This document shows positions 1-64,000 of a DNA stretch of 64,000 nt, piece by piece; position 1 is the stretch's first letter, and every line of letters begins with the position of its first letter. Origin of the DNA: Candidatus Kapaibacterium sp. Lineage in GTDB: Bacteria; Bacteroidota; Ignavibacteria; Kapaibacteriales; UBA2268. The DNA lies in assembly GCA_938031175.1 (NCBI GenBank), contig CALHGZ010000005.1, positions 124,001 to 188,000 on the forward strand, read 5' to 3'. Both the position numbers and the translations under genes were made by a program. The notes beneath the pieces are model-generated. The model searched no databases. It was not told the DNA's origin and worked only from the letters and a program-made list of their open reading frames with translations.

Positions 1-280
1 ACTGAAAATTTTCGTTTTTTGCATATTTCTCAAATTTTAGCAGAATTTTATCCCAAAATTGATCGATATTATGGTATATTATATCTCGATTCAAGTTATA
101 ATTATCTGTTATTTCATTGAGAATTTGCAAATCGGTTTTACCTGAAAAATCAGGAAGTGTTTTCGGATCAATTTCAATTTTAAATACATTATTCAAAATA
201 TCAGAGAAAATCTCTTTCGAAATTCCTTCTTTGAATTTGAGAATTGTACCGTCAATATCAAAAAGCAATAAATATGGCAT
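1..280 (-). CDS. HAD-family hydrolase, 3' end outside the window
   Basis: The reverse strand from position 280 stays open to the window edge (93 codons). It begins MPYLLLFDIDGTIL, the haloacid dehalogenase motif I (DxDGT) with nucleophile Asp8 and acid/base Asp10. A DFSGKTDLQIL segment about 50 residues in resembles the cap region of phosphoglycolate-phosphatase-like HAD enzymes. These enzymes hydrolyse small phosphate esters in the cytoplasm, and the substrate cannot be told from this fragment. The ATG lies 15 bp after the ssb stop, so the gene is probably cotranscribed with ssb. Motifs II to IV are outside the window. Confidence 0.82.
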   Translation of the reverse strand, partial: MPYLLLFDIDGTILKFKEGISKEIFSDILNNVFKIEIDPKTLPDFSGKTDLQILNEITDNYNLNRDIIYHNIDQFWDKILLKFEKYAKNENFQ

Positions 281-295
281 AATTAATGTGTTAAA

Positions 296-703
296 TTAGA
301 AGGGTAAGTCATCATCTGTTTCAATTTCGGCATCGTATTTAACTTGTTCTTCAGCTATTTCGTTTTGAATTCTTTCATAGTCAATTGGTATCATTTTTAC
401 TGCTCTGATTTCAGTAATATATCTTTTTTCCCCGTCTTTTTCATAATCACGATATTGAATTCTTCCTTCAATGTATACACGTTTTCCCTTGGTAAGAGTT
501 TTGCTGGCTCTTTCAGCTAAACTACCCCAGAGAACGATTCGATGCCATTCCGTTTTTTCCTGCCATTGTTCATTTCTGTCTTTGTATCTTTCGTTTGTAG
601 CAACATTTAATGTGCAAACAGAATCGCCCATTGGGGTTGACCTAAGTTCAGGGTCTTGGCCTAATCTACCTACAATAATTGCTAAATTAACAGAATTTGC
701 CAT
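296..703 (-). CDS. ssb: single-stranded DNA-binding protein
   Basis: A 135-residue SSB that coats single-stranded DNA during replication, repair and recombination. The OB fold starts with MANSVNLAIIVGRLGQDPEL and carries the usual stacking aromatic residues (Trp47, Trp53, Trp59). The acidic tail ends in DDDLPF, the motif that recruits partner proteins (DDIPF in E. coli). It is shorter than E. coli SSB (178 residues), because the linker between OB fold and tail is short, as is common in Bacteroidota. The start is supported by an AAGAGG-like site just upstream. The HAD gene follows on the same strand. Confidence 0.96.
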   Translation of the reverse strand: MANSVNLAIIVGRLGQDPELRSTPMGDSVCTLNVATNERYKDRNEQWQEKTEWHRIVLWGSLAERASKTLTKGKRVYIEGRIQYRDYEKDGEKRYITEIRAVKMIPIDYERIQNEIAEEQVKYDAEIETDDDLPF

Positions 704-763
704 AATTTTACCTCTTGATGATTTTTTATCATGAAATATAATAAATTTTATTCAAATTGATTA

Positions 764-1543
764 TTAGTAATAGATTATTTGAAATCCGACAGCATAATAA
801 TTATCGTAATTTTTGTAAAAAGAGCCGTGGATTGTGGCTCCATTGAAATAGTATAGTGATGCAGAAATTTTTATTTTATCGAGTGTTTTATACGCAATTC
901 CAATTTGATATGCTGATTGGCTCCTGGTTTTAAAAATCTTATTATCCCAACCAGCTTGTATGCACAAATTATCAGAAATTTCAATTTCTCTGTCGATCCC
1001 CAATTGGAGAATTGATTTTTCTATATCTATAGGAATTGTTGAAAAAATAAAATTTATACCGCCATAAATACGATAATAAGTTAAGTCGAGAGCAATGGCA
1101 AAATCAATAAATTCACGACTATATACTATAGGTAAGTCGAAAAAGATACCATTTTCAGACCAGCCATCAACAAGATGTGAGGATATGTGGGATAAACGTA
1201 ATCGAGAATAAAAGGGATAAGAAAATATAGTATTTTTTATATTGAAATTTATTCCAAAGAAATAATCGCTTGTTTCTACGGGAAATTTAAAGTTGCCTTC
1301 AGAACGAAGTCGGGTAAATGTAAAAAAATCAGCTCCCATGGTTATAGTTCTGTTTGTGTCATCGATGAGTTTCAATAAATCATAAGAGACCCCAATATCG
1401 AGTCTCAACTTTTTATCGTTAAATTGATACATTGTTCCAATCCTTGGCTCCCAAGGATTGGCTATAAAGGGTTTAAAAAGTAAAGGCTGATTAGCAATGA
1501 GGAATTGCGCTGAAGTAATTAGTAATAATAGGAATTTATACAT
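764..1543 (-). CDS. putative outer-membrane protein, DUF1207-like
   Basis: A 259-residue protein with an N-terminal signal peptide (residues 1-17) and alternating hydrophobic/polar strands ending in an aromatic residue, as expected of an outer-membrane beta-barrel. The FKPFIANPWEPRIG segment after the signal peptide and the LSHISSHLVDGW segment in mid-protein resemble the DUF1207 family (usually xPLLADPRxP and a SHLGDE-type motif). No function is established for that family. It lies between ssb and the sugar-transferase gene on the same strand. The family match is from memory of motifs and is moderate. Confidence 0.6.
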   Translation of the reverse strand: MYKFLLLLITSAQFLIANQPLLFKPFIANPWEPRIGTMYQFNDKKLRLDIGVSYDLLKLIDDTNRTITMGADFFTFTRLRSEGNFKFPVETSDYFFGINFNIKNTIFSYPFYSRLRLSHISSHLVDGWSENGIFFDLPIVYSREFIDFAIALDLTYYRIYGGINFIFSTIPIDIEKSILQLGIDREIEISDNLCIQAGWDNKIFKTRSQSAYQIGIAYKTLDKIKISASLYYFNGATIHGSFYKNYDNYYAVGFQIIYY

Positions 1544-1572
1544 TTTACTGATTAATGATTAAAATAAAAGTA

Positions 1573-3048
1573 TTATCCACCATTTCCCTTTAGTACAACA
1601 ATAATAGTACGTGCTAAAATATAAAAATCTAAGAACATAGACCAATTGCGGATATAGTAAATGTCGGTAATTTTTCTTTCTTCGAAGCTGGTTTGATTTC
1701 TTTCCGTTACTTGCCATAAACCACTGACCCCGGGCTTTACTTTGAATATGATGTCTTCATGATTTTGAAATTTTTCAAGTTCAATAGTCATATAAGCTCG
1801 TGGACCGATTAGACTCATATCGCCTTTGAGCACATTAAAGAATTGTGGCAGTTCATCGAGACTGTATTTACGGAGAAATTTTCCTATTCTGGTTAATCTA
1901 GGATCGTTTTTTAATTTATGATAAATTTTATATTCGTGATATAGATCTGGATTTTCTTTTAATATCTGGTAAAATTGGCGTTCTGCATCAACTTTCATAG
2001 TTCTGAATTTTATAATTTTAAATTTTTTATTATTTAACCCAACTCGTTTTTGATAAAAAAGTATGCTACCTTTAGAGTCAAGTTTGATTGCAATTGCGAT
2101 TATGATATAAAGTGGTATTGATAAAATAATTAATATGCTTGCAAAGATTAAATCGAAAATTCTCTTTTGGATTCTTGCGCGTCGCTGTAAAAGGCTTTGT
2201 TGAACCTTTAATCCCAGTATACCACCAAAATCCTGTGTTGATACCCATAATGTATTTAGTCCAAAAAGTTCGGGTATGATTGTAAGATTTGAAAAATATT
2301 TTGAATATCTTTTGATGATTTCTTGTTGGCTTTGTTTGGATACGTTTGGGATTGCTATAATTGCGTGATCAATTGATAATTTCCGTGTTAGTTCGGGAAT
2401 TATTTCCAATCCACCGATAACCGGAATTTGATGTTTATAACCCCATTTATCAATATCATCATCAACAGCTACAATTGCGCGAAGTCCTATTTGCGGATGC
2501 TTTTTCAGTGATTTAATTACCTGTTCACCGGCTTTACCAGCTCCGATAATTATTACCGGAATACCCCACCAGGATTTATTACCAAATAAATTTCTGACTG
2601 TTGATCTACCAAGGGGTACTATGATTATTGCAATAAGCCAGGATAAAAGAAATGTAAATCGGGAATATTCTGCAGACTTATCAATCAAAAAAGTCATTAG
2701 TGCTAAAAACGCGAATACAATACTTATTCCCTGAGTTAAAGTTTTGAATTCTTGTATGACATCGATTCCAAAACCGGGATATAAACTAAGAAAATAAAAT
2801 ACCACAATGAAAACCGATAGTACAATCGGGATAATATTAAAATAATCTGGCAGGTTTAGATCAGTGCTGATGAAAAATTTACTAATAGATATCGAGGCAG
2901 TTAATGATAAAGATAATGTGAGTAAATCTGAAAATATAAAAAGCAGCGAGGCAAAAAACTTGCGTTTTATAATGCTGAATTTTGATAATGCTGATTGAGG
3001 GATAACACTAAGTATGTTTGAGAGTTGTTGTAAAGTCGGTGTCTCCAT
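1573..3048 (-). CDS. polyprenyl-phosphate sugar-1-phosphate transferase, WbaP/WcaJ type
   Basis: A 491-residue membrane enzyme that transfers a sugar-1-phosphate from a UDP-sugar to undecaprenyl phosphate, the first committed step of O-antigen, capsule or exopolysaccharide assembly. The N-terminal half has four to five membrane helices (about 28-147), then a Rossmann-like domain starting [15 protein letters not shown] (about 160-285). A helix at about 299-325 leads into the bacterial sugar transferase domain with [28 protein letters not shown] and [10 protein letters not shown], the catalytic and substrate motifs of the family. It stands at the end of the lipid A/outer-membrane gene run, with a 140-bp gap to lpxA. 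Sugar specificity cannot be read. Confidence 0.92.
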
Positions 3049-3188
3049 TCTTCTTTAATTTTTGTACCTAATAAGATTAGCTGGTACTATCTTTCAATAA
3101 TTCATCTCCTTTTGTGATATGGAATTAATTTTTATGTAATATGTAAATTAAATCATTTTTTTCAATAAATCAATGAATCAAAATTAAT

Positions 3189-3968
3189 TTATCTATATAT
3201 TCCACGGGAGGAATTTTCTATGAAATTAATACAATGTTGTATTTCAGGTAAAATATCGCCTCTTTCTTTATATTTTGCTATACCATCTCTATTGTTATAG
3301 CCAGAATAAAGAAGAATGTTGTAGAACTCTTCAATTATTTTAATTTTTTCGTCTGGAAGGCCATTCCTCCTTAGTCCGATTTTATTGATTCCTTCAATCT
3401 GTGGAGGTTCCCGACCTATAAGAACAAATGGTGGAACATCTTTAACTATTTTTGAGTCTGCACCAATCATAGAATAACAGCCAATTTTGCTGAATTGGTG
3501 TATCTTAACTACTCCGCCAATTGTTACATAATCTTCTATTTCAACGTGACCAGCTAATTGCGTTGTATTGGCAATTACTATGTTGTTGCCCAATTTACAA
3601 TCATGAGCTATGTGAGTGTATGTCATAATGAGGCAATTGTTACCGACTATGGTTTTGCCAGTGCTTTGGGTTCCACGGTTAATTGTAACAAATTCCCTGA
3701 TTACGTTATTATTTCCAATAATGACTTCAGTTTTTTCTCCTTTGAATTTTAAATCTTGTGGTTCAGTTCCAATTACAGCAAAAGAGTGAATTCTGCAACT
3801 TTCTCCTATTCTTGTACCATTGGCAAGATAGACATTTGAACGAATTTCAGTGTTTTTCCCAATTATGACATCATCCTCAACAATTGCATAAGGACCAATG
3901 GTTACACCATCAGATATCAAAGCTTTTTCTGAAACGATTGCAGTAGGGTGAATTGAAACATTATTCAT
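3189..3968 (-). CDS. lpxA: acyl-ACP--UDP-N-acetylglucosamine O-acyltransferase
   Basis: A 259-residue LpxA that catalyses the first acylation of UDP-GlcNAc in lipid A synthesis. The N-terminal two-thirds is a left-handed beta-helix of hexapeptide repeats (for example IGKNTE, IGNNNV). Catalytic His122 lies in THIAHDCKLG, equivalent to E. coli His125, and QDLKFKGE (71-78) matches the conserved family loop. The C-terminal helical domain starts near 195 (GINKIGLRRNG). Its start overlaps the end of lpxC-fabZ by 8 bp, indicating tight coupling. Length is normal for the family. Confidence 0.97.
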   Translation of the reverse strand: MNNVSIHPTAIVSEKALISDGVTIGPYAIVEDDVIIGKNTEIRSNVYLANGTRIGESCRIHSFAVIGTEPQDLKFKGEKTEVIIGNNNVIREFVTINRGTQSTGKTIVGNNCLIMTYTHIAHDCKLGNNIVIANTTQLAGHVEIEDYVTIGGVVKIHQFSKIGCYSMIGADSKIVKDVPPFVLIGREPPQIEGINKIGLRRNGLPDEKIKIIEEFYNILLYSGYNNRDGIAKYKERGDILPEIQHCINFIENSSRGIYR

Positions 3969-5364
3969 TTTCTCTATCCAAAATTGCTGCTTGGAATTCT
4001 ACTTCCACAACCAATTGTTGATTGACATAGCCTTTGCCATTGAACATATAAGCATTGAATCTTTTCCCTGTGCATTCAACTTCCATTACGAGTTGGTCAC
4101 CAGGGATAACAGTTTTTCTGAATTTTGCATTTTTTATACCCATAAAAAAAGCGATTTTCTTTTCGTACTCATCGATCAAATGAGCTAGTAGTATGCCTCC
4201 ACTTTGAGCTAAAGCTTCTATTATTAATACGCCCGGCATTACCGGGTTACCAGGGAAATGACCGAGGAAAAATTCCTCATTCATTGTAACATTTTTATAT
4301 GTCAGAATTGTTTGTTTCTTTTTGTTTATCTCGACTACTCTATCTACTAGTAAAATTGGATAGCGGTGAGGAAGAATTTTTAAAATTGATCTAATATCTA
4401 AAGCTATTTTATCAGTTTTTGAGACATCGTAGCGTTTGAGTGTTTTTGATTTCAAGTATTTGCTTCGAATCATTTTAGCAAATTCAATATTGCTTGCATG
4501 ACCTGGTCTGGCAGCTAAGATTTGAGCTTTAATCGGAACTCCGATTAGTGCAAGATCGCCAAGCATATCAAGTAATTTGTGTCGAGCGGGTTCATTTTTG
4601 AATCTTAATTTAATGTCATTTAGAATTCCACTTTTTCCAATAAAAGGGGTTGTTTTGAGCTTGAATAATTTTTGGATTTTTTTTAATTCTTTTTGATCTA
4701 AGTCTTTATCGACAATTATGATGGCATTGTCTAAACCACCACCTTTAATTAATCCAGTTTCAAATAATGATATGACTTCGGTTAGAAAGCAGAATGTGCG
4801 TGCTGGTGCAAATTCGGTTATAAATTCTTTCTCGAGGTCAAACATACCTGTATGCTGGCTTCCAAGAGCAGGGATGAAATAGTCTATCATTACAGTAATC
4901 CGATAATCGTTTGTTGGCAAAGCAACAATGTCGACGGCTTTTTCTTCATTTTTATAATGGATGGTTTCGTCAACAACAAAATATTGTCTTGGTTCGTCCA
5001 ATTCTTTAATTCCTGCTTTCATAAGTGCATCTACATAGGGCATTGCACTTCCATCCAAAACTGGTGGTTCGTTTGCGGATAATTCAATTCTGCAATTATC
5101 AATTTTCAAACCGACAAGAGCAGCTAATACATGTTCAACTGTATGAACTAAAATCCCATCCTTACCTAATGTTGTTCCACGTGATAGGTCAACGACATAA
5201 TCAACGAGTGCAGGAATTTCAACATTTGGATTCAAATCTTTTCGTACAAAAACAAATCCTGTATTAGCAGGGGAAGGATTGAATGTGATTGTTGTATTAT
5301 TGCCAGTATGTAATCCAATTCCTGTAAAGGATACTGGTTTATTAATTGTGCGTTGATTTTCCAA
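3961..5364 (-). CDS. lpxC-fabZ: bifunctional UDP-3-O-acyl-N-acetylglucosamine deacetylase / 3-hydroxyacyl-ACP dehydratase
   Basis: A 467-residue fusion. Residues 1 to about 300 are LpxC, the zinc deacetylase of lipid A synthesis, with zinc ligands His78 (HTVEH), His262 and Asp266 (RHKLLD). Residues about 315-467 are FabZ, a hotdog-fold dehydratase, with LPHRYP, catalytic His369 (GHFPGNPVMPG) and Glu383 (IIEALAQ). The fusion is a hallmark of Bacteroidota/Chlorobiota. It couples lipid A commitment with supply of beta-hydroxyacyl-ACP. The gene lies upstream of lpxA with an 8-bp overlap. Both active sites look intact. Confidence 0.97.
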   Translation of the reverse strand: MENQRTINKPVSFTGIGLHTGNNTTITFNPSPANTGFVFVRKDLNPNVEIPALVDYVVDLSRGTTLGKDGILVHTVEHVLAALVGLKIDNCRIELSANEPPVLDGSAMPYVDALMKAGIKELDEPRQYFVVDETIHYKNEEKAVDIVALPTNDYRITVMIDYFIPALGSQHTGMFDLEKEFITEFAPARTFCFLTEVISLFETGLIKGGGLDNAIIIVDKDLDQKELKKIQKLFKLKTTPFIGKSGILNDIKLRFKNEPARHKLLDMLGDLALIGVPIKAQILAARPGHASNIEFAKMIRSKYLKSKTLKRYDVSKTDKIALDIRSILKILPHRYPILLVDRVVEINKKKQTILTYKNVTMNEEFFLGHFPGNPVMPGVLIIEALAQSGGILLAHLIDEYEKKIAFFMGIKNAKFRKTVIPGDQLVMEVECTGKRFNAYMFNGKGYVNQQLVVEVEFQAAILDRENE

Positions 5365-5464
5365 TTTAATTCCTGAATTGACTAAACTTCAGTTAAAAAC
5401 AATTGCAAAAATAAGAAATTATTCCGATTTAAATCATATACCAGAAGTACTTCTATCTAATTGT

Positions 5465-6505
5465 TTATGGTGCTTTTTTTTGTTTTATGAATTTTAAAAA
5501 TTCTTCGTAGATATCAGGTAAATTACGAAGTATAGCTTCGAGCCGAAAAGCTTTTAATTTTTCTTTGGCAGGTGAGCCAAAATATATTCCTTTTTGAGTT
5601 ATAGATTTAGAGACACCGGATTGAGCTGCAATAATGACATCATCCGTTGTTTTTATATGTCCAATTAATCCGACTTGACCGCCGAGTCTATTTCTTTTGC
5701 CAATTTTGGTTGAACCTGCAATTCCAGATTGTGCAGCTAATGCACTATTTTCGCCTATAATTACATTATGTGCTATATGAACAAGATTATCTATTTTGAC
5801 ACCATTTTCGATGATTGTACTGCCTGCAATAGCGCTGTCAATAGTTGTGTTAGCACCTATTTCGACATTGTCACCAATTACAACGTTTCCAAGTTGTGGA
5901 ATTTTCGTATAAGAGCCATCATTATTTTCAATAAATCCAAAACCATCAGAACCAATGACTGCTCCAGAGTGTATTATGCAATTATTACCGATTACTATTT
6001 CATCATAGCATACTACATTTGAATGAATTATTGTGTTACTGCCTATATCGACATTATTACCAATTGTAACGAGAGACTTAATTATTGTATCATTGCCAAT
6101 AGTTGTGTTTTTACCAATGATTGAATACGCTCCAATACTGCAATTTTTACCTATTTTAGCAGTTGAATCAATAATTGCTGTTGGATGTATTAATCCTTTG
6201 TCAGGAATTTGAGTTTTGCTAATATATTGTAGAACCTTGACAAAAGATTTATATGCATCTTTAACAAAAATAAAGCATTGATTCTCTTTGGGTTCTAGAT
6301 TGAATTTTTCATCAATTAAGACGCAACCTGCTTTACCATTGATGAGGTATTTTTCATATTTATCATCAGCGTAGAAGGTCAGTTCATCGTTTTCAGCATA
6401 TTCAATTCTGTTCAGATTATTGATTAGAATTGAGTTATTACCTGTTATTTTACCACCAGTTATATCAGCAATTTCTTGACAAGTTAAATGATATCTTTTT
6501 TTCAT
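5465..6505 (-). CDS. lpxD: UDP-3-O-(3-hydroxyacyl)glucosamine N-acyltransferase
   Basis: A 346-residue LpxD, the third enzyme of the Raetz pathway, which adds the second 3-hydroxyacyl chain. The N-terminal uridine-binding domain (about 1-100) contains ELTFYADDKY, a variant of the LTFxxNxKY motif. The middle is a long hexapeptide beta-helix, and catalytic His246 lies in LVHIAHNVIIG. A SGIAGSTKIG repeat and a C-terminal helix complete the protein. It lies between the Skp-like genes and lpxC-fabZ on the same strand, with a 100-bp gap to lpxC-fabZ. Confidence 0.96.
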   Translation of the reverse strand: MKKRYHLTCQEIADITGGKITGNNSILINNLNRIEYAENDELTFYADDKYEKYLINGKAGCVLIDEKFNLEPKENQCFIFVKDAYKSFVKVLQYISKTQIPDKGLIHPTAIIDSTAKIGKNCSIGAYSIIGKNTTIGNDTIIKSLVTIGNNVDIGSNTIIHSNVVCYDEIVIGNNCIIHSGAVIGSDGFGFIENNDGSYTKIPQLGNVVIGDNVEIGANTTIDSAIAGSTIIENGVKIDNLVHIAHNVIIGENSALAAQSGIAGSTKIGKRNRLGGQVGLIGHIKTTDDVIIAAQSGVSKSITQKGIYFGSPAKEKLKAFRLEAILRNLPDIYEEFLKFIKQKKAP

Positions 6506-6525
6506 TATATAATACTTCTATTATT

Positions 6526-7269
6526 TTATTTTGTTTTTTTTCTTAATTGAATTTCCTCTGGTTTTTGTTCAATAGTTTCTTCGATCATTTTAGAATCTTC
6601 AGTAGAATCAGGTCGTTCAATTTCTCTTTCCCTTGTTTCGTCAGTAACTGTTCTTGTTCTTGTTTTTCGTCTTGGTGTAGTTTGCTCACGTGGAACATTT
6701 CTTGGGTCTTTACTGATTTTTTCCTGTAGTTCTTTCTCAAGTTCATCAACATTTACACCAAGTTTTTTTAATACTTTAACTGTTAAATCATATTTGAAAT
6801 TGACATAAACAAGTGGTTGTGTGCTTTGATCCCAGATTATGTCATAACCTTCTTTTGAAGCAATTTCTTGTATAGCTGCAAAAATTTTCTGTTCGACCGG
6901 TAGCATAATGTTTTTGACTGTTAGATCATATTCTCCACCTGGCTCGAATTTTGTTTTAGCAAATGCTTGTCTGTTCCTTTTCAGTTCTTCGAGTTCTCTT
7001 TCCTTTTCAATTCTTTCTTGATCGCTCCAAACGAGCCGGTTTTTTTGGATTTCAAATTCCAATGCATCAATTTCCTGTTGCTGAACATCGAGTGTTCGTT
7101 TCCATTCATCAACGATTGATTGTATTCTTTGCTCGGCTTGTTTAGCATCGAGAAAGTAATTACGAATAACGTTTGATGCGATGAAACCTACTTTTTGTGC
7201 TAATAAGCGCGTCGTAGGAAAAATAAACAAACTCATTGCAAGTAATAGTAATGCGATTTTTGATTTCAT
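6526..7269 (-). CDS. OmpH/Skp-family periplasmic chaperone with charged C-terminal tail
   Basis: A 247-residue periplasmic protein with a signal peptide (residues 1-24, ending LLAQ) and an OmpH/Skp core. GFIASNVIRNYF is followed by a long heptad-rich arm (about 45-110) and a VYVNFKYDLTVKVLKKLGV end. Skp chaperones hold unfolded outer-membrane proteins before BamA insertion. Beyond about residue 175 there is an unusual tail rich in Arg, Thr and Glu (RRKTRTRTV, REREIERPD) that normal Skp proteins of about 160-180 residues lack. It is paralogous to the next gene upstream and lies 20 bp before lpxD. Confidence 0.85.
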   Translation of the reverse strand: MKSKIALLLLAMSLFIFPTTRLLAQKVGFIASNVIRNYFLDAKQAEQRIQSIVDEWKRTLDVQQQEIDALEFEIQKNRLVWSDQERIEKERELEELKRNRQAFAKTKFEPGGEYDLTVKNIMLPVEQKIFAAIQEIASKEGYDIIWDQSTQPLVYVNFKYDLTVKVLKKLGVNVDELEKELQEKISKDPRNVPREQTTPRRKTRTRTVTDETREREIERPDSTEDSKMIEETIEQKPEEIQLRKKTK

Positions 7270-7334
7270 TGGATTTTTCCTCTTAGTGGTACAATGTTAA
7301 ATTTTGTACCAGATGAACATAAGCATATTTTAAT

Positions 7335-7874
7335 TTATTTTGAATTACCTCGTTTCAATAGGTCAAGCACCCTATATGTTAAGTCAAATTTTTCCTCAGC
7401 ATATAGAACAATTGGGCTTGATTTATCGAAAACAAAACTCATTTTTTCTTCTTTTGCAACTTTTTCGATTGTTGATTTAACTTTTTTCCTAATAGGTTCG
7501 AGCAATTTATCTTGCAATTGGCTAAGTACTCCTCTTGTACCAAATACTTGTTCTTGATATTGTCGGATTTGCAAATTCAAGTTGTTCAGTGCTTCTTCTT
7601 CTTTTTGTTGTTGTTCAGCAGGCATCATAGATCTTTGTTTTTGGTATTTTTGGAAGCGTTCTTCCAATTCTTTTTGCATATTGATTAGGGTATCTTGATA
7701 GTTTCTACCAATTTCAATTAATTTATTGTTAGCTTCCTGAGCTTCAGGCATTTCTTTTACAATCACTTCGAGATCCACAACACCAATTCTAAGTGATTGT
7801 GTCTGTGCCTTTGCAAAAGTTAAACCTAAAAACATCATCATTAATATTGAGACTGTGCGGAATGTTTTTGACAT
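7335..7874 (-). CDS. OmpH/Skp-family periplasmic chaperone
   Basis: A 179-residue Skp-like protein. The signal peptide (1-23) ends in AKAQ. The mature protein starts LRIGVVDLEVIVKEMPEAQ, the typical OmpH opening, followed by a coiled-coil arm with a charged MQKELEERFQKYQKQR stretch and a SFVFDKSSPIVLYAEEKFDLT end. It should bind unfolded beta-barrel proteins in the periplasm. It sits between bamA and the longer paralogue, the usual bamA-ompH order. Confidence 0.93.
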   Translation of the reverse strand: MSKTFRTVSILMMMFLGLTFAKAQTQSLRIGVVDLEVIVKEMPEAQEANNKLIEIGRNYQDTLINMQKELEERFQKYQKQRSMMPAEQQQKEEEALNNLNLQIRQYQEQVFGTRGVLSQLQDKLLEPIRKKVKSTIEKVAKEEKMSFVFDKSSPIVLYAEEKFDLTYRVLDLLKRGNSK

Positions 7875-7908
7875 ATTTAAACCTCATAAATTATTTTAGT
7901 AACAATTT

Positions 7909-10278
7909 TTATTGACCTAAATGAAATAAAAATCTCCAACCTGATCGTTCGCCGGTTCTATCTGTATCAACTCCATAACCATAGCTGAATCCGATAATAC
8001 CGATTGGATTAATCATTAATTGCAAACCTATACCGAATGATCGCTTTAAGTCAAAGGGATCTGTCTGAGGTAAATCGGACCAGACATTACCAGCTTCAGC
8101 GAAAATGTATGTGTAAATTGGCATAGGATCGACAGAAAGAGCAAATCTAAGTTCTGATGTATATTTGGATAATACTTTTCCTCCGTCCCTTGGTCCAATA
8201 GACCTATCTTGATATCCTCGTAAAGGTGTTATACCAAAACCAGCAGCTAAGCCACTTCCACCCATATAATATAATTCAATGGGATTAATGGTAGTATCGT
8301 TTTTAATACCTGTAATGTATCCTATTTTTGCTCCAAGATAGAGTACAACCCTTTCGTAGTCACCTATTTTGAGTAATGGATTGTAAAGTTCGAAATTTAA
8401 TTCGTTTTTCAGAAAATCAGTATTTCCTAATCCGACTGAGCCCATAGCGTAATATGTTGATAAGCTAAACCTTGAGCCAACAGTTGGAAAGAAGAGGCTG
8501 TTCAAGCTTATCCTAGATAGTGTTTGTCCAATGGTCACTTCATTTGTAAGTCCTTTTCTATACCAAGATGCATTATCAGCACCTACGAAATTTTCTTGTA
8601 TTCTCATACTCCAGTCACCCCTGAAATAGTCGTCGGGCCAAGCAAATCTACGACCAATATTTACTTGACCTCCTGTACTTCTGAAATCGAATTGGAATGC
8701 ATTATGCCGGCTGTCGTAAAGATTAAATCCGACTGTTGTTGGTTCGTCGAATAGCCAAGGTTCAGTGAAACCAAGAATAAATCTTCTTAAATTAGTAATT
8801 GTACCAAATTCCCATGTAAAATTTAAAATTTGACCAGCTCCACCTTTTAATGGTTCAGTGATAGAAAAATTATTGAAAGTCATTCCAATTGCACCAGTTA
8901 AACCATAAATACCAGCAAAGCCTATTGATGCATTAAATGTATCGGTTGAGCGTTCCTCAACATTATAAACTAAGTCAACTTTCGTATTATCGGTAGGGAC
9001 GGGTTTTACATCTGGCTTTAAGGCTTCAGGATTGAAATATTGCATTACTCCTAATGCACGAATACTTCGTATGATTGCAGATTTGTTGAAATAATCACCA
9101 GGTCGTGTGAATAGTTCACGTCGAATTACTTTATCTTTTGTTTTTGTGTTTCCGACTATATCAACTTTTCTAATTCTTACACGTTCACCTTCGTAAATTT
9201 TTATAATTAAATCGATGGAATCCGGGGGTATTCTATATTCTTCGACTTCAATTCTTTTAAATAGAAAACCGTTATCGAGGTAAACTGAGGATACATCGGA
9301 TTGTTCTTGATTACCGTTAAGATTTTCTTCAAATAATACAGCGTTAAAATATTCTCCTGTTTTCAATCCCAATCTTCGTTCGAGTAATTCAGTAGGGAAG
9401 CTGATATTACCACGGAAAACTATATTTCTTATGTATGTTCTGGTACCTTCATCAACTTCTACTATGATGTCAACCTTTTTTTCTTTTTCATCGTAAAAGA
9501 TGGAGTCTTTTATCACCTGTGCATCTATAAATCCTTCTTTTCGGTAAAATTTTTTTAGTAAGTTAAGGTCTTCTTTGAATTTATTAATATCGAATTTATT
9601 TGACTTCCAGAATTGCCACCAAACTTTAGTTTTTGTCTCTTCGAAAGATGAAGCTAATTTACTATCTGAAAAATTATTGTTACCTATGAATGAAATTGAA
9701 CGAACTCTGAATTCCAAGCCTTCATCTATTTCAATGATTAAATCAGAAAAATATGGTCTTGTTGTTGGTTCCAACTTCGTATCAACTTTGGCAAAGAGTA
9801 GTCCTTCTTGTTGATATAGTGTTTTAATAGATCTGGAAATTAATTGTAGATCATAATCATTAACTATGTTCCCTTGCATTTTTTGTATAGTTTTTTTTAT
9901 TTCATTATCAGATATTTTACTGTTACCGCTAATTTTAATTTCATTTATTCTTGGATATTCTTTTACTTTGATTGTTATGAAAGCACCAGCAGGGGTTATT
10001 TTATCAATAAATATTTCTATATCTGAAAATTGACGGCGTTTCCAGATATTTTTAATGGCATTTTGAATTTTTGTATCGTTGCTTAATGCAATTTTTTCGC
10101 CAACTTTCAATCCTGAAATTGCTATTATTGAATTAGCATCGGCAAAAATATTCCCTTCAACACTGATTTCGGCAATAGTTATAGTCTGCTGCTCAGATGA
10201 TACTTGAGCAAAGCTAATGGATGTGGTTATTACAAGTAAAAAGAGGATTGTTATATCTAATAGTCTTTTGGTTAACAT
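7909..10278 (-). CDS. bamA: outer-membrane protein assembly factor BamA
   Basis: A 789-residue Omp85-family protein, the central insertase for outer-membrane beta-barrels. A signal peptide (1-24) is followed by POTRA domains to about residue 440 (for example IAEISVEGNIFADANSI and VRIRKVDIVGNTKTKDKVI). The C-terminal half is the 16-strand barrel with the GLAAGFGITPLRGYQ lid-loop region (an LRGY variant of the VRGF motif) and GIGLQLMINPIGIIGFSYG near the end. The stop is adjacent to the Skp genes. Its ATG overlaps the uppS stop, so the two are coupled. Confidence 0.97.
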   Translation of the reverse strand: MLTKRLLDITILFLLVITTSISFAQVSSEQQTITIAEISVEGNIFADANSIIAISGLKVGEKIALSNDTKIQNAIKNIWKRRQFSDIEIFIDKITPAGAFITIKVKEYPRINEIKISGNSKISDNEIKKTIQKMQGNIVNDYDLQLISRSIKTLYQQEGLLFAKVDTKLEPTTRPYFSDLIIEIDEGLEFRVRSISFIGNNNFSDSKLASSFEETKTKVWWQFWKSNKFDINKFKEDLNLLKKFYRKEGFIDAQVIKDSIFYDEKEKKVDIIVEVDEGTRTYIRNIVFRGNISFPTELLERRLGLKTGEYFNAVLFEENLNGNQEQSDVSSVYLDNGFLFKRIEVEEYRIPPDSIDLIIKIYEGERVRIRKVDIVGNTKTKDKVIRRELFTRPGDYFNKSAIIRSIRALGVMQYFNPEALKPDVKPVPTDNTKVDLVYNVEERSTDTFNASIGFAGIYGLTGAIGMTFNNFSITEPLKGGAGQILNFTWEFGTITNLRRFILGFTEPWLFDEPTTVGFNLYDSRHNAFQFDFRSTGGQVNIGRRFAWPDDYFRGDWSMRIQENFVGADNASWYRKGLTNEVTIGQTLSRISLNSLFFPTVGSRFSLSTYYAMGSVGLGNTDFLKNELNFELYNPLLKIGDYERVVLYLGAKIGYITGIKNDTTINPIELYYMGGSGLAAGFGITPLRGYQDRSIGPRDGGKVLSKYTSELRFALSVDPMPIYTYIFAEAGNVWSDLPQTDPFDLKRSFGIGLQLMINPIGIIGFSYGYGVDTDRTGERSGWRFLFHLGQ

Positions 10279-11096
10279 TAATTCTTTTTATTGGATGTTG
10301 GAATAATGTTGCTTATTTCAGTATGAATTTGCGCTGAAGTTTTGCCGAATCTTCTTTCTCTATTTAAATAATTATTGATTGCATCGTAAAGGTCATCTCG
10401 TCTGAATTCGGGCCAATACTTGTTCGAAATGTAAATTTCACCATAAGCCATTTCCCAAAGTAAGAAGTTGCTGAGTCTCATTTCACCGCTTGTTCTTATT
10501 AAAAGGTCCGGTTCGACGAGTATATTAGTTTGCAAATAACTTGAAAAAAGTTCTTCAGTAATATCTTCAGGTGAAATTTTGCCTCTTCTGACGTCGAGAG
10601 TTATGAGCTGAACAGCACGTACAATATCCCATCTTCCGCTGTAGCTAAGGGCAAGTGTCAGAGTCAATCCTGTATTATCTTTTGTAAGGTTTTTCGCATC
10701 AATCAAGAGCTTTTGAATTGTTTTAGGAAGAGCACTTAACTTACCGATTGAGTAAATCCGGACGTTATTGGTATATAATTCATCAATTTCAGCTTTTAGA
10801 TAATGTTCGAGTAATTGCATAAGTCCATTAACTTCACTTATAGGACGCTTCCAATTTTCAAGGGAGAAAGCATAAAGGGTTAAGTACTCAATACCAATTT
10901 GTGATGAAGCTTTGACTACATCTCTAACGCTTTCAATTCCAACTTTATGACCTTCGAGTCGATTTAAGTTTTTTTCAGATGCCCAGCGGCCATTGCCATC
11001 CATTATTATGGCAATATGGCGTGGCAATTTCCCTTTTGATTTTAACTGTTCCTGGACAATTTTATCTTCAGGATTTATTGATGTTTGCCAATTCAA
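10278..11096 (-). CDS. uppS: isoprenyl (undecaprenyl) diphosphate synthase
   Basis: A 272-residue cis-prenyltransferase that makes undecaprenyl diphosphate, the carrier lipid for peptidoglycan and surface polysaccharides. Motifs are HIAIIMDGNGRWA with catalytic Asp33, the GHKVGIESV loop, LTLYAFSLENWKRP, and the C-terminal LLIRTSGEMRLSNFLLWE and GEIYISNKYWPEF segments. The typical family length is about 250 residues; this one has a roughly 20-residue N-terminal extension. It is the first gene of the bamA-skp-lpx run. Confidence 0.97.
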   Translation of the reverse strand: MNWQTSINPEDKIVQEQLKSKGKLPRHIAIIMDGNGRWASEKNLNRLEGHKVGIESVRDVVKASSQIGIEYLTLYAFSLENWKRPISEVNGLMQLLEHYLKAEIDELYTNNVRIYSIGKLSALPKTIQKLLIDAKNLTKDNTGLTLTLALSYSGRWDIVRAVQLITLDVRRGKISPEDITEELFSSYLQTNILVEPDLLIRTSGEMRLSNFLLWEMAYGEIYISNKYWPEFRRDDLYDAINNYLNRERRFGKTSAQIHTEISNIIPTSNKKN

Positions 11097-11237
11097 AATA
11101 ACTCCTTATGAATAGATGCATAATATAAAATTGCTAAATTAATCGATTTGATTTAAATATAAAAGTATTGATAAGTTATGTTTCAATCCTGAATATAATA
11201 AATTGAATTTTGAGTAATTAGACGAATGAGTTATGAT

Positions 11238-11939
11238 TTATGGTGTTGAATTACTAACTGGTAAAATTTTACCATTGAAAAATTTATTTCCATTGACAGC
11301 AAAATAATATATAAATTCAGCGATCTCATCTGCATTAAGGTTTGCGCGATAATTTGGGAAGGCTGTTTCAAGCATTTCAGTTTGAACAGATCCAAGAGCC
11401 AAACAATTCACCGAGATATTATACGCTTGTAGCTCAACTGCAAGTATTTCGGTTAAGTTAGCCAGAGCTGATTTTGAAGAAGAATATGCTGAAAGCCCTG
11501 GGAATTTAACACTACCTTGGTAACCGCCCATACTACTTATATTTACAATATGTGAGTTAGTTGAGCGGGAAAGATAAGCAATTAGAAATTTGATTAATCT
11601 TACGGTAGAAAATACGTTAATTTCGAAAACATTTTTCCAATCCTCTTCAGTTGTCTCTGTAAATGGTTTATTGATAAGTATTGCAGCATTATTTATTAAG
11701 ATATGTATTTCATCACCAAAATCAGATATGTATCGAGTTAAAATATTATAGTCTTGATTTGTCAAGTCAAGTTTTATCGGAATAATTTTCCCATTAGTTG
11801 ATGAATCAAGTATTTGAGTTAATTGATTTAGTTTATCGATATTTCTGCTGATAGCCAAAACATTATGTGAATTAGCGGCAAAAATCTTTGCGGTTGCAAA
11901 TCCAATGCCTTTTCCAGCTCCAGTAATTATAATATTCAT
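11238..11939 (-). CDS. short-chain dehydrogenase/reductase
   Basis: A 233-residue classical SDR with the NAD(P)-binding ITGAGKGIGFA motif at the N-terminus, LINNAAI, an active-site Ser in NISSMGG, and YSSSK (Tyr and Lys of the catalytic tetrad). The family reduces or oxidises carbonyl/hydroxyl groups in the cytoplasm and resembles FabG or sepiapterin reductase; the substrate cannot be inferred. It stands 141 bp upstream of uppS on the same strand and is divergent from the tyrosine-catabolism operon across 117 bp. Confidence 0.9.
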   Translation of the reverse strand: MNIIITGAGKGIGFATAKIFAANSHNVLAISRNIDKLNQLTQILDSSTNGKIIPIKLDLTNQDYNILTRYISDFGDEIHILINNAAILINKPFTETTEEDWKNVFEINVFSTVRLIKFLIAYLSRSTNSHIVNISSMGGYQGSVKFPGLSAYSSSKSALANLTEILAVELQAYNISVNCLALGSVQTEMLETAFPNYRANLNADEIAEFIYYFAVNGNKFFNGKILPVSNSTP

Positions 11940-12056
11940 AATTTTCTTAACCTTATATTTTTAGTAATTTATAGATTCATCAAAAATTGTTAAATTAGTC
12001 TATACTAAATTATGAAAAAAATAATTAGTTTTAGATCACAATAAAGGAGCTGAAAT

Positions 12057-13217
12057 ATGTTAATGGATATATGTTATGGAGGGGTTCCAAGTAAAATACC
12101 CAATAATTCATTAGGGATAAGAGGGTATGATTATGTTGAATTTTATGTTGGTTCTGCAAAAATGGTAGCCTATTGGCATGCAAAAGCTATGGGACTCGAT
12201 ATAAAGGGTTATGCAGGTCCTGAAACAGGTGTTAAAGATCGAATTTCTTATTATTTAGAAGGGGTTCAAGGACTTAAAATTGTAATTACATCAGCATTAA
12301 CACCAGACAATTATGAAGTTTCCGGATTTGTTACAAGGCATGGCGATGGTGTAAAACGCTGGTCTGTCGAAGTTAACGATGTAAGAGAAGTATTTTCGAA
12401 AGCAGTAAAAAATGGTGCAATTCCGATGAAACAACCTAAAAAGTATGAAGATGATATGGGCTACGTCGAGGAAGCTGCTATAAGATTATACGATGATGCG
12501 GAGATAGTTTTTGTTAATAGAGACAACTACAAAGGTATTTTTCGTCCCGGCTTTGGCGAACCGGTTCAAAATATTCAAATTCAAAGACAGGAAACAGGAT
12601 TGAAATTTATAGACCACATCGTTGGTAATGTTCATATAAATGAAATGGATTACTGGGCTAATTATATCAATTCAGCTCTTGATTTCGAAACTTTTTTATA
12701 TTTTGGACCAGGGGATATCTCAACTCAATATTCTGCACTACTATCGAAAGTTGTACGCTCCAAAGACGATATAATAAAAAATCCTATTAACGAACCATAT
12801 GAAGGGGCTAGATTATCACAAATACAAGAATTTACGATGGAATATAAAGGTTCTGGAATTCAGCATATTGCTATCGCCACAAAAGATATTGTCTCTACTA
12901 TAAGAGCTTTACGTGCAAATGGTGTTGAATTTCTATGGGTGCCTGAAACTTATTACGAAGAGCTTGCAAAGAAAGATTTCGGGCTTGAGGAAAACATTGA
13001 TGATTTACGAGAACTTGGTATTCTATGCGATGTTGAGGGTGAAGGCTATTTACTGCAGTTATTTACAAAGCCAATAGGCGATAGACCAACCTTTTTCTAC
13101 GAAATAATTCAAAGGAAAAAGGGTGCAAAAGGCTTTGGGCAAGGTAATTTCCAGGCACTTTTTGAATCAATTGAAAGAGATCAGGAAAGACGTGGAAACT
13201 TAATTCCAATGAGTTGA
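12057..13217 (+). CDS. hppD: 4-hydroxyphenylpyruvate dioxygenase
   Basis: A 386-residue iron(II) dioxygenase that converts 4-hydroxyphenylpyruvate to homogentisate. It has two vicinal-oxygen-chelate domains. The iron ligands are in place: His187 (FIDHIVGNV), His270 (GIQHIAIAT) and Glu349 (FFYEIIQR). The N-terminal YDYVEFYVGSAKM and the C-terminal KKGAKGFGQGNF are characteristic. An AAGGAG ribosome-binding site at 12044-12049, 7 bp before the ATG, supports this start. First gene of the catabolic operon, followed by homogentisate dioxygenase. Confidence 0.97.
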   Translation: MLMDICYGGVPSKIPNNSLGIRGYDYVEFYVGSAKMVAYWHAKAMGLDIKGYAGPETGVKDRISYYLEGVQGLKIVITSALTPDNYEVSGFVTRHGDGVKRWSVEVNDVREVFSKAVKNGAIPMKQPKKYEDDMGYVEEAAIRLYDDAEIVFVNRDNYKGIFRPGFGEPVQNIQIQRQETGLKFIDHIVGNVHINEMDYWANYINSALDFETFLYFGPGDISTQYSALLSKVVRSKDDIIKNPINEPYEGARLSQIQEFTMEYKGSGIQHIAIATKDIVSTIRALRANGVEFLWVPETYYEELAKKDFGLEENIDDLRELGILCDVEGEGYLLQLFTKPIGDRPTFFYEIIQRKKGAKGFGQGNFQALFESIERDQERRGNLIPMS

Positions 13218-13269
13218 ATTCTGTTTTGAGATTTAAGTTTAGATGTAATTTAATTTAAAAGGGGAAAGT

Positions 13270-14430
13270 ATGGCTTTCTATCATAAATTGGGTCAAATAC
13301 CACGATATAAACATACAACTTTCTATAAAGAAGATGGCAAAAGCTTATATCGGGAAGAATTATTCAGTACTGAAGGATTCTCGAATATTTATTCTAATAA
13401 ATATCATCTTGATATGCCTACAAAAACATTATCAATCAAAAATTTATCACCACTTTCTGATGATGACTGGGTTGATGCACCATTGATTCATTTACATTTT
13501 TTTACGGATATGATTAAATCAAGTGGAGATTTCTTTACTTCCAGAAATTTGTTTATGAAAAATCAGCATATCAGAATATCAACAGCTCACCCTGATAAAA
13601 ATCCTGATTATTTTTTTAAAAATTCTTATCATCACGAATATATATTCATCCATTATGGAACGGGCATTTTTTGGTCAGAGTTTGGGAAATTTAATTTCAA
13701 ACCAGGCGACCAAATAATTATACCTCGGGGAATTATTTTCCAACTAATGTTCGATAATTTTCAGAATAACAAAATTTTAGTTGTTGAATCAGATACACAA
13801 TTTGATATTCCACGTCATTACCGTAATGAATACGGTCAATTACAAGAAGACGCTCCATATTGCGAAAGAGATATTATATTACCTGAATATTTTCTACCAT
13901 TCGATGAAAAAGGTGAGTTCAGATTATTAATTAAGGCAGGAAATAATCTTTATGAATATCTGATGCCACATCATCCTTATGATTTAATAGGTTGGGATGG
14001 TTATGTATATCCTTGGGCTTTTAATATAAAGGATTATAATCCTAAAGTTGGAAAATTGCATCTACCTCCACCGGTACATCTATTTCTAACAACAAAACAT
14101 TTTGTTTTGTGCAATTTCTGCCCTCGTTTGTTTGACTTTCATCCAAATGCAATACCGGCACCTTATTTTCATTCAAATGTTGATAGTGCTGAAGTTTTGT
14201 ATTATATTGAGGGTGATTTTATGTCTCGGAAAGGAATTCGTGAAGGCTCGATAACTCTGCATCCTTTAGGAATACCACACGGACCTCAACCTGGCAAAAC
14301 AGAAGCTTCGATAGGAGCTTTAAAAACTGATGAATACGCTGTAATGATAGATACATTTGATCCATTATTGGTTACAAATAATGTAAAAAAATCAATGGAT
14401 AATGATTATTATAAAAGCTGGCTCGAATGA
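13270..14430 (+). CDS. hmgA: homogentisate 1,2-dioxygenase
   Basis: A 386-residue cupin-type iron dioxygenase that opens the homogentisate ring to maleylacetoacetate. The cupin part includes HHEYIFIHYGTG and FKPGDQIIIPRG. The likely metal ligands are His301 and Glu308 (FHSNVDSAEVLYY) and His337 (GIPHGPQPG). It is shorter than the human-type enzyme (about 445 residues), matching the short form found in Bacteroidota. Position directly after hppD supports the assignment. An AGGGGAAAG-like site precedes the ATG. Confidence 0.93.
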   Translation: MAFYHKLGQIPRYKHTTFYKEDGKSLYREELFSTEGFSNIYSNKYHLDMPTKTLSIKNLSPLSDDDWVDAPLIHLHFFTDMIKSSGDFFTSRNLFMKNQHIRISTAHPDKNPDYFFKNSYHHEYIFIHYGTGIFWSEFGKFNFKPGDQIIIPRGIIFQLMFDNFQNNKILVVESDTQFDIPRHYRNEYGQLQEDAPYCERDIILPEYFLPFDEKGEFRLLIKAGNNLYEYLMPHHPYDLIGWDGYVYPWAFNIKDYNPKVGKLHLPPPVHLFLTTKHFVLCNFCPRLFDFHPNAIPAPYFHSNVDSAEVLYYIEGDFMSRKGIREGSITLHPLGIPHGPQPGKTEASIGALKTDEYAVMIDTFDPLLVTNNVKKSMDNDYYKSWLE

Positions 14431-14446
14431 TATGTTCAAATAATAA

Positions 14447-15556
14447 ATGTGTGAAATGATTAGAATACCGAATTTCATTTCAGAATTAAAGCCGTATAAA
14501 CCTGGAAATCAAATTGATGAAACTGAATACGCAAGCCCCTTTTCATATTTAATTAATCTTGCATCCAATGAAAATCGTCTCGGACCATCACCAAAAGCTG
14601 TTGAAGCAATTAAATCTAGTTTAAATGAATTAGCTTTGTATCCTCAAACAAGCTCATACGAATTAATTAATAAACTATCTGAACATTTTAAAATTGATAA
14701 AAGGCGTATAATTGCGACTCACGGCTCTGAATCCCTGATTACTCATATTATTAACGCATTTACTGAGCAAGGAGAGGAAATTCTTACAGCCGAAGTTACG
14801 TTTGTTGGAATATTTGTAAGCACAAACAAACTTGGACGAAAAATAAAGACTGTGCCAATGTATTATCATTCTATTGATCTAGAGGCAGTATCAAATGCTG
14901 TCACCTCAGACACGAGAATTGTTTATCTTGCTAATGTAAATAATCCAACTGGCACTATGTTTAAAAAAGCTGAATTCGAAGTTTTCATTAATAAAGTGCC
15001 TCAAAATGTTTTAGTTATATTAGACGAAGCATATTTTCATTATTCAGCATTGTTTGAAGATTATCCTGATGGTTTGAAATATGATTACCCAAATTTAATT
15101 GTAGTTCGAACTTTTTCCAAGTCACATGGGTTAGCAGGTTTAAGGGTTGGTTATGGAATTGGTCCGATTGACTTAATAAAAACCTTGTATAAAGTTAAAT
15201 TACCGTTTGAACCGAGCTTAATATCTCAAAAAGCTGCAACAGCCGCCCTAGATGATAATGAATTTGTGGATAAGACAACAAAAATTAATTCACTGTCTTT
15301 AAAAATGATTACTAGCAAATTAGATGAACTTGGTATCTATTATCCTGAACCCAAAGCTAATTTTGTATTCATAAATTTTGACAATGAATTTGATGCTGCA
15401 AAGTTCTGTTCCATTTGTCTCAAAAATGGTGTGCTTGTTCGCCAAACAACCGGATTTGGAATGCCCACAGGGGTTAGAATCAGCACCGGTACTTTAGAAG
15501 AAACAGAATATGCAGTTGAGGTTATTGAAAAAGCTTATAAATTATTAGTTAATTAA
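14447..15556 (+). CDS. HisC-like aminotransferase, probably acting on tyrosine/phenylalanine
   Basis: A 369-residue fold-type I PLP aminotransferase of the histidinol-phosphate aminotransferase family. Motifs are LASNENRLGPSPKAVEAI, ATHGSESLI, NVNNPTGTMF, ILDEAYFHY, the PLP lysine Lys225 in TFSKSHGLAGLRVGY, and VRISTGT. HisC-family enzymes often accept aromatic amino acids. Because it lies inside the homogentisate operon, I infer that it converts tyrosine to 4-hydroxyphenylpyruvate rather than making histidine; no his genes are nearby. A second in-frame ATG at 14456 gives MIRIPNF and may be the true start. Confidence 0.85.
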   Translation: MCEMIRIPNFISELKPYKPGNQIDETEYASPFSYLINLASNENRLGPSPKAVEAIKSSLNELALYPQTSSYELINKLSEHFKIDKRRIIATHGSESLITHIINAFTEQGEEILTAEVTFVGIFVSTNKLGRKIKTVPMYYHSIDLEAVSNAVTSDTRIVYLANVNNPTGTMFKKAEFEVFINKVPQNVLVILDEAYFHYSALFEDYPDGLKYDYPNLIVVRTFSKSHGLAGLRVGYGIGPIDLIKTLYKVKLPFEPSLISQKAATAALDDNEFVDKTTKINSLSLKMITSKLDELGIYYPEPKANFVFINFDNEFDAAKFCSICLKNGVLVRQTTGFGMPTGVRISTGTLEETEYAVEVIEKAYKLLVN

Positions 15557-15569
15557 AAGTGGATTCATT

Positions 15570-16589
15570 ATGAAAATAGTTACTTTCCTAAATGAGAAAA
15601 AGAAAGAGCGGTTGGGCTTATATCACGATGATAAGATAGCAGATCTCGAAGTAATTGGCATAGCAATGGGTTATAAAATGCCAACAGATATTATTACTTT
15701 TCTAAACAATTGGGATGAATATTTTCCTAAGGCTCAAGAATTGAATAATCTTTTTATATCCAATGAATTAAGCAATTTAATAAGTTCAGAGAAGGTCAAA
15801 TTGTTACCGCCTGTGCCTCGACCACCTTCTTGCCGTGATGCTTATGCTTTTCGTCAACATGTTGAAGCAGCACGTAGAAATAGAGGATTAGATATGATAC
15901 CAGAATTCGACCAATATCCAATATTTTATTTCACAAATCATAATGCTATTTTTGGTGAAGGTGAAATAATTGTGGAAAAAGACCACCTCGAACAACTTGA
16001 TTTCGAACTTGAAATCGCTGCAATTATATGCAGGCGTGGTAGGAATATTGATTCTCATTTTGCTGATGATTATATTGCTGGTTTTACAATAATGAATGAT
16101 TTCTCTGCAAGAAAATTACAAATGGAAGAAATGAAATTAAATTTAGGACCAGCAAAAGGCAAAGATTTTGCAACTGCCATTGGTCCTTGGCTTGTAACTA
16201 AAGATGAATTAAGCAGTAGATTAATCCATACTCAATATGGTGAGAAGTATGATCTTGGAATGCGTGCTTATCATAACGGCGTAAAAGTTTCTGAAGGTAA
16301 TGCTAAAGATATGACCTGGACATTCGCAGAAATTATTGAAAGGTGCTCTTATGGTACAGATTTATTTCCCGGTGATATAATCGGTTCTGGTACAGTTGGT
16401 ACTGGATGTTATCTAGAGCTTAATGGAACTTGGAGTAGGATAGCTAAAGAAAAAGGTAATGAATATACTCCGATCTGGCTGAAAGATGGTGATGTCATCG
16501 AGTTGGAAATAGATTTACTCGGGAATCTTAAAAACCATATAGTTTACAGCGGTTCAGAGTATTCCATTTTAGCAAAAAAGAAAGTATAA
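15570..16589 (+). CDS. fumarylacetoacetate hydrolase family protein
   Basis: A 339-residue FAH-fold hydrolase expected to split fumarylacetoacetate into fumarate and acetoacetate. The C-terminal FAA_hydrolase domain has the acidic metal-site segment LDFELEIAAII and IAGFTIMNDFSARKLQ, then GPAKGKDFATAIGPWLVT and GDIIGSGTVGTGC. It is shorter than mammalian FAH (419 residues), so it belongs to the bacterial FAH family, which also includes related acylpyruvases. Operon context favours the tyrosine pathway. It starts 14 bp after the aminotransferase. Confidence 0.9.
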   Translation: MKIVTFLNEKKKERLGLYHDDKIADLEVIGIAMGYKMPTDIITFLNNWDEYFPKAQELNNLFISNELSNLISSEKVKLLPPVPRPPSCRDAYAFRQHVEAARRNRGLDMIPEFDQYPIFYFTNHNAIFGEGEIIVEKDHLEQLDFELEIAAIICRRGRNIDSHFADDYIAGFTIMNDFSARKLQMEEMKLNLGPAKGKDFATAIGPWLVTKDELSSRLIHTQYGEKYDLGMRAYHNGVKVSEGNAKDMTWTFAEIIERCSYGTDLFPGDIIGSGTVGTGCYLELNGTWSRIAKEKGNEYTPIWLKDGDVIELEIDLLGNLKNHIVYSGSEYSILAKKKV

Positions 16590-16594
16590 TAAAT

Positions 16595-17557
16595 ATGCTT
16601 AGCATAGAACCTAATAATGTTTCACATATCGAGGTCTGGAACTATTTACTTGGCGGGGTAGCACCACGACCTATAGCATTTGTATCTACAATTTCTAAAG
16701 AGGGGATTCCCAATTTATCACCATTTTCATTTTTTAATGCTTTTGGATCAAATCCCCCTGTGATTGCATTTTCGCCCTCAAGAAGAGGAAGGGATAATAC
16801 TTTAAAGGATACCTATAATAATTTAATTGAGACTAAAGAATGTGTGGTTAATACTGTAACATATCAAATGTTGCATCAAATGAATCTCTCTTCTTGTGAG
16901 TATCCTCCAGAAATTGATGAATTCGTAAAATCTGGTTTAACCCCAATAGATTCTGACATCGTTAAACCTAAAAGAGTGAAGGAATCACCATTTCAAATGG
17001 AGTGCAGATTGATGCAAATGATTGAACTTGGTGGAAAATCCGGTTCGGGGAATCTGGCTATTTGTGAGGTTGTAAAATTCCACATAGCTGAATATATACT
17101 TGACGAGAATGGCAGAATAGATCCTCTTAAAATCAATCACGTCGGCAGAAATGGTGGTCAATGGTATACAGTTTGTAACGCCAATTCGCTTATAAAAGTA
17201 CCGAAACCAGCTGAAATAAAAGGAATAGGATTTGATAATTTGCCCGATTTTATGAAAAGTTCATTTATTTACACAGCAAATAATTTAGGACGTTTTGCTC
17301 TTGTTGATAAAATTCCGGATCCTGAAGAAGCTAAGAGATTTGTTGAATCTTATCCGATTATTGAATCCGATGAATATGCTTTTAATATGTTTATGAGTTG
17401 TGGTGATTACAAATCTATGCTTAGTTCAGCAAAATATTTACTTATAAAAGGCAACTCAAAATCAAGAATATTGTTTGAATTAACAGCAAAATGTGCTGTA
17501 GAGAATAACGAGATTGATTTTGCTTGGAATGTTGCGTTATTTGCTTCTACCATTTAA
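16595..17557 (+). CDS. flavin reductase-like FMN-binding split-barrel protein with C-terminal extension
   Basis: A 320-residue protein. Residues 1 to about 200 form a flavin-reductase-like split barrel (VAPRPIAFVSTISKEG, NLSPFSFFNAFGSNPP, NTLKDTYNNLIETKECVVNTV, and KINHVGRNGGQWY near its end). Such proteins bind FMN and often act as NAD(P)H:flavin oxidoreductases. The last roughly 110 residues (LGRFALVDKIPDPEEAKRF onward) are not part of that fold and I do not recognise them. It lies 5 bp after the FAH gene, so it is probably part of aromatic catabolism, but its role is unknown. Confidence 0.8.
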   Translation: MLSIEPNNVSHIEVWNYLLGGVAPRPIAFVSTISKEGIPNLSPFSFFNAFGSNPPVIAFSPSRRGRDNTLKDTYNNLIETKECVVNTVTYQMLHQMNLSSCEYPPEIDEFVKSGLTPIDSDIVKPKRVKESPFQMECRLMQMIELGGKSGSGNLAICEVVKFHIAEYILDENGRIDPLKINHVGRNGGQWYTVCNANSLIKVPKPAEIKGIGFDNLPDFMKSSFIYTANNLGRFALVDKIPDPEEAKRFVESYPIIESDEYAFNMFMSCGDYKSMLSSAKYLLIKGNSKSRILFELTAKCAVENNEIDFAWNVALFASTI

Positions 17558-17601
17558 TTGCATTACATAAATTTTTGCTTAATTAATTTAGTTTATTAAA
17601 T

Positions 17602-19548
17602 ATGGAAACTAAGAATCCCTTGTGGTATCCATCGAATGAATTGATGCTGAATTCTAATATGATGAAGTTTTTAAAATCAGTGAATAATCATTTCGGATTA
17701 GATTTAAAAAATTACAGTGAATTATATAAATGGTCAGTTACTAATATAGAACAATTTTGGAGTTTTCTACTATCTAATTCTCCGATTAAACTGCATAAAA
17801 AATATAATCAAATACTAATGAGGAAGGAAAATACAATCCAGTGGGCTAAATGGTTTGATGGTGCAACTCTAAATTTTGCAGAAACTCTTTTAAGTTGCGA
17901 AAATGATAATATTGCTATCATAAGTAAAACCGAGGAAGGCTCAATTAGAAAAATAACTTACAAAGAGTTGAAAAATTTAACTGCAAAAGTCCAATATGCA
18001 TTGAAGATGAGCGGTGTTAAAAAAGGTGATAGGGTTGCTGGCTATATAGCCAACATACCTGAAGCAGTTATCTCGATGCTTGCCACTACCTCTTTGGGAG
18101 CATTATGGTCATCTACTTCACCTGATTTTGGCTTGAAAGGAGTTTTGGATAGATTTGGACAAATTAAACCTAAAGTACTTTTTGCCGTCGATGGATATAT
18201 CTACAACGGACAGGTTTTTAGTTCCAAGGAAATTATTGAAAAGATTGTTGAATCAATACCAGAAATTGTAAAAATTGTAATTATTGATATTATCCAAGAG
18301 TCAGATACTTTTAGTGGAAGTAAATATACTAAATGGGATGATTTTGTTAATAACGACAATTTCGAGCTTGAATATGAATTGACTGATTTTAACTATCCTG
18401 TATATATAATGTATTCATCCGGAACAACCGGAGTACCAAAATGCATTGTTCATGGCTCTGGTGGAACTTTACTACAACACTACAAAGAAATATATTTGCA
18501 TACTAATCTTAAGCCGGGTGATAAGATATTTTTCTATACCACCTGTGGATGGATGATGTGGAATTGGTTAGTCAGTTCACTTATGATTTCAGCGACTGTT
18601 GTATTATATGATGGCAGTCCGGCTTATCCAGATTTCAAGATCCTTTGGGATTTGATTGATGAGGAAAATGTAAATGTTTTTGGTACAAGTCCTAAGTATT
18701 TATCAGCTTGCCAGAAAATGAAGCTAAAACCGATTGAAAGTCATAATTTATCGAGTTTACAAACAATATTATCAACTGGTGCACCTTTGACAAAAGAAAA
18801 TTTCAATTGGATATATGAACAAGTAAAAAGTGATGTCCAATTATCCTCAATATCTGGTGGTACTGATATTATATCTTGTTTTATGCTTGGCAATCCCTTG
18901 CTTCCAGTATATTCGGAAGAAATTCAGTGCCGTGGTTTGGGAATGAAAGTTGAAGCATTTAATGAAAATGGAGAGCCTGTAATTAATCAAAAAGGAGAAC
19001 TTGTTTGTACAGAACCATTCCCATCTATGCCTGTATTTTTTTGGAATGATGAAACTGGTGAGAAATATACAAGTACATATTTTGATTTTTATCCGGGTGT
19101 TTGGAGGCATGGCGATTTTATAATGATAACTGATCGTGAGACAGTAATTGTTTTTGGCCGTTCCGATGCAACATTAAATCGTAGTGGAATCAGATTTGGT
19201 ACAGCAGAAATCTACAGAGTAGTTGAAGCTATTGAGGAGGTTAAGGACAGTCTTGTTGTCGGGCAAAAATGGAAAGATGATATAAGAATAATTCTCTTTG
19301 TCGTATTAAATGAAGGATATTTACTAGATGAGAATTTGAAACAAAAAATCTTATATGAAATACGTACCAATCTCACACCACGACATTTGCCTGATAGAAT
19401 TATCCAAATAAAAGATGTGCCCGTAACATTGAATGGTAAAAAAGTAGAACTTGCTGTTACCAAAATCTTAAACGGTGAGGAAGTAACCAATCGTGCATCT
19501 CTTGCAAACCCAGATGCTTTGGAACAATTCATAAATTTAAAAATTTGA
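17602..19548 (+). CDS. aacS: acetoacetyl-CoA synthetase
   Basis: A 648-residue ANL-family ligase that activates acetoacetate, the end product of homogentisate breakdown, to acetoacetyl-CoA. Motifs are the N-terminal ACAS_N region (WSVTNIEQFWSFL), YKELKNLTAKVQ, the P-loop-like YSSGTTGVPKCIVHGSGG, TTCGWMMWNWL, ISGGTDIISCF and GRSDATLNRSGIRFGTAEIYR, with the LNGKKVELAV lysine near the C-terminus. The acetyl-CoA synthetase-like sequence plus the GTDI and RHGDF segments fit the acetoacetate subfamily. It ends the operon; the xthA reading frame starts 11 bp later. Confidence 0.93.
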   Translation: METKNPLWYPSNELMLNSNMMKFLKSVNNHFGLDLKNYSELYKWSVTNIEQFWSFLLSNSPIKLHKKYNQILMRKENTIQWAKWFDGATLNFAETLLSCENDNIAIISKTEEGSIRKITYKELKNLTAKVQYALKMSGVKKGDRVAGYIANIPEAVISMLATTSLGALWSSTSPDFGLKGVLDRFGQIKPKVLFAVDGYIYNGQVFSSKEIIEKIVESIPEIVKIVIIDIIQESDTFSGSKYTKWDDFVNNDNFELEYELTDFNYPVYIMYSSGTTGVPKCIVHGSGGTLLQHYKEIYLHTNLKPGDKIFFYTTCGWMMWNWLVSSLMISATVVLYDGSPAYPDFKILWDLIDEENVNVFGTSPKYLSACQKMKLKPIESHNLSSLQTILSTGAPLTKENFNWIYEQVKSDVQLSSISGGTDIISCFMLGNPLLPVYSEEIQCRGLGMKVEAFNENGEPVINQKGELVCTEPFPSMPVFFWNDETGEKYTSTYFDFYPGVWRHGDFIMITDRETVIVFGRSDATLNRSGIRFGTAEIYRVVEAIEEVKDSLVVGQKWKDDIRIILFVVLNEGYLLDENLKQKILYEIRTNLTPRHLPDRIIQIKDVPVTLNGKKVELAVTKILNGEEVTNRASLANPDALEQFINLKI

Positions 19549-19559
19549 CAGTAAAAGCA

Positions 19560-20366
19560 ATGAAAATTTGTAGTTGGAATATAAACGGTTATAGAGCTAT
19601 AACAGGTCAAAACCCAAGCAAAAGGTACGACAAAATTTCAAACGAGAACAAATTATTCGCATTCATAGAATCTAATCAGCCTGATATAGTTTGCCTGCAA
19701 GAGATTAAAGCTGATTTGAATCAAATTTCAGAGGATAGGAAAACATATGATGGTTATATTTCATACTATAACACAGCTAAAATAAAAAAAGGTTATAGTG
19801 GAGTAGCTGTATTTACCAAATATAAGCCAAAATTTATAAATTTTGGTATCGGAATAGAAAAATTCGATAATGAAGGAAGAATTCTTGAACTCGATTTTGA
19901 AGATTTTGTTTTGATGAATGTTTACTTTCCAAATGGAACATCTGGTTATGACCGTGTGGAATATAAACTTGAGTTTTATGATGCTTTATTCAATTATGTT
20001 GAAAAATATAGAAAAAAAGGCAAAAGCTACATAATTTCTGGTGATTACAATACTGCACACAAAGAAATTGATCTTGCTCGTCCCAAAGAAAATGAGAATA
20101 AATCAGGATTTTTACCAGAAGAAAGAGAAAAAATTGATAGAATAGTATCATTAGGATATGTTGACACTTTTAGAATGTTTTGCAATGAAGGAGGCCATTA
20201 TACCTGGTGGAGTCAAAGAGGTAGTGCTAGAGAGCGAAATGTAGGCTGGCGTATTGATTATCATTTTGTCACATCCGATTTAATTAAAATGGTTAAGAAT
20301 TCTATGATCCAACCGAATGTAGAGGGTTCAGACCATTGCCCGATTATACTTGAAATTAATTTGTAG
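19560..20366 (+). CDS. xthA: exodeoxyribonuclease III / AP endonuclease
   Basis: A 268-residue endonuclease/exonuclease/phosphatase-fold enzyme for base-excision repair. It starts MKICSWNINGYRA and has VCLQEIKA (metal-binding Glu), FPNGTSGYDRVEYKL, ISGDYNTAHKEIDL, the GWRIDYHFVTSDL motif and the terminal SDHCPIILEI with catalytic Asp-His. I chose the ATG at 19560; a TTG at 19545 would add five residues and overlap the aacS stop. The CHASE2 gene begins 9 bp downstream, so it may be cotranscribed. Confidence 0.95.
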   Translation: MKICSWNINGYRAITGQNPSKRYDKISNENKLFAFIESNQPDIVCLQEIKADLNQISEDRKTYDGYISYYNTAKIKKGYSGVAVFTKYKPKFINFGIGIEKFDNEGRILELDFEDFVLMNVYFPNGTSGYDRVEYKLEFYDALFNYVEKYRKKGKSYIISGDYNTAHKEIDLARPKENENKSGFLPEEREKIDRIVSLGYVDTFRMFCNEGGHYTWWSQRGSARERNVGWRIDYHFVTSDLIKMVKNSMIQPNVEGSDHCPIILEINL

Positions 20367-20375
20367 GTAATAATT

Positions 20376-21608
20376 ATGCGGATATCCCATAAAAAAAAGG
20401 GTATTTTTTTTAACTGGGATAATTTTTTTAGTATGCTTCTAATTATTTTTGTTTTGAAATTTTTGCCAATCATTTTTTACCTCGATTTTTTAGACCCAAT
20501 TCAGAATACACTTGAAGATTTTCAAATTTCTGATTTAGTATTTTCAAGGATAATCGAAGAGAAAAATATTCCGGTTGATAGCAATGTAATTTTAATAAAT
20601 ATTAGTAGATTGCAACGTGATGAAATAGCCCATCTTCTTGAAATAGTCATCGAAAATGATCCCAAAGTAATTGGTCTAGATGCCTTTTTTATTGATAGGA
20701 AAGAACCTTCGAGTGATAGTTTGTTGTCAAATGTTATTTCTCGAGCTAAAAATCTTGTATTGGTAAGTAAATTAACTGATTTGGATACTAATTCTTGGGT
20801 TTGGAATGGTATAATTTTAAGTGATTCTATGTTTTCAAAAAATACTTTTCATGGCTATGCTAATCTTATTTTAGATGAAGATTCAACAAGAACTGTTAGG
20901 ATGTTTACTCCTTACCAAATTGTCAAAGATGATACAATAAATTCATTTGCAGTTGAAATAGTAAAGCTATATGATGAAAAAGCATATCAACTTTTTTATT
21001 CAAGAGGAAATGAATTGGAGATTATAAGTTTTAAAGGTAATACAAATAAATTTCATACAATCGATTATACAGAATTTTTTAAAGGTGATAGGAATTTCTC
21101 AGAATTAAAAGGGAAAATAGCTTTATTAGGATACATCGGACCTAAACTAAATGTATTATCAAATGAAGATATATTTTATACTCCATTAAACGACAAATAT
21201 GTAGGCAAGAGTTATCCAGATATGTACGGAGTAGTTATATGGGCTAATATTATAGCAATGATTTTAGACCAAAATCACTATTATATAATTCCTGACTGGC
21301 TGTCTCAAGTATTAATATTTTTTATATTGTATTTTGTTGTGTCTATATATACATTGATTCGATACAAGTTATCATCTGTTTATGAAAGTTTTACAATAAT
21401 TTGGAATCTGGCTAGCATATTTTTATTTGCTTTCATAATTGCTTTATCATTTTATTTGTTAAAAATTGATTTACATATTGAGGGTATATTTTTCGGATTG
21501 ATTATATCAAAACAGATCTATGAAGTTTGGGTAGATTCATTGAAACTTTTTATACTTGACTTCGTAAGGCAGATAAAAGGACAAACTTTAATCATAGGTG
21601 AAGATTAA
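20376..21608 (+). CDS. CHASE2-domain membrane protein, first copy
   Basis: A 410-residue protein with one membrane helix near residues 12-33, a CHASE2 extracytoplasmic sensor domain (about 38-300) and a cluster of three membrane helices (about 305-390). Recognisable CHASE2 segments are NVILINISRLQRDEI, PKVIGLDAFFIDRK, HGYANLILDED, KGKIALLGYIGP and YTPLNDKYVGKSYPDMYGVVIWAN. CHASE2 is normally fused to a kinase, cyclase or CHAT-type output, but here nothing follows the last helix except about 20 residues. The gene is followed by a full-length paralogue with a 5' overlap or 4-bp gap depending on the start. Confidence 0.85.
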   Translation: MRISHKKKGIFFNWDNFFSMLLIIFVLKFLPIIFYLDFLDPIQNTLEDFQISDLVFSRIIEEKNIPVDSNVILINISRLQRDEIAHLLEIVIENDPKVIGLDAFFIDRKEPSSDSLLSNVISRAKNLVLVSKLTDLDTNSWVWNGIILSDSMFSKNTFHGYANLILDEDSTRTVRMFTPYQIVKDDTINSFAVEIVKLYDEKAYQLFYSRGNELEIISFKGNTNKFHTIDYTEFFKGDRNFSELKGKIALLGYIGPKLNVLSNEDIFYTPLNDKYVGKSYPDMYGVVIWANIIAMILDQNHYYIIPDWLSQVLIFFILYFVVSIYTLIRYKLSSVYESFTIIWNLASIFLFAFIIALSFYLLKIDLHIEGIFFGLIISKQIYEVWVDSLKLFILDFVRQIKGQTLIIGED

Positions 21609-21612
21609 TTTA

Positions 21613-22830
21613 ATGGAAGTTAAATTTAAATATAATTTTAAGGAAGGGCTAATAGATAGCTTTTTAAGTACTATTATGATTATATTAATAATTTTATTAA
21701 CTCCATTATTGCTTTTTAATATAAATTTGTTACATCCATTTATAAATGCATTTGAAGACATTCAAATAACCGATGTTAATTATTCTAAATTCAGAGATCC
21801 ATCAATAATACCTGCTGATACTAATATAGTAATTTTTGATATAGAGGATCTAAATCCCTTAGGTTTAAGAATGCTTCTTATGAAATTAATTGAGCATAAA
21901 CCAAAAGTATTGGCTATAGACAAAATATTGGAAAAAAGTGATAATGAATTGGACAACATAGCTTTACGTGAATTATTGAAGGAATTTGACAATCTTGTAT
22001 TATCATCACGTTTAATCGATCCTAATTTCAAAAAATATAAATGTGATAGTATCTATTATGGTGAACTTGAATTCCAAGATATTGCTATTTATGGATTTAC
22101 AAATCTATTAGATGAGAATGAGAAAGAATTTAAAACGGTTCGGGAATTCATATTAGGATTTAATATTAAAGACAACTTTATTCATTCTTTTCCAGTGCAA
22201 ATTGCCCGGCTTTATAGCAAATCTGCGTATGACGATTTAATCAGCCGAGGTAATAGTAGTGAAATTATAAATTATCGTGGAAATATAAAAAAATTCAGTT
22301 TTGCTAATGGTGATGATATTGTCAATCATTATGAAGATTTAAAATTTGTTGAAGGGAAAATTGTACTTCTTGGAGTTGATGGTTTCTTCAGAGGATATGA
22401 TTTATTGGAAAGTTTATATTATACACCAATGAACCGAAATACTTCTGGAAGAACTTTTCCGGATATGTCAGAGGTTGTTATTAATGCTAATATTATCTCG
22501 ATGATTTTAGATAGGAATTATATAAATTCAATGCCAAAATGGCTGGGTTATTTAATTGCTGTCATGATTTGCTTTTTAACCTGTTTAGTTTTCGATTACA
22601 TAAACAAGAAAAACAAAAAGTGGTATGAATTGTCGAGTTTACTAATATTTGTGATTGTATCAATAATTTTATTATTTTTAACATTAATTATATTTGATTT
22701 TTATAATTACCAATTACGTTTAACAGAAGCCTTATTTACAATAGCATTAGCTGTATTCGTCTATCAAATATACGCTGATTCAATAAAACCGATAACAATT
22801 AAAATTTACAATATTTTTAGAAAGGGATGA
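21613..22830 (+). CDS. CHASE2-domain membrane protein, second copy
   Basis: A paralogue of the preceding gene (405 residues from this ATG). It has the same layout: one helix near 15-36, a CHASE2 domain (IVIFDIEDLNPLGLRML, PKVLAIDKILEK, YGFTNLLDENEKEFKTVREF, VEGKIVLLGVDG, YTPMNRNTSGRTFPDMSEVVINAN) and three C-terminal helices, again with no output domain. A GTG at 21598 would add five residues and overlap the previous gene by 11 bp. I prefer ATG 21613 because an AGGTGAAG run at 21597-21604 is well placed as its ribosome-binding site. The FecR-like gene starts in an ATGA overlap with its stop. Confidence 0.85.
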   Translation: MEVKFKYNFKEGLIDSFLSTIMIILIILLTPLLLFNINLLHPFINAFEDIQITDVNYSKFRDPSIIPADTNIVIFDIEDLNPLGLRMLLMKLIEHKPKVLAIDKILEKSDNELDNIALRELLKEFDNLVLSSRLIDPNFKKYKCDSIYYGELEFQDIAIYGFTNLLDENEKEFKTVREFILGFNIKDNFIHSFPVQIARLYSKSAYDDLISRGNSSEIINYRGNIKKFSFANGDDIVNHYEDLKFVEGKIVLLGVDGFFRGYDLLESLYYTPMNRNTSGRTFPDMSEVVINANIISMILDRNYINSMPKWLGYLIAVMICFLTCLVFDYINKKNKKWYELSSLLIFVIVSIILLFLTLIIFDFYNYQLRLTEALFTIALAVFVYQIYADSIKPITIKIYNIFRKG

Positions 22831-23804
22831 AAATGAAAAAAATTATACTTTTATTATTAGCTGTTTTTCTTACCGCACAAGTTTTCGCTCAGCAAGGTAA
22901 ATTTAAAGTACTTGCTGTTAAAGGTGAAGTTAAATATGCTAAATCAGAAAAAGGACCTTGGGAGCCATTAACATTAAAAGCAGAATTAAACGAAAACACC
23001 TTAATCAAATTGGAATCAGACAATTATGTCGGTTTGATTCATCAAAGTGGGAAAACATTAGAGCTGAAAAATAAAGGCAAATTCAAAATAGCAGATTTAT
23101 CTAAAGACATTGAAAAAAAACCTGCAAATATTACCAAAAGATTGACTGCATATCTTTTAGAAGAAGTGAATCAATATGATGATATAATGTCAAAAGGAAA
23201 TTACAGAAAAAATATGCAGGAAACTGGAGCTGTTGAAAGAAGCGTTGAAATCATGAACGATTATTCAACTGAAGAATCAATAGTGGATTTACTTACTGAA
23301 ATGAACGCAATTACTTTAATTTCTCCAAGAAAGTCTAACGTTATAAATGGTAAAATTACATTTAGTTGGGAACTTAACCCTGATATCAAAGAATATAAGT
23401 TATATCTGCATGATAGATTTGATAGGGAAGTTTTTAGTACAACCACTTCCAACACAAGTGTAACAATTGATTTAAATGAACTTAATTTAGACCCTGATGT
23501 TTATTATTTCTGGAATGTCAGTGATAAAAATAATCCATTATCAAAATCATATGATTGTGCTTTTCTTATTCTTAATGCTGAGGAGCAGGCAAAAATTCAG
23601 AATGATATTAAGAACATATATTCAGAATTAGAATGGAGTGATTCCCCGATAAATAATCTCGTATTGGCAACTTATTACAATGAGAATCAGCTTTATTTCA
23701 ATGCATTAGAACATTATGAAAAAGCAATGACAAAAGCACCTGACATTGATGATTTCAAAAAGTTTTATGAATTATTCAGATTTAAAGTAAGTTCCTTGTA
23801 CTAA
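22827..23804 (+). CDS. periplasmic FecR-like domain protein, first of three
   Basis: A 325-residue exported protein. The signal peptide (residues 1-22) ends in AQVFAQ. A FecR-like beta domain follows (FKVLAVKGEVKYAKSEKG, NYVGLIHQSGKTLEL). Next comes a helical linker with a conserved YRKNMQETGAVERS, an Ig-like strand domain (ITFSWELNPDIKEYKLYL, VYYFWNV) and a TPR-like end (LYFNALEHYEKAMTKAPD). There is no anti-sigma helix, so it is not a classical FecR sigma regulator. It shares its architecture with the next two genes. The ATG overlaps the CHASE2 stop (ATGA), which indicates translational coupling. Confidence 0.75.
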   Translation: MKMKKIILLLLAVFLTAQVFAQQGKFKVLAVKGEVKYAKSEKGPWEPLTLKAELNENTLIKLESDNYVGLIHQSGKTLELKNKGKFKIADLSKDIEKKPANITKRLTAYLLEEVNQYDDIMSKGNYRKNMQETGAVERSVEIMNDYSTEESIVDLLTEMNAITLISPRKSNVINGKITFSWELNPDIKEYKLYLHDRFDREVFSTTTSNTSVTIDLNELNLDPDVYYFWNVSDKNNPLSKSYDCAFLILNAEEQAKIQNDIKNIYSELEWSDSPINNLVLATYYNENQLYFNALEHYEKAMTKAPDIDDFKKFYELFRFKVSSLY

Positions 23805-23827
23805 AAAATAAAAAAATAGGTGTTATA

Positions 23828-24742
23828 ATGAATGTAATTAGAATTTTATCTATATTATTTATAGTGATGTTTTTAAATGTGCAATTCGCTTTTTCAACAA
23901 TAACTTACGAATTTCACGTATTGGCTATTAATGGAACTATAGATTATAAGAACAAAGGAGTTGATGAATGGAAGCGATTGAAAATTGGTGATATTTTAGA
24001 TACTGCGCATATAATTAGGCTGAGTAAAAACTCTTATCTCGGTTTAGTCCATAAAACTGGATATACTCTGGAGCTATCCCAGAATAAATTATATGAAGTC
24101 AAATCGCTCGTTCAAAGACAAAATACAAAAAGAACCAATGCAATCGATATTATAAAATTTCACATTCTTAATTTGTTCGACAACAACCATGGCAGAGATA
24201 GAAATTATCGTGAAAACATGAAAAGTGTTGCAACTATCGAGAGAGGGTTGGAAAACGTAAATCTTAATGAATATCCAAAATATACACGTTTTACATCCAC
24301 AAAAGTAACATTCACTTGGGATAAAAGAAGAGCTAAAAATATTAATTTCAAAATTTTTGATGAAAATAACCATATTTTACTTGATACGATTATAAATGAT
24401 AGTAAAATTGATGTTGATCTTTCTAAACTCAAAGTAAACGAAAACCAACTATACTTTTGGTCAATTGAATCTAAAAATTCTGGTTTTGCTGAAAATAAAG
24501 TTTTTAAGTTTATCATAATAGATAAAGAACTCAGAGATGAAATTCAAAGTGAACTTAAAAATCTTAGTAAAAATTTAAATCCCAAAAGTCCTCTTGATAA
24601 TCTTATTTTAGCTGGATTTTACGATTATCACGAATTATACTATGATTCCTATAACACTTTAAAAAAAATCAAGCAATTAGCCCCGAATATTTCATTTTAT
24701 TCTCAATATTTCGAGGATTGGTATATGAGTAAAGTTAAATAA
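23828..24742 (+). CDS. periplasmic FecR-like domain protein, second of three
   Basis: A 304-residue paralogue of the preceding protein. The signal peptide covers about residues 1-23. The FecR-like domain has FHVLAINGTIDYKNKGVDEW and SYLGLVHKTGYTLEL; the linker motif YRENMKSVATIERG, an Ig-like domain (KVTFTWDKRRAKNINFKI, LYFWSIES) and a short TPR-like C-terminus (DYHELYYDSYNTLKKIKQLAPN) follow. It is the most divergent and shortest of the three. The gap to the previous gene is 23 bp. Function unknown; probably periplasmic and linked to the CHASE2 pair. Confidence 0.72.
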   Translation: MNVIRILSILFIVMFLNVQFAFSTITYEFHVLAINGTIDYKNKGVDEWKRLKIGDILDTAHIIRLSKNSYLGLVHKTGYTLELSQNKLYEVKSLVQRQNTKRTNAIDIIKFHILNLFDNNHGRDRNYRENMKSVATIERGLENVNLNEYPKYTRFTSTKVTFTWDKRRAKNINFKIFDENNHILLDTIINDSKIDVDLSKLKVNENQLYFWSIESKNSGFAENKVFKFIIIDKELRDEIQSELKNLSKNLNPKSPLDNLILAGFYDYHELYYDSYNTLKKIKQLAPNISFYSQYFEDWYMSKVK

Positions 24743-24771
24743 TTTAATACACTATTACCCAAGGAGGCTCT

Positions 24772-25812
24772 ATGAACTCCTTTAGATTATTTTTGATCTT
24801 CCTTATATTTCTCATACTTCAGCAAACAATAATTGCTGATGATTTCTCAGTATTAGCATTAAAAGGTACTGTTTATTATAAAGGCACTAAAGATAAAAAT
24901 TGGCAAAAACTAACTTCAGGTAAGAAATTAAGCATTGATCAAATTATCAAACTTGATGACAAGACCTATATTGGATTAATGCATAAAAGTGGATTAACTG
25001 AAGAACTTGACAAAGCGGGAATATATAAACTCGCCGATATATATAACGATATCATTAAAAGAAAATCTAATATAACAAAAAGATTTACTCAATTTGTTGT
25101 AAACGAGATGAGTTCATCTGATGATTTATTATCAAAAAGTTCATACAGGACAAAAATGAGTGAAACTGGTGCTGTTACTCGTGCTGTTTCGGGTGAAGAG
25201 GAAAGAATAGAAAATTTAGTAATTTTGACCGGTGGCAGTGAAAGTGATTTAGCTCTAATACAAGAATTCACTAATTTTTCTAAATCAATTGATGAACATT
25301 TTATAAATGCACTTTATCCACGCGACTCTTACATTATTGACCAAAAGGTAACCTTTAAATGGCTTCCAAAGAAAGACGTTAAAAATTATCATTTTGTCAT
25401 TTTAGATGAAAAAGATAATAAAATTTTTGAAATAACAACTGTAAATTCACAAATATTAGTGGATTTAGAAGAGGCAAATCTCAAGCAGGAACAGAATTAT
25501 TATTGGCATGTTTATTCAGATGATTGTTCATCAAATGAATATTGCATAAACTGGATTAATGTTAATAATAATCAAGAATTAGCCAATGAAATTATTCCTT
25601 TGATTAAAGAAATAAGTATTAATCCCAAACCATTAGAATGTTTATCTCTCGCATCATATCTTGCTGATAGAAACATTATGCACAAAGCAATCGAATTTTA
25701 TGAAAAAGCTATAAAGTCGGCTCCAGATATTGATACTTACAAAAGAGTATATGCTTCGTATTTATTTAGAGTAGGTTTAGAAAAAGAAGCAATAGAATTA
25801 TTGAAATATTAA
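24772..25812 (+). CDS. periplasmic FecR-like domain protein, third of three
   Basis: A 346-residue paralogue with a signal peptide (about 1-22). The FecR-like domain has FSVLALKGTVYYKGTKDKNW and TYIGLMHKSGLTEEL; the linker motif is YRTKMSETGAVTRA. An inserted segment of about 30 residues (EEERIENLVILTGGSES) precedes the Ig-like domain (KVTFKWLPKKDVKNYHFVI, YYWHVYSD). The TPR-like end (HKAIEFYEKAIKSAPDIDTY) is the best preserved of the three. A clear AAGGAGG site lies before the ATG. Its stop overlaps the convergent DCC gene by 4 bp. Confidence 0.74.
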   Translation: MNSFRLFLIFLIFLILQQTIIADDFSVLALKGTVYYKGTKDKNWQKLTSGKKLSIDQIIKLDDKTYIGLMHKSGLTEELDKAGIYKLADIYNDIIKRKSNITKRFTQFVVNEMSSSDDLLSKSSYRTKMSETGAVTRAVSGEEERIENLVILTGGSESDLALIQEFTNFSKSIDEHFINALYPRDSYIIDQKVTFKWLPKKDVKNYHFVILDEKDNKIFEITTVNSQILVDLEEANLKQEQNYYWHVYSDDCSSNEYCINWINVNNNQELANEIIPLIKEISINPKPLECLSLASYLADRNIMHKAIEFYEKAIKSAPDIDTYKRVYASYLFRVGLEKEAIELLKY

Positions 25813-26204
25813 TTAAGCGAACGTTTGCATATATTAAAGCCTAATAACTGGGAAAGTGTATTTCGATTGGAGGCAATAAAGCGATAAAATGGGCGAGCAA
25901 CAGCACTACTTAGAGGGTTTGAGTGTATGGTTCCGATTAGTTTCCATATTCCATCAAGACGACGTAAAATTTCGAATACTGCTCGTGCTTCTTTGTAAAT
26001 AACTTTTTCTTCAGGGCAATAAAGGATTACTGATTTAACGGCGTCATCTTTATTTAATCCACGCAATCGAATTTCGTTTTCGAGCATTTGATTTGGGAGA
26101 TAATCAAGTTTATTTTCTTTATCTCTGTTTTTAATCCACTCAATAATTATATTACATATACCGCATTCACCGTCGTATATTATTATGTCTTTATTTTGAT
26201 TCAT
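25809..26204 (-). CDS. DCC-family (DUF393) thiol-disulfide oxidoreductase-like protein
   Basis: A 131-residue protein with the DUF393/DCC signature YDGECGIC at residues 10-17 (Cys14 and Cys17). Further on it has SVILYCPEEKVIYKEARAVFEIL and a PFYRFIASNR end, both typical of the family. The fold is thioredoxin-like and a redox role is presumed but not proven. It lies 9 bp downstream of purD and ends convergently with the third FecR-like gene. Confidence 0.88.
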   Translation of the reverse strand: MNQNKDIIIYDGECGICNIIIEWIKNRDKENKLDYLPNQMLENEIRLRGLNKDDAVKSVILYCPEEKVIYKEARAVFEILRRLDGIWKLIGTIHSNPLSSAVARPFYRFIASNRNTLSQLLGFNICKRSLN

Positions 26205-26213
26205 TTTGATAAT

Positions 26214-27497
26214 TCATTGAGATGTATAATTCAAACCTTTTTTACCAATATCTTTACGGTAGTACATATTTTCAAAAAATATTTTCTCAACAGCAGAATA
26301 TGCTTTTTCTATTGCTTTTTTTAATGTATCGGCTTTTGCACATATACATAAAACCCGACCACCACTGGTATAGATTTGATTTTCTATGAATGACGTTCCT
26401 GAATGAAAAATTATTATATCATCCTTTTCAGTTAGTTCTAATCCTTTGATGGGAAATCCAGTTTTATAATGACCGGGATATCCTTCGGATGCAATAACTA
26501 CACAGCAAGCGTAAGAATCGGCAATGTTTATAATGACAGATGTATCTAATTTTCCAACTGAAGCTGAGTAAAGAAGCTTTAATAAATCGCCTTCGAGTAC
26601 ATTTAGCACGGCTTGTGTCTCTGGATCACCAAATCGAGCATTGAATTCCACAACAAATGGTTCGCCATTGCATATCATAAGACCGACATATAAACAGCCA
26701 ATAAATGGAGTTCCCTCATTTTTCAATCCATCAAGAGTGGGTGCGATTATTTTTGTTTTTATTTTGTTTAATAAAGTTTGATTGATCAACTCTGTTGGTG
26801 CATAAGCTCCCATCCCTCCAGTATTAGGACCTTTATCGCCATCATAAATTTTTTTGTGATCTTGAGAGGGTGCAAGTGTGATGTAATTATTCCCGTCAGT
26901 AATTGCTAAAATAGAAGCTTCATCTCCCTTAAGAAATTGTTCAATGACGATTGTTTCTCCGGCTGATCCAAATAGTCCTTCAAACATATTCTTCATAATT
27001 TCAATTGACTCTTCGGCTGAGTTACTAATGATTACGCCTTTACCAGCAGCTAATCCATCAGCTTTTAAAACTAAAGGATGTTTTTGACTGTTAATATAGT
27101 CGATTGCTTCCGCAAATTGATTTTTGTTAAAAACAGCATAATCAGCGGTTGGAATATTATATTTTTTCATAAATTCTTTAGCAAATGCCTTAGATGATTC
27201 TATGCGAGCAGCTTTTTGAGATGGACCAAACACATTAATTCCCTGTTCCCTTAGTAAATCAGATAATCCATCGCTTAGTGGTTTTTCAGGTCCAATTACC
27301 ACTAAATCTATGTTTTTTTGGATACAAAATTTTGTAATTTCCGGATAATTAACATTTTTGATCCCAGTTCCTTGAGCAATACTAAATATGCCGGGATTGC
27401 CAGGTATTGCATAAATGTTAGAGCATAGGGGTGATTTGGAAATAAAATATGCTAAAGCATGTTCTCTTCCGCCATTTCCAATAATTAAAACATTCAT
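26214..27497 (-). CDS. purD: phosphoribosylamine--glycine ligase
   Basis: A 427-residue ATP-grasp enzyme that makes glycinamide ribonucleotide, the second step of purine synthesis. It starts MNVLIIGNGGREHALA and has VVIGPEKPLSDGLSD, NVFGPSQKAARIESSKAFAK, PLVLKADGLAAGKGV, TGGMGAYAPTEL and EFNARFGDPETQAVL. Length is normal. It follows an SDR gene by 6 bp in a tight minus-strand run of polysaccharide-type genes, an unusual place for purD, and is followed by the DCC gene. Confidence 0.97.
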   Translation of the reverse strand: MNVLIIGNGGREHALAYFISKSPLCSNIYAIPGNPGIFSIAQGTGIKNVNYPEITKFCIQKNIDLVVIGPEKPLSDGLSDLLREQGINVFGPSQKAARIESSKAFAKEFMKKYNIPTADYAVFNKNQFAEAIDYINSQKHPLVLKADGLAAGKGVIISNSAEESIEIMKNMFEGLFGSAGETIVIEQFLKGDEASILAITDGNNYITLAPSQDHKKIYDGDKGPNTGGMGAYAPTELINQTLLNKIKTKIIAPTLDGLKNEGTPFIGCLYVGLMICNGEPFVVEFNARFGDPETQAVLNVLEGDLLKLLYSASVGKLDTSVIINIADSYACCVVIASEGYPGHYKTGFPIKGLELTEKDDIIIFHSGTSFIENQIYTSGGRVLCICAKADTLKKAIEKAYSAVEKIFFENMYYRKDIGKKGLNYTSQ

Positions 27498-27503
27498 AAT
27501 TCC

Positions 27504-28268
27504 TCAAAGAAAGTTGATATGAGCACCTCCATCAATTATTATATTTGAGCCGTTAATCCAGCGTGACTGGTCGGATAAAAGAAAACAAGTTAAATTAGCA
27601 ATATCTTCAGGTGTACCCAAGCCAAGAGGATAACGACCAGAGATTTTTTCAAGGAAAATTTTTGAAAATCCTTTTGAATCAGATAAAAGGGTTGTCTGGA
27701 CATGACCAGCAGATATAGAATTTATGCGAATTTTGCTTTTTGCTAATTCAACAGCAGCAGAGCGAACAAATGAATTTAAAGCCGCTTTTGAAGCACTGTA
27801 GATTGATATACCACCAAGCCCCAGCTCAGCTGTGAATGACGAAATAGCAACTATTGAGGATCCATTGCCAATGTTATTACTTTTTTTAGCAAACCCTTTG
27901 ATGATTGCTACATTTGAGAAAAAATTAATATCAAATAGTGATTTTGCATTATTTATCTTGTCAGCGCTTATTGGCATTGTATATTGCATACCAGCTGATA
28001 GAATAAGTCCTTTTAGTTTGCCAAATGAAGAAGTAATTTCATCAATCCATTTATCAAGAAATTCAATATCAATAGCAAGGTCTTTCTGTACTGCTATGTA
28101 ATGATCAGGATGTTCTGACTCATTTTTGGCTATATTTAGTTTTTCGCTATTTCTTCCTACTCCGATAACTGTTCCACCTAATTTAATTATTTTATGGGCA
28201 ATTGCTTTTCCAATCCCAGAATTAGCACCGGTTATTAAAAACAGATCGTTTTTATTAAATTCAATCAT
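27504..28268 (-). CDS. short-chain dehydrogenase/reductase of an ACP-linked cassette
   Basis: A 254-residue SDR with LITGANSGIGKAIA (NAD(P) binding), an active-site Ser (VAISSFTAEL), YSASK and the C-terminal RWINGSNIIIDGGAHINFL typical of FabG-like enzymes. Its start overlaps the ACP stop by 4 bp (ATGA), so I infer that it reduces a 3-oxoacyl group carried by that ACP. Substrate unproven. Confidence 0.9.
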   Translation of the reverse strand: MIEFNKNDLFLITGANSGIGKAIAHKIIKLGGTVIGVGRNSEKLNIAKNESEHPDHYIAVQKDLAIDIEFLDKWIDEITSSFGKLKGLILSAGMQYTMPISADKINNAKSLFDINFFSNVAIIKGFAKKSNNIGNGSSIVAISSFTAELGLGGISIYSASKAALNSFVRSAAVELAKSKIRINSISAGHVQTTLLSDSKGFSKIFLEKISGRYPLGLGTPEDIANLTCFLLSDQSRWINGSNIIIDGGAHINFL

Positions 28269-28510
28269 TGGTTTTTGGAGATGATATAGTCAATCATATT
28301 CTTAATTAAACCGAGTTTATGTTCAACTAATTCGTCGAAAGAGATATTAATTCCGAATTTTTCATCGATTTGGGTGAGATAATTAATTAATTCCAAGGAA
28401 TCTAAAATATTGCTTTCAATTAAAGCAGTATTTTCCGATAATTCCAATTCCTCTTCTTTAATATTCAGTATAATTGATTTTAGATCTTCAAAAATTTCAT
28501 TTCTATTCAT
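28265..28510 (-). CDS. acyl carrier protein
   Basis: An 81-residue ACP with a phosphopantetheine attachment Ser38 in NILDSLELINYL and an acidic helix II. It is a second-type ACP rather than the housekeeping one, judged by its neighbours (KASIII and SDR) and the absence of fabD/fabF nearby. It should carry an acyl or hydroxyacyl group made by the adjacent KASIII and SDR. Confidence 0.9.
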   Translation of the reverse strand: MNRNEIFEDLKSIILNIKEEELELSENTALIESNILDSLELINYLTQIDEKFGINISFDELVEHKLGLIKNMIDYIISKNQ

Positions 28511-28529
28511 TTAAACCTCGCAAAATATA

Positions 28530-29495
28530 TTAAAACCATTTATATATAATATTTCCCCAGGATAAGCCAACCCCGAAACCTGAGAAAAGAATTAAATCTC
28601 CCTTAAGTAATTGATTGTTATTCATCAGATTTTTTAAAGCTATTGGAATTGTAGCTGAAACTGTATTCCCAATATATTTCATATCAATAATCATTTTCTC
28701 GGTAGGGATTTTTAATCTTTTTCGAATTTCATTCAACATATACATATTAGCTTGGTGGAAGATGAAATATTTTATGTCGTCGGTGCTTAAAGAATTTTTT
28801 TTCATTAATTGATCAATAGTAGGGGGAATAGCTGTAACAGTGAATTTAAATATTTCTTTACCGTCCATAAATAAATAAGGAGCTTTATCGGGATTTTTAA
28901 CAACCCCCGAATTCCAAGCTATTAATTGAAAAGCTCCACTTCCGTCAGTACCAAAATTGGAATCAATTACCCCATAACCATTGGGGCATTTTTCTATAAG
29001 AGTTGCCGCTGCTGCATCGCCAAAAATAGAGGCTGTGTTTTTGTCTTTATAATCTATAATTTTTGAATATTGATCAACCATTATAATTACGGCATTATTG
29101 ACTATTCCGGTTTCAATCATACTGCCTGCAACTACTAATGAGTAAACATAACCGGAACAACCTAAGTTAATATCAAAGGCTAAAGAATTCTTATTCATTT
29201 CCAAATTGTTATGCACAATACATGCTGTTGTTGGAAGTCTATAGTCGGGGTTTTGTGTACATAAAATTAGGAGTTCGATCTCTTTGGGATCTAAATTATT
29301 GTTTGTCAAAAGTTGTTTGAGCGATTCAGTAGCCATTTGAGATGTTGATTCATCGGGTTCTGCTATGCGTCGCTCAATAATGCCTACTTTATTTTCTGTG
29401 AATGATTTATCTATACCACATTCTTTCTCAAGGTAGTCGTTGTCAATAATTTTTTTGGGTAGATAATATTCAATTGCTTTTATGTAAAATCCCAT
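28530..29495 (-). CDS. 3-oxoacyl-ACP synthase III family protein
   Basis: A 321-residue thiolase-fold condensing enzyme with the complete KASIII triad: Cys113 (DINLGCSGYVYSL), His247 (FIFHQANMYML) and Asn277 (YIGNTVSATIP). ASIFGDAAAATLIE is also typical. It joins an acyl-CoA with malonyl-ACP. Its start overlaps the end of the deacetylase gene by 26 bp. The neighbouring ACP and SDR suggest a dedicated short-chain acyl supply for a surface sugar, not general fatty-acid initiation, though FabH itself cannot be excluded. Confidence 0.9.
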   Translation of the reverse strand: MGFYIKAIEYYLPKKIIDNDYLEKECGIDKSFTENKVGIIERRIAEPDESTSQMATESLKQLLTNNNLDPKEIELLILCTQNPDYRLPTTACIVHNNLEMNKNSLAFDINLGCSGYVYSLVVAGSMIETGIVNNAVIIMVDQYSKIIDYKDKNTASIFGDAAAATLIEKCPNGYGVIDSNFGTDGSGAFQLIAWNSGVVKNPDKAPYLFMDGKEIFKFTVTAIPPTIDQLMKKNSLSTDDIKYFIFHQANMYMLNEIRKRLKIPTEKMIIDMKYIGNTVSATIPIALKNLMNNNQLLKGDLILFSGFGVGLSWGNIIYKWF

Positions 29496-30642
29496 TTGTC
29501 CCCTCTGAAATTTTTTTATTAAAATAATTATAAGCCTCTGTTATGGTCCAAAATTCAATGTGGTTTTCAAACTCTTTGTTTATTAAACGTAATATTTTTT
29601 TTATATTTTTAAGATTGTGAATATCCTTAATATGAGCAGTTGCAATTATTGGAATAAATTCAAAATATTTTGCGAAATTAACAGCCTCTTTGTTTTTATA
29701 CAAATCCCTGATTATTTTAACGAAAAATTCGGGATAAAGATGGTCATAATCAAGTTGAATCGTTTCATAAGAAATAATTTTATTTAAATACCATTTCAGA
29801 TTTTTCTTCTCGGAAGTTTTGTAATATCTTATATTTTTTGGATATCTTGTTTCTTTAATTCTATTTCTCTCTTTTTGCCAGGATATATCTTCGGATTTGA
29901 TTGCAAGAGAATATCTCAATTTATAATAAATTAATGGAAAGAATTTCCTCAGGAAAGGTGAATTAAGATGTCTGACTGAATATATGGGAAATTCAATAAT
30001 TGAATTGCAATTATCAAATTTTTGGTTAATGTCTTTTGGGTTCACAAACCATGGTTTGAAATTTGAATATGCAGAGCGAAAATCATAATTTTGATCAGAA
30101 TAAAGCCATTTGGTAACAGATAAATCGGATTTAATACCAACTTCTTTCAAAACTTTAATTGGGATCTCAGATGGTTGGATGAGATAATTGCCTGCCCTGA
30201 AAGCTATACATTTATAGTCGGGTTTATATTTTTGAATTAGAGCTTCGAGGTAATTTTTAGAAGATTTTACGATATCTTTAAAATCATTCTCTGTTAAAGC
30301 AGAGATAGGGCTTTTACTCATATCTAATTGCCATTTTCCTCCAATGTACTTTGCATCCACCCATTGGGGATGTAAATGTAATTGCACGTCGCATTTATTT
30401 TCTATGACATTTTTTATTGCTAATTCCCAAGAAGTTGAAATTTCTTTCAACTCAGGAATATCATCAGAAAATTCAATGTGTTTTAATTGCTGGAGTACTT
30501 CAGCCATCAATGTTATTGTTGCACCTTCGTTTTGTAATAGTTTAATCAACTCTAAAGTAGGGTTATATTGAATTTCGAAGAAATCTCCACTTCCATCTCC
30601 AAATAACTCCCAATCATTTGTTAGAATTAGTGCAATTTTCAT
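29470..30642 (-). CDS. polysaccharide deacetylase-like (NodB-fold) protein
   Basis: A 390-residue protein with features of the NodB/polysaccharide deacetylase fold: LILTNDWE near the N-terminus (catalytic/metal Asp), VQLHLHPQW (likely metal His residues) and CIAFRAGNYLIQPS. This layout is seen in deacetylase-like proteins of O-antigen and exopolysaccharide clusters. It has no signal peptide, so it probably acts in the cytoplasm. ATGA overlap with the preceding AAC(3)-like gene. Confidence 0.75.
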   Translation of the reverse strand: MKIALILTNDWELFGDGSGDFFEIQYNPTLELIKLLQNEGATITLMAEVLQQLKHIEFSDDIPELKEISTSWELAIKNVIENKCDVQLHLHPQWVDAKYIGGKWQLDMSKSPISALTENDFKDIVKSSKNYLEALIQKYKPDYKCIAFRAGNYLIQPSEIPIKVLKEVGIKSDLSVTKWLYSDQNYDFRSAYSNFKPWFVNPKDINQKFDNCNSIIEFPIYSVRHLNSPFLRKFFPLIYYKLRYSLAIKSEDISWQKERNRIKETRYPKNIRYYKTSEKKNLKWYLNKIISYETIQLDYDHLYPEFFVKIIRDLYKNKEAVNFAKYFEFIPIIATAHIKDIHNLKNIKKILRLINKEFENHIEFWTITEAYNYFNKKISEGTNGILHKSN

Positions 30643-31532
30643 ATTAAAAATTTCAGCTTATAATGTCTTTTGTGATAAATAGTGATTTTATTCATTGCCA
30701 GATCAATCATAAAATTAATTAATTTTTGAGAGTAAGCTATGAAAAAGTCCATTCCATTAATTTTGAAATCTTTTGCAATATCATTAGGTACATAGGTTTT
30801 AATGAACTTAGGGATATTGAAATCCATTTTTTTCATATTATGTGCTAATGTCTCAACGATTACATAATTACCGCTATAATCAATGCATTTAGCAGTAAAT
30901 ATTCTATTATGATAGGGATTAACTGGAAAATCTTCTTTTAAAATATCATCAACACAATGGACACAAGATAAAAAGTTAGTACTAACTCCGATACCAATTA
31001 TTTTGGCATTTAATTCAGAAATTTTATAATATGGACTAACTACATCATAGGGATAAATAGAGCGATGATGAGTGTTGGTCATATGTTCTGAATATTTACC
31101 AATAGCTACAACTGATTTTGTGGGATGTAAACTTCTTATAGCTTTTTTGTGTCTTCTTGCTAGTTCATTGAGAAGACCGGTATGAGTTGGAGTTTTTTTT
31201 ATATCAAATATGCTATCAGATTTTAAGTATTCATAAGAATTCATTCCTGGATATGTTGGGAAAAGCACTGTCCCATCTTCTGAAATTTCGTCCAAAAGAA
31301 TTTCAAGAATTTTATATCCGGGGAATGATAAATTTAAGCCATTAAGAGAGCTATGCACAAAAATTATATCTCCGGTTTTTATGTCAAAATCATTTTTTAA
31401 TATGTTTTTAAAATCATTTTCGGACAGTGCTGGAAGTGATTTTATCTTTTGTTGATATGTATGAAGCCTCTGCTTGTTCAATTTTTTCTTTATTTTTTGG
31501 GGGATTAATTTTTTGATGAAATATTTCAGCAT
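30639..31532 (-). CDS. AAC(3)-family N-acetyltransferase-like protein
   Basis: A 297-residue protein of the antibiotic/aminoglycoside 3-N-acetyltransferase family: IIFVHSSLNGL, DGTVLFPTYPG, a THTGLLNELARR segment, RSLHPTKSVVAIG and IGIGVSTNFLSCVHCVDD. Relatives in polysaccharide clusters acetylate amino sugars with acetyl-CoA, and the context favours that over antibiotic resistance. It starts 1 bp after the GNAT-like gene stop. The first roughly 30 residues are very basic. Confidence 0.8.
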   Translation of the reverse strand: MLKYFIKKLIPQKIKKKLNKQRLHTYQQKIKSLPALSENDFKNILKNDFDIKTGDIIFVHSSLNGLNLSFPGYKILEILLDEISEDGTVLFPTYPGMNSYEYLKSDSIFDIKKTPTHTGLLNELARRHKKAIRSLHPTKSVVAIGKYSEHMTNTHHRSIYPYDVVSPYYKISELNAKIIGIGVSTNFLSCVHCVDDILKEDFPVNPYHNRIFTAKCIDYSGNYVIVETLAHNMKKMDFNIPKFIKTYVPNDIAKDFKINGMDFFIAYSQKLINFMIDLAMNKITIYHKRHYKLKFLI

Positions 31533-31533
31533 A

Positions 31534-31971
31534 TTATTTAATTCTAATTTTTCCTATGTTATCTTTTTTATAGTATATGGATATTGACTTTACACCTTTG
31601 ATATTTTTCGCTTTCCTTTTTAATTCTTCGATAAGAGCAATTGCAAGAGAAAAAGATTTATTATAGATGATACTATATTGTTCTGCAATGGCAATGTGCA
31701 AAATTACTATATTATCAATAGTTTCTCTATAGAATATTATTAAACCAACTAAGTTATCATTATCAAAAGCGAAAATTGTTTGCGGATTTTCAATTTTTTC
31801 AAGAGTAATTTTCAGTTTTTCATTTTCATTTTTAATTTTTGGTAAACCATATTTCTCTATTGCAGATTCAATACCCGATATTACTTTCCGTTGTTGAGAA
31901 TTAAAATACATAAGTGATTCGAGTTCATCAAGATAATCAGAATTAATTTTGGATTTGAAATATATAGGCAT
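31534..31971 (-). CDS. GNAT-like acetyltransferase
   Basis: A 145-residue protein with a weak GNAT pattern: a mid-protein pair of strands (TIFAFDNDNLVGLIIFY, IVILHIAIAEQY) resembling motif A and a helix (FSLAIALIEELKRKAK). The acetyl-CoA loop is not a clear R/Q-x-x-G-x-G/A. It is the first gene of the minus-strand cassette. It might acetylate or otherwise acylate an amino sugar together with the next gene. The identification rests on pattern only. Confidence 0.55.
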   Translation of the reverse strand: MPIYFKSKINSDYLDELESLMYFNSQQRKVISGIESAIEKYGLPKIKNENEKLKITLEKIENPQTIFAFDNDNLVGLIIFYRETIDNIVILHIAIAEQYSIIYNKSFSLAIALIEELKRKAKNIKGVKSISIYYKKDNIGKIRIK

Positions 31972-32205
31972 AAAATTTCAAATTACTTAATATATTAGAA
32001 ACGAATAATTATCATCTGTATTTAATTACCATCACCTTTGCTTTAAAATAATTTTACTAAAATTTTTATTTTTAGCTTAGTGGTACTAATGGAAATAATT
32101 TTTGATTTATTTTATAAATATTATAAAGTAAGTAATTATTTAGTCGATATAATTAATAAGGATATATAATTAAAATTTATTCATAGTAAAATTGAATTTT
32201 AATTA
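31972..32205. other. divergent intergenic region
   Basis: An AT-rich 234-bp stretch between the minus-strand acyl/sugar cassette and the plus-strand histidine kinase. It must hold both promoters, but I see no clear TAnnTTTG box, operator or hairpin that I could support. Confidence 0.6.
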
Positions 32206-35200
32206 ATGCTACAATATTTATATTCAACGCTAAAATTTACTTTTGATTGGATTTTTGCTGTTTTAGGCATTTATTCAATTGCATTGCTTGTGATAGCAAT
32301 GCTGAGTTTTAAGATACTGAATAAAGTTAAAACAAAATCTAAAAAACCATCCAGAAAATTTATTTTTAAAGGCAAAATTGAAAATGATAAAGTACCATAT
32401 TTAATATTCAATAATTATTTACAGATTATATATTGCAATAAAGCATTATCGAAAATTCTAGGCATTAAACGGAAATATTTATTTAATCGATATCTTAGTC
32501 AAATTACGCTTTTTAGAGAAAATTATACCTTTTTTCAAGAATTATCCAAGTATAATATTAATACAAATCAGAAACAGTTATATCTAATTACAAATGATCA
32601 TAAAAAATATCAGATTCAACTTCAAAGTGAAAAGTTTGATAAAGAAGATTACATATTATTGAAAATTTATAATACATCAGATGAAATTAAAACAAAATCA
32701 TCTGCTGATAGCGATGGTAAAAAAATTTCGAAGCGGATAAATGAAATTAAGAACAGGATATTGACAAAAACTACAGTATTATATGATAGAATCAGCAGAA
32801 TTTTAGTTCCGAATAAATTCAAATATAGAAATATATTTACAAATCTACCTGTTGGGATATATAGAACAACAGCAGATGGCAAATTTTTGAAAGCGAATCA
32901 AGCATTGGCAGAAATTTTAGGTGCTAAAAGTATTGATGAGCTATACAATCTATCGGTTTATAATTTTTATGAATCTCCAGAGATTCGAGAGAATTTATTA
33001 TATCTACAGGGGTTAAATAATGAATTTCAAAAGTTTGAGCTGAAGCTCAAAAGGCTTGATGGTGAAGTCATCTGGGTTTATGATCAGGCAAAAATATATT
33101 ATGATAAAAAGGGTAAAATTAAGTGGATCGAAGGTATATTGGAAGATATAACATATCGTAAACAAGCTGAATTAAAGCTGTATCATAGCGAACAAAGATA
33201 CGCTGGATTATTCAAAAAATTGCTTGATGTATATTTTAAGATTGATTTACATGGACAAATCCTTCAAGTATCACCTTCCATCGAAAAAATTCTTGGTTAT
33301 ACAATTAATGAGATTCTATATACAAATATAAAAGATTATCTTATTGATGAGAATAACGATTATCATAATTTTTTGAGCAAGATACTCAAAAATGGTAGAT
33401 TAAATGGTTATTTAATAAAGATCCGTCATAAATACAACTCACCACATTATTTTTTAGTTAATGCACAATTTACTTTAAATGAGAATGGTAAAATTGATGG
33501 AATAGATGGAATTGCAAGAGATTTAACAGATTCTGTCATTATCCAGAATAATTTATCAGTATTATACCAAATTGCAAAAAATATTAATTCTACATCAAAT
33601 TGGGAAGACATTTTTCGTAATACTTTCACTATTTTATCGCAATATTTGGGTTTTGAAAATTATTATATTGCTCTTCATAATGATGTTGAAAACAGAATTG
33701 AATTTCCATATGTTTATGATAAATATAATGATCATTATGACAGTATATCGGCAGATACACAGAATTCAATAACGGCAAAGGTAATTAAAACTGGAGATAC
33801 AATAATTTTAACAAATAAAGAAATTAGTGATATTCTCAAAAATAGCCCGCTTATATATACTGAGGCACCAAAAAATTGGATCGGAATACCACTAAAAATT
33901 GCCGATAAAGTAATAGGAGCTATTGGAATTAAAAATATTGATCCTTATAAATTAAAAAGCAGTTGGTTAAAAGAATTACTCGAATCAATTGCTGAACAAT
34001 TAGCCATAGCAATTGATAGGGGGATTAAAACAAAAGAACTTATTTCTGCTCGTGAAAGGGCAGAATTATTATATTCAATTTCTCCAAGTTGCTTATTAGC
34101 AATAGACACAAATTACAGAATTATAAGCTGTAATAAAAGACTTGAAGAGTTAACAGGATACACAGCTGAAGAAGTGATTGGGAAAAATTGCTCTATAATA
34201 TCAGAAAGTCTTCCCGATGAAGTGTATTTATTCTTGACCGATATCGAACACAAACCGCTAAGTAATATTGAATCAATAATTATAACCAAGGACAAATCGC
34301 AAAAAATAGTATCAAAAAATTTTGAGTATTTAAAAGATGTTCGAGGCAATATATCAGGAGTTATCATAAGTATAAATGACATAACTCTAAGGAAGAAAGC
34401 TGAAGAGCAATTACTCTGGCAATCTACTGTAAATCATGCCATTGCTGAACTATCCCGTGCAATAATATCTTTTGAATCGCTCGAAAAATTGTCGAAACAA
34501 ATCTTGCATAATTTATGCAATTTGACGGGTTCAGATATTGGCACAATTGTATGTCTTAATAAACTGGATAAGTTGGAAATATCGGCTCAATTTGGTTTTG
34601 ATGAAGTAAATGACGAAGAATTTTCAAAGAAATTAAACTATATCAAAGAAATTTGGATTAAAGTTATTGAAAATGACGAACCGATAACAATTAATAGGAT
34701 TAACAGTAGAAGGCAATTTAATTTGCTATTGAATCCCTTTCCGGAGTTGAATGCAATGATAATTTCACCCGCTGTTAGCAGTAGAGAATTGCTTGGTTTG
34801 ATAATACTTGGAACAAAGAAGGGTGAATATAAGGAAAATGATATTGATTTAACTTTCAAGTTTGCTTCACTATATGGAATTGCATATCAACGTTTCAAAG
34901 CTGAAAGAGAGATGCGTGCTGCGCTTGAAAAGGAACAAGAATTGAGTGAGTTGAAATCCCGATTTATATTGATGGTATCTCATGAATACAGAACTCCACT
35001 TTCGGCAATTATGTTATCTTCGGATATATTAAGAGAATATAGCGATAAATTGAGCAAAAGCGAGAAGGATAAACATTTTGAAAGAATCAGCCAATCTATT
35101 AAATCAATGACTAAATTGCTTGATGATATAATTGCTTTCAATAAAATTGATAGTGGTCTGATTAATTTCAACCCTGAGTTCATAGATATCAAGCCATTAA

Positions 35201-35655
35201 TTACTAGTATAGTCCACGAAATGGAATTACTTTACCGCAATAAATGCAAAATCAATTTAAAATTCCATAATGCCGATGCATTAATTTTACTTGACGAAAA
35301 ACTTATAAGGCAGATATTAACAAATTTACTATCGAATGCGATAAAATATTCATTTGATGGAAATGAAGTTATTTTCAATGTATTTGTATCCCAAGATTAT
35401 GTTGAATTCATAATTGAAGATTTTGGTATAGGTATTCCTGAGGAAGACCAAAAGAATATGTTCCAGCCTTTTTTCAGAGCAAGAAATGTTGAAAGCATTC
35501 AAGGAACAGGCTTAGGAATGAATATAGTAAAAAATTGCGTTGATTTACATAAAGGATCAATTAATTTTGAGAGTAAATTAGGTGTTGGTACAAAGTTTGA
35601 CATTATTATTCCCACAGTCCATAAAAATACTAAATGCACTCCTAAAAATAAATAA
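32206..35655 (+). CDS. multi-PAS/GAF sensor histidine kinase
   Basis: A 1149-residue membrane-anchored hybrid-free kinase. One helix (about 12-33) is followed by a degenerate PAS (about 55-150), a PAS/PAC ending GILEDITYRKQAE (about 205-320), another ending GIARDLTDSV (about 325-445), a GAF (about 455-605), a PAS ending ISINDITLRKKAEEQ (about 620-735) and a second GAF (about 745-905). The dimerisation box is MVSHEYRTPLSAI with phospho-accepting His926; the ATPase domain has LLSNAIKYSF, DFGIGIPEED and GTGLGMNIVKN. It senses internal small molecules or redox state, unknown which. No response regulator is adjacent. Confidence 0.93.
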   Translation: MLQYLYSTLKFTFDWIFAVLGIYSIALLVIAMLSFKILNKVKTKSKKPSRKFIFKGKIENDKVPYLIFNNYLQIIYCNKALSKILGIKRKYLFNRYLSQITLFRENYTFFQELSKYNINTNQKQLYLITNDHKKYQIQLQSEKFDKEDYILLKIYNTSDEIKTKSSADSDGKKISKRINEIKNRILTKTTVLYDRISRILVPNKFKYRNIFTNLPVGIYRTTADGKFLKANQALAEILGAKSIDELYNLSVYNFYESPEIRENLLYLQGLNNEFQKFELKLKRLDGEVIWVYDQAKIYYDKKGKIKWIEGILEDITYRKQAELKLYHSEQRYAGLFKKLLDVYFKIDLHGQILQVSPSIEKILGYTINEILYTNIKDYLIDENNDYHNFLSKILKNGRLNGYLIKIRHKYNSPHYFLVNAQFTLNENGKIDGIDGIARDLTDSVIIQNNLSVLYQIAKNINSTSNWEDIFRNTFTILSQYLGFENYYIALHNDVENRIEFPYVYDKYNDHYDSISADTQNSITAKVIKTGDTIILTNKEISDILKNSPLIYTEAPKNWIGIPLKIADKVIGAIGIKNIDPYKLKSSWLKELLESIAEQLAIAIDRGIKTKELISARERAELLYSISPSCLLAIDTNYRIISCNKRLEELTGYTAEEVIGKNCSIISESLPDEVYLFLTDIEHKPLSNIESIIITKDKSQKIVSKNFEYLKDVRGNISGVIISINDITLRKKAEEQLLWQSTVNHAIAELSRAIISFESLEKLSKQILHNLCNLTGSDIGTIVCLNKLDKLEISAQFGFDEVNDEEFSKKLNYIKEIWIKVIENDEPITINRINSRRQFNLLLNPFPELNAMIISPAVSSRELLGLIILGTKKGEYKENDIDLTFKFASLYGIAYQRFKAEREMRAALEKEQELSELKSRFILMVSHEYRTPLSAIMLSSDILREYSDKLSKSEKDKHFERISQSIKSMTKLLDDIIAFNKIDSGLINFNPEFIDIKPLITSIVHEMELLYRNKCKINLKFHNADALILLDEKLIRQILTNLLSNAIKYSFDGNEVIFNVFVSQDYVEFIIEDFGIGIPEEDQKNMFQPFFRARNVESIQGTGLGMNIVKNCVDLHKGSINFESKLGVGTKFDIIIPTVHKNTKCTPKNK

Positions 35656-35743
35656 TAATTTTGTTGAATAATTTTACAAATGTTAATTTGAATTCTTAAA
35701 TTTCTATCATAAGAATTCATTTTTTAATTTTTTTGAGATAAGT

Positions 35744-36790
35744 ATGGCAGAAAATGAAAAAATCAAATCAACAGACAAGATAAGTGAAGATAAGCAAAAA
35801 GCACTTAAAATAGCCCTTGATCATATTGAAAAGCAATATGGCAAAGGTTCGATAATGAGATTGAGCGATAGCAGGGTAGTTCAGATAGAATCTATTTCAA
35901 CCGGATGTTTATCATTAGATGCCGCGATCGGAGTTGGAGGTGTACCGAGAGGTAGAATTACTGAAATTTTTGGACCGGAATCATCCGGAAAAACAACAGT
36001 TTGTCTTCATATTATTGCGGAAGCCCAAAAAAAAGGTGGATTGGCTGCATTTGTAGATACTGAACATGCACTTGACGTTAAATATGCTCAACGGCTCGGT
36101 GTAGATTTAAATAATTTATTACTATCGCAACCTGAATTTGGAGAGCAGGCTTTAGAAATAGTTGAAACATTGGTTCGTTCCGGAGCGATTGATGTTATTG
36201 TTATTGATTCTGTTGCCGCCCTAACTCCACGGGCAGAAATTGAAGGAGAAATGGGCGATGCTCAGATGGGTTCCCAAGCACGCTTGATGTCTCAAGCAAT
36301 GAGAAAATTAAACGCTGCAATAGGCAAATCAAACACTACTGTTGTTTTTACTAATCAATTACGTTCAAAACTTGGTGTTATTTATGGTAACCCAGAGACG
36401 ACTACCGGTGGAAATGCACTTAAATTCTATGCTTCGGTCAGAATTGACATTAGACGAAAAGAAGTAATAAAAGAAGGACAAGAAATAGTTGGCAACAGAG
36501 TTAGAGCTAAAATTGTGAAGAATAAAGTTGCACCACCTTTTAAAGAAGTTGAATTCGATATAATGTATAACGAAGGGATTTCCAAAATTGGTGATATGAT
36601 TGATTTAGCTACTGAACATGGTATTATTTCAAAAAGTGGCTCATGGTTTACTTACAAAAATGATAGGATTCAAGGTCGTGAAGGATTAAGAAAACTTCTT
36701 TTAGAAAATAAAACTATGTTTGATGAACTTGAAAATGAAGTCAAGAAAGTTCTTATGAACGCAGTAAGTAATGCTATTGTATCTGATTAA
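35744..36790 (+). CDS. recA: recombinase RecA
   Basis: A 348-residue RecA for homologous recombination and SOS control. Walker A is GPESSGKT (residues 77-84). Further motifs are [41 protein letters not shown] (Walker B), [12 protein letters not shown] and [21 protein letters not shown]. It is followed by recX 14 bp later, the usual pair. I did not see a SOS box upstream that I could name with confidence. Confidence 0.98.
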
Positions 36791-36804
36791 ATTTTAATAT
36801 ATAT

Positions 36805-37440
36805 ATGAATGAGGAAATACCATCAATTGAGAATATTGAAATTACAAGTAAAGAATATATAAAAATCTATCTCAGCGATGGTAATCAGAAGATCTGTCAT
36901 ATTGACGTATTTAACTTACTGAAGTTAAAAAAAGGCGGAAAAGTTGATAAAAATACAATTGAAAAAATAGTATATGAATCACGTAAAATCTTTCTTAATA
37001 AAGCATTATACAATCTTATTTCGCATAAACCCCGGTCAAAAAAAGAAATCAAAGAAAAACTAATTACAAAAGGTTTCTCTGAAGTTGAAATTGATTCTGC
37101 AATACGACATTTTACAGAATTAGGATATATTGATGATGAGAAATATGCTTACGATTATTACAAAAGTTTAATTAGTAGAAATAAATATTCAAGTTCAGTT
37201 GTTAAAAGAAAATTACTTGAGAAAGGGATTTCAAATAAGATTATAGAAAAATTGGATGATAAATTTTATGACCCGAAAAGTGAATATTTATTAGCCTTGA
37301 AATTAGCAAAAAAGAAAATCAAAACCATTAAATCAGGCAATGATAAAGAAATTAAACAAAGGATTTATCGTTATTTACTGCAGAAACAATTTAAGATTGA
37401 TGTTATAAAATATGTACTTGAAGATATCTTTTTGGAGTAA
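36805..37440 (+). CDS. recX: regulatory protein RecX
   Basis: A 211-residue RecX that modulates RecA filament activity. The RecX three-helix repeats are visible: ALYNLISHKPRSKKEIKEKL, FTELGYIDDEKYAYDYYKSLI and KYSSSVVKRKLLEKGIS. The position directly after recA agrees. It has an N-terminal extension of about 60 residues (IKIYLSDGNQKICHIDVFN), common in Bacteroidota RecX. The next gene starts 29 bp before its stop. Confidence 0.9.
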   Translation: MNEEIPSIENIEITSKEYIKIYLSDGNQKICHIDVFNLLKLKKGGKVDKNTIEKIVYESRKIFLNKALYNLISHKPRSKKEIKEKLITKGFSEVEIDSAIRHFTELGYIDDEKYAYDYYKSLISRNKYSSSVVKRKLLEKGISNKIIEKLDDKFYDPKSEYLLALKLAKKKIKTIKSGNDKEIKQRIYRYLLQKQFKIDVIKYVLEDIFLE

Positions 37441-38926
37441 TTCCAATTTCTTTTTGAAGGTTATTATATTAACAATACTAATATTGAATCCTTTTTTTGT
37501 AATTGCTAAAGAAATTAAATACAGATTACCTGAAACAATTAATCGCTATCAACCTGTTATAGTACCCGTTATTCACCCCCAACACACGATCCTATTCTTA
37601 GATCGGCAAAATTATCCTGAGAATACAGGTGGAATCCGTGATCATGACGATATCTGGTATAGTAAATGGATTAATAATGAATGGACAGAACTTTCCAATT
37701 TATCCTCTATTAATACAGAATTTTCTGATGTTTTATTCTCAATTACACCAGATGGTAATAATGCATTAATCTACCACAATTTCGGTGATACAACCCTCAC
37801 CGGACAATTCTATCTCTATACATTGAATAATAATTATTTTAATAAAATAGCACCGCTTAATATCAAAAATTTTTATAACAGATCCCCAAATTTTTATGGT
37901 CACTTATCTTATGATAAAAATAAATTGCTTTTGTCACTTGATCGGGAAGATACCTTTGGTGGTTTAGATTTATACATATCGTTTTTTGATAGTTCAATGA
38001 ATGAGTGGAGTGAACCATTGAATCTAGGTAATATCATAAATACAAGTGGTATAGAAACATCCCCATTCCTTGGTTATGATGGTTCAACTCTTTATTTTGC
38101 ATCGAATGGTCACAGCGGTTTTGGTAAATTAGATTTGTATATGAGTCGGCGTTTGGACGATAGTTGGCAGAATTGGACAAAGCCGCAAAATTTTGGATCT
38201 TTTATCAATACTCATCAAGATGACCATTGTCTGTATCTTACGGTTTTAGCTGATACTGCTTATATTGTCTCGTATGATTCAATTAATGCTCGAAATGGTA
38301 TTTATTATGTAATTGTTCCAAATTCGTTAAAACCCGACCCTTATGTTTTCATTGAAGGTGAAATTAAAAGAAATAATCCTAAAACTGAGCCAGTAACAAT
38401 AGAAATTATTGACTTGAAAGGTGATATAATTAATTTATTCGTCACACATTTTATTAATTATGCTATTATTTTGCCTGTCAATAACGATTATACAATAAAA
38501 TTTTCAGCAAATGATTACCTTGATACAATAATAAAAGTAAATTTATTCAATGTTGATATGCATCAGCGTTTTAGAAAAGACATAAATTTGAAAAAAAAAT
38601 CACAGAATAGCTATGTAAAAAAAGTAATATATTTTGGTTTCGATGAAGATAGAGTAGAAATCTCAAATGAACTGGCTGATGAATTAATAAATCTTGTGAA
38701 ATTAAACAATATTAGGGAATTATTACTTGTGGGACATACAGATAAAATTGGATCGGATAAATATAATCGGCAATTATCACGAAAAAGAGCAGAGAATACA
38801 AAAAAATACCTGCAAAAGATTTTGGGAGCAGATATTAACATTAAAACACAGTGGAAAGGTAGTAGAGAACCTATTTCTGAGCAGGATACTGAAAATAGAA
38901 GGGTTGAAATATACTTGCCTTTTTAG
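37412..38926 (+). CDS. OmpA-family protein with PD40/WD40-like beta repeats
   Basis: A 504-residue envelope protein. A signal or anchor segment at about 13-33 is followed by PD40-type repeats to about residue 310 (NYPENTGGIRDHDDIWYS, FGGLDLYISFFDSS, SGFGKLDLYMSRRLDD), a carboxypeptidase-regulatory-like domain (about 315-390) and a C-terminal OmpA domain (VIYFGFDEDRVEIS, LLVGHTDKIGSDKYNRQLS, ENRRVEIYL). The combination resembles T9SS-associated PorE-type proteins that bind peptidoglycan. It overlaps recX by 29 bp in another frame; a later start is possible, but it would remove the signal segment. It ends convergently with the GH57 gene, with a 4-bp overlap. Confidence 0.82.
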   Translation: MYLKISFWSNSNFFLKVIILTILILNPFFVIAKEIKYRLPETINRYQPVIVPVIHPQHTILFLDRQNYPENTGGIRDHDDIWYSKWINNEWTELSNLSSINTEFSDVLFSITPDGNNALIYHNFGDTTLTGQFYLYTLNNNYFNKIAPLNIKNFYNRSPNFYGHLSYDKNKLLLSLDREDTFGGLDLYISFFDSSMNEWSEPLNLGNIINTSGIETSPFLGYDGSTLYFASNGHSGFGKLDLYMSRRLDDSWQNWTKPQNFGSFINTHQDDHCLYLTVLADTAYIVSYDSINARNGIYYVIVPNSLKPDPYVFIEGEIKRNNPKTEPVTIEIIDLKGDIINLFVTHFINYAIILPVNNDYTIKFSANDYLDTIIKVNLFNVDMHQRFRKDINLKKKSQNSYVKKVIYFGFDEDRVEISNELADELINLVKLNNIRELLLVGHTDKIGSDKYNRQLSRKRAENTKKYLQKILGADINIKTQWKGSREPISEQDTENRRVEIYLPF

Positions 38927-41025
38927 AGTAGATTGATTTCTATTTTTCCGCTCTGGGGATAATGTATTGATGCATTGTTAGAAATTGTTACAATTGAAAG
39001 CTGAATTTTAGGTTTATCATTTATATCGGCGTATTTACCATATATTAATTCCTTGCATAAAGCAAATTCAATAATTTCGTCTGAAGCATAAATTAGTTTA
39101 TATAATGTTAAATCTTGTTCACTGTCAATTGTAAATCCGCAATGGTTTAATATAATTTTGAATTCGACAGGGTAGTAAAAATTGATTTGAATAGATTCGT
39201 TTGGGCGTAAATGATGAATAGTATCGCATCTAAAATAGGCATATTCGTCGTCTGAAGCAAACCAAAAACGGGAAATTAATTCACCAATTTGATGCATTGT
39301 CGACATTGAGCGTTTAGCATCAAAATATCCAGCATTTTCCCATTTATCTTCATCTGTTAGTTTCCCATCAATATTGGGACTTATTTTTTTCGATTGTTCT
39401 TTCAAAATTGGCTTAAATTCATATTCTGGAACAGGTTTCATCACTTCCTCTGGAATTTCATCACCGATAATAGTATAAAAATTGGCAATGTGCCATCGGA
39501 AGAGAATATCAAATTGATCTTTGTTTTCTGCACTATGTTCATCGCCATACCACCAAAACCAGTCAGAACCTTCTGCAATATATAACTCATTAATTGCTCT
39601 CTTATATTGATCAGTTGTTATATTGTCTTTAACTTCTTCGAGACGATGCCTCGCTTTGGAAAGCATAGACCAGGCAGCAACATCATCTTTGTGGCCGATC
39701 CATATACTAAAATTAGCATTTATCCAAGAGCCAGCCCTAACATGTCGTAATGGTTTATTGTAATCAAGCGATGCTTCATTAATTGCTTCAGAGCATTTAA
39801 TTGTTTGAAAATTAGATTCGTCGCTGAGAAGTGTATATAAAGCTTTTAAGAATGGTAAACCATTTTCATCGTAATATTCCCAGCAATTTTCGCCATCTAA
39901 AATGATTGGTACAGCGGCACATTTTAAGGCTTCAGAGCCGAGTTTGTTGTAGATCTCATTGCGTATTCTCTCTAAGTGATTACAAAAATCTTTAGCGGCT
40001 TCAATTGGATTCCATTTTGAATATACAAAGCCAATGTTATCAGAAAGGAAATGATCCCTGAAGAAGATAACAATCTCGCCATCCTCACAAATATATTTAT
40101 AAGGGAAAAACTTAGCTAATGAGTGATAATCCGATTTTAAAGATTGCATCAATACTTGTTCATCGCTTGCAACCCATTTAATATTTGCTTTAATCATCAA
40201 TTTCAAAGCTTCGTTAGATATAGAACCTTCTGGTGGCCACATTCCTGAGGGATTATCATTAAAAACATGCTGATAGTATCTGATTGCTTCAGTAATTTGA
40301 TTCATTGCATCATCTGGAAATTTGAATTCAGGTTCGGGTAAGGGAATGCCTGGTAGAGCCTCATGTGCCGAACGTGAATCGCAAAGCAATGGTAATATGG
40401 GATGATACATCGGAGATATACTAATCTCAATTTGCTCAAATTTTCTTAGTAAGTCTAGTTGTGGCTTAATTTTCTTAAGTATTTCAATGTGATAATCAAT
40501 TAGGAATTTCTTTTCCGATTCAGTGTAATTAAAAGCTTTGTCAAATAGTCTTTTAATTTTTGGATCTTTTCTGGAGTATTGACCAATCCATGTTAAATTA
40601 TACCATACCTGTAAATCGAGCCAATCTTGATCTGTAAAATGATTTAATGCAAAGTTCTTATCCTTGGATTTTTCAAATAAATCTCTGTATCTTGAATAGG
40701 GTATGACCATTTTATCAATATTACAGAGGAAAAAAAGTTCCAAAATTTGTTTTTTTTGCTCATAAGATAATAGCTTTGGTTGAATTTGCGTCAATCTTTG
40801 TATTTTATCTATAGTTTTATAATTGATGTATTCATCAATTTGCAACATTAATGATGGTACTAAATTAAATGTTTGCTTGATGGAAGGAAATTCATGCAAA
40901 ATTTCAGGCAAGTCATAATAATCTTTTACGCCGTGTAATCTTACCCATGGAAGAATGAATTCCTTTTCCTTTTTATAAAAAGGTTGATGCTGATGCCAAA
41001 GAATTATAATTTTTAATGGTTCCAT
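38923..41025 (-). CDS. glycoside hydrolase family 57 protein with CBM9-like C-terminal domain
   Basis: A 700-residue alpha-glucan-active enzyme. GH57 conserved regions are present: WHQHQPFY at residues 10-17 (region 1), QIEISISPMYHPILPLL (region 2), MWPPEGSIS with likely nucleophile Glu266 (region 3), and FRDHFLSDNIGFVY with likely acid/base Asp324 (region 4). The last roughly 140 residues (ISPNIDGKLTDEDKWENAGYF onward) look like the beta-sandwich (CBM9/DOMON-like) found in amylopullulanase-type GH57 proteins. There is no signal peptide, so it probably acts on cytoplasmic glycogen or maltodextrin. Confidence 0.9.
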   Translation of the reverse strand: MEPLKIIILWHQHQPFYKKEKEFILPWVRLHGVKDYYDLPEILHEFPSIKQTFNLVPSLMLQIDEYINYKTIDKIQRLTQIQPKLLSYEQKKQILELFFLCNIDKMVIPYSRYRDLFEKSKDKNFALNHFTDQDWLDLQVWYNLTWIGQYSRKDPKIKRLFDKAFNYTESEKKFLIDYHIEILKKIKPQLDLLRKFEQIEISISPMYHPILPLLCDSRSAHEALPGIPLPEPEFKFPDDAMNQITEAIRYYQHVFNDNPSGMWPPEGSISNEALKLMIKANIKWVASDEQVLMQSLKSDYHSLAKFFPYKYICEDGEIVIFFRDHFLSDNIGFVYSKWNPIEAAKDFCNHLERIRNEIYNKLGSEALKCAAVPIILDGENCWEYYDENGLPFLKALYTLLSDESNFQTIKCSEAINEASLDYNKPLRHVRAGSWINANFSIWIGHKDDVAAWSMLSKARHRLEEVKDNITTDQYKRAINELYIAEGSDWFWWYGDEHSAENKDQFDILFRWHIANFYTIIGDEIPEEVMKPVPEYEFKPILKEQSKKISPNIDGKLTDEDKWENAGYFDAKRSMSTMHQIGELISRFWFASDDEYAYFRCDTIHHLRPNESIQINFYYPVEFKIILNHCGFTIDSEQDLTLYKLIYASDEIIEFALCKELIYGKYADINDKPKIQLSIVTISNNASIHYPQSGKIEINLL

Positions 41026-41075
41026 TACTAAACAACTTTTTTACAATTTATTATCGTTAAGTTTTAAATTTTTCT

Positions 41076-41648
41076 TTATTTAATTTCTATTTTTTTATAT
41101 GTAATATGTTTGAATTTAGTTTTGAATCCAATTTTGAATATAAATTGTTCGATATTAATCAAATTTAAACTTGCATAAGGAGCAATTGCGAATATTGAAT
41201 TGGATTCATTTAAATTTATCTCGTATGCAATGTTCGTACTTAGTACAAAATTTCCTGTTAGCTTTTCATCTCTTGATATCTGTTCAGGTGTTTCAATAAA
41301 TTCTCTACTATATGAAATGAAATCTGTATATATTAATCCAGGGGCAAATGAAATCCAAAAATTATCATAGGGATGATAATAAACAGGTACTTCAATTTTG
41401 TATTGGAATTTATTATTGATGAAACCAATTGCACTTAATCCTAATCCAAAATTTCTGCTATATTGAAATTCATATCCTAGACCGAGTGCGAAGCTAATGT
41501 TGTCATTTGATAGAAAATAGGCAAGAGTTGGACTTATTTTAAAATGATGTATTTCTCTTTTGTTTATGTTTTCAATCGTTATTTGGGTAAAAAGGCTATT
41601 AACATTTAAACAAAATAAAAATGTAATTGAGAATATTGACTTATACAT
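41076..41648 (-). CDS. putative outer-membrane beta-barrel protein
   Basis: A 190-residue exported protein with a signal peptide (about 1-21) and a run of amphipathic strands (FALGLGYEFQYSRNFGLGLS, FQYKIEVPVYYHP, FWISFAPGLIYTDF, NFVLSTNIAYEI). This fits an eight-strand OMP-like barrel. I do not recognise a family. It is divergent from the aldehyde dehydrogenase and lies 50 bp upstream of the GH57 gene on the same strand, so the two may be cotranscribed. Confidence 0.6.
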   Translation of the reverse strand: MYKSIFSITFLFCLNVNSLFTQITIENINKREIHHFKISPTLAYFLSNDNISFALGLGYEFQYSRNFGLGLSAIGFINNKFQYKIEVPVYYHPYDNFWISFAPGLIYTDFISYSREFIETPEQISRDEKLTGNFVLSTNIAYEINLNESNSIFAIAPYASLNLINIEQFIFKIGFKTKFKHITYKKIEIK

Positions 41649-41771
41649 TATAAACCTTTACTAAATATTAGTATATTTGCAATTGTTAACAATAGTTATG
41701 CCATATTTGCATATTAATTTATAAAAATACTCAAAAAATTAATTTTATCTTATACATAGGGAGTTTAAAAG

Positions 41772-43253
41772 ATGCAAAAATTCAAAAATTACATTAATGG
41801 TCAATGGGTTGATGCGAAATCAGGTAAAACATTTTTCAATATTAATCCAGCAAACACGGATGACATCATAGGTGAATTTGCATTATCCGACAAAGATGAT
41901 GTCGATATAGCAGTTGCTTCTGCAAAAGAGGCTTTTAGAAGCTGGCGTTTGGTACCGGCTCCGAAAAGAGGTGATATGATGCGTAAAGTAGGCGATATTT
42001 TTACGCGCCGGAAAAAAGAAATTGCACGAATAATGACACGTGAAATGGGTAAACCGGTATTCGAAACAGAAGGAGATGTACAGGAAGCAATAGATACGGC
42101 ATATTATGCTGCATCCGAAACGAGGCGTCTTTTCGGTAAAACTGCACCAAGCGAGATGTTGAACAAAGCTAATATATCGTTTAGAGTGCCAGTAGGAGTA
42201 TGTGGAGTCATTACTGCATTTAATTTCCCTATAGCAGTACCATCTTGGAAAATTCTCCCAGCTATTGCAGCCGGGAATACCGTTGTATTTAAGCCGTCCA
42301 AGGATACACCTTATTGCGGGGTCATATTTGCAGAAATATTCGAAGAGGCTGGCTTCCCTGCTGGTGTATTTAATTTATTGACAGGTAAAGGTTCGATGGG
42401 TAATCATCTGGTTGAACATTCGGATGTCCGATTAATTGGATTTACCGGTTCAACAGAGATAGGTTGTAAAATTGGAGAAACTTGTGGACGTTTGAATAAA
42501 ATATGCTCACTTGAAATGGGTGGTAAAAATGCACAAGTAGTTATGCCCTCTGCAAATCTCGAACTTGCTATTGATGGCGTTCTTTGGGGAGCTTTCGGTA
42601 CAACTGGGCAAAGGTGTACTGCTACGTCAAGACTTATCCTTCATAAAGACATATATGAAAATTTTTTGGAACTTTTGAAAGAACGGGTACAAAAATTAAA
42701 GTTAGGCGATGGCTTAGTTGAGGGGACTGATGTCGGTCCATTAATTCACGAAAATGCTCTAAATAATGTTGAAAGATATGTAAAAATAGCACTCGAGGAG
42801 GGTGGTCGCCTCATTTGTGGTGGGCAAAGGGCTATTGAAGGTAATTTAGCTAAGGGATTTTTCTATTATCCCACAATTATTGCTGATGTAACTCATGAAA
42901 TGACAATCTTCAAAGAAGAAATATTCGGACCAGTCTTAGCAGTTACAAAAGCTGAGTCGTTTGAACATGCAATTGAATTGCATAACAACTGTCAATATGG
43001 GCTTTCTTCCTCGATTTATACAAATGATATAACAGAATCATTTATGTTTATTCGGGATTCAGAAGCAGGTATAACGTACATTAATGCACCAACAATAGGG
43101 GCAGAAGCCCATATGCCCTTCGGTGGAGTGAAGGGTACAGGAAATGGCCATAGAGAAGGTGGGTGGACTGTTTTCGATATATTCACCGAATGGAAAACTG
43201 TATATATTGATTATTCAAACAAATTACAACGGGCACAGATTGATAATTATTGA
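41772..43253 (+). CDS. aldehyde dehydrogenase family protein
   Basis: A 493-residue NAD(P)-dependent ALDH with catalytic Cys282 (TTGQRCTATSRL) and Glu in CSLEMGGKNAQ, plus GVITAFNFPIAVPSWKI, FTGSTEIG and EIFGPVLAV. The C-terminal INAPTIGAEAHMPFGG then GNGHREGG resembles the YcbD/alpha-ketoglutaric-semialdehyde type and related aminoadipate-semialdehyde enzymes. The exact substrate is undecided. A GGGAG site lies before the ATG, and a rho-independent-type hairpin follows at 43288-43306. Confidence 0.92.
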   Translation: MQKFKNYINGQWVDAKSGKTFFNINPANTDDIIGEFALSDKDDVDIAVASAKEAFRSWRLVPAPKRGDMMRKVGDIFTRRKKEIARIMTREMGKPVFETEGDVQEAIDTAYYAASETRRLFGKTAPSEMLNKANISFRVPVGVCGVITAFNFPIAVPSWKILPAIAAGNTVVFKPSKDTPYCGVIFAEIFEEAGFPAGVFNLLTGKGSMGNHLVEHSDVRLIGFTGSTEIGCKIGETCGRLNKICSLEMGGKNAQVVMPSANLELAIDGVLWGAFGTTGQRCTATSRLILHKDIYENFLELLKERVQKLKLGDGLVEGTDVGPLIHENALNNVERYVKIALEEGGRLICGGQRAIEGNLAKGFFYYPTIIADVTHEMTIFKEEIFGPVLAVTKAESFEHAIELHNNCQYGLSSSIYTNDITESFMFIRDSEAGITYINAPTIGAEAHMPFGGVKGTGNGHREGGWTVFDIFTEWKTVYIDYSNKLQRAQIDNY

Positions 43254-43287
43254 ATTTCAAATAAAAAATGAAATAAATTGTCTATCA

Positions 43288-43306
43288 AAGGGGCAGTAAG
43301 CCCCTT
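43288..43306 (+). terminator. hairpin after the aldehyde dehydrogenase gene
   Basis: A perfect 7-bp stem, AAGGGGC/GCCCCTT, with a 5-nt AGTAA loop begins 35 bp after the stop codon. The following bases (AATTTAATT) are AT-rich but not a clean T-run. Termination before alaS is likely. Confidence 0.65.
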
Positions 43307-43352
43307 AATTTAATTGTATTTAAAATTATTTTAATTGTATATTATGGTATAA

Positions 43353-45890
43353 ATGATTATGAAATCAAGCGAAATAAGAAAAAGTTTTTTAGACTTTTTC
43401 GCAGGTAAAGGACACACAATAGTTCCAAGTGCACCAGTAATACCACATGGAGATCCAACTTTATTATTTACTAATGCCGGAATGAATCAATTCAAGGATA
43501 TATTTTTAGGTAAAGGCACGAGAGGTTTCAAAAGAGTAGCAGATACACAAAAGTGTATAAGAGTAAGCGGTAAACATAATGATCTTGAAGAAGTTGGCTT
43601 CGATACTTATCATCATACTTTTTTTGAAATGCTAGGAAATTGGAGCTTTGGGGATTATTATAAAGAAGAAGCAATTCAATGGGCATGGGAATTGTTGACT
43701 GGAGTTTGGGGCTTGCCAGAGGATAGATTATTTGCAACGGTCTATAAAACTGATGATGAAGCTTATGAGATTTGGAAAAAATACTTACCCATAGAAAGAA
43801 TTCAAAAGTTTGACGAAAAAGATAATTTTTGGGAGATGGGAGAAACCGGACCTTGTGGTCCTTGTAGCGAAATTCACTTTGACCGTACAATTGATAAATC
43901 CGGATCTAAATTGGTAAATAAAGGCACTCAGGATGTTATTGAAATTTGGAATTTAGTTTTTATACAATATAATAGATTGGCAGACGGTAGATTAGTTCAA
44001 CTGGATGCCAAACATGTTGATACTGGAATGGGATTTGAACGGATTACAGCGGTTATCCAAGGCAAAAATTCAAATTATGATACAGATATTTTTTCGCCGC
44101 TGATTAACAAAATAGAAGAGATAAGTGAACGTAATTATTATTCATCAAATGGCAACGATGCAGTTGCCATGCGTGTAATATCTGATCATATCCGCACATT
44201 AGCTTTTGCTATTTCTGATGGTGCAATGCCCGGGAATGAAGGACGAGGTTATGTTTTAAGAAGAATATTGAGAAGAGCTGCTAGATTTTCAAGAAATTTA
44301 GGTATAAAAGATCCAATTTTATATAAATTAATTCCAGTATTAGTTAATATTATGGGTGATTATTTCACTGAATTAAAAGCGAGTGAAGAGTTAATCATAA
44401 AAATCGTAAAAGCTGAGGAAGAGAGCTTTTTACAAACCTTGGATAATGGAATAGAGAAATTTAATCAAATAATCAACAAATATAGTAACAATAGAGTAAT
44501 TCCTGGTGAAGAAGCCTTTTTACTTTATGACAGCTTTGGTTTTCCAATTGATTTGACAGAATTAATGGCACGGGAAAATGGTTTTATCGTTGATAAAAAA
44601 GGTTTCGATAATAAGATGTTAGAACAAAAGGAAAGATCTAGGAAAGCTCGCAAAGAATTTATAAATGAAATGGATATTGCCGGTTTGCCTTATAAAACAA
44701 ATTTCGTTGGTTATGATGAATTAGAAGCTGAATCCATCATACTTTATGTTAATAAAAATTTTGTTGTTCTTGACGAAACACCTTTTTATGTCGAAAGTGG
44801 AGGTCAGGTCTCAGACACAGGGACTTTGACGATTGGAGGTGAGGTATATCAGGTTATAGATATGCAAAAATCAGCAGATGCTTATGTCCATATTTGCGAT
44901 AGAGATGTAGAAGCGTTGATAGGTGAAAAAGCTTTAGCTAAAGTAGATGTAGCTCGTCGGAAAGATATTATGCGGAATCATTCAGCTACCCATCTTTTGC
45001 ACGAAGCACTAAGAAAAGTACTCGGTAATCATGTCAAGCAAGCTGGTTCATTAGTTGCTCCTGAATATCTCCGATTTGATTTTAATCATTTCGAAAAGAT
45101 AAAACCTCAACAAATAAAAGAAATAGAAAGCCTTGTTAATAAAAAAATATTGGAAAATGTACCCGTTCAAACTCGAATTGAAGAATTGAACAAAATCTCG
45201 GGTAATACAAATATAAAAATGTTTTTCGGTGATAAATACAGTGATATTGTTCGTGTTGTTACTATGGATCCAAGCTATTCCAATGAATTATGTGGCGGTA
45301 CGCATGTGAAAACTACTGCAGAAATTGGATTATTTAAGATTATATCTGAATCTTCAATTGCAGCTGGCGTCAGAAGAATTGAAGCAGTAACTGGCTTCGG
45401 AGTTGAAAAATATATCAGACAACTTGAAGAAAAATTAAAATCCAATAATGAAATTATCGAGGAATTATCTGTAAAAATTAAAAAATTGGAAAAAGAAATT
45501 TCAAAAGTAAGTTCCAACATAAATGATTTCAATGAGATAATCAAAAAAGCTCAAATAATTGAGGATATAAGGGTAGTAATCTATGATGTAAATGTCGATG
45601 ATATTGATGCTTTGAGAAATGTTGCTGATGGCTTAAGAAATGCTTTAGGTACAAAGGGCGTTGCCTTATTAATTTCTAAAACTAACAATAAAATTCACCT
45701 TGCCTGTGCTGTAACCGATGATTTGAAAAATGAAATACCAGCTGGGAAATTAGTTGGTGAATCTGCTAAAATAATTGGCGGAGCTGGTGGGGGGAAACCA
45801 CATTTAGCCACTGCTGGCGGTAAAGATCTTGAAAAATTACCTGAATTGGTTTCTAAATTTCCTGAAATAGTTAAAAATTTATTAAATTAA
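43353..45890 (+). CDS. alaS: alanine--tRNA ligase
   Basis: An 845-residue class II synthetase. It starts with SSEIRKSFLDFFAGKGH and has PSAPVIPHGDPTLLFTNAGM, FFEMLGNWSFGDYYK, HVDTGMGFERI and GNEGRGYVLRRILRRA. The editing domain has HSATHLLHEAL and CGGTHVKTT (zinc ligands). The C-terminal coiled coil (about 690-735) and the C-Ala domain ending GGAGGGKPHLATAGG are complete. Slightly shorter than E. coli AlaS (876). The ATG at 43353 is followed by another at 43359 that is equally possible. Confidence 0.97.
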   Translation: MIMKSSEIRKSFLDFFAGKGHTIVPSAPVIPHGDPTLLFTNAGMNQFKDIFLGKGTRGFKRVADTQKCIRVSGKHNDLEEVGFDTYHHTFFEMLGNWSFGDYYKEEAIQWAWELLTGVWGLPEDRLFATVYKTDDEAYEIWKKYLPIERIQKFDEKDNFWEMGETGPCGPCSEIHFDRTIDKSGSKLVNKGTQDVIEIWNLVFIQYNRLADGRLVQLDAKHVDTGMGFERITAVIQGKNSNYDTDIFSPLINKIEEISERNYYSSNGNDAVAMRVISDHIRTLAFAISDGAMPGNEGRGYVLRRILRRAARFSRNLGIKDPILYKLIPVLVNIMGDYFTELKASEELIIKIVKAEEESFLQTLDNGIEKFNQIINKYSNNRVIPGEEAFLLYDSFGFPIDLTELMARENGFIVDKKGFDNKMLEQKERSRKARKEFINEMDIAGLPYKTNFVGYDELEAESIILYVNKNFVVLDETPFYVESGGQVSDTGTLTIGGEVYQVIDMQKSADAYVHICDRDVEALIGEKALAKVDVARRKDIMRNHSATHLLHEALRKVLGNHVKQAGSLVAPEYLRFDFNHFEKIKPQQIKEIESLVNKKILENVPVQTRIEELNKISGNTNIKMFFGDKYSDIVRVVTMDPSYSNELCGGTHVKTTAEIGLFKIISESSIAAGVRRIEAVTGFGVEKYIRQLEEKLKSNNEIIEELSVKIKKLEKEISKVSSNINDFNEIIKKAQIIEDIRVVIYDVNVDDIDALRNVADGLRNALGTKGVALLISKTNNKIHLACAVTDDLKNEIPAGKLVGESAKIIGGAGGGKPHLATAGGKDLEKLPELVSKFPEIVKNLLN

Positions 45891-45946
45891 TACTAGTACT
45901 TAGACCATTTATACTTTGATTCAATGTATATTATAGATGAAGTGAA

Positions 45947-46495
45947 ATGCAAAAGCTAATAATCTTTGGATTGTTATCATTCACAGTTTTATTGAGATTG
46001 CCTGCCCAAAGCGATTTGCCATTATTCATCACAATTACTGAAGAACATCGCTTCTTGAAAAATTTTGAGGGTAAATGGCGTTTACTCTATAAATCAGATA
46101 CCGAATTAGGAGACGAATTCTATGGTAAAGGCATATCTGAAAATTCAATTATTATGGGTTGGAAATATTTACAAATTAAGGAAGAGTTAGGTATTGGTGG
46201 AATTCCTACTTTTAGTATTGTTATTATTGGTTATGATCCATCGGAAAAATTATTCAGTCTTTTTGCTATAGATAATTTTTCCCTGAGACCCGTTGTAAGT
46301 AAAGGTGTTTTAGATAGTGTTAATAAGGAACTTAAATTTATTTATGAATATTTTGACAATACAAAAAATAAAATTATCAATCAGGAAACAATATTGAGAT
46401 TACTCGAACCAAGCAAATACAGTTATATAATTAATATTATTGAAGGAGATAAAAAAAGAAAACTTGTGGAAAAATTAGCCATTAAAATTGAGTAA
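45947..46495 (+). CDS. exported protein, DUF1579-like
   Basis: A 182-residue protein with a short signal peptide (1-20, ending LPAQ). The EEHRFLKNFEGKWRLLYK segment and the strand pattern after it resemble DUF1579-type lipocalin-like proteins, where a 'GxW' element opens the barrel. No catalytic motif is evident. It lies 56 bp after alaS and 55 bp before the RidA gene. Confidence 0.55.
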   Translation: MQKLIIFGLLSFTVLLRLPAQSDLPLFITITEEHRFLKNFEGKWRLLYKSDTELGDEFYGKGISENSIIMGWKYLQIKEELGIGGIPTFSIVIIGYDPSEKLFSLFAIDNFSLRPVVSKGVLDSVNKELKFIYEYFDNTKNKIINQETILRLLEPSKYSYIINIIEGDKKRKLVEKLAIKIE

Positions 46496-46550
46496 TTAAT
46501 GGAATCATTCTTGATAAGAGAAAGTTTATAATAAAAAATAAATAAATGAA

Positions 46551-47015
46551 ATGAAACGTATTTACAAATACCTTTTGTTATTTCTTGTCTCACTAAGTTT
46601 TGCTCTTTTATGCCAGTACTTGTATGGCTATGTTGCAAAACATCAAATAATTACAACAAATAAGGCACCCATGCCTATAGGTCCTTACAGTCAAGCTGTA
46701 AAAAAAGGCGACATCATTTATTTAAGCGGTCAAATTGGGATTAATCCACAAACAAATCAATTGATTTCAGATGATATTGAGGAACAAACAAATCAGGCCA
46801 TGCAAAATATTTCCGCAATATTATCTGAAATTGGATTATCATTGAATAATATTACGAGTGCAACAATATATTTAACTAATATAGATACATTTGAGGAAGT
46901 AAATAGAATTTATTCCAGTTATTTTGATGATTACTATCCCGCCCGTACAACATTAGAAGTAAGCCGGTTGCCAAAAGGTGCAAAAATAGAAATCTCAGTA
47001 ATAGCACATAAATAG
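46551..47015 (+). CDS. RidA-family deaminase-like protein with N-terminal membrane segment
   Basis: A 154-residue protein whose residues about 33-154 are a complete RidA (YjgF/YER057c/UK114) domain: KAPMPIGPYSQAVKKGDIIYLSGQIG in two parts, a TNQAMQNISAIL helix, and YPARTTLEVSRLPKGAKIEISVIA with the conserved Arg. RidA hydrolyses reactive enamines/imines. The first roughly 26 residues form a hydrophobic segment (YLLLFLVSLSFALLC), unusual because RidA is normally cytosolic. An in-frame TTG at 46620 would give a normal 131-residue cytosolic form, so localisation is uncertain. Confidence 0.88.
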   Translation: MKRIYKYLLLFLVSLSFALLCQYLYGYVAKHQIITTNKAPMPIGPYSQAVKKGDIIYLSGQIGINPQTNQLISDDIEEQTNQAMQNISAILSEIGLSLNNITSATIYLTNIDTFEEVNRIYSSYFDDYYPARTTLEVSRLPKGAKIEISVIAHK

Positions 47016-47024
47016 GATATTAAT

Positions 47025-47528
47025 ATGATAAAAAAAATTTCCAACCAGCTTTCCCAAGAGGAACGAACTGCATTATATGAATTAGTATTTGCCGTTGCCT
47101 CTGCCGATAGTCATATTACAACAGCCGAAATAAATTCAATAATCAAAAATTTTGATATTAATTCACTTGATGATGAGCACAAAGCAAAAGTAAGAGAATT
47201 TATTCAGCATCCATCCAATATTGATGAGATAATAAAGGTATTCAGCGATTCAGATGAACTGATACGTTATTCAATTATTTATTTTCTTTGTGAGGTTATA
47301 GTAGCCGATGAGGTTATTGAAGCCGAAGAAAACGAAATATTGATAAAAGTATGCAAAGGACTTTCCATTGGAGATATTCAACGTCTTTTAATTATGAATT
47401 ATGTTTTTAGGAAAAAACGATTGACTTCGCTTTATGATGATATCGAAAAAATCCGGATTGCTCTCGAAGACAGCAAAGAGGCTTTGGAATATGCGAAAAT
47501 ACCATTAATTGAAGGCTTTGTTATTTAA
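47025..47528 (+). CDS. TerB-like protein
   Basis: A 167-residue helical protein with a TerB/DjlA-N-like pattern: ALYELVFAVASADSHITTAEIN and a second copy-like IYFLCEVIVADEVIEAEENEIL, each with the acidic ADxxIxxxE helix turn. TerB domains bind divalent metal and occur in stress/tellurite or membrane-associated proteins. It starts 9 bp after the RidA gene and is probably cotranscribed. No specific function can be read. Confidence 0.78.
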   Translation: MIKKISNQLSQEERTALYELVFAVASADSHITTAEINSIIKNFDINSLDDEHKAKVREFIQHPSNIDEIIKVFSDSDELIRYSIIYFLCEVIVADEVIEAEENEILIKVCKGLSIGDIQRLLIMNYVFRKKRLTSLYDDIEKIRIALEDSKEALEYAKIPLIEGFVI

Positions 47529-47589
47529 AACTGATTGTTTTTATTTTTTATGTAATTTTGATTTTTAAAAATTTTATTTCTTGGAAATC

Positions 47590-48111
47590 ATGCAAAAAAT
47601 CAAAATTTTATTCGGATCATTAATTGCTTTAATTTTTTTTACAATTTTATCTTGCTCAAACCCAACACTTAGATTTGATCAGACTTGTATAACTTGTATA
47701 AAATCTCAAAGATTTTTGTGCAGTGGAGACGAATGTCCCAAAACATTTAAAGTTTCCGAAAACTACATTGTTACCATAACGGAAACTGGTGAAAATATTT
47801 ATGTAACAAATATTTTAGAAGCCGAAAATATAAAACCCAAAGAGGGAATCGCTTTTGCAATTGCTAAAATAAATGGGAAAATTTTCCTGACAGGTGAATC
47901 TTTCAACCATTTATGGATACTATATCCACGTCCAAAAAATGAAGCTAGTTATAAAGCAGTTAAATTACCAGAATCGAACATTGTTAGCCCCGTATTTGAG
48001 TTATTCACATCTAGATTAATGTTATCGGCACAAAATTATTCTCATAAATATCTTTTTGATGATGAAGATAATAAATGGATAATTCATGGAGCAATGAAAG
48101 GGAAAGAATGA
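47590..48111 (+). CDS. putative lipoprotein of unknown function
   Basis: A 173-residue protein. The signal segment (LFGSLIALIFFTILSC) ends in a lipobox-like LSC, suggesting a lipid-anchored envelope protein. After it come three more Cys-containing turns (TCITCIKSQ, FLCSGDEC) and then mainly beta structure. I recognise no family. I chose ATG 47590; a TTG at 47581 would add three residues. Its TGA overlaps the ATG of the next gene. Confidence 0.6.
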   Translation: MQKIKILFGSLIALIFFTILSCSNPTLRFDQTCITCIKSQRFLCSGDECPKTFKVSENYIVTITETGENIYVTNILEAENIKPKEGIAFAIAKINGKIFLTGESFNHLWILYPRPKNEASYKAVKLPESNIVSPVFELFTSRLMLSAQNYSHKYLFDDEDNKWIIHGAMKGKE

Positions 48112-49091
48112 ATATAATTCACTACTTTTTTATTATTATTTCAATTACATATTGTTCATATTCTCAAGCTCTCGATAACGAGTTCCAGTCTTATTATGCT
48201 AAAGTTGTTTCAATAATTCAAAAAAATACGGAAGAACTTACCGTCAAAGAAGTTGAAGTTTTAAAAGATGCTACAAAAATGAATATTAATCATTTTGGAG
48301 AATCTTATCAACACAGTATGAGGCAATTAATACAAAATGCCAATAGAAAACTAAATGAATACAATGAATTTTTGGCAAAAAAAAGGCAGACCGAAGAAGA
48401 AATGTTTCGGAAACAACGGCAGATTGAGGTAACCGAAAGTCAGTTGCGGAAAACTGAAATGGAAAGGGATAGTGCAATTCAATTTAGTGAAATGCTAAAA
48501 AAGGAAATAGAAAAATTGAACAAAAAAATCAAAGAATTGACAAATGATAAAAAGAATCTCGAAAAAGCTAATAAAATGCTTTTAGAGGACAATCAAAATT
48601 ATCAAGCGATAATATCTAATACCAGAAGTTCAATTTCGAGAATAATTAATTTAATTGGTTATAGTTCAGTAAATTCAGAATTATCTGCACAAATTCCACA
48701 ATCACTCAAAGATTCTTTAGAAATAGCTGAATGCGGCATTGCTGAAACACTTATGAAGAATTATAACTTAACATTGAATGCAATGCTAAAAGATGCAAAG
48801 TTTATAGATACAATTGCAAAATACTATAAACAAAACAAGTCATTACCATCAGATGTTCAGGAATATATTGATTCTGGAAAGGATTTAGCTGAAAAGATGT
48901 CATTAGCACCAATGGATTGTATCAGAATAAGTGGTATAAATATTTTGAATTCCATTGAAAACTTTATTCTTGAGGTTGAAAATCAGTCAAACAGATGGAA
49001 ATTAGATGATATAATATTAATTCCAGTCATAGCTATTTTAATAATACTTATAGTTTTTGTAATAATTTTGATAAGAAAAAGAAGAAATTAA
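48108..49091 (+). CDS. exported coiled-coil protein with C-terminal membrane anchor
   Basis: A 327-residue protein with an N-terminal signal peptide (about 1-19, ending YSQ), a long coiled coil (about 65-175, rich in Lys, Glu and Arg) and a C-terminal membrane helix (IPVIAILIILIVFVIILI) followed by a basic KRRN end. Most of it should lie outside the cytoplasm. I chose the ATG at 48108, which overlaps the TGA of the lipoprotein gene (ATGA) and has a GGGAAAG site; an upstream ATG at 48075 would put 11 polar residues before the signal peptide. Probably works with the preceding lipoprotein. Family not recognised. Confidence 0.6.
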   Translation: MNIIHYFFIIISITYCSYSQALDNEFQSYYAKVVSIIQKNTEELTVKEVEVLKDATKMNINHFGESYQHSMRQLIQNANRKLNEYNEFLAKKRQTEEEMFRKQRQIEVTESQLRKTEMERDSAIQFSEMLKKEIEKLNKKIKELTNDKKNLEKANKMLLEDNQNYQAIISNTRSSISRIINLIGYSSVNSELSAQIPQSLKDSLEIAECGIAETLMKNYNLTLNAMLKDAKFIDTIAKYYKQNKSLPSDVQEYIDSGKDLAEKMSLAPMDCIRISGINILNSIENFILEVENQSNRWKLDDIILIPVIAILIILIVFVIILIRKRRN

Positions 49092-49118
49092 ATTGTTGAA
49101 TAAATCAGAGATACAAAA

Positions 49119-50522
49119 ATGAATGAACATGTTTGTGATGTTGTAGTAATCGGCTCGGGTCCCGGAGGATACGTCTCTGCAATCAGAGCCTCCCAATTGG
49201 GATTTAAAGTGATTTGTGTCGAAAAAGAAAACCTAGGTGGTATATGTTTAAATTGGGGCTGTATTCCAACAAAAGCCTTGCTTAAAAATGCTGAATATAT
49301 GCATTTTTTAAAAAAATCCACTGAATTTGGTTTTAAACTTGATAACATAGAATTGGATTTCCCTCAAATAATCAAACGCAGCAGAGACGTAGCCAATAGA
49401 ATGTCGAAAGGAGTAGCATCTCTTTTTAAAAAATACAAGGTCAATGAAGTTAGAGGCTTCGGTTTTATACAAGATAAAAATACGGTTTTAGTCAAAAATG
49501 ATGCTGGTGAAGCAACAGATAGAATTAAAACTAATTATATTGTAATTGCAACAGGTGCACGTCCACGAATGTTCCCAGGAATAAATGTTGACCATAAAAA
49601 GATAATAACAAGTAAAGAAGCAATGCTTCAAACAAGTGTCCCAAAATCAATGATAATTATGGGCGCAGGTGCAATCGGCGTTGAATTTGCCTATTTTTAT
49701 AATTCCTTTGGAACTTCAGTAACAATTGTTGAAATGATGGATAGAATATTGCCAATTGAAGATGAAGAAATCTCTAAAGAGTTAGAACGTAATTTTAGGA
49801 AACAGAAAATAAATATATTAACTTCAACAAAAGTTGTATCCGCATCCGCAGAAAATGATAAGGTAAAAATAGAAATTGAGAAGAAAGATGGAAGTAAAGA
49901 ATCATTAGAAGCAGAGATAGCATTAAACGCTATAGGTATCCAGGCTAATATTGAAAATATTGGGCTGGAAAATTTGAATATAGAAATCGAAAAAGGATTC
50001 ATCAAAGTTGATAAATTTATGAGAACTAATGTTGACAATATATTTGCTATAGGCGATGTAGCTGGGGCACCTTGGCTTGCTCATAAAGCTTCAGCTGAAG
50101 GAATATTAGTAGCTGAATTCATTGCTGGTCATAATGTCGAAACTATCGATCATGATAATATACCTAGCTGTACATATTGTCAGCCACAGGTAGCGAGTAT
50201 TGGATTAACCGAAAGTAAAGCTAAAGAAGTCGGTTATGAAATAAAAGTAGGAAAATTTCCATTCACAGCAAGCGGCAAAGCCCACGGAATAGGAGAAGCT
50301 ACAGGATTTGTCAAGATAATATTTGATGCCAAATATGGCGAGATTTTAGGTGCACATATGATTGGACCCGATGTAACTGAGTTGATAGCTGAAATAGGGG
50401 TTGCCCGTAATCTCGAAGCCACAGGTCGAAGCATTTTCAAAACGATTCATGCTCATCCAACTTTAAGCGAAGCAATAATGGAAGCATCAGCAAATGCTTG
50501 GGGTGAGTCTGTTAATATTTAG
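49119..50522 (+). CDS. lpdA: dihydrolipoyl dehydrogenase
   Basis: A 467-residue FAD disulfide reductase, the E3 component of 2-oxoacid dehydrogenase complexes or the glycine cleavage system. It has the FAD-binding VIGSGPGGYVSAI, redox Cys43 and Cys48 in GGICLNWGCIPTK, the NAD-binding IMGAGAIGVEFAYF, FAIGDVAGAPWLAHKA, and the C-terminal HAHPTLSEAIMEA with the His-Glu pair. Normal length. Neighbouring genes do not encode E1/E2, so the partner complex is elsewhere. Confidence 0.97.
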   Translation: MNEHVCDVVVIGSGPGGYVSAIRASQLGFKVICVEKENLGGICLNWGCIPTKALLKNAEYMHFLKKSTEFGFKLDNIELDFPQIIKRSRDVANRMSKGVASLFKKYKVNEVRGFGFIQDKNTVLVKNDAGEATDRIKTNYIVIATGARPRMFPGINVDHKKIITSKEAMLQTSVPKSMIIMGAGAIGVEFAYFYNSFGTSVTIVEMMDRILPIEDEEISKELERNFRKQKINILTSTKVVSASAENDKVKIEIEKKDGSKESLEAEIALNAIGIQANIENIGLENLNIEIEKGFIKVDKFMRTNVDNIFAIGDVAGAPWLAHKASAEGILVAEFIAGHNVETIDHDNIPSCTYCQPQVASIGLTESKAKEVGYEIKVGKFPFTASGKAHGIGEATGFVKIIFDAKYGEILGAHMIGPDVTELIAEIGVARNLEATGRSIFKTIHAHPTLSEAIMEASANAWGESVNI

Positions 50523-50604
50523 TAAATAATTAATTTAAATTTTCGTTTATAAATTTGTTTGCTATTTTAAAAAAAATTTTTAATTTTGGAATTGGTAATT
50601 GTAA

Positions 50605-50678
<74 letters not shown>

Positions 50679-50714
50679 GACGGTTAAAGCCCGTCTCTTC
50701 CTCTTTATGCTGCA

Positions 50715-50752
50715 TGCCTTGCCATCATGTCCCCCCGATGGTAAGGCATTTT
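50715..50752 (+). terminator. rho-independent terminator after tRNA-Gly
   Basis: A 12-bp stem, TGCCTTGCCATC/GATGGTAAGGCA, with one G-T pair and a loop containing six C, followed directly by TTTT (50749-50752). It lies 37 bp after the tRNA and separates it from porU. Confidence 0.8.
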
Positions 50753-50865
50753 GATTATAAACAGTTACCTCTTAAATTCTATTTTAATTTGTTCTATCAA
50801 ATAAAAACAATATAAACATTAATATCAACGTCAAGCATAACAATGATATATAGCATTGGAGTATA

Positions 50866-53800
50866 ATGAAAAAGTCTATTATTTTGTCAATTCTGTTAAT
50901 AAGTTTTTTTCTACTTAGCTTACAGATATTTTCAACTCCTTACTCAGGACTTAAAATAATTGAATCCAATGATAAATTTTTAGAATTTGAATATTATCCG
51001 GAGCTTTTAAAACTTGAAGAAAGGATTACAATTGATAATCAGTTAACTATTTCCCCTGTAATAAAAGATGCACTCATTGAACCTAATGAAGCCGGTTCTC
51101 CAATGTGCCTTGTGGTTCCAATAAAAATTACAGTGCCAGGAGAAAATCAATATAAAATTTATTACAAAGAAGTTCTGGGAATTAATTCAATCAAAGGAAT
51201 TATTGCTCCTACAAAAGAAATTAAATTAAATAATGATGGAACTATACGAGAGTTATTTAGAGTTGATCCCCAAAAATATAATAAAGCACCTCAGGAATTT
51301 ATAGATATTAAGTACATGGGGATAGCTCGTTACAGGCATATTGCAGATGTTCTTTTGAGAGTTGCTCAATATGACCCCTTCACTAATTCAATTATAATAC
51401 CCAAAAAACTGATCGTTAAGATTCAATTTAATAATGATAATAACACAACATTGAGCAAAAAATTAAAAGATGATATAAAAACAACAATAAACCACGATCA
51501 AACCAGAAATTTTCTCGTGTTTCAGCATTCAAAATTATTAAAAAAAAGAATTGATGCAATTCAATCAAGGCAAAATCAAGTCTGGCTTAGAATTACTATA
51601 CCTAAAGAGGGACTATACAGAATTGATGCAAACAGACTAATCCAATTTGGATTTAATCCAGCAGTAGATAATCCTAATAGCATAAAAATCTTTGGCAATA
51701 GCGGTAAACATTTAAGCGAAAAAATAAGCGATGCATTAAAAAATCAAATGAATGAGCAGCCAATAATTGTTCGGATTAAATCTAATGGCGAGCTTGATTA
51801 TATACTATTTTATGGAAGTCCTGCTTATGGTTTTGAATTTCGAGACGGAGATTTTTATCATTACATTAATAGTTACTCAAATGATAACTATTATTTATTA
51901 ACTTGGGGTGGCGAGGCTGGTAAAAGGGCTTTCCCAAGACCTAATCCGACAGGTAATATTGTCAATAGTCCAGCAACCTATTTGCACCGATACTTTTTCG
52001 AAGAGGAAATAAATCACGGTTTTCCATATCCCGGCTCGGGTCGTATTTGGTATGGCAGAAGTATTTTCCCTTATGACGCAATCAACACATTGCACAATCT
52101 TGATATCAATGGGAATGTTGTCTATAGATTTGCAATTGCTCATAGAAATGATTTACCAGCAAAGTTTACAATCAAATTGTACAACACAACTATTAAACAA
52201 ATTGATGTACCATCTTCAGCAGGAGAGTACACAGGTTCAGTCAGGGCGATTTCAACTGCAACAATCTCTGCTGGGAATATAAAAGATTACAGAAGTTTAC
52301 TGAAATTTGAATATTCAAGCTCAAGTTTGTCCGGTACCCCATATTTAGACTATTATGAGATTCATTATCCCCGATATTTTGTCGCAATTGAAAATGAAAT
52401 ATCTTTTTTTACTGACCCTAATCTAAACGGGCTGACAGAATATGTAGTAAGCGAATTTAACGGTGGAGAAATTATAGGTTTCGATGTTACGGATTTAGTT
52501 AATCCAATATTGTTAAATAACGAATCAAATGTTAGTAGTCAATTTAAATTCAGAGTTGAGCATCAGAAAAATAAACCGCAAAAATATTATATATCATCTA
52601 AATATAACTTCCCAACACTTGAACGAATAGAATTTGGAAATTTACGGACTGAATTTGCCAATTGCGAAATGATAGTCATTACTCATCCCGACTTACTTGA
52701 ATCGGCAAACCGATTTAAAGAATATCGTGAAAAACAAAGTGGAATCAAAGTAGCAGTAATACGGACAGACCATATTTTCGCCGAGTTCTCTTGTGGTTTG
52801 CCCGATCCAACCGCAATTAGAGATTTTATTGCATTTGCTTTTGCAAACTGGGAGGTTAAGCCTTATTATATATTGCTATGGGGACGTGGACACTATGATT
52901 ATAAAAATATACAATACGATACACCTCAATATGTTCTGACTTATCAGTCAGCTGATGATACCATTATTTTAAGCGGTACAGCATCTTACACAACTGACGA
53001 CTACTTTGCCCGTATTGTAGGCGATGATAGAATAAACGATGTTTTAATAGGTAGAGTACCCGTTGATAATCCTCAGCGTGGAATTGATTTTGTGAATAAA
53101 ATCAATCATTATGAAAATAATTCCTCAACTGATTTATGGCGTACATTTATTACATTAGTTGCTGACGATAGCCCAACCAGCAAAGGTAATGATTATACTT
53201 TGCATACAAATCAATCCGAAAGGTTGTCTGCTAATAAAATTCCTACTTTTATGCAACAAAGAAAAATTTATTTGCCCGATTATCCGACTGAAAATGTCCC
53301 AGGTGGTAAACGTAAACCTACTTTAACACAAGATTTATTAAACATGATTAATACACGTGGCAATCTAATTTTAAATTGGATTGGGCACGGGAATCCACGT
53401 GTTTGGGCTCACGAAGAAATTTTAGATAGGGATATTACTATACCACAGATGAATAATTACAATAAATTATTCCTTCTTACCGCCGCAACTTGCGATTTTG
53501 CTAGATATGATATTCCTGATAAACTTAGCGGTGCTGAAGAGATGTTATTTAGTAATAAGGGTGGTGCAATTGGTATTTTTGCTGCAACCAGAATTGTGCT
53601 TGCTTACTCAAATGCAGTTATAAATGAAAAATTCTATGAGTCTCTTTTTACTTATGATACAAGTAGCGGTAAATATCCCACTATTGGTGAAGTTATGTAC
53701 AGAGTAAAATTGGTTCTTACGGATGATAATGATCAAAAATTCAATTTATTAGCCGACCCCTCAATGAATATACTTATTCCACCAGCTTTCATAAAAATTA

Positions 53801-54858
53801 CTCATATCAATGATGTTGAATTACCTTTAAAAAATGATACACTAAACATAAAAGGATTATCAGAAGTAAAAGTTGATGGAGTTATTCTAAAACCCGGAAC
53901 TAATGAAACAGATGATACATTCAATGGCACTGTCATTTTAACAATGCTTGATGGAGACCAGCCTACAATTATTGTTGATGTTGACGGTACCAAGCACAAT
54001 GTTTTACGTCACGGGGGTGCTTTAAATCAAAGCTCGTATAAAGTAAAAAATGGACGTTTCAGTGCTAATTTTATCATCCCAAAAGATATCAATTATAGTA
54101 AATACAATGGCAGATTATATGCTTATGCAGTATCAGATGATAAGCGTTTTGCCAAGGGTTCTGAAACTTCATTTCGGGTTGACGGGATAAAAAATTGGGA
54201 TAATCCCGACAGAACTCCACCTGAGATCAGGATTTATATTGATTCACGCAATTTTGAAAATTGCGATATTGTTAGCTCTGAGCCACTTCTAATTGTAGAA
54301 CTTTCAGACGATAGTGGAATAAACACAACCGGCAAAGGAATTGGCCATAAAATTGAGGCTTGGATTAATGATAGATTTGAATCAATAGATTTAACAAATG
54401 ATTTTATAACATCTATCGAAAATCCCAAAGCTGGCACTGTGGAAAAGATTCTCTACGGTCTCCAACCAGGTTTGCACAAAGTAAAAGTAAGGGCATGGGA
54501 TGTTTTCAATAACTTCAACATTGCCGAAGCATGCTTTGAAATTGTGGACAGAAGCAGTGTCAGTATCAGAGATGCATATGCTTATCCGAATCCAACTCAA
54601 AGTTCAACTAATATAAACTTCAAACACAATGCAAAACCTCCTTTTGATATAGAAATAAATATTTTTGATGTTTATGGCAAATTCCTTAAGAAAATTCAAA
54701 AAACAGGAATAGATCGATATATGGAAGAAATAAATTGGGATGGTACTGACGAAAATAATTTTCCACTTGCTGGTGGAGTTTACATATATCAAATAAAAAT
54801 TAATGCCGAAAAAGTTGGTACAGGTATTGCTTTTGGAAAAATAATTTTGGCAAAATAA
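50866..54858 (+). CDS. porU: type IX secretion system sortase PorU
   Basis: A 1330-residue C25 (gingipain-like) cysteine peptidase that cleaves the C-terminal signal of T9SS cargo at the cell surface and attaches the cargo to lipopolysaccharide. After a signal peptide (about 1-23) come beta domains, then the peptidase domain (about 615-970) with catalytic His841 (NWIGHGNPRVW) and Cys876 (LTAATCDFARYD) and RVPVDNPQRG. The C-terminal 85 residues (DAYAYPNPTQSSTNINF, then NFPLAGGVYIYQIKI) are an FlgD/Por-type beta-sandwich. It is followed 143 bp later by porV, its known partner. Confidence 0.93.
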   Translation: MKKSIILSILLISFFLLSLQIFSTPYSGLKIIESNDKFLEFEYYPELLKLEERITIDNQLTISPVIKDALIEPNEAGSPMCLVVPIKITVPGENQYKIYYKEVLGINSIKGIIAPTKEIKLNNDGTIRELFRVDPQKYNKAPQEFIDIKYMGIARYRHIADVLLRVAQYDPFTNSIIIPKKLIVKIQFNNDNNTTLSKKLKDDIKTTINHDQTRNFLVFQHSKLLKKRIDAIQSRQNQVWLRITIPKEGLYRIDANRLIQFGFNPAVDNPNSIKIFGNSGKHLSEKISDALKNQMNEQPIIVRIKSNGELDYILFYGSPAYGFEFRDGDFYHYINSYSNDNYYLLTWGGEAGKRAFPRPNPTGNIVNSPATYLHRYFFEEEINHGFPYPGSGRIWYGRSIFPYDAINTLHNLDINGNVVYRFAIAHRNDLPAKFTIKLYNTTIKQIDVPSSAGEYTGSVRAISTATISAGNIKDYRSLLKFEYSSSSLSGTPYLDYYEIHYPRYFVAIENEISFFTDPNLNGLTEYVVSEFNGGEIIGFDVTDLVNPILLNNESNVSSQFKFRVEHQKNKPQKYYISSKYNFPTLERIEFGNLRTEFANCEMIVITHPDLLESANRFKEYREKQSGIKVAVIRTDHIFAEFSCGLPDPTAIRDFIAFAFANWEVKPYYILLWGRGHYDYKNIQYDTPQYVLTYQSADDTIILSGTASYTTDDYFARIVGDDRINDVLIGRVPVDNPQRGIDFVNKINHYENNSSTDLWRTFITLVADDSPTSKGNDYTLHTNQSERLSANKIPTFMQQRKIYLPDYPTENVPGGKRKPTLTQDLLNMINTRGNLILNWIGHGNPRVWAHEEILDRDITIPQMNNYNKLFLLTAATCDFARYDIPDKLSGAEEMLFSNKGGAIGIFAATRIVLAYSNAVINEKFYESLFTYDTSSGKYPTIGEVMYRVKLVLTDDNDQKFNLLADPSMNILIPPAFIKITHINDVELPLKNDTLNIKGLSEVKVDGVILKPGTNETDDTFNGTVILTMLDGDQPTIIVDVDGTKHNVLRHGGALNQSSYKVKNGRFSANFIIPKDINYSKYNGRLYAYAVSDDKRFAKGSETSFRVDGIKNWDNPDRTPPEIRIYIDSRNFENCDIVSSEPLLIVELSDDSGINTTGKGIGHKIEAWINDRFESIDLTNDFITSIENPKAGTVEKILYGLQPGLHKVKVRAWDVFNNFNIAEACFEIVDRSSVSIRDAYAYPNPTQSSTNINFKHNAKPPFDIEINIFDVYGKFLKKIQKTGIDRYMEEINWDGTDENNFPLAGGVYIYQIKINAEKVGTGIAFGKIILAK

Positions 54859-55001
54859 ATTATTTATTTCAAAGATATAAATTAAAAAAATTATATAGTC
54901 GTTTAAATTAATATACAAAGAAAAATTATAGAGGAATAATATAGAAACAAGCAAATACCGCATTTTTAGGTTGATATTCATTAAACGGAGGAATTTATCT
55001 A

Positions 55002-56111
55002 ATGAAACATTATTTAAGAGAAGGAGTAATTATTCTTTTCTTTTCAATTTTTGCTGTGTCGATAAATGAAATTAAGGCACAAGGCGGTGGAGCAGCGGTT
55101 CCATTTTTGAGAATTTCCCCAGATGCACGTGCAAGTGGAATGGGTGAGGTTGGAACTGCAATTGCCGATGATATAAATGCAATATATTGGAATCCGGGCG
55201 GTTTGGCTTTCCACGAATTTGTCCCCGGTAAATTTGGTAGCGATCAAGAACCAATTCCTTACAGGCAGGTAGCACTTTCCTTCTCGCCTTGGCTTCCTCA
55301 ATTCAATGCGGATCTATTCTATAGTTATGGTACTATTGGTCAATATTTTGAAGATTTGGATGGTACTGTTGCGATAAATTTCATTTTTATGAATTTGGGT
55401 GAATTTACAAGAACAGCAGACGATGGCAGAAAGCTCGGAAAATTCATCTCGAATGAATTTTCACTCGGTTTATCCTATGGTACAATCATAGCACCCGATT
55501 TAGGTGTTGGATTTCAATTGCGGTATATCCAGTCAAATTTGGCTCCAGCTGCTCCCGGTCAGCAAGCTGCTGGTGTTGGTATAAGTGGAGCATTCGATCT
55601 TGGTGTGCTATGGAAACCACAAGAGCTTGATTTGTTCGGTCTCGATTTAGGTGGGTTATTCTCTCTTGGAATGAATTTACAAAATGTCGGACCAAAAATT
55701 ACATATAAGAGTGAATCCGATCCATTACCTACCACACTTCGGCTTGGAACTGCTTTCACTGTCATAAAAGATGAATTCAATGATTTAAAGCTTGCTATGG
55801 ATATATCAAAATTATTGGTAAAAAGGGATGAACTTGGTTCTGATCCATTACCTAAATCACTTGTAACTGGCTGGAAAAACCCCGGCGTCGAATTAGCTTT
55901 CGGAGCTGAGTACTGGTATGAGCAAATTGTTGCTTTGCGAGCTGGCTATTTTACAGAGCCTGCTCGTCTGGGAGACCGTAAATTTTGGAACTTCGGTGCT
56001 GGGATTAGATATGATATATTCAGGTTGGATTTCAGCTTCATTAATACAATCGAAGAAAACCATCCATTAGCTAATACTATGAGATTTTCATTGATGATTG
56101 ACTGGATGTAA
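55002..56111 (+). CDS. porV: type IX secretion outer-membrane protein PorV-like
   Basis: A 369-residue FadL-like beta-barrel that brings T9SS cargo to PorU. A signal peptide (about 1-26) is followed by the signature FLRISPDARASGMGEVGTAI and INAIYWNPGGLAF, the PorV/PorQ family opening. Later strands include VELAFGAEYWYEQIVALRAGYF and FWNFGAGIRYDIFRLDFSF. It could be a PorQ paralogue, but the length and position after porU favour PorV. A GGAGG site lies before the ATG, and a strong terminator follows. Confidence 0.9.
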   Translation: MKHYLREGVIILFFSIFAVSINEIKAQGGGAAVPFLRISPDARASGMGEVGTAIADDINAIYWNPGGLAFHEFVPGKFGSDQEPIPYRQVALSFSPWLPQFNADLFYSYGTIGQYFEDLDGTVAINFIFMNLGEFTRTADDGRKLGKFISNEFSLGLSYGTIIAPDLGVGFQLRYIQSNLAPAAPGQQAAGVGISGAFDLGVLWKPQELDLFGLDLGGLFSLGMNLQNVGPKITYKSESDPLPTTLRLGTAFTVIKDEFNDLKLAMDISKLLVKRDELGSDPLPKSLVTGWKNPGVELAFGAEYWYEQIVALRAGYFTEPARLGDRKFWNFGAGIRYDIFRLDFSFINTIEENHPLANTMRFSLMIDWM

Positions 56112-56140
56112 TAGACATCCTTTATATATAAATATTCTTC

Positions 56141-56172
56141 AACAAGGGGTTTCAACCCCTTGTTTGCTTTTT
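56141..56172 (+). terminator. rho-independent terminator after porV
   Basis: A perfect 9-bp stem AACAAGGGG/CCCCTTGTT with loop TTTCAA, followed by TGCTTTTT. It ends the porV transcript 30 bp after its stop. Confidence 0.88.
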
Positions 56173-56236
56173 AAAAGGGATTGATTGCTTAGAAACAGTA
56201 AAATTCATTTTTAAAAATTCAAGATTTATTTCAGAA

Positions 56237-56268
56237 TTACAAAAAATACCAAACATTTGGTATTTACT
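56237..56268 (+). promoter_or_regulatory. 32-bp palindromic operator-like element, copy 1
   Basis: The core is a perfect 10-bp inverted repeat, AAATACCAAA/TTTGGTATTT (56244-56265), with 2 bp between arms. It is extended by TTACAAA on the left and ACT on the right. 28 of 32 bases match copy 2 at 57014. It lies upstream of the response regulator gene, and its core ends exactly 20 bp before a TAGTTTTG box. This position is typical of an activator site just upstream of the core promoter. Confidence 0.75.
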
Positions 56269-56285
56269 TGCATCATTATTAGCTG

Positions 56286-56293
56286 TAGTTTTG
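56286..56293 (+). promoter_or_regulatory. TAnnTTTG promoter box upstream of the response regulator
   Basis: TAGTTTTG fits the Bacteroidota -7 consensus TAnnTTTG. It stands 20 bp after the palindrome core and 58 bp before the ATG at 56352. No good -33 TTG at 19-bp spacing is seen, consistent with activator dependence. Confidence 0.55.
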
Positions 56294-56351
56294 TTTCAAC
56301 AATTTTGACATAAAACTATTCAACTTATCTAAAATACTGGCAAAAAATTTT

Positions 56352-56801
56352 ATGTTTTCAGGAAAAATAAGAATATTAATAGCAGAGGATCATTCACTTA
56401 CGGCACATCTTATTGGAAAATTGCTCGCAAAGTATGAATTTATTGAAATTATTGGTATAGTAAGCGATGGATTTGCATTATTAGAAGAGCTCGATGCCAA
56501 AGAATGCGATATCGTTTTGCTCGATTTATCTATGCCTGAGCTTAATGGGATTGAGGCTATGAATATTATCCAAAAAAGGCATCCTTTTATTAAGGTACTG
56601 GTGCTTACTGCTCATTGCGACGGGAAATTTATCGAATCTGTCTTGGAACTCGGCGTTTCGGGTTATCTAACTAAAAAAGCTGATATTAATGAATTGATTA
56701 ATGCTATTAAGTTAGTTTATAACGGAGGTTTTTATCTCGATTCTCTTAGCTTGCACGCCTTATTGTATGATTACAAACCCAAGGAAAACGATTTAGTATG
56801 A
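56352..56801 (+). CDS. receiver-only response regulator (NarL-type receiver)
   Basis: A 149-residue CheY-like receiver with the acidic pocket (AEDHS, Asp13), phospho-acceptor Asp58 (LLDLSMPELNG), switch Thr86 (VLVLTAHCD) and the conserved Lys in GYLTKKAD. The sequence is NarL/FixJ-like, yet the protein stops about 25 residues after the receiver (LHALLYDYKPKENDLV), without the LuxR-type helix-turn-helix that such receivers normally carry. I found no HTH in the other frames just downstream. It may act by protein contact or be a truncated gene. No kinase is adjacent. Confidence 0.88.
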   Translation: MFSGKIRILIAEDHSLTAHLIGKLLAKYEFIEIIGIVSDGFALLEELDAKECDIVLLDLSMPELNGIEAMNIIQKRHPFIKVLVLTAHCDGKFIESVLELGVSGYLTKKADINELINAIKLVYNGGFYLDSLSLHALLYDYKPKENDLV

Positions 56802-56835
56802 TAATGAGCTATACATATTCTTCTTTTTGGTGTTG

Positions 56836-56854
56836 TTGGGGGCATACCCCCCAA
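56836..56854 (+). other. GC-rich hairpin downstream of the response regulator gene
   Basis: A perfect TTGGGGG/CCCCCAA stem with loop CATAC, conspicuous in an AT-rich region, 35 bp after the stop. No T-run follows on either strand, so it is not a standard terminator, but it could stop or protect the transcript. Confidence 0.45.
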
Positions 56855-57013
56855 AATTCATACATATTGAAATATTCTTATATTCTGTTTAAAACTAATT
56901 TTCAATTAAAACAAAGCATTGAAGAGCAAAAACAAGGGCTTTCAATTGATAGAAGACAGAATCTGTTCCGGGACGCGAAAAATTTAACCGAGTCTCATGC
57001 TATCTTTTTGTTT
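56855..57013. other. gene-poor stretch between the response regulator and the fibre operon
   Basis: No protein-coding gene is supported here. A 98-codon open frame starting at 56798 runs through it, but it overlaps the hairpin and the operator, has no ribosome-binding site and has no recognisable domain. It continues into the regulatory stretch described at 57014-57325. Confidence 0.6.
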
Positions 57014-57045
57014 TTACAAAAAATACCAAGTTCTTGGTATTTACT
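57014..57045 (+). promoter_or_regulatory. 32-bp palindromic operator-like element, copy 2
   Basis: A perfect inverted repeat AAATACCAAG/CTTGGTATTT (57021-57042) with 2 bp between arms, flanked by TTACAAA and ACT as in copy 1. Only the four central bases differ from copy 1. The core ends exactly 20 bp before a TAATTTTG box. It lies upstream of the secreted-protein/chaperone/usher genes. Confidence 0.75.
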
Positions 57046-57062
57046 CATATTATTTTTTCAAA

Positions 57063-57070
57063 TAATTTTG
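57063..57070 (+). promoter_or_regulatory. TAnnTTTG promoter box upstream of the fibre operon
   Basis: TAATTTTG fits the Bacteroidota -7 consensus. It is at the same 20-bp distance from the palindrome as in the response regulator promoter. Transcription from here would give a leader of about 250 nt before the ATG at 57326. Confidence 0.55.
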
Positions 57071-57134
57071 CATCTGAATTTCTCGTTCTTTTAAAAATGG
57101 CATGATTTAATGAAGGCAGACTTCTTAAAATAAT

Positions 57135-57221
57135 GGTAGCAAAACCTGTACATAAATAATGGTAGCTTTACCGAGAAAAAGGCTAGCATAAGCAGACAGA
57201 ATTAATCGTGGTAGCAGTACC
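57135..57221 (+). repeat. three copies of GGTAGCnnnACC in the leader region
   Basis: GGTAGCAAAACC (57135-57146), GGTAGCTTTACC (57161-57172) and GGTAGCAGTACC (57210-57221) share the pattern GGTAGCnnnACC. Copies 1 and 2 are also preceded by AAT. The spacing between starts is 26 and 49 bp. They lie after the predicted promoter and before the ATG, so they could be protein-binding sites on DNA or elements in the leader RNA. Confidence 0.5.
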
Positions 57222-57325
57222 AAAGTAATTTTAGGCTTGAGCCTAATGAAATTTATGGAATTTCGTGTTTAAGTATTTTTAAAAATTTTTAATGTTTTTT
57301 ATTAACAATTTTATGGAGTTTTATT

Positions 57326-58177
57326 ATGAAGAAGTTTTTTGCAATTATGCTTTTTGCAGTTTTGGCAACGACATTTACATTATCAGCACAATATCAGCCT
57401 GTTGGAACTGAACCATACGCGAATAATCCATTCTACACAAACATTGACAGCCGCGGTGATGTGTATTGGCTATTAGGAAATTGGATAAAAGATCGCGTTC
57501 ACGGACAACCCGGAAATCCACACAAAACCTTTGGCTATATTAATGTAGCACAAGGTGGTTCTGGAACTTGGACTTCTTTCCCATACATCCAATTCGATCA
57601 ATATGGTGATTTTATGTGGCAGAGCGGACAAATTAGACAGGTACCAAATCCAAAAACTCAATTCGATTTGATTGAAGATGGTTGCGAATGGTATGACTAT
57701 CCAGAATATGTCGGTTGCACCGAATATTTCTACTTATTTGTTTATGAACCACTTTGCATCACTTGTGTATGCCTTGATTATGCTTGCCTTGGTATTTTCA
57801 CAATTCCTTCATATCATACTTTATGGAATGGAGAAGGCAATCCGTTCCTTGGTGCCAGAGCTTATTCTTGCACCTGGTTGCTTCGTGGACAAAAGGACTG
57901 GTATGTTGTTCTTAGCGGCGAGATTCTCTATGTTCAGGGTACCGGTGTAGTAATTGATTGGAAATGGTATGGTCAGCCAACTGCTCTAAACCTTGGTTTT
58001 GGCGCTGGTGCTAACACATTCCAGGAAGAAAATGACAACTGGCACAAACTAATCCAACTTGCAAATGATGGTTGGTACTATGTTGGTTTAGTAGCCAAGA
58101 GTGTATCAGTAGCAACCAATGCCAGCAGTGGTGTACATGCTTGGGAAGCTACTTTATCAGGATTTTACTACTTCTAA
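57326..58177 (+). CDS. secreted Trp/Cys-rich protein of unknown family, candidate fibre subunit
   Basis: A 283-residue exported protein. The signal peptide (about 1-21) ends in LSAQ. The mature part has 13 Trp and 7 Cys, five of the Cys close together (about 130-157: GCEWYDYPEYVGC, LCITCVCLDYAC), and many Gly/Tyr. The pattern looks beta-rich. I do not recognise a family, and no T9SS C-terminal domain is seen. Codon use appears less AT-biased than in neighbouring genes, suggesting high expression. It is first in a run with another secreted protein, a pilus-type chaperone and an usher-like protein, so it may be the major surface subunit (inference). Confidence 0.7.
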   Translation: MKKFFAIMLFAVLATTFTLSAQYQPVGTEPYANNPFYTNIDSRGDVYWLLGNWIKDRVHGQPGNPHKTFGYINVAQGGSGTWTSFPYIQFDQYGDFMWQSGQIRQVPNPKTQFDLIEDGCEWYDYPEYVGCTEYFYLFVYEPLCITCVCLDYACLGIFTIPSYHTLWNGEGNPFLGARAYSCTWLLRGQKDWYVVLSGEILYVQGTGVVIDWKWYGQPTALNLGFGAGANTFQEENDNWHKLIQLANDGWYYVGLVAKSVSVATNASSGVHAWEATLSGFYYF

Positions 58178-58192
58178 GCTTAAAAAACGTGC

Positions 58193-58218
58193 GGGGCAGT
58201 TTGAAAAAAAACTGCTCC
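58193..58218 (+). terminator. hairpin between the two secreted-protein genes (possible attenuator)
   Basis: A 9-bp stem GGGGCAGTT/AACTGCTCC with one G-T pair and an 8-nt A-rich loop starts 16 bp after the stop. There is no T-run, so it may be a partial terminator or an RNA-stabilising hairpin that raises expression of the first gene over the later ones. Confidence 0.5.
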
Positions 58219-58249
58219 GTATCGTATAATTAAATTACAGGAGACAAAA

Positions 58250-58921
58250 ATGATGTTCATAAATAAAATAATAAACTTAAAGATAATAAGCTTAATAGTT
58301 GTTGCATTACTAAGTGTCTTATACCTTGAAGCACAAAAAAATCCCGGATTGCTTTATCCAGATGCGGTTCCAGCAACAATGAATTCTGTGGAACTATCGA
58401 GTTTTAATGGAATGTCAGATAAAAGAATAGAAAAATTTATGAACATTATTCCAGAATGCGATGAACCACCGAACTACAATGTATATTGCTTTGCTCCATA
58501 TAGTCAGTGTTTAGGAATATTTAATCAAAGTGGACTAAGAAATTACAGCTACCAAAATTTTTATATGGTGGTTGATATTGTTTTCGATAAAAAACCGAAT
58601 AAAATTAAATTAAATGGAACCGTAGATATAACAGTTGATGCGGGGCAAAATCCATTACATGTATATTTTCAGGACGTAATCTGGGAGTATGAGGGTGGAT
58701 TCAATAGCTGGCAGTTGATAAGTCAGACCGGCTTGGGTTTTTCCAACAAGTCTTTTCAGGCAAAGTCAAGATGGAACGGACCAAATAAGGAATTTTATAT
58801 TCGTTTAAGATTTGCCCCCAAAAACATATTCATTGGCAATTTTAATAGTCTTGGTGGAATACCATCAGGGAAATATGGATTTGAATTGCAACCGAGATTC
58901 ACTTTTATTAATTTGATATAG
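58250..58921 (+). CDS. secreted protein of unknown family, candidate fibre subunit
   Basis: A 223-residue exported protein with a long signal peptide (about 1-29, ending LEAQ). The mature part has a beta-strand pattern (FYMVVDIVFDKKPNKIKL, VDITVDAGQNPLHVYFQ, FYIRLRFAPKN) and ends IPSGKYGFELQPRFTFI, reminiscent of the 'P-x-G-x-Y' final strands of pilin-like domains. I recognise no family. It lies between the Trp/Cys-rich protein and the chaperone gene, with a GGAG site before the ATG. A clear terminator follows. Confidence 0.65.
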   Translation: MMFINKIINLKIISLIVVALLSVLYLEAQKNPGLLYPDAVPATMNSVELSSFNGMSDKRIEKFMNIIPECDEPPNYNVYCFAPYSQCLGIFNQSGLRNYSYQNFYMVVDIVFDKKPNKIKLNGTVDITVDAGQNPLHVYFQDVIWEYEGGFNSWQLISQTGLGFSNKSFQAKSRWNGPNKEFYIRLRFAPKNIFIGNFNSLGGIPSGKYGFELQPRFTFINLI

Positions 58922-58934
58922 TGGTTTAAATTAG

Positions 58935-58960
58935 TCCTTGATAATTCAAGGATTTTTTTT
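58935..58960 (+). terminator. rho-independent terminator
   Basis: A perfect 7-bp stem TCCTTGA/TCAAGGA with a TAAT loop, followed by eight T (58953-58960). It lies between the second secreted-protein gene and the chaperone gene, so the chaperone-usher part is either read through or has its own promoter. Confidence 0.87.
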
Positions 58961-59016
58961 AAAGCTAATAATTCAGTAAATTTATTGCGAAAGAAAATAC
59001 ATAAGGAAAGGAACTG

Positions 59017-59865
59017 ATGAAAATGAAGCTAATAAGAAATAAGATCTTACTACTGGCAGGTTTAATGATAGTATTCAATTTTTCGCTTAGATCTCAGATT
59101 GCTTTATTACCCCCGGTAGTTTACATTGACCCTGCTTCAAATTCAGGTTCCACAGTATTACAAAATCAGACAAATGCTCCTAAAGAAGTTCACGTTGATT
59201 TTCAATATGGCTTTATATCTTATGACAAAGATGGAGAAGCCTATCTTGATACCACAGATATGAGATTTCAGGATTATAACTTACAGCCATATATCAAAGT
59301 ATTTCCCAAGAAGGTATTAATTCCGGCTTATGGTCAACAGACTGTAAGATTTTTTATAAATACTGGAGGTCGCCAGTTAAAGGATGGTACTTACTGGGTA
59401 AGAGTCAATGTACAATCGCTTGATACAAAAACACAGATTGATTCATTAAAGGGTAAGACAGGTGCTGTTCAGGTAGATTTCAGATTGAAAGTAAAAACTA
59501 ATTCAATAGTAGTTTATCCTAAAGGGAATGTAACGACAGGTTTAAAAGTTTTAAATCATGAATTTAAATTGAACGATGAAACTATTGATTTATGGGTGGA
59601 ATACGAGAAAACAGGTAATTCACCATTTTGGGGTATGGTTGATCTTGAAGTAAAAGATGAAAAGGGAAATATAATTTCGGCTGAAAAAATTCCAACACAA
59701 ATCTATCATAGCGGAAAAATAAAATATAAGTTTTATAGAGATTACTTTAGAAGAGGCAAATATACATTCAATTTCACAGTAACGGGTGAACGAAGTGAAA
59801 TACCTGAGAATTTCAAAATAAAATTTTCACCAATTACACGTGAATTTGTATATAATATGCCATAG
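59017..59865 (+). CDS. PapD-like periplasmic pilus chaperone
   Basis: A 282-residue exported protein with a signal peptide (about 1-26). The two Ig-like domains of fimbrial chaperones are suggested by VVYIDPASNSGSTVLQNQT followed by APKEVHVDFQYG, YIKVFPKKVLIPAYGQQTVRF (the conserved 'P-x-x-V-x-L-x-P-G-Q-x-Q-x-V-R' block), DGTYWVRVNVQS (final strand region), and a second domain with NSIVVYPKGN and FWGMVDLEVKDEKGN. The Arg8 of PapD is not evident. It should hold subunits in the periplasm for the adjacent usher. Longer than PapD (about 240). Confidence 0.8.
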   Translation: MKMKLIRNKILLLAGLMIVFNFSLRSQIALLPPVVYIDPASNSGSTVLQNQTNAPKEVHVDFQYGFISYDKDGEAYLDTTDMRFQDYNLQPYIKVFPKKVLIPAYGQQTVRFFINTGGRQLKDGTYWVRVNVQSLDTKTQIDSLKGKTGAVQVDFRLKVKTNSIVVYPKGNVTTGLKVLNHEFKLNDETIDLWVEYEKTGNSPFWGMVDLEVKDEKGNIISAEKIPTQIYHSGKIKYKFYRDYFRRGKYTFNFTVTGERSEIPENFKIKFSPITREFVYNMP

Positions 59866-59973
59866 ACCGCACTATTGATAGTATTTTCATCCGAAATTAT
59901 ACTTCTTCAAAATAGAAACGAGAATATCAATTAAATCTAAGTGAAATAACATTTTTAATTTAGCCAGAGAAAA

Positions 59974-62900
59974 TTGAGATTAAGTAAAGTAAATAGTAAA
60001 TCATTAATTGGCAGAATAGTAATAATATTTATTTTTCTATTAGTTCAAATAAACAATTCCAGCGGATTTACAAGTAGGTACAAACTTCCCGACGATGCAT
60101 TCGAAGGTATTTTCCAGTTTCAGTATAAAAAATTAATCAATACTATGGTTATGGGAGCAGTATATAATGATTCAATTTATGTACCGATGAAGGAAATCTT
60201 TTCGCGTTTATTGATTTATTATGAGTTTGATCATGAGAATCAGGTAATGACAGGTTACTTCAAGAAAGAAACAAATACCTTTCGATTTGATTTTAATAAT
60301 TTAAAAGTTAAGTATTTAGACAAGGAATTTACAATAACTGAGAATGAATTTTTAAGAAACGATCTGGAGATATTTGTACTCCCCTCATTTCTTGCCAGAA
60401 CAATAGATTTGAGACTTATTGCAGATTATTCTCAACTTGCCATTTATGTGATTGAAAATACAAGAGCAGGTATGGTAAATGATGAGGATTTATTGCCATT
60501 AATGCAAAAATATAATCGTAGCAGATTACACGACAGATTAAAAGAACAAATTGCAAATGAGTTTAATTTCCCGCTTTTGTATCCACGCAATTATAGCTTT
60601 TTAAATGGCGGTTTGATGGATTACAGTCTGAATTTTTTAAAGAATAAACAAAGCGAATTTCTCTCTTGGGGTACAAATTTAGGTATAGAATTATTAGGTG
60701 GAGATTTAAATTTAAATTCATTCGGATTTTTCAATAATGGTTTTAATTATCAAAATTTTATTCACTGGCGTTTTGGACTGGCAAAAAACCCATATTTGAC
60801 ACAATTCAGAGCTGGGTATATCAACACAGTAACAAATAAATTGTCCTTTCTTCCGAGTCAGGTTGTTTTAGGTGGAATGTTAACGAATGATCCTGTACAA
60901 TTTGATGCTGATTTTGTAAATTATATTTTAGAAGAAGAAATGCCATTAGGTTGGCAGGTGGAACTATATGTAAATCATCAGTTGAGGGAATACCAGAACA
61001 CAACAGCGGGTAAATATCGCTTTGAAGTGCCGTTATATTATGGTAGAACAGAGATTGAGCTGAAATTTTATGGTCCCAAAGGTGAAAAATATTCAAAAAG
61101 GAAAAACTTAGACATTCCATATTTAATGCTAAAACCGGGTGAATTAAGTTATGCAATAGGAGGAGGCTGGGAAAAATTCGAAAGCATTTACAGTCCAAAA
61201 ATTGGTGAAGCAAAATTTGGACTTGGCATAACTCGATGGCTAAGCTGGTATAACTGGGCAAGTTATTATCAACTTAATAATAAGCCCTACTTTTTATCAA
61301 AGCTTGCAATAAATGCCTTTGACAATACATTTTTTGCAATTGAGGTCAATCCAGAGCGTTACTTTGGAATAATTACCTACCAGAACTTTGATGAATGGGG
61401 TTCATATTTTTTCCAATATATGAATTTTAATCTTCTAAACCGCGATCCTAATAATCCACAGGTAGCAATGTATAACATGAATGCCAGCTTGCCTGAATTT
61501 AATGAAATTTTCCCTATACGTACAACTATAGCTTATAGCAGACGCCAGTTTACGATGGGGGCAATTAATATATTTACAGGCAGAACAAGCTTTAATATAG
61601 ATGAATTTAGATTTTCGGCTAACTATAATTTGTCATTCAGGGATTTCAACACATTTAATACAATTGGCAATGTAGTGCAAAGTGTTGCACCAGTACTCAC
61701 CTGGGTATGGCGTGAAAAACCATCATTTTTGGATTTTTTGGAAACGACAACTTTTTCATTTGGTACAAACTATCATATTACAAATGATCAGTTTTTATCA
61801 GTATCTGCAGGATTTACACAACGGATTGCACAACGAATCAATTTAATAGGTACAATGACACGCGACCTTCAAATGAAAATTAATAGATATAATCTTTCTT
61901 TAATGATGAACTTTGATGAACTAATTAGTCAAAGCACATTAAATGTATTAAATAATGATTATGTAATTTCGCAGGGACTTTCTGGTGGTGTGGGTTATGA
62001 TGCATTTAATCAGGAACTGTTCATCAATAGCAGAATGTCGGGCTTACAAGTTGGCACAAGCTCAGCAATGCTAAGATTTTTCCTCGATGACAACGCAAAT
62101 GGAATATTTGACGAAGGTGAACAGTTAGTACCGAACGTAAATGCAAAGATATTGCAGGGCGGCAGACGCTTACACGATAAGGAAAGTGGTTTGTCAAGAT
62201 ACGTTGGATTACAACAATATGCAGAATATAATGTAGTTATAGATGCTGAATCATTTCCAAATCCACTGTGGGTAGCTTATACTCCAACATTTACATTTGT
62301 AACGGACCCAAACTCCACTAAAATCATTGATGTGCCATGCTATTCGACTGGTGTAATTGAAGGACAAGTTACACGTAATGATGGAATAGAAAGTGTGCCA
62401 CAAGCAGGTGTAAAAATACATATATTAAGAACCGATAGCACTTTTGTTGACGTTTTACCTGTCTATTCCGATGGTACTTATTATAAGGCTGGAATACCTC
62501 CGGGTGATTATTTAGCTTGGGTAGATTCGGCTCAGGTAGCTATATTAAATGTAAAATCAGTTCCTGAATTATTGACATTTACTATCGGAAAGACGACTTA
62601 TGGGGACTTTGTTGATGGATTAAATTTTGAGTTATATACCCAAGAAGCATACTTAGCTAAAGCAAAAAATGGAAGTAAAAAGACTGATTTGGATAATGGA
62701 TTGAGAAAGCAATCTGATGAGGAAGAAACTAAAGTATCGACAACAGAAGAAGTTAAAGAAATTGAAACTGCAACAACTACAAAAGAAATAGAAACTGTAA
62801 CGAATACGGATGTAACTGTGGCTGAAGTTTCTAAACCTGTACCAAATATGCATAGCCGAATACAAATTATTCCAAACGAGACTAAGCTATTTACATATAG

Positions 62901-63210
62901 AAATCCGCGCGATATTGGTCTGACACCTCAAATAACTGAATATCTCGATGCAGTAATAGAATATATGAAGAATAACCCAAGAACTGAAATCAGTATAGTC
63001 GGTCATACTGATAATTTTGGTTCCCTTGATGAAACACAGAAAGTTTCTGAACAAAGAGCTGAAGCAGTTGTTAGCTATTTAATCAGTAAAGGTATAAACC
63101 GAAACAGAATACTGTCACGTGGTGAAGGAGCAAGAGCACCAATTGCATCAAATATTTCGGCAAGTGGAAGGCAGCAAAATAGGAGGATCGAAATAATAGT
63201 CATTGATTAA
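59974..63210 (+). CDS. usher-like outer-membrane protein fused to a C-terminal OmpA domain
   Basis: A 1078-residue protein. A signal segment (about 13-32) is followed by an N-terminal domain (about 40-170). A large beta-barrel (about 195-690) contains a usher plug-like insert at about 326-400 (GWQVELYVNHQLREYQNT, RTEIELKFYGPKGE). An Ig-like domain opens FFLDDNANGIFDEGE (about 700) and runs to about 870 with GVIEGQVTRNDG. A Thr/Glu-rich linker (about 880-945) leads to an OmpA domain (about 955-1078: ISIVGHTDN, VSEQRAEAVVSYL, NRRIEIIVID). The start is a TTG at 59974, needed to keep the signal peptide. Usher activity is inferred from domain pattern and the chaperone next door. Confidence 0.78.
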   Translation: MRLSKVNSKSLIGRIVIIFIFLLVQINNSSGFTSRYKLPDDAFEGIFQFQYKKLINTMVMGAVYNDSIYVPMKEIFSRLLIYYEFDHENQVMTGYFKKETNTFRFDFNNLKVKYLDKEFTITENEFLRNDLEIFVLPSFLARTIDLRLIADYSQLAIYVIENTRAGMVNDEDLLPLMQKYNRSRLHDRLKEQIANEFNFPLLYPRNYSFLNGGLMDYSLNFLKNKQSEFLSWGTNLGIELLGGDLNLNSFGFFNNGFNYQNFIHWRFGLAKNPYLTQFRAGYINTVTNKLSFLPSQVVLGGMLTNDPVQFDADFVNYILEEEMPLGWQVELYVNHQLREYQNTTAGKYRFEVPLYYGRTEIELKFYGPKGEKYSKRKNLDIPYLMLKPGELSYAIGGGWEKFESIYSPKIGEAKFGLGITRWLSWYNWASYYQLNNKPYFLSKLAINAFDNTFFAIEVNPERYFGIITYQNFDEWGSYFFQYMNFNLLNRDPNNPQVAMYNMNASLPEFNEIFPIRTTIAYSRRQFTMGAINIFTGRTSFNIDEFRFSANYNLSFRDFNTFNTIGNVVQSVAPVLTWVWREKPSFLDFLETTTFSFGTNYHITNDQFLSVSAGFTQRIAQRINLIGTMTRDLQMKINRYNLSLMMNFDELISQSTLNVLNNDYVISQGLSGGVGYDAFNQELFINSRMSGLQVGTSSAMLRFFLDDNANGIFDEGEQLVPNVNAKILQGGRRLHDKESGLSRYVGLQQYAEYNVVIDAESFPNPLWVAYTPTFTFVTDPNSTKIIDVPCYSTGVIEGQVTRNDGIESVPQAGVKIHILRTDSTFVDVLPVYSDGTYYKAGIPPGDYLAWVDSAQVAILNVKSVPELLTFTIGKTTYGDFVDGLNFELYTQEAYLAKAKNGSKKTDLDNGLRKQSDEEETKVSTTEEVKEIETATTTKEIETVTNTDVTVAEVSKPVPNMHSRIQIIPNETKLFTYRNPRDIGLTPQITEYLDAVIEYMKNNPRTEISIVGHTDNFGSLDETQKVSEQRAEAVVSYLISKGINRNRILSRGEGARAPIASNISASGRQQNRRIEIIVID

Positions 63211-63233
63211 AATGTAAAAAAAATTTTAATTTT

Positions 63234-63257
63234 AAACCGCCTTTATGGGCGGTTTTT
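63234..63257 (+). terminator. rho-independent terminator after the usher-like gene
   Basis: A perfect 8-bp stem AAACCGCC/GGCGGTTT with loop TTTATG and a T-run (63253-63257), 23 bp after the stop. It closes the chaperone-usher transcript. Confidence 0.9.
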
Positions 63258-63413
63258 GTATTTTAAATTTTTGTTTCCGATTTAAAAATAAAGATTTAAG
63301 AGAATTACAAACCAAACTTAACATAAATTTAACACTCTCTTTAAAGCTAATTCATACAATTCGGGCAAATTTGTAATATGTTATGTAAAACAAATACTAA
63401 ATTCAACAAAATT

Positions 63414-64000
63414 ATGAACATTATTATAAGATTTTCCACAATACTAATCTTGTTTTTATCCCCTTTTATTTTAATTGCGCAAAGCAGTAATAATGGTACC
63501 ATAACCGGTAAACTTGTTGACCAGGAGACTGGCGAAGCACTCAGAAGTGGAACAGTTCAAATTGTCGGAACTAAAAAAGGTGCTTATAGTGATGTTAAAG
63601 GTGAATTTAGAATAAGAGACATAGCTCCCGGAACATATACATTACGCATATCATATATAGGTTACAATTCTAAGGAATTAACAAATGTAGTAATAAATCC
63701 AGGTTCAACAACTAATTTAGGTATAATATTATTAGAATCATCAGTAAAAAAGACCCAAGAAGTAGTTATTGAAGCCCAAAGAACGAACGATAACGAAGCA
63801 GCAATTTTAGCAATTAGAAAAAATGCTATCCAGGTAAGTGATGGAATAAGTCAGGAAGAAATTAAACGATTACCTGATTCTGATGCTGGTCAATCACTCA
63901 AAAGAGTGTCAGGTGTAACATTATTAAACGATAAATTTGTATTTGTGCGTGGTGTAAGCGAACGTTACAGCAATACTTTATTAAATGGAACATCACTTGC
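63414..64000 (+). CDS. TonB-dependent receptor, N-terminal part (runs off the window)
   Basis: A reading frame open to the window end (195 codons). The signal peptide (about 1-22) ends LIAQ. A carboxypeptidase-regulatory-like domain follows (GTITGKLVDQETGEALRSGT, then YSDVKGEFRIRDIAPGTYTLRISYIGY). The TonB plug domain begins ISQEEIKRLPDSDAGQSLKRVSGV in two parts, with KFVFVRGVSERYSNTLLNG. Such receptors import siderophores, vitamins or glycans through the outer membrane with TonB energy. The substrate is unknown, and I saw no obvious TonB box in the visible part. An ATG at 63378 is in frame and would add 12 residues; I prefer 63414 because it starts the signal peptide directly. Confidence 0.9.
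   Translation, partial: MNIIIRFSTILILFLSPFILIAQSSNNGTITGKLVDQETGEALRSGTVQIVGTKKGAYSDVKGEFRIRDIAPGTYTLRISYIGYNSKELTNVVINPGSTTNLGIILLESSVKKTQEVVIEAQRTNDNEAAILAIRKNAIQVSDGISQEEIKRLPDSDAGQSLKRVSGVTLLNDKFVFVRGVSERYSNTLLNGTSL

Follow-up and report, generated by a model that had tools for sequence, protein, structure and literature searches.

A chaperone-usher-like locus in Candidatus Kapaibacterium with an usher that ends in an OmpA-like domain

The closest described systems are those of the adhesive type 1 and P pili, in which adjacent genes encode a PapD-like chaperone (FimC, PapD) and an outer-membrane usher (FimD, PapC), whose 24-strand barrel has a plug inserted between strands 6 and 7 and is followed by C-terminal domains. 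Chaperone-usher systems are described from Proteobacteria, with the archaic kind also in Cyanobacteria and Deinococcus-Thermus, according to one account (PMC4654587). No account of them in the phylum Bacteroidota turned up in the literature that we searched. Outer-membrane proteins of the OmpA/Pal-anchored type (OmpA, PorE and TpgA) end in an OmpA-like domain. To our knowledge, what holds a pilus assembly platform in place has been little studied.

The locus and its usher

We analysed a window of 64,000 nucleotides from Candidatus Kapaibacterium sp. (contig CALHGZ010000005.1) containing a unit with the pilus features listed above. It departs from type 1 and P pili in its phylum, in a chaperone without the classical basic pair, and in an usher that adds a 65-residue linker and an OmpA domain, reaching 1078 aa against 793–878 aa for nine Escherichia coli ushers. 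Unlike in OmpA, PorE and TpgA, the OmpA-like domain is here joined to an usher pore. We conclude that the locus is very likely a chaperone-usher assembly system of a Bacteroidota-and-relatives lineage, its outer-membrane platform inferred to be tied to the cell wall. The analysis shows the folds and homology of chaperone and usher, the gene order, an OmpA domain that carries the presumed binding residues, and module swapping in relatives. This confirms what the initial annotation observed and supports its overall interpretation.

57326..58177, + strand: S1 gene (ORF, 283 aa, exported, 7 Cys)
58250..58921, + strand: S2 gene (ORF, 223 aa, exported)
59017..59865, + strand: gene for a PapD-like two-domain periplasmic chaperone (ORF, 282 aa)
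59974..63210, + strand: gene for an outer-membrane usher fused to an OmpA domain (ORF, 1078 aa, TTG start)

As the initial annotation had noted, these are four consecutive ORFs for exported proteins; all lie on the same strand, each with a signal-peptide-like N-terminus (judged by eye); the gaps from S1 through S2 and chaperone to usher are 72, 95 and 108 bases. The usher divides as follows.

60100..60453, + strand: N-terminal domain, likely chaperone-docking (aa 43–160, model strands)
60574..62028, + strand: 24-strand barrel with plug insert (aa 201–685, model secondary structure)
60910..61116, + strand: plug domain between barrel strands 6 and 7 (aa 313–381, model)
62056..62640, + strand: C-terminal beta domains (aa 695–889, model)
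62671..62868, + strand: flexible linker (aa 900–965, low pLDDT)
62869..63207, + strand: OmpA-like peptidoglycan-binding domain (aa 966–1078, Pfam and VIA)

The usher model (pLDDT 84.9) has 24 barrel strands spanning residues 210–676, as counted from its DSSP list, and the profile alignment places the plug co-linearly with the FimD region. The claim of a barrel with an usher plug therefore escapes the outcome that would have refuted it, a model lacking the plug and the 24-strand fold. A Foldseek search with the model placed FimD and PapC structures at ranks 1–19 (best E 6.8e-31), and VIA superposed it on FimD/PapC with Z 20.7 (615 residues, rmsd 8.2). VIA aligned usher residues 203–886 to FimD 131–833, covering CTD1/CTD2. 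Its best alignments to FimD begin at residue 203–204, and of the N-terminal domain only the last part can be aligned, matching the end of the N domain in E. coli ushers.

The usher-family profile matched a joint profile of the nine E. coli K-12 ushers with E 1.4e-18 over 565 columns; all 10 column-shuffled controls and all seven unrelated proteins stayed at a probability of 3% or less. Taken singly against the family profile, HtrE (95.6%), YraJ (93.1%), YehB (92.2%) and YbgQ (83.7%) scored high, and FimD (30.1%), YhcD (19.7%), ElfC (9.1%), SfmD (0.9%) and EcpC (0.7%) low, so that the strong profile-profile figures, for ushers and chaperones alike, apply to joint alignments and not to single proteins. 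Neither the usher sequence nor the family profile found a solved usher among PDB sequences (phmmer, hmmsearch), the best profile match being a biofilm-associated surface protein (E 0.0025). The Pfam Usher family (PF00577) matched neither the window usher nor anything in its own genome, and among the 32 ushers aligned just two reached E ≤0.1 (best 3.2e-4); with PapD_N matching 13 of 31 aligned chaperones at the same limit, the silence of Pfam and NCBIfam is not evidence against the assignment. The case for usher and chaperone homology comes from comparing profiles with profiles and folds with folds; on its modelled fold and profile homology, the 1078-aa protein is a true usher.

The chaperone and its pairing with ushers

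The AlphaFold2 model of the chaperone (pLDDT 91.7) has two beta domains and a two-Ig PapD fold; had it lacked the boomerang shape, the initial annotation's PapD-like assignment would have fallen. Foldseek and VIA returned the usher-pathway chaperones EcpB, CsuC, YadV, FimC and PapD, at Z 12–13 in VIA, so that fold comparison matches the chaperone to the PapD type as it matches the usher to FimD/PapC. The chaperone-family profile matched a joint profile of 12 E. coli chaperones (E 6.6e-8), each of which scored weakly alone (≤33.3% probability). Pfam PapD_N reached only E 0.062 on the window chaperone, and searches of PDB sequences with the chaperone sequence and the family profile (phmmer, hmmsearch) found no chaperone.

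There is also likeness to the archaic and alternative systems (Csu, Ecp, Cfa), with EcpB giving the best Foldseek E-value and CsuC a Z of 12.8. P97 is kept in all 68 rows of the chaperone family and shares an alignment column with EcpB P60; a domain 1 proline is described as invariant across the superfamily (PMC4654587). At the positions of the classical carboxylate-binding Arg8/Lys112, one alignment showed no basic residue in the window chaperone or six relatives. In archaic and alternative chaperones, the same source places a carboxylate-binding arginine, Arg89, on domain 1 strand F (PMC4654587). R129, kept in 66 of 68 rows, lies in the corresponding strand but two residues off the EcpB R89 column in the alignment. 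This offset and the lack of significant subunit homology to CfaB and CsuE are differences between the locus and these systems.

The two-Ig architecture is also common to WxL-interacting proteins (WxLIP), which are Gram-positive and have no usher partner. A scaffold of that kind, its PapD likeness merely shared Ig architecture, would account for the second place of a WxLIP in the Foldseek ranking, for the Enterococcus faecium WxLIP at Z 14.4 (slightly above the chaperones, yet at 7.2 Å) and for weak Pfam WxLIP matches in eight of 31 relatives for one domain and two of 31 for the other. We regard this reading as very remote, given the profile homology to E. coli chaperones, PapD_N as the commonest Pfam family in the relatives (13 of 31 at E ≤0.1) and a directly partnered usher.

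That partnership recurs widely. Scanning genome contigs with the single usher found no loci; a repeat scan with the usher alignment as query found 80, and of 296 genomes 67 have usher-like matches. In the first set of 40 loci, a BLAST search with the chaperone of the window recovered a chaperone in 33. Of the seven misses, two (L051, L065) are cut by the contig end and five have an unmatched ORF of 274–301 aa there or nearby, four of which we added manually to the chaperone alignment. All 62 loci with enough upstream sequence have a chaperone gene ahead of the usher gene, 60 of them within 350 bases. The chaperone-usher order, which the initial annotation had proposed looking for elsewhere, thus recurs across Bacteroidota-type genomes, including Ignavibacteria. 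The chaperone-usher pathway is widespread in a further large group of bacteria, where the standard Pfam usher model almost entirely misses it.

Candidate subunits and a proposed mechanism

In relatives, the chaperone-usher pair is usually preceded by three or four small genes, of which many match DUF4402, with at least one small subunit-like gene in 45 of the 47 loci that have 3.5 kb upstream of the chaperone. Of 120 upstream small genes listed, 35 were scanned; DUF4402 matched 24 of these at E ≤0.1 and SCPU one (E 0.051). A C-terminal G-x-aromatic/His motif, which we take to resemble that of Csu-type pilins, occurs in 144 of 172 small upstream genes from the named loci and in 21 of 237 other ORFs. 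Against the PDB, the relatives' subunit profile gave CfaB (E 0.62) and CsuE (E 3.5), suggestive but not significant.

S1 and S2 sit where relatives carry these small pilin-like genes, and from this position we infer that they are the fibre subunits, S1 perhaps a tip protein; sequence support is weak for S2 and absent for S1. Pfam gave no match to S1, whose only NCBIfam match was sub-threshold and covered 24 residues over the signal peptide, and neither database held a family matching S2. Among 119 genomes of the class, S1 found a full match only in its own genome; we discounted a partial match in L080 as most likely fortuitous, since that locus carries an unrelated-looking secreted protein. 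S2 had no relative in the 118 other class genomes. The C-terminal subunit profile does not set S1 apart from its shuffles, 210 of 500 of which reach its score, and the weak score of S2 was reached by 13 of 500. Both end in G-x-aromatic/His; when the last 24 residues of each are shuffled 2000 times, 503 and 682 of the results fit as well, and with shuffles fitting at a quarter to a third, the ending is uninformative. DUF4402 is nowhere above cut-off in the window's genome, a further point against the main reading.

It is possible, if rather unlikely, that the machine is a genuine chaperone-usher system in which S1 and S2 are accessory, tip or unrelated secreted proteins and the pilins come from a second locus in the same genome. 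Both proteins are orphans without a recognisable pilin signature, and the second locus, also an usher-OmpA gene with a chaperone, has three small exported ORFs (151, 196 and 211 aa), two of which rank right after S2 on the profile (2.6 and 2.2 bits). Yet S1 and S2 occupy the usual place of small subunit-like genes, and divergence looks general among the subunits of this usher clade: the Ignavibacteria locus L100 has small ORFs that are Cys-rich by eye, the single one scanned having no Pfam match.

With S1 and S2 most likely as the subunits, Sec would export them and the PapD-like chaperone would lend a beta strand to hold them. The usher N-terminal domain may receive the loaded chaperone; the plug would shift out of the 24-strand pore, and donor-strand exchange at the C-terminal domains would join subunits and push the fibre outward. 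The OmpA domain, on its linker of about 65 residues, would bind peptidoglycan stem peptides and could keep the platform from drifting, rotating or being pulled away. What is only inferred here is which proteins are the subunits, that they exchange donor strands, that a fibre forms, and that the platform binds the wall and to what end. An usher-like barrel might instead export a single surface protein or coat without a polymer, the chaperone being a simple export factor. The candidate substrates are just two and dissimilar, and type IX secretion, with porU/porV just upstream, is another surface-protein route; but the plug, the C-terminal domains and the relatives' multi-subunit operons are features of a polymerising system, and we hold this reading to be highly doubtful.

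Interchangeable usher tails and flanking elements

Pfam OmpA matched usher residues 981–1070 at 62.3 bits against a cut-off of 27.2, which bears out the earlier statement that the usher ends in an OmpA domain. In VIA the domain superposes on the Acinetobacter baumannii OmpA domain at Z 17.3 (1.7 Å over 112 residues), and D1013 and R1028 are present at what are presumably the positions of the Asp and Arg that contact the peptidoglycan stem. The preceding linker has ten-residue pLDDT means of 30–47 between residues 901 and 960. We infer, without binding data, that the domain holds the usher to the cell wall.

The tails of 65 complete ushers comprise 29 SPOR, 16 TPR-type and five OmpA, with none in 15. 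SPOR exceeded its Pfam cut-off in five of ten usher tails scanned, one of which also has LysM; both are wall-binding folds, and in relatives' ushers they occupy the place that OmpA has here. The annotation's reading is thus to be widened, OmpA being one of several C-terminal modules on these ushers. Because 15 of the 65 lack a tail, such systems in general can do without a wall tether; this, with binding merely inferred, leaves room for the OmpA domain as a dimerisation, partner-binding or relic module. We consider that improbable, as D1013 and R1028 are kept, the domain ends the usher in both loci of this genome and in L100, L101, L166 and L167, and unrelated wall-binding folds (SPOR, LysM) replace it elsewhere. 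On the tether reading, the swapped tails make platform anchoring a testable prediction.

Downstream of TPR-type ushers lies a FliG-MotA-MotB-like cassette: a FliG-like gene follows the usher in 15 of 15 TPR-type loci and in none of 39 others. The encoded protein matches FliG at 97% probability (E 8.6e-11); a FliF-FliG fusion was dropped as a reading, FliF reaching only 3%. Tentatively, and with somewhat less than even confidence, we propose an unrecognised chaperone-usher branch in Bacteroidota and relatives, its ushers mechanically coupled to the envelope either by wall-binding tails (OmpA, SPOR, LysM) or by a TPR-type tail with the cassette, which in some lineages would act as an ion-driven motor turning or powering the pilus platform. 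The window locus would be the wall-anchored form; motor action is inferred. Since tail and cassette switch together, comparing the two forms could show whether some pili are driven.

Type IX secretion system genes, porU and porV, lie immediately upstream of the locus. Three further elements flank or interrupt it.

56352..56801, + strand: response regulator, receiver domain only (Pfam Response_reg, E 2.9e-25)
58933..58954, + strand: hairpin then T-run, between S2 and the chaperone gene (pattern scan and RNA fold)
63234..63255, + strand: terminator-like hairpin at the end of the unit (pattern scan and RNA fold)

Rfam at gathering scores had no match in 54000–64000, and the pattern scan found eight terminator-like sites against 3.4 (sd 2.0) expected. 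The hairpin closing the unit folds at −13.8 kcal/mol (z −4.1). The one after S2 (−12.6 kcal/mol, z −5.1) could be an attenuator yielding more subunit than chaperone. The response regulator may control the locus; in L100 and L111, too, receiver-like proteins, identified by eye, are encoded upstream of the subunit genes.

Layout of the locus and model of the usher

The locus (57326-63210, + strand) comprises four genes for exported proteins, separated by gaps of 72, 95 and 108 bases:

50866-56111: porU-like sortase (NCBIfam T9SS_sortase, 842 bits) and adjoining porV, type IX secretion system, just upstream
56352-56801: receiver-only response regulator (Pfam), just 5' of the locus
57326-58177, +: S1, small exported protein, 283 aa
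58250-58921, +: S2, small exported protein, 223 aa
58933-58954: terminator-like hairpin in the gap between S2 and the chaperone gene
59017-59865, +: PapD-like chaperone, 282 aa
59974-63210, +: usher, 1078 aa
63234-63255: terminator-like hairpin after the usher gene

The next gene downstream is TonB-dependent receptor-like (Pfam CarbopepD_reg and Plug, first 207 residues). By eye, receiver-domain-like proteins lie beside several loci, including the present one (56352-56801) and, among related loci from other genomes (L-numbers), L100:501-980, L111:423-857 and, 3' of the usher, L165 and L167, where a kinase-like ORF adjoins the receiver-like protein.

The usher was modelled from 54 sequences (pLDDT 84.9, pTM 0.66), and the model contains the following parts:

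aa 43-160: N-terminal domain
aa 210-676: barrel of 24 strands, hand-counted from the DSSP list
aa 313-381: six-strand insert between strands 6 and 7
aa 695-889: C-terminal beta domains
aa 902-961: low-confidence stretch
aa 966-1078: OmpA domain

The top 19 Foldseek matches were all FimD or PapC (best E 6.8e-31), and VIA aligned the model with FimD at Z 20.7 across 615 residues (rmsd 8.2). A profile of 74 FCB ushers, 71 of which remained after hhalign's filter, matched a profile of nine E. coli K-12 ushers with 99.1% probability (E 1.4e-18) over 565 co-linear columns, plug included; for ten column-shuffled controls the probability was 0.1-0.2%, and it reached no more than 0.1-3.0% for the seven unrelated proteins compared, which included FadL, PorV and a TonB-dependent receptor. 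Single E. coli ushers scored against the family profile ranged from 95.6% (HtrE) down to 0.7% (EcpC). The OmpA domain aligned with that of A. baumannii (VIA, Z 17.3, 1.7 A) and retains D1013 and R1028, which we take to be its stem-peptide-binding residues. A second locus elsewhere in the same genome (GCA_938031175.1) encodes another usher with an OmpA domain (34% identical), a chaperone and three small ORFs.

The chaperone and the candidate subunits

Pfam PapD_N matched the chaperone only below threshold (E 0.062) and was the most frequent Pfam family among 31 aligned relatives (13/31 at E ≤0.1, best 2.5e-5). When a model from 58 sequences (pLDDT 91.7) was compared, EcpB headed the Foldseek list (E 1.6e-8), WxLIP came next, and CsuC, FimC, YadV and PapD were among the further entries; VIA gave 14.4 for WxLIP (rmsd 7.2), 13.1 for YadV (3.8 A, 191 residues) and 12.8 for CsuC (4.2 A, 179 residues). 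The family profile (68 rows) matched 12 E. coli K-12 chaperones with 94.6% probability (E 6.6e-8), chiefly in domain 1, against 0.1-0.4% for ten column-shuffled controls and 0.1-0.6% for three unrelated proteins. Taken singly, E. coli chaperones matched weakly, EcpB being highest at 33.3%.

PMC4654587 calls one proline invariant throughout the chaperone superfamily; P97 corresponds to it, being kept in 68/68 family rows and sharing a column with EcpB P60. The classical basic pair of the FimC/PapD clade is missing from the chaperone and from the relatives shown in the alignment, which counts against placement in that clade. R129 on strand F (66/68 rows) resembles Arg89 of the archaic and alternative chaperones, but lies two residues off in the alignment, so that placement among these is at most tentative.

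The initial annotation had taken S1 and S2 for the fibre subunits, a reading that rests on position alone. Neither had a family match of note, and among 119 genomes of the class S2 had no match outside its own genome. The single partial match of S1 there (41%, residues 218-281) was dismissed as probably due to chance. On a C-terminal profile built from 172 small upstream ORFs, S2 scored highest of 81 ORFs from the window and the second locus, yet with only 2.9 bits (equalled by 13/500 shuffles); S1 scored -0.5 bits, and 210/500 shuffles did as well. The bare G-x-aromatic/His ending fits S1 and S2, but also 503/2000 and 682/2000 of their respective shuffles.

DUF4402 was found in 24 of 35 small upstream ORFs scanned (E ≤0.1, best 8.9e-31); these were drawn from 120 such ORFs in the first locus set, three coming from the second locus. 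Since no protein of GCA_938031175.1 exceeded the DUF4402 cut-off, and the sole candidate subunit ORF scanned in the Ignavibacteria locus L100 had no Pfam match, subunits in the OmpA-usher clade may be divergent.

Distribution of the loci and exchange of usher tails

Of 296 genomes sampled from the phylum, 67 had usher-like matches (GCA_938031175.1 included; 42 of the 67 at E 1e-30 or better), as did 30 of 119 genomes of the class; all four other same-family genomes in the phylum set lacked one. A scan of named genomes listed 80 of 86 loci, from Balneolota, Bacteroidota, Ignavibacteriota, Chlorobiota, Rhodothermota and others (phyla read from the tree listing). Among the matches listed, 78/80 loci had an usher ORF >500 aa; a chaperone gene lay upstream in all 62 loci with at least 1200 bases upstream of the usher, within 350 bases in 60; and where the sequence 5' of the chaperone extended for 3.5 kb or more (47 loci), 39 loci had small ORFs (120-330 aa) directly preceding it, three or four in number (maximum four counted), and two had none. 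Two ushers (L052:3893-8494, L056:3904-8088) carry ~565 residues ahead of the aligned core, and L052 has two chaperone-like genes. L120, L137 and L141 are usher contigs from MAGs labelled Thioalkalivibrio, Methanofastidiosia and Nitriliruptoraceae; they cluster tightly with Bacteroidales/Bacteroidia ushers and are probably mis-binned.

The C-terminal tail of the usher is a swapped module. Our census covered 74 ushers among the matches listed (that of the window and 73 of >800 aa from named loci, excluding the second copy), nine of them cut by a contig end; the 65 complete ushers comprised 29 with SPOR, 16 with TPR-type, 15 with no and five with OmpA tails (window, L100, L101, L166, L167). One SPOR usher also has LysM (L111:3101-6535, record named Ignavibacteriales). 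Labels were assigned with in-house profiles whose seeds were the L130 tail and tails classed by Pfam scan; in ten tails scanned, Pfam placed five SPOR and three OmpA above cut-off and two TPR at or near it. An earlier set of 32 ushers (Pfam, E ≤0.1) had SPOR in 14, TPR_2 in seven and OmpA in two, both from GCA_938031175.1. A quick tree was made from 73 census ushers and the second copy (74 rows, one short row omitted); on it the OmpA label changed twice, SPOR 13 times and TPR seven times, counts that are rough because several branches, the window's included, are long. One OmpA clade unites the window, the second copy, L100 and L101 (SH-aLRT 100); the other holds L166 and L167.

In a Csu study (PMC9452303), a model is described in which usher or pilus must rotate during secretion. 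A wall tether on the usher, we infer, would resist rotation during secretion and pulling. The survey in PMC4793230 omitted the chaperone-usher pathway. A literature search of limited coverage turned up no description of ushers that carry wall-binding tails or of the chaperone-usher pathway in Bacteroidota, which does not prove that none exists.

The FliG-MotA-MotB-like cassette

The gene directly 3' of TPR-type ushers encodes FliG domains: in L103 and L107 Pfam FliG_M, FliG_N and FliG_C all pass the cut-off, in L153 only FliG_C; profile comparison supported homology with FliG (97% probability, E 8.6e-11). Homology of this protein with FliF was unsupported by profile. By eye, it has an exported N-terminal part. 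The cassette further encodes a MotA_ExbB protein, a MotB-like protein with OmpA (also with SPOR in L103) and, in the loci inspected closely (L103, L107, L130, L144), a TPR-like protein. Cassette and usher genes form one run in these four loci, L153 and other TPR-type loci.

Among the matches listed, the FliG-like gene was present in 15/15 TPR-type loci versus 0/39 others (54 loci whose downstream sequence reached 1500 bases or more), and tail and gene co-varied over seven independent switches, all in one direction (sign test p 0.016). All three seeds of the TPR-tail profile came from FliG-bearing loci; despite this, the labelling left no undecided cases, since each complete tailed usher among the matches listed was classed as SPOR, OmpA or TPR-type. 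Two SPOR loci match the MotB-like profile alone. The link between cassette and usher is a genomic association only. A FHIPEP (FlhA) match was absent from 8 of 11 genomes with such loci, so these eight probably lack flagella. The cassette also occurs without an usher, in L190 (3664-8692), L191 (5328-10315) and L192 (5184-10237), where an exported protein of ~360 aa and a protein of ~210 aa lie between the FliG-like and MotA genes.
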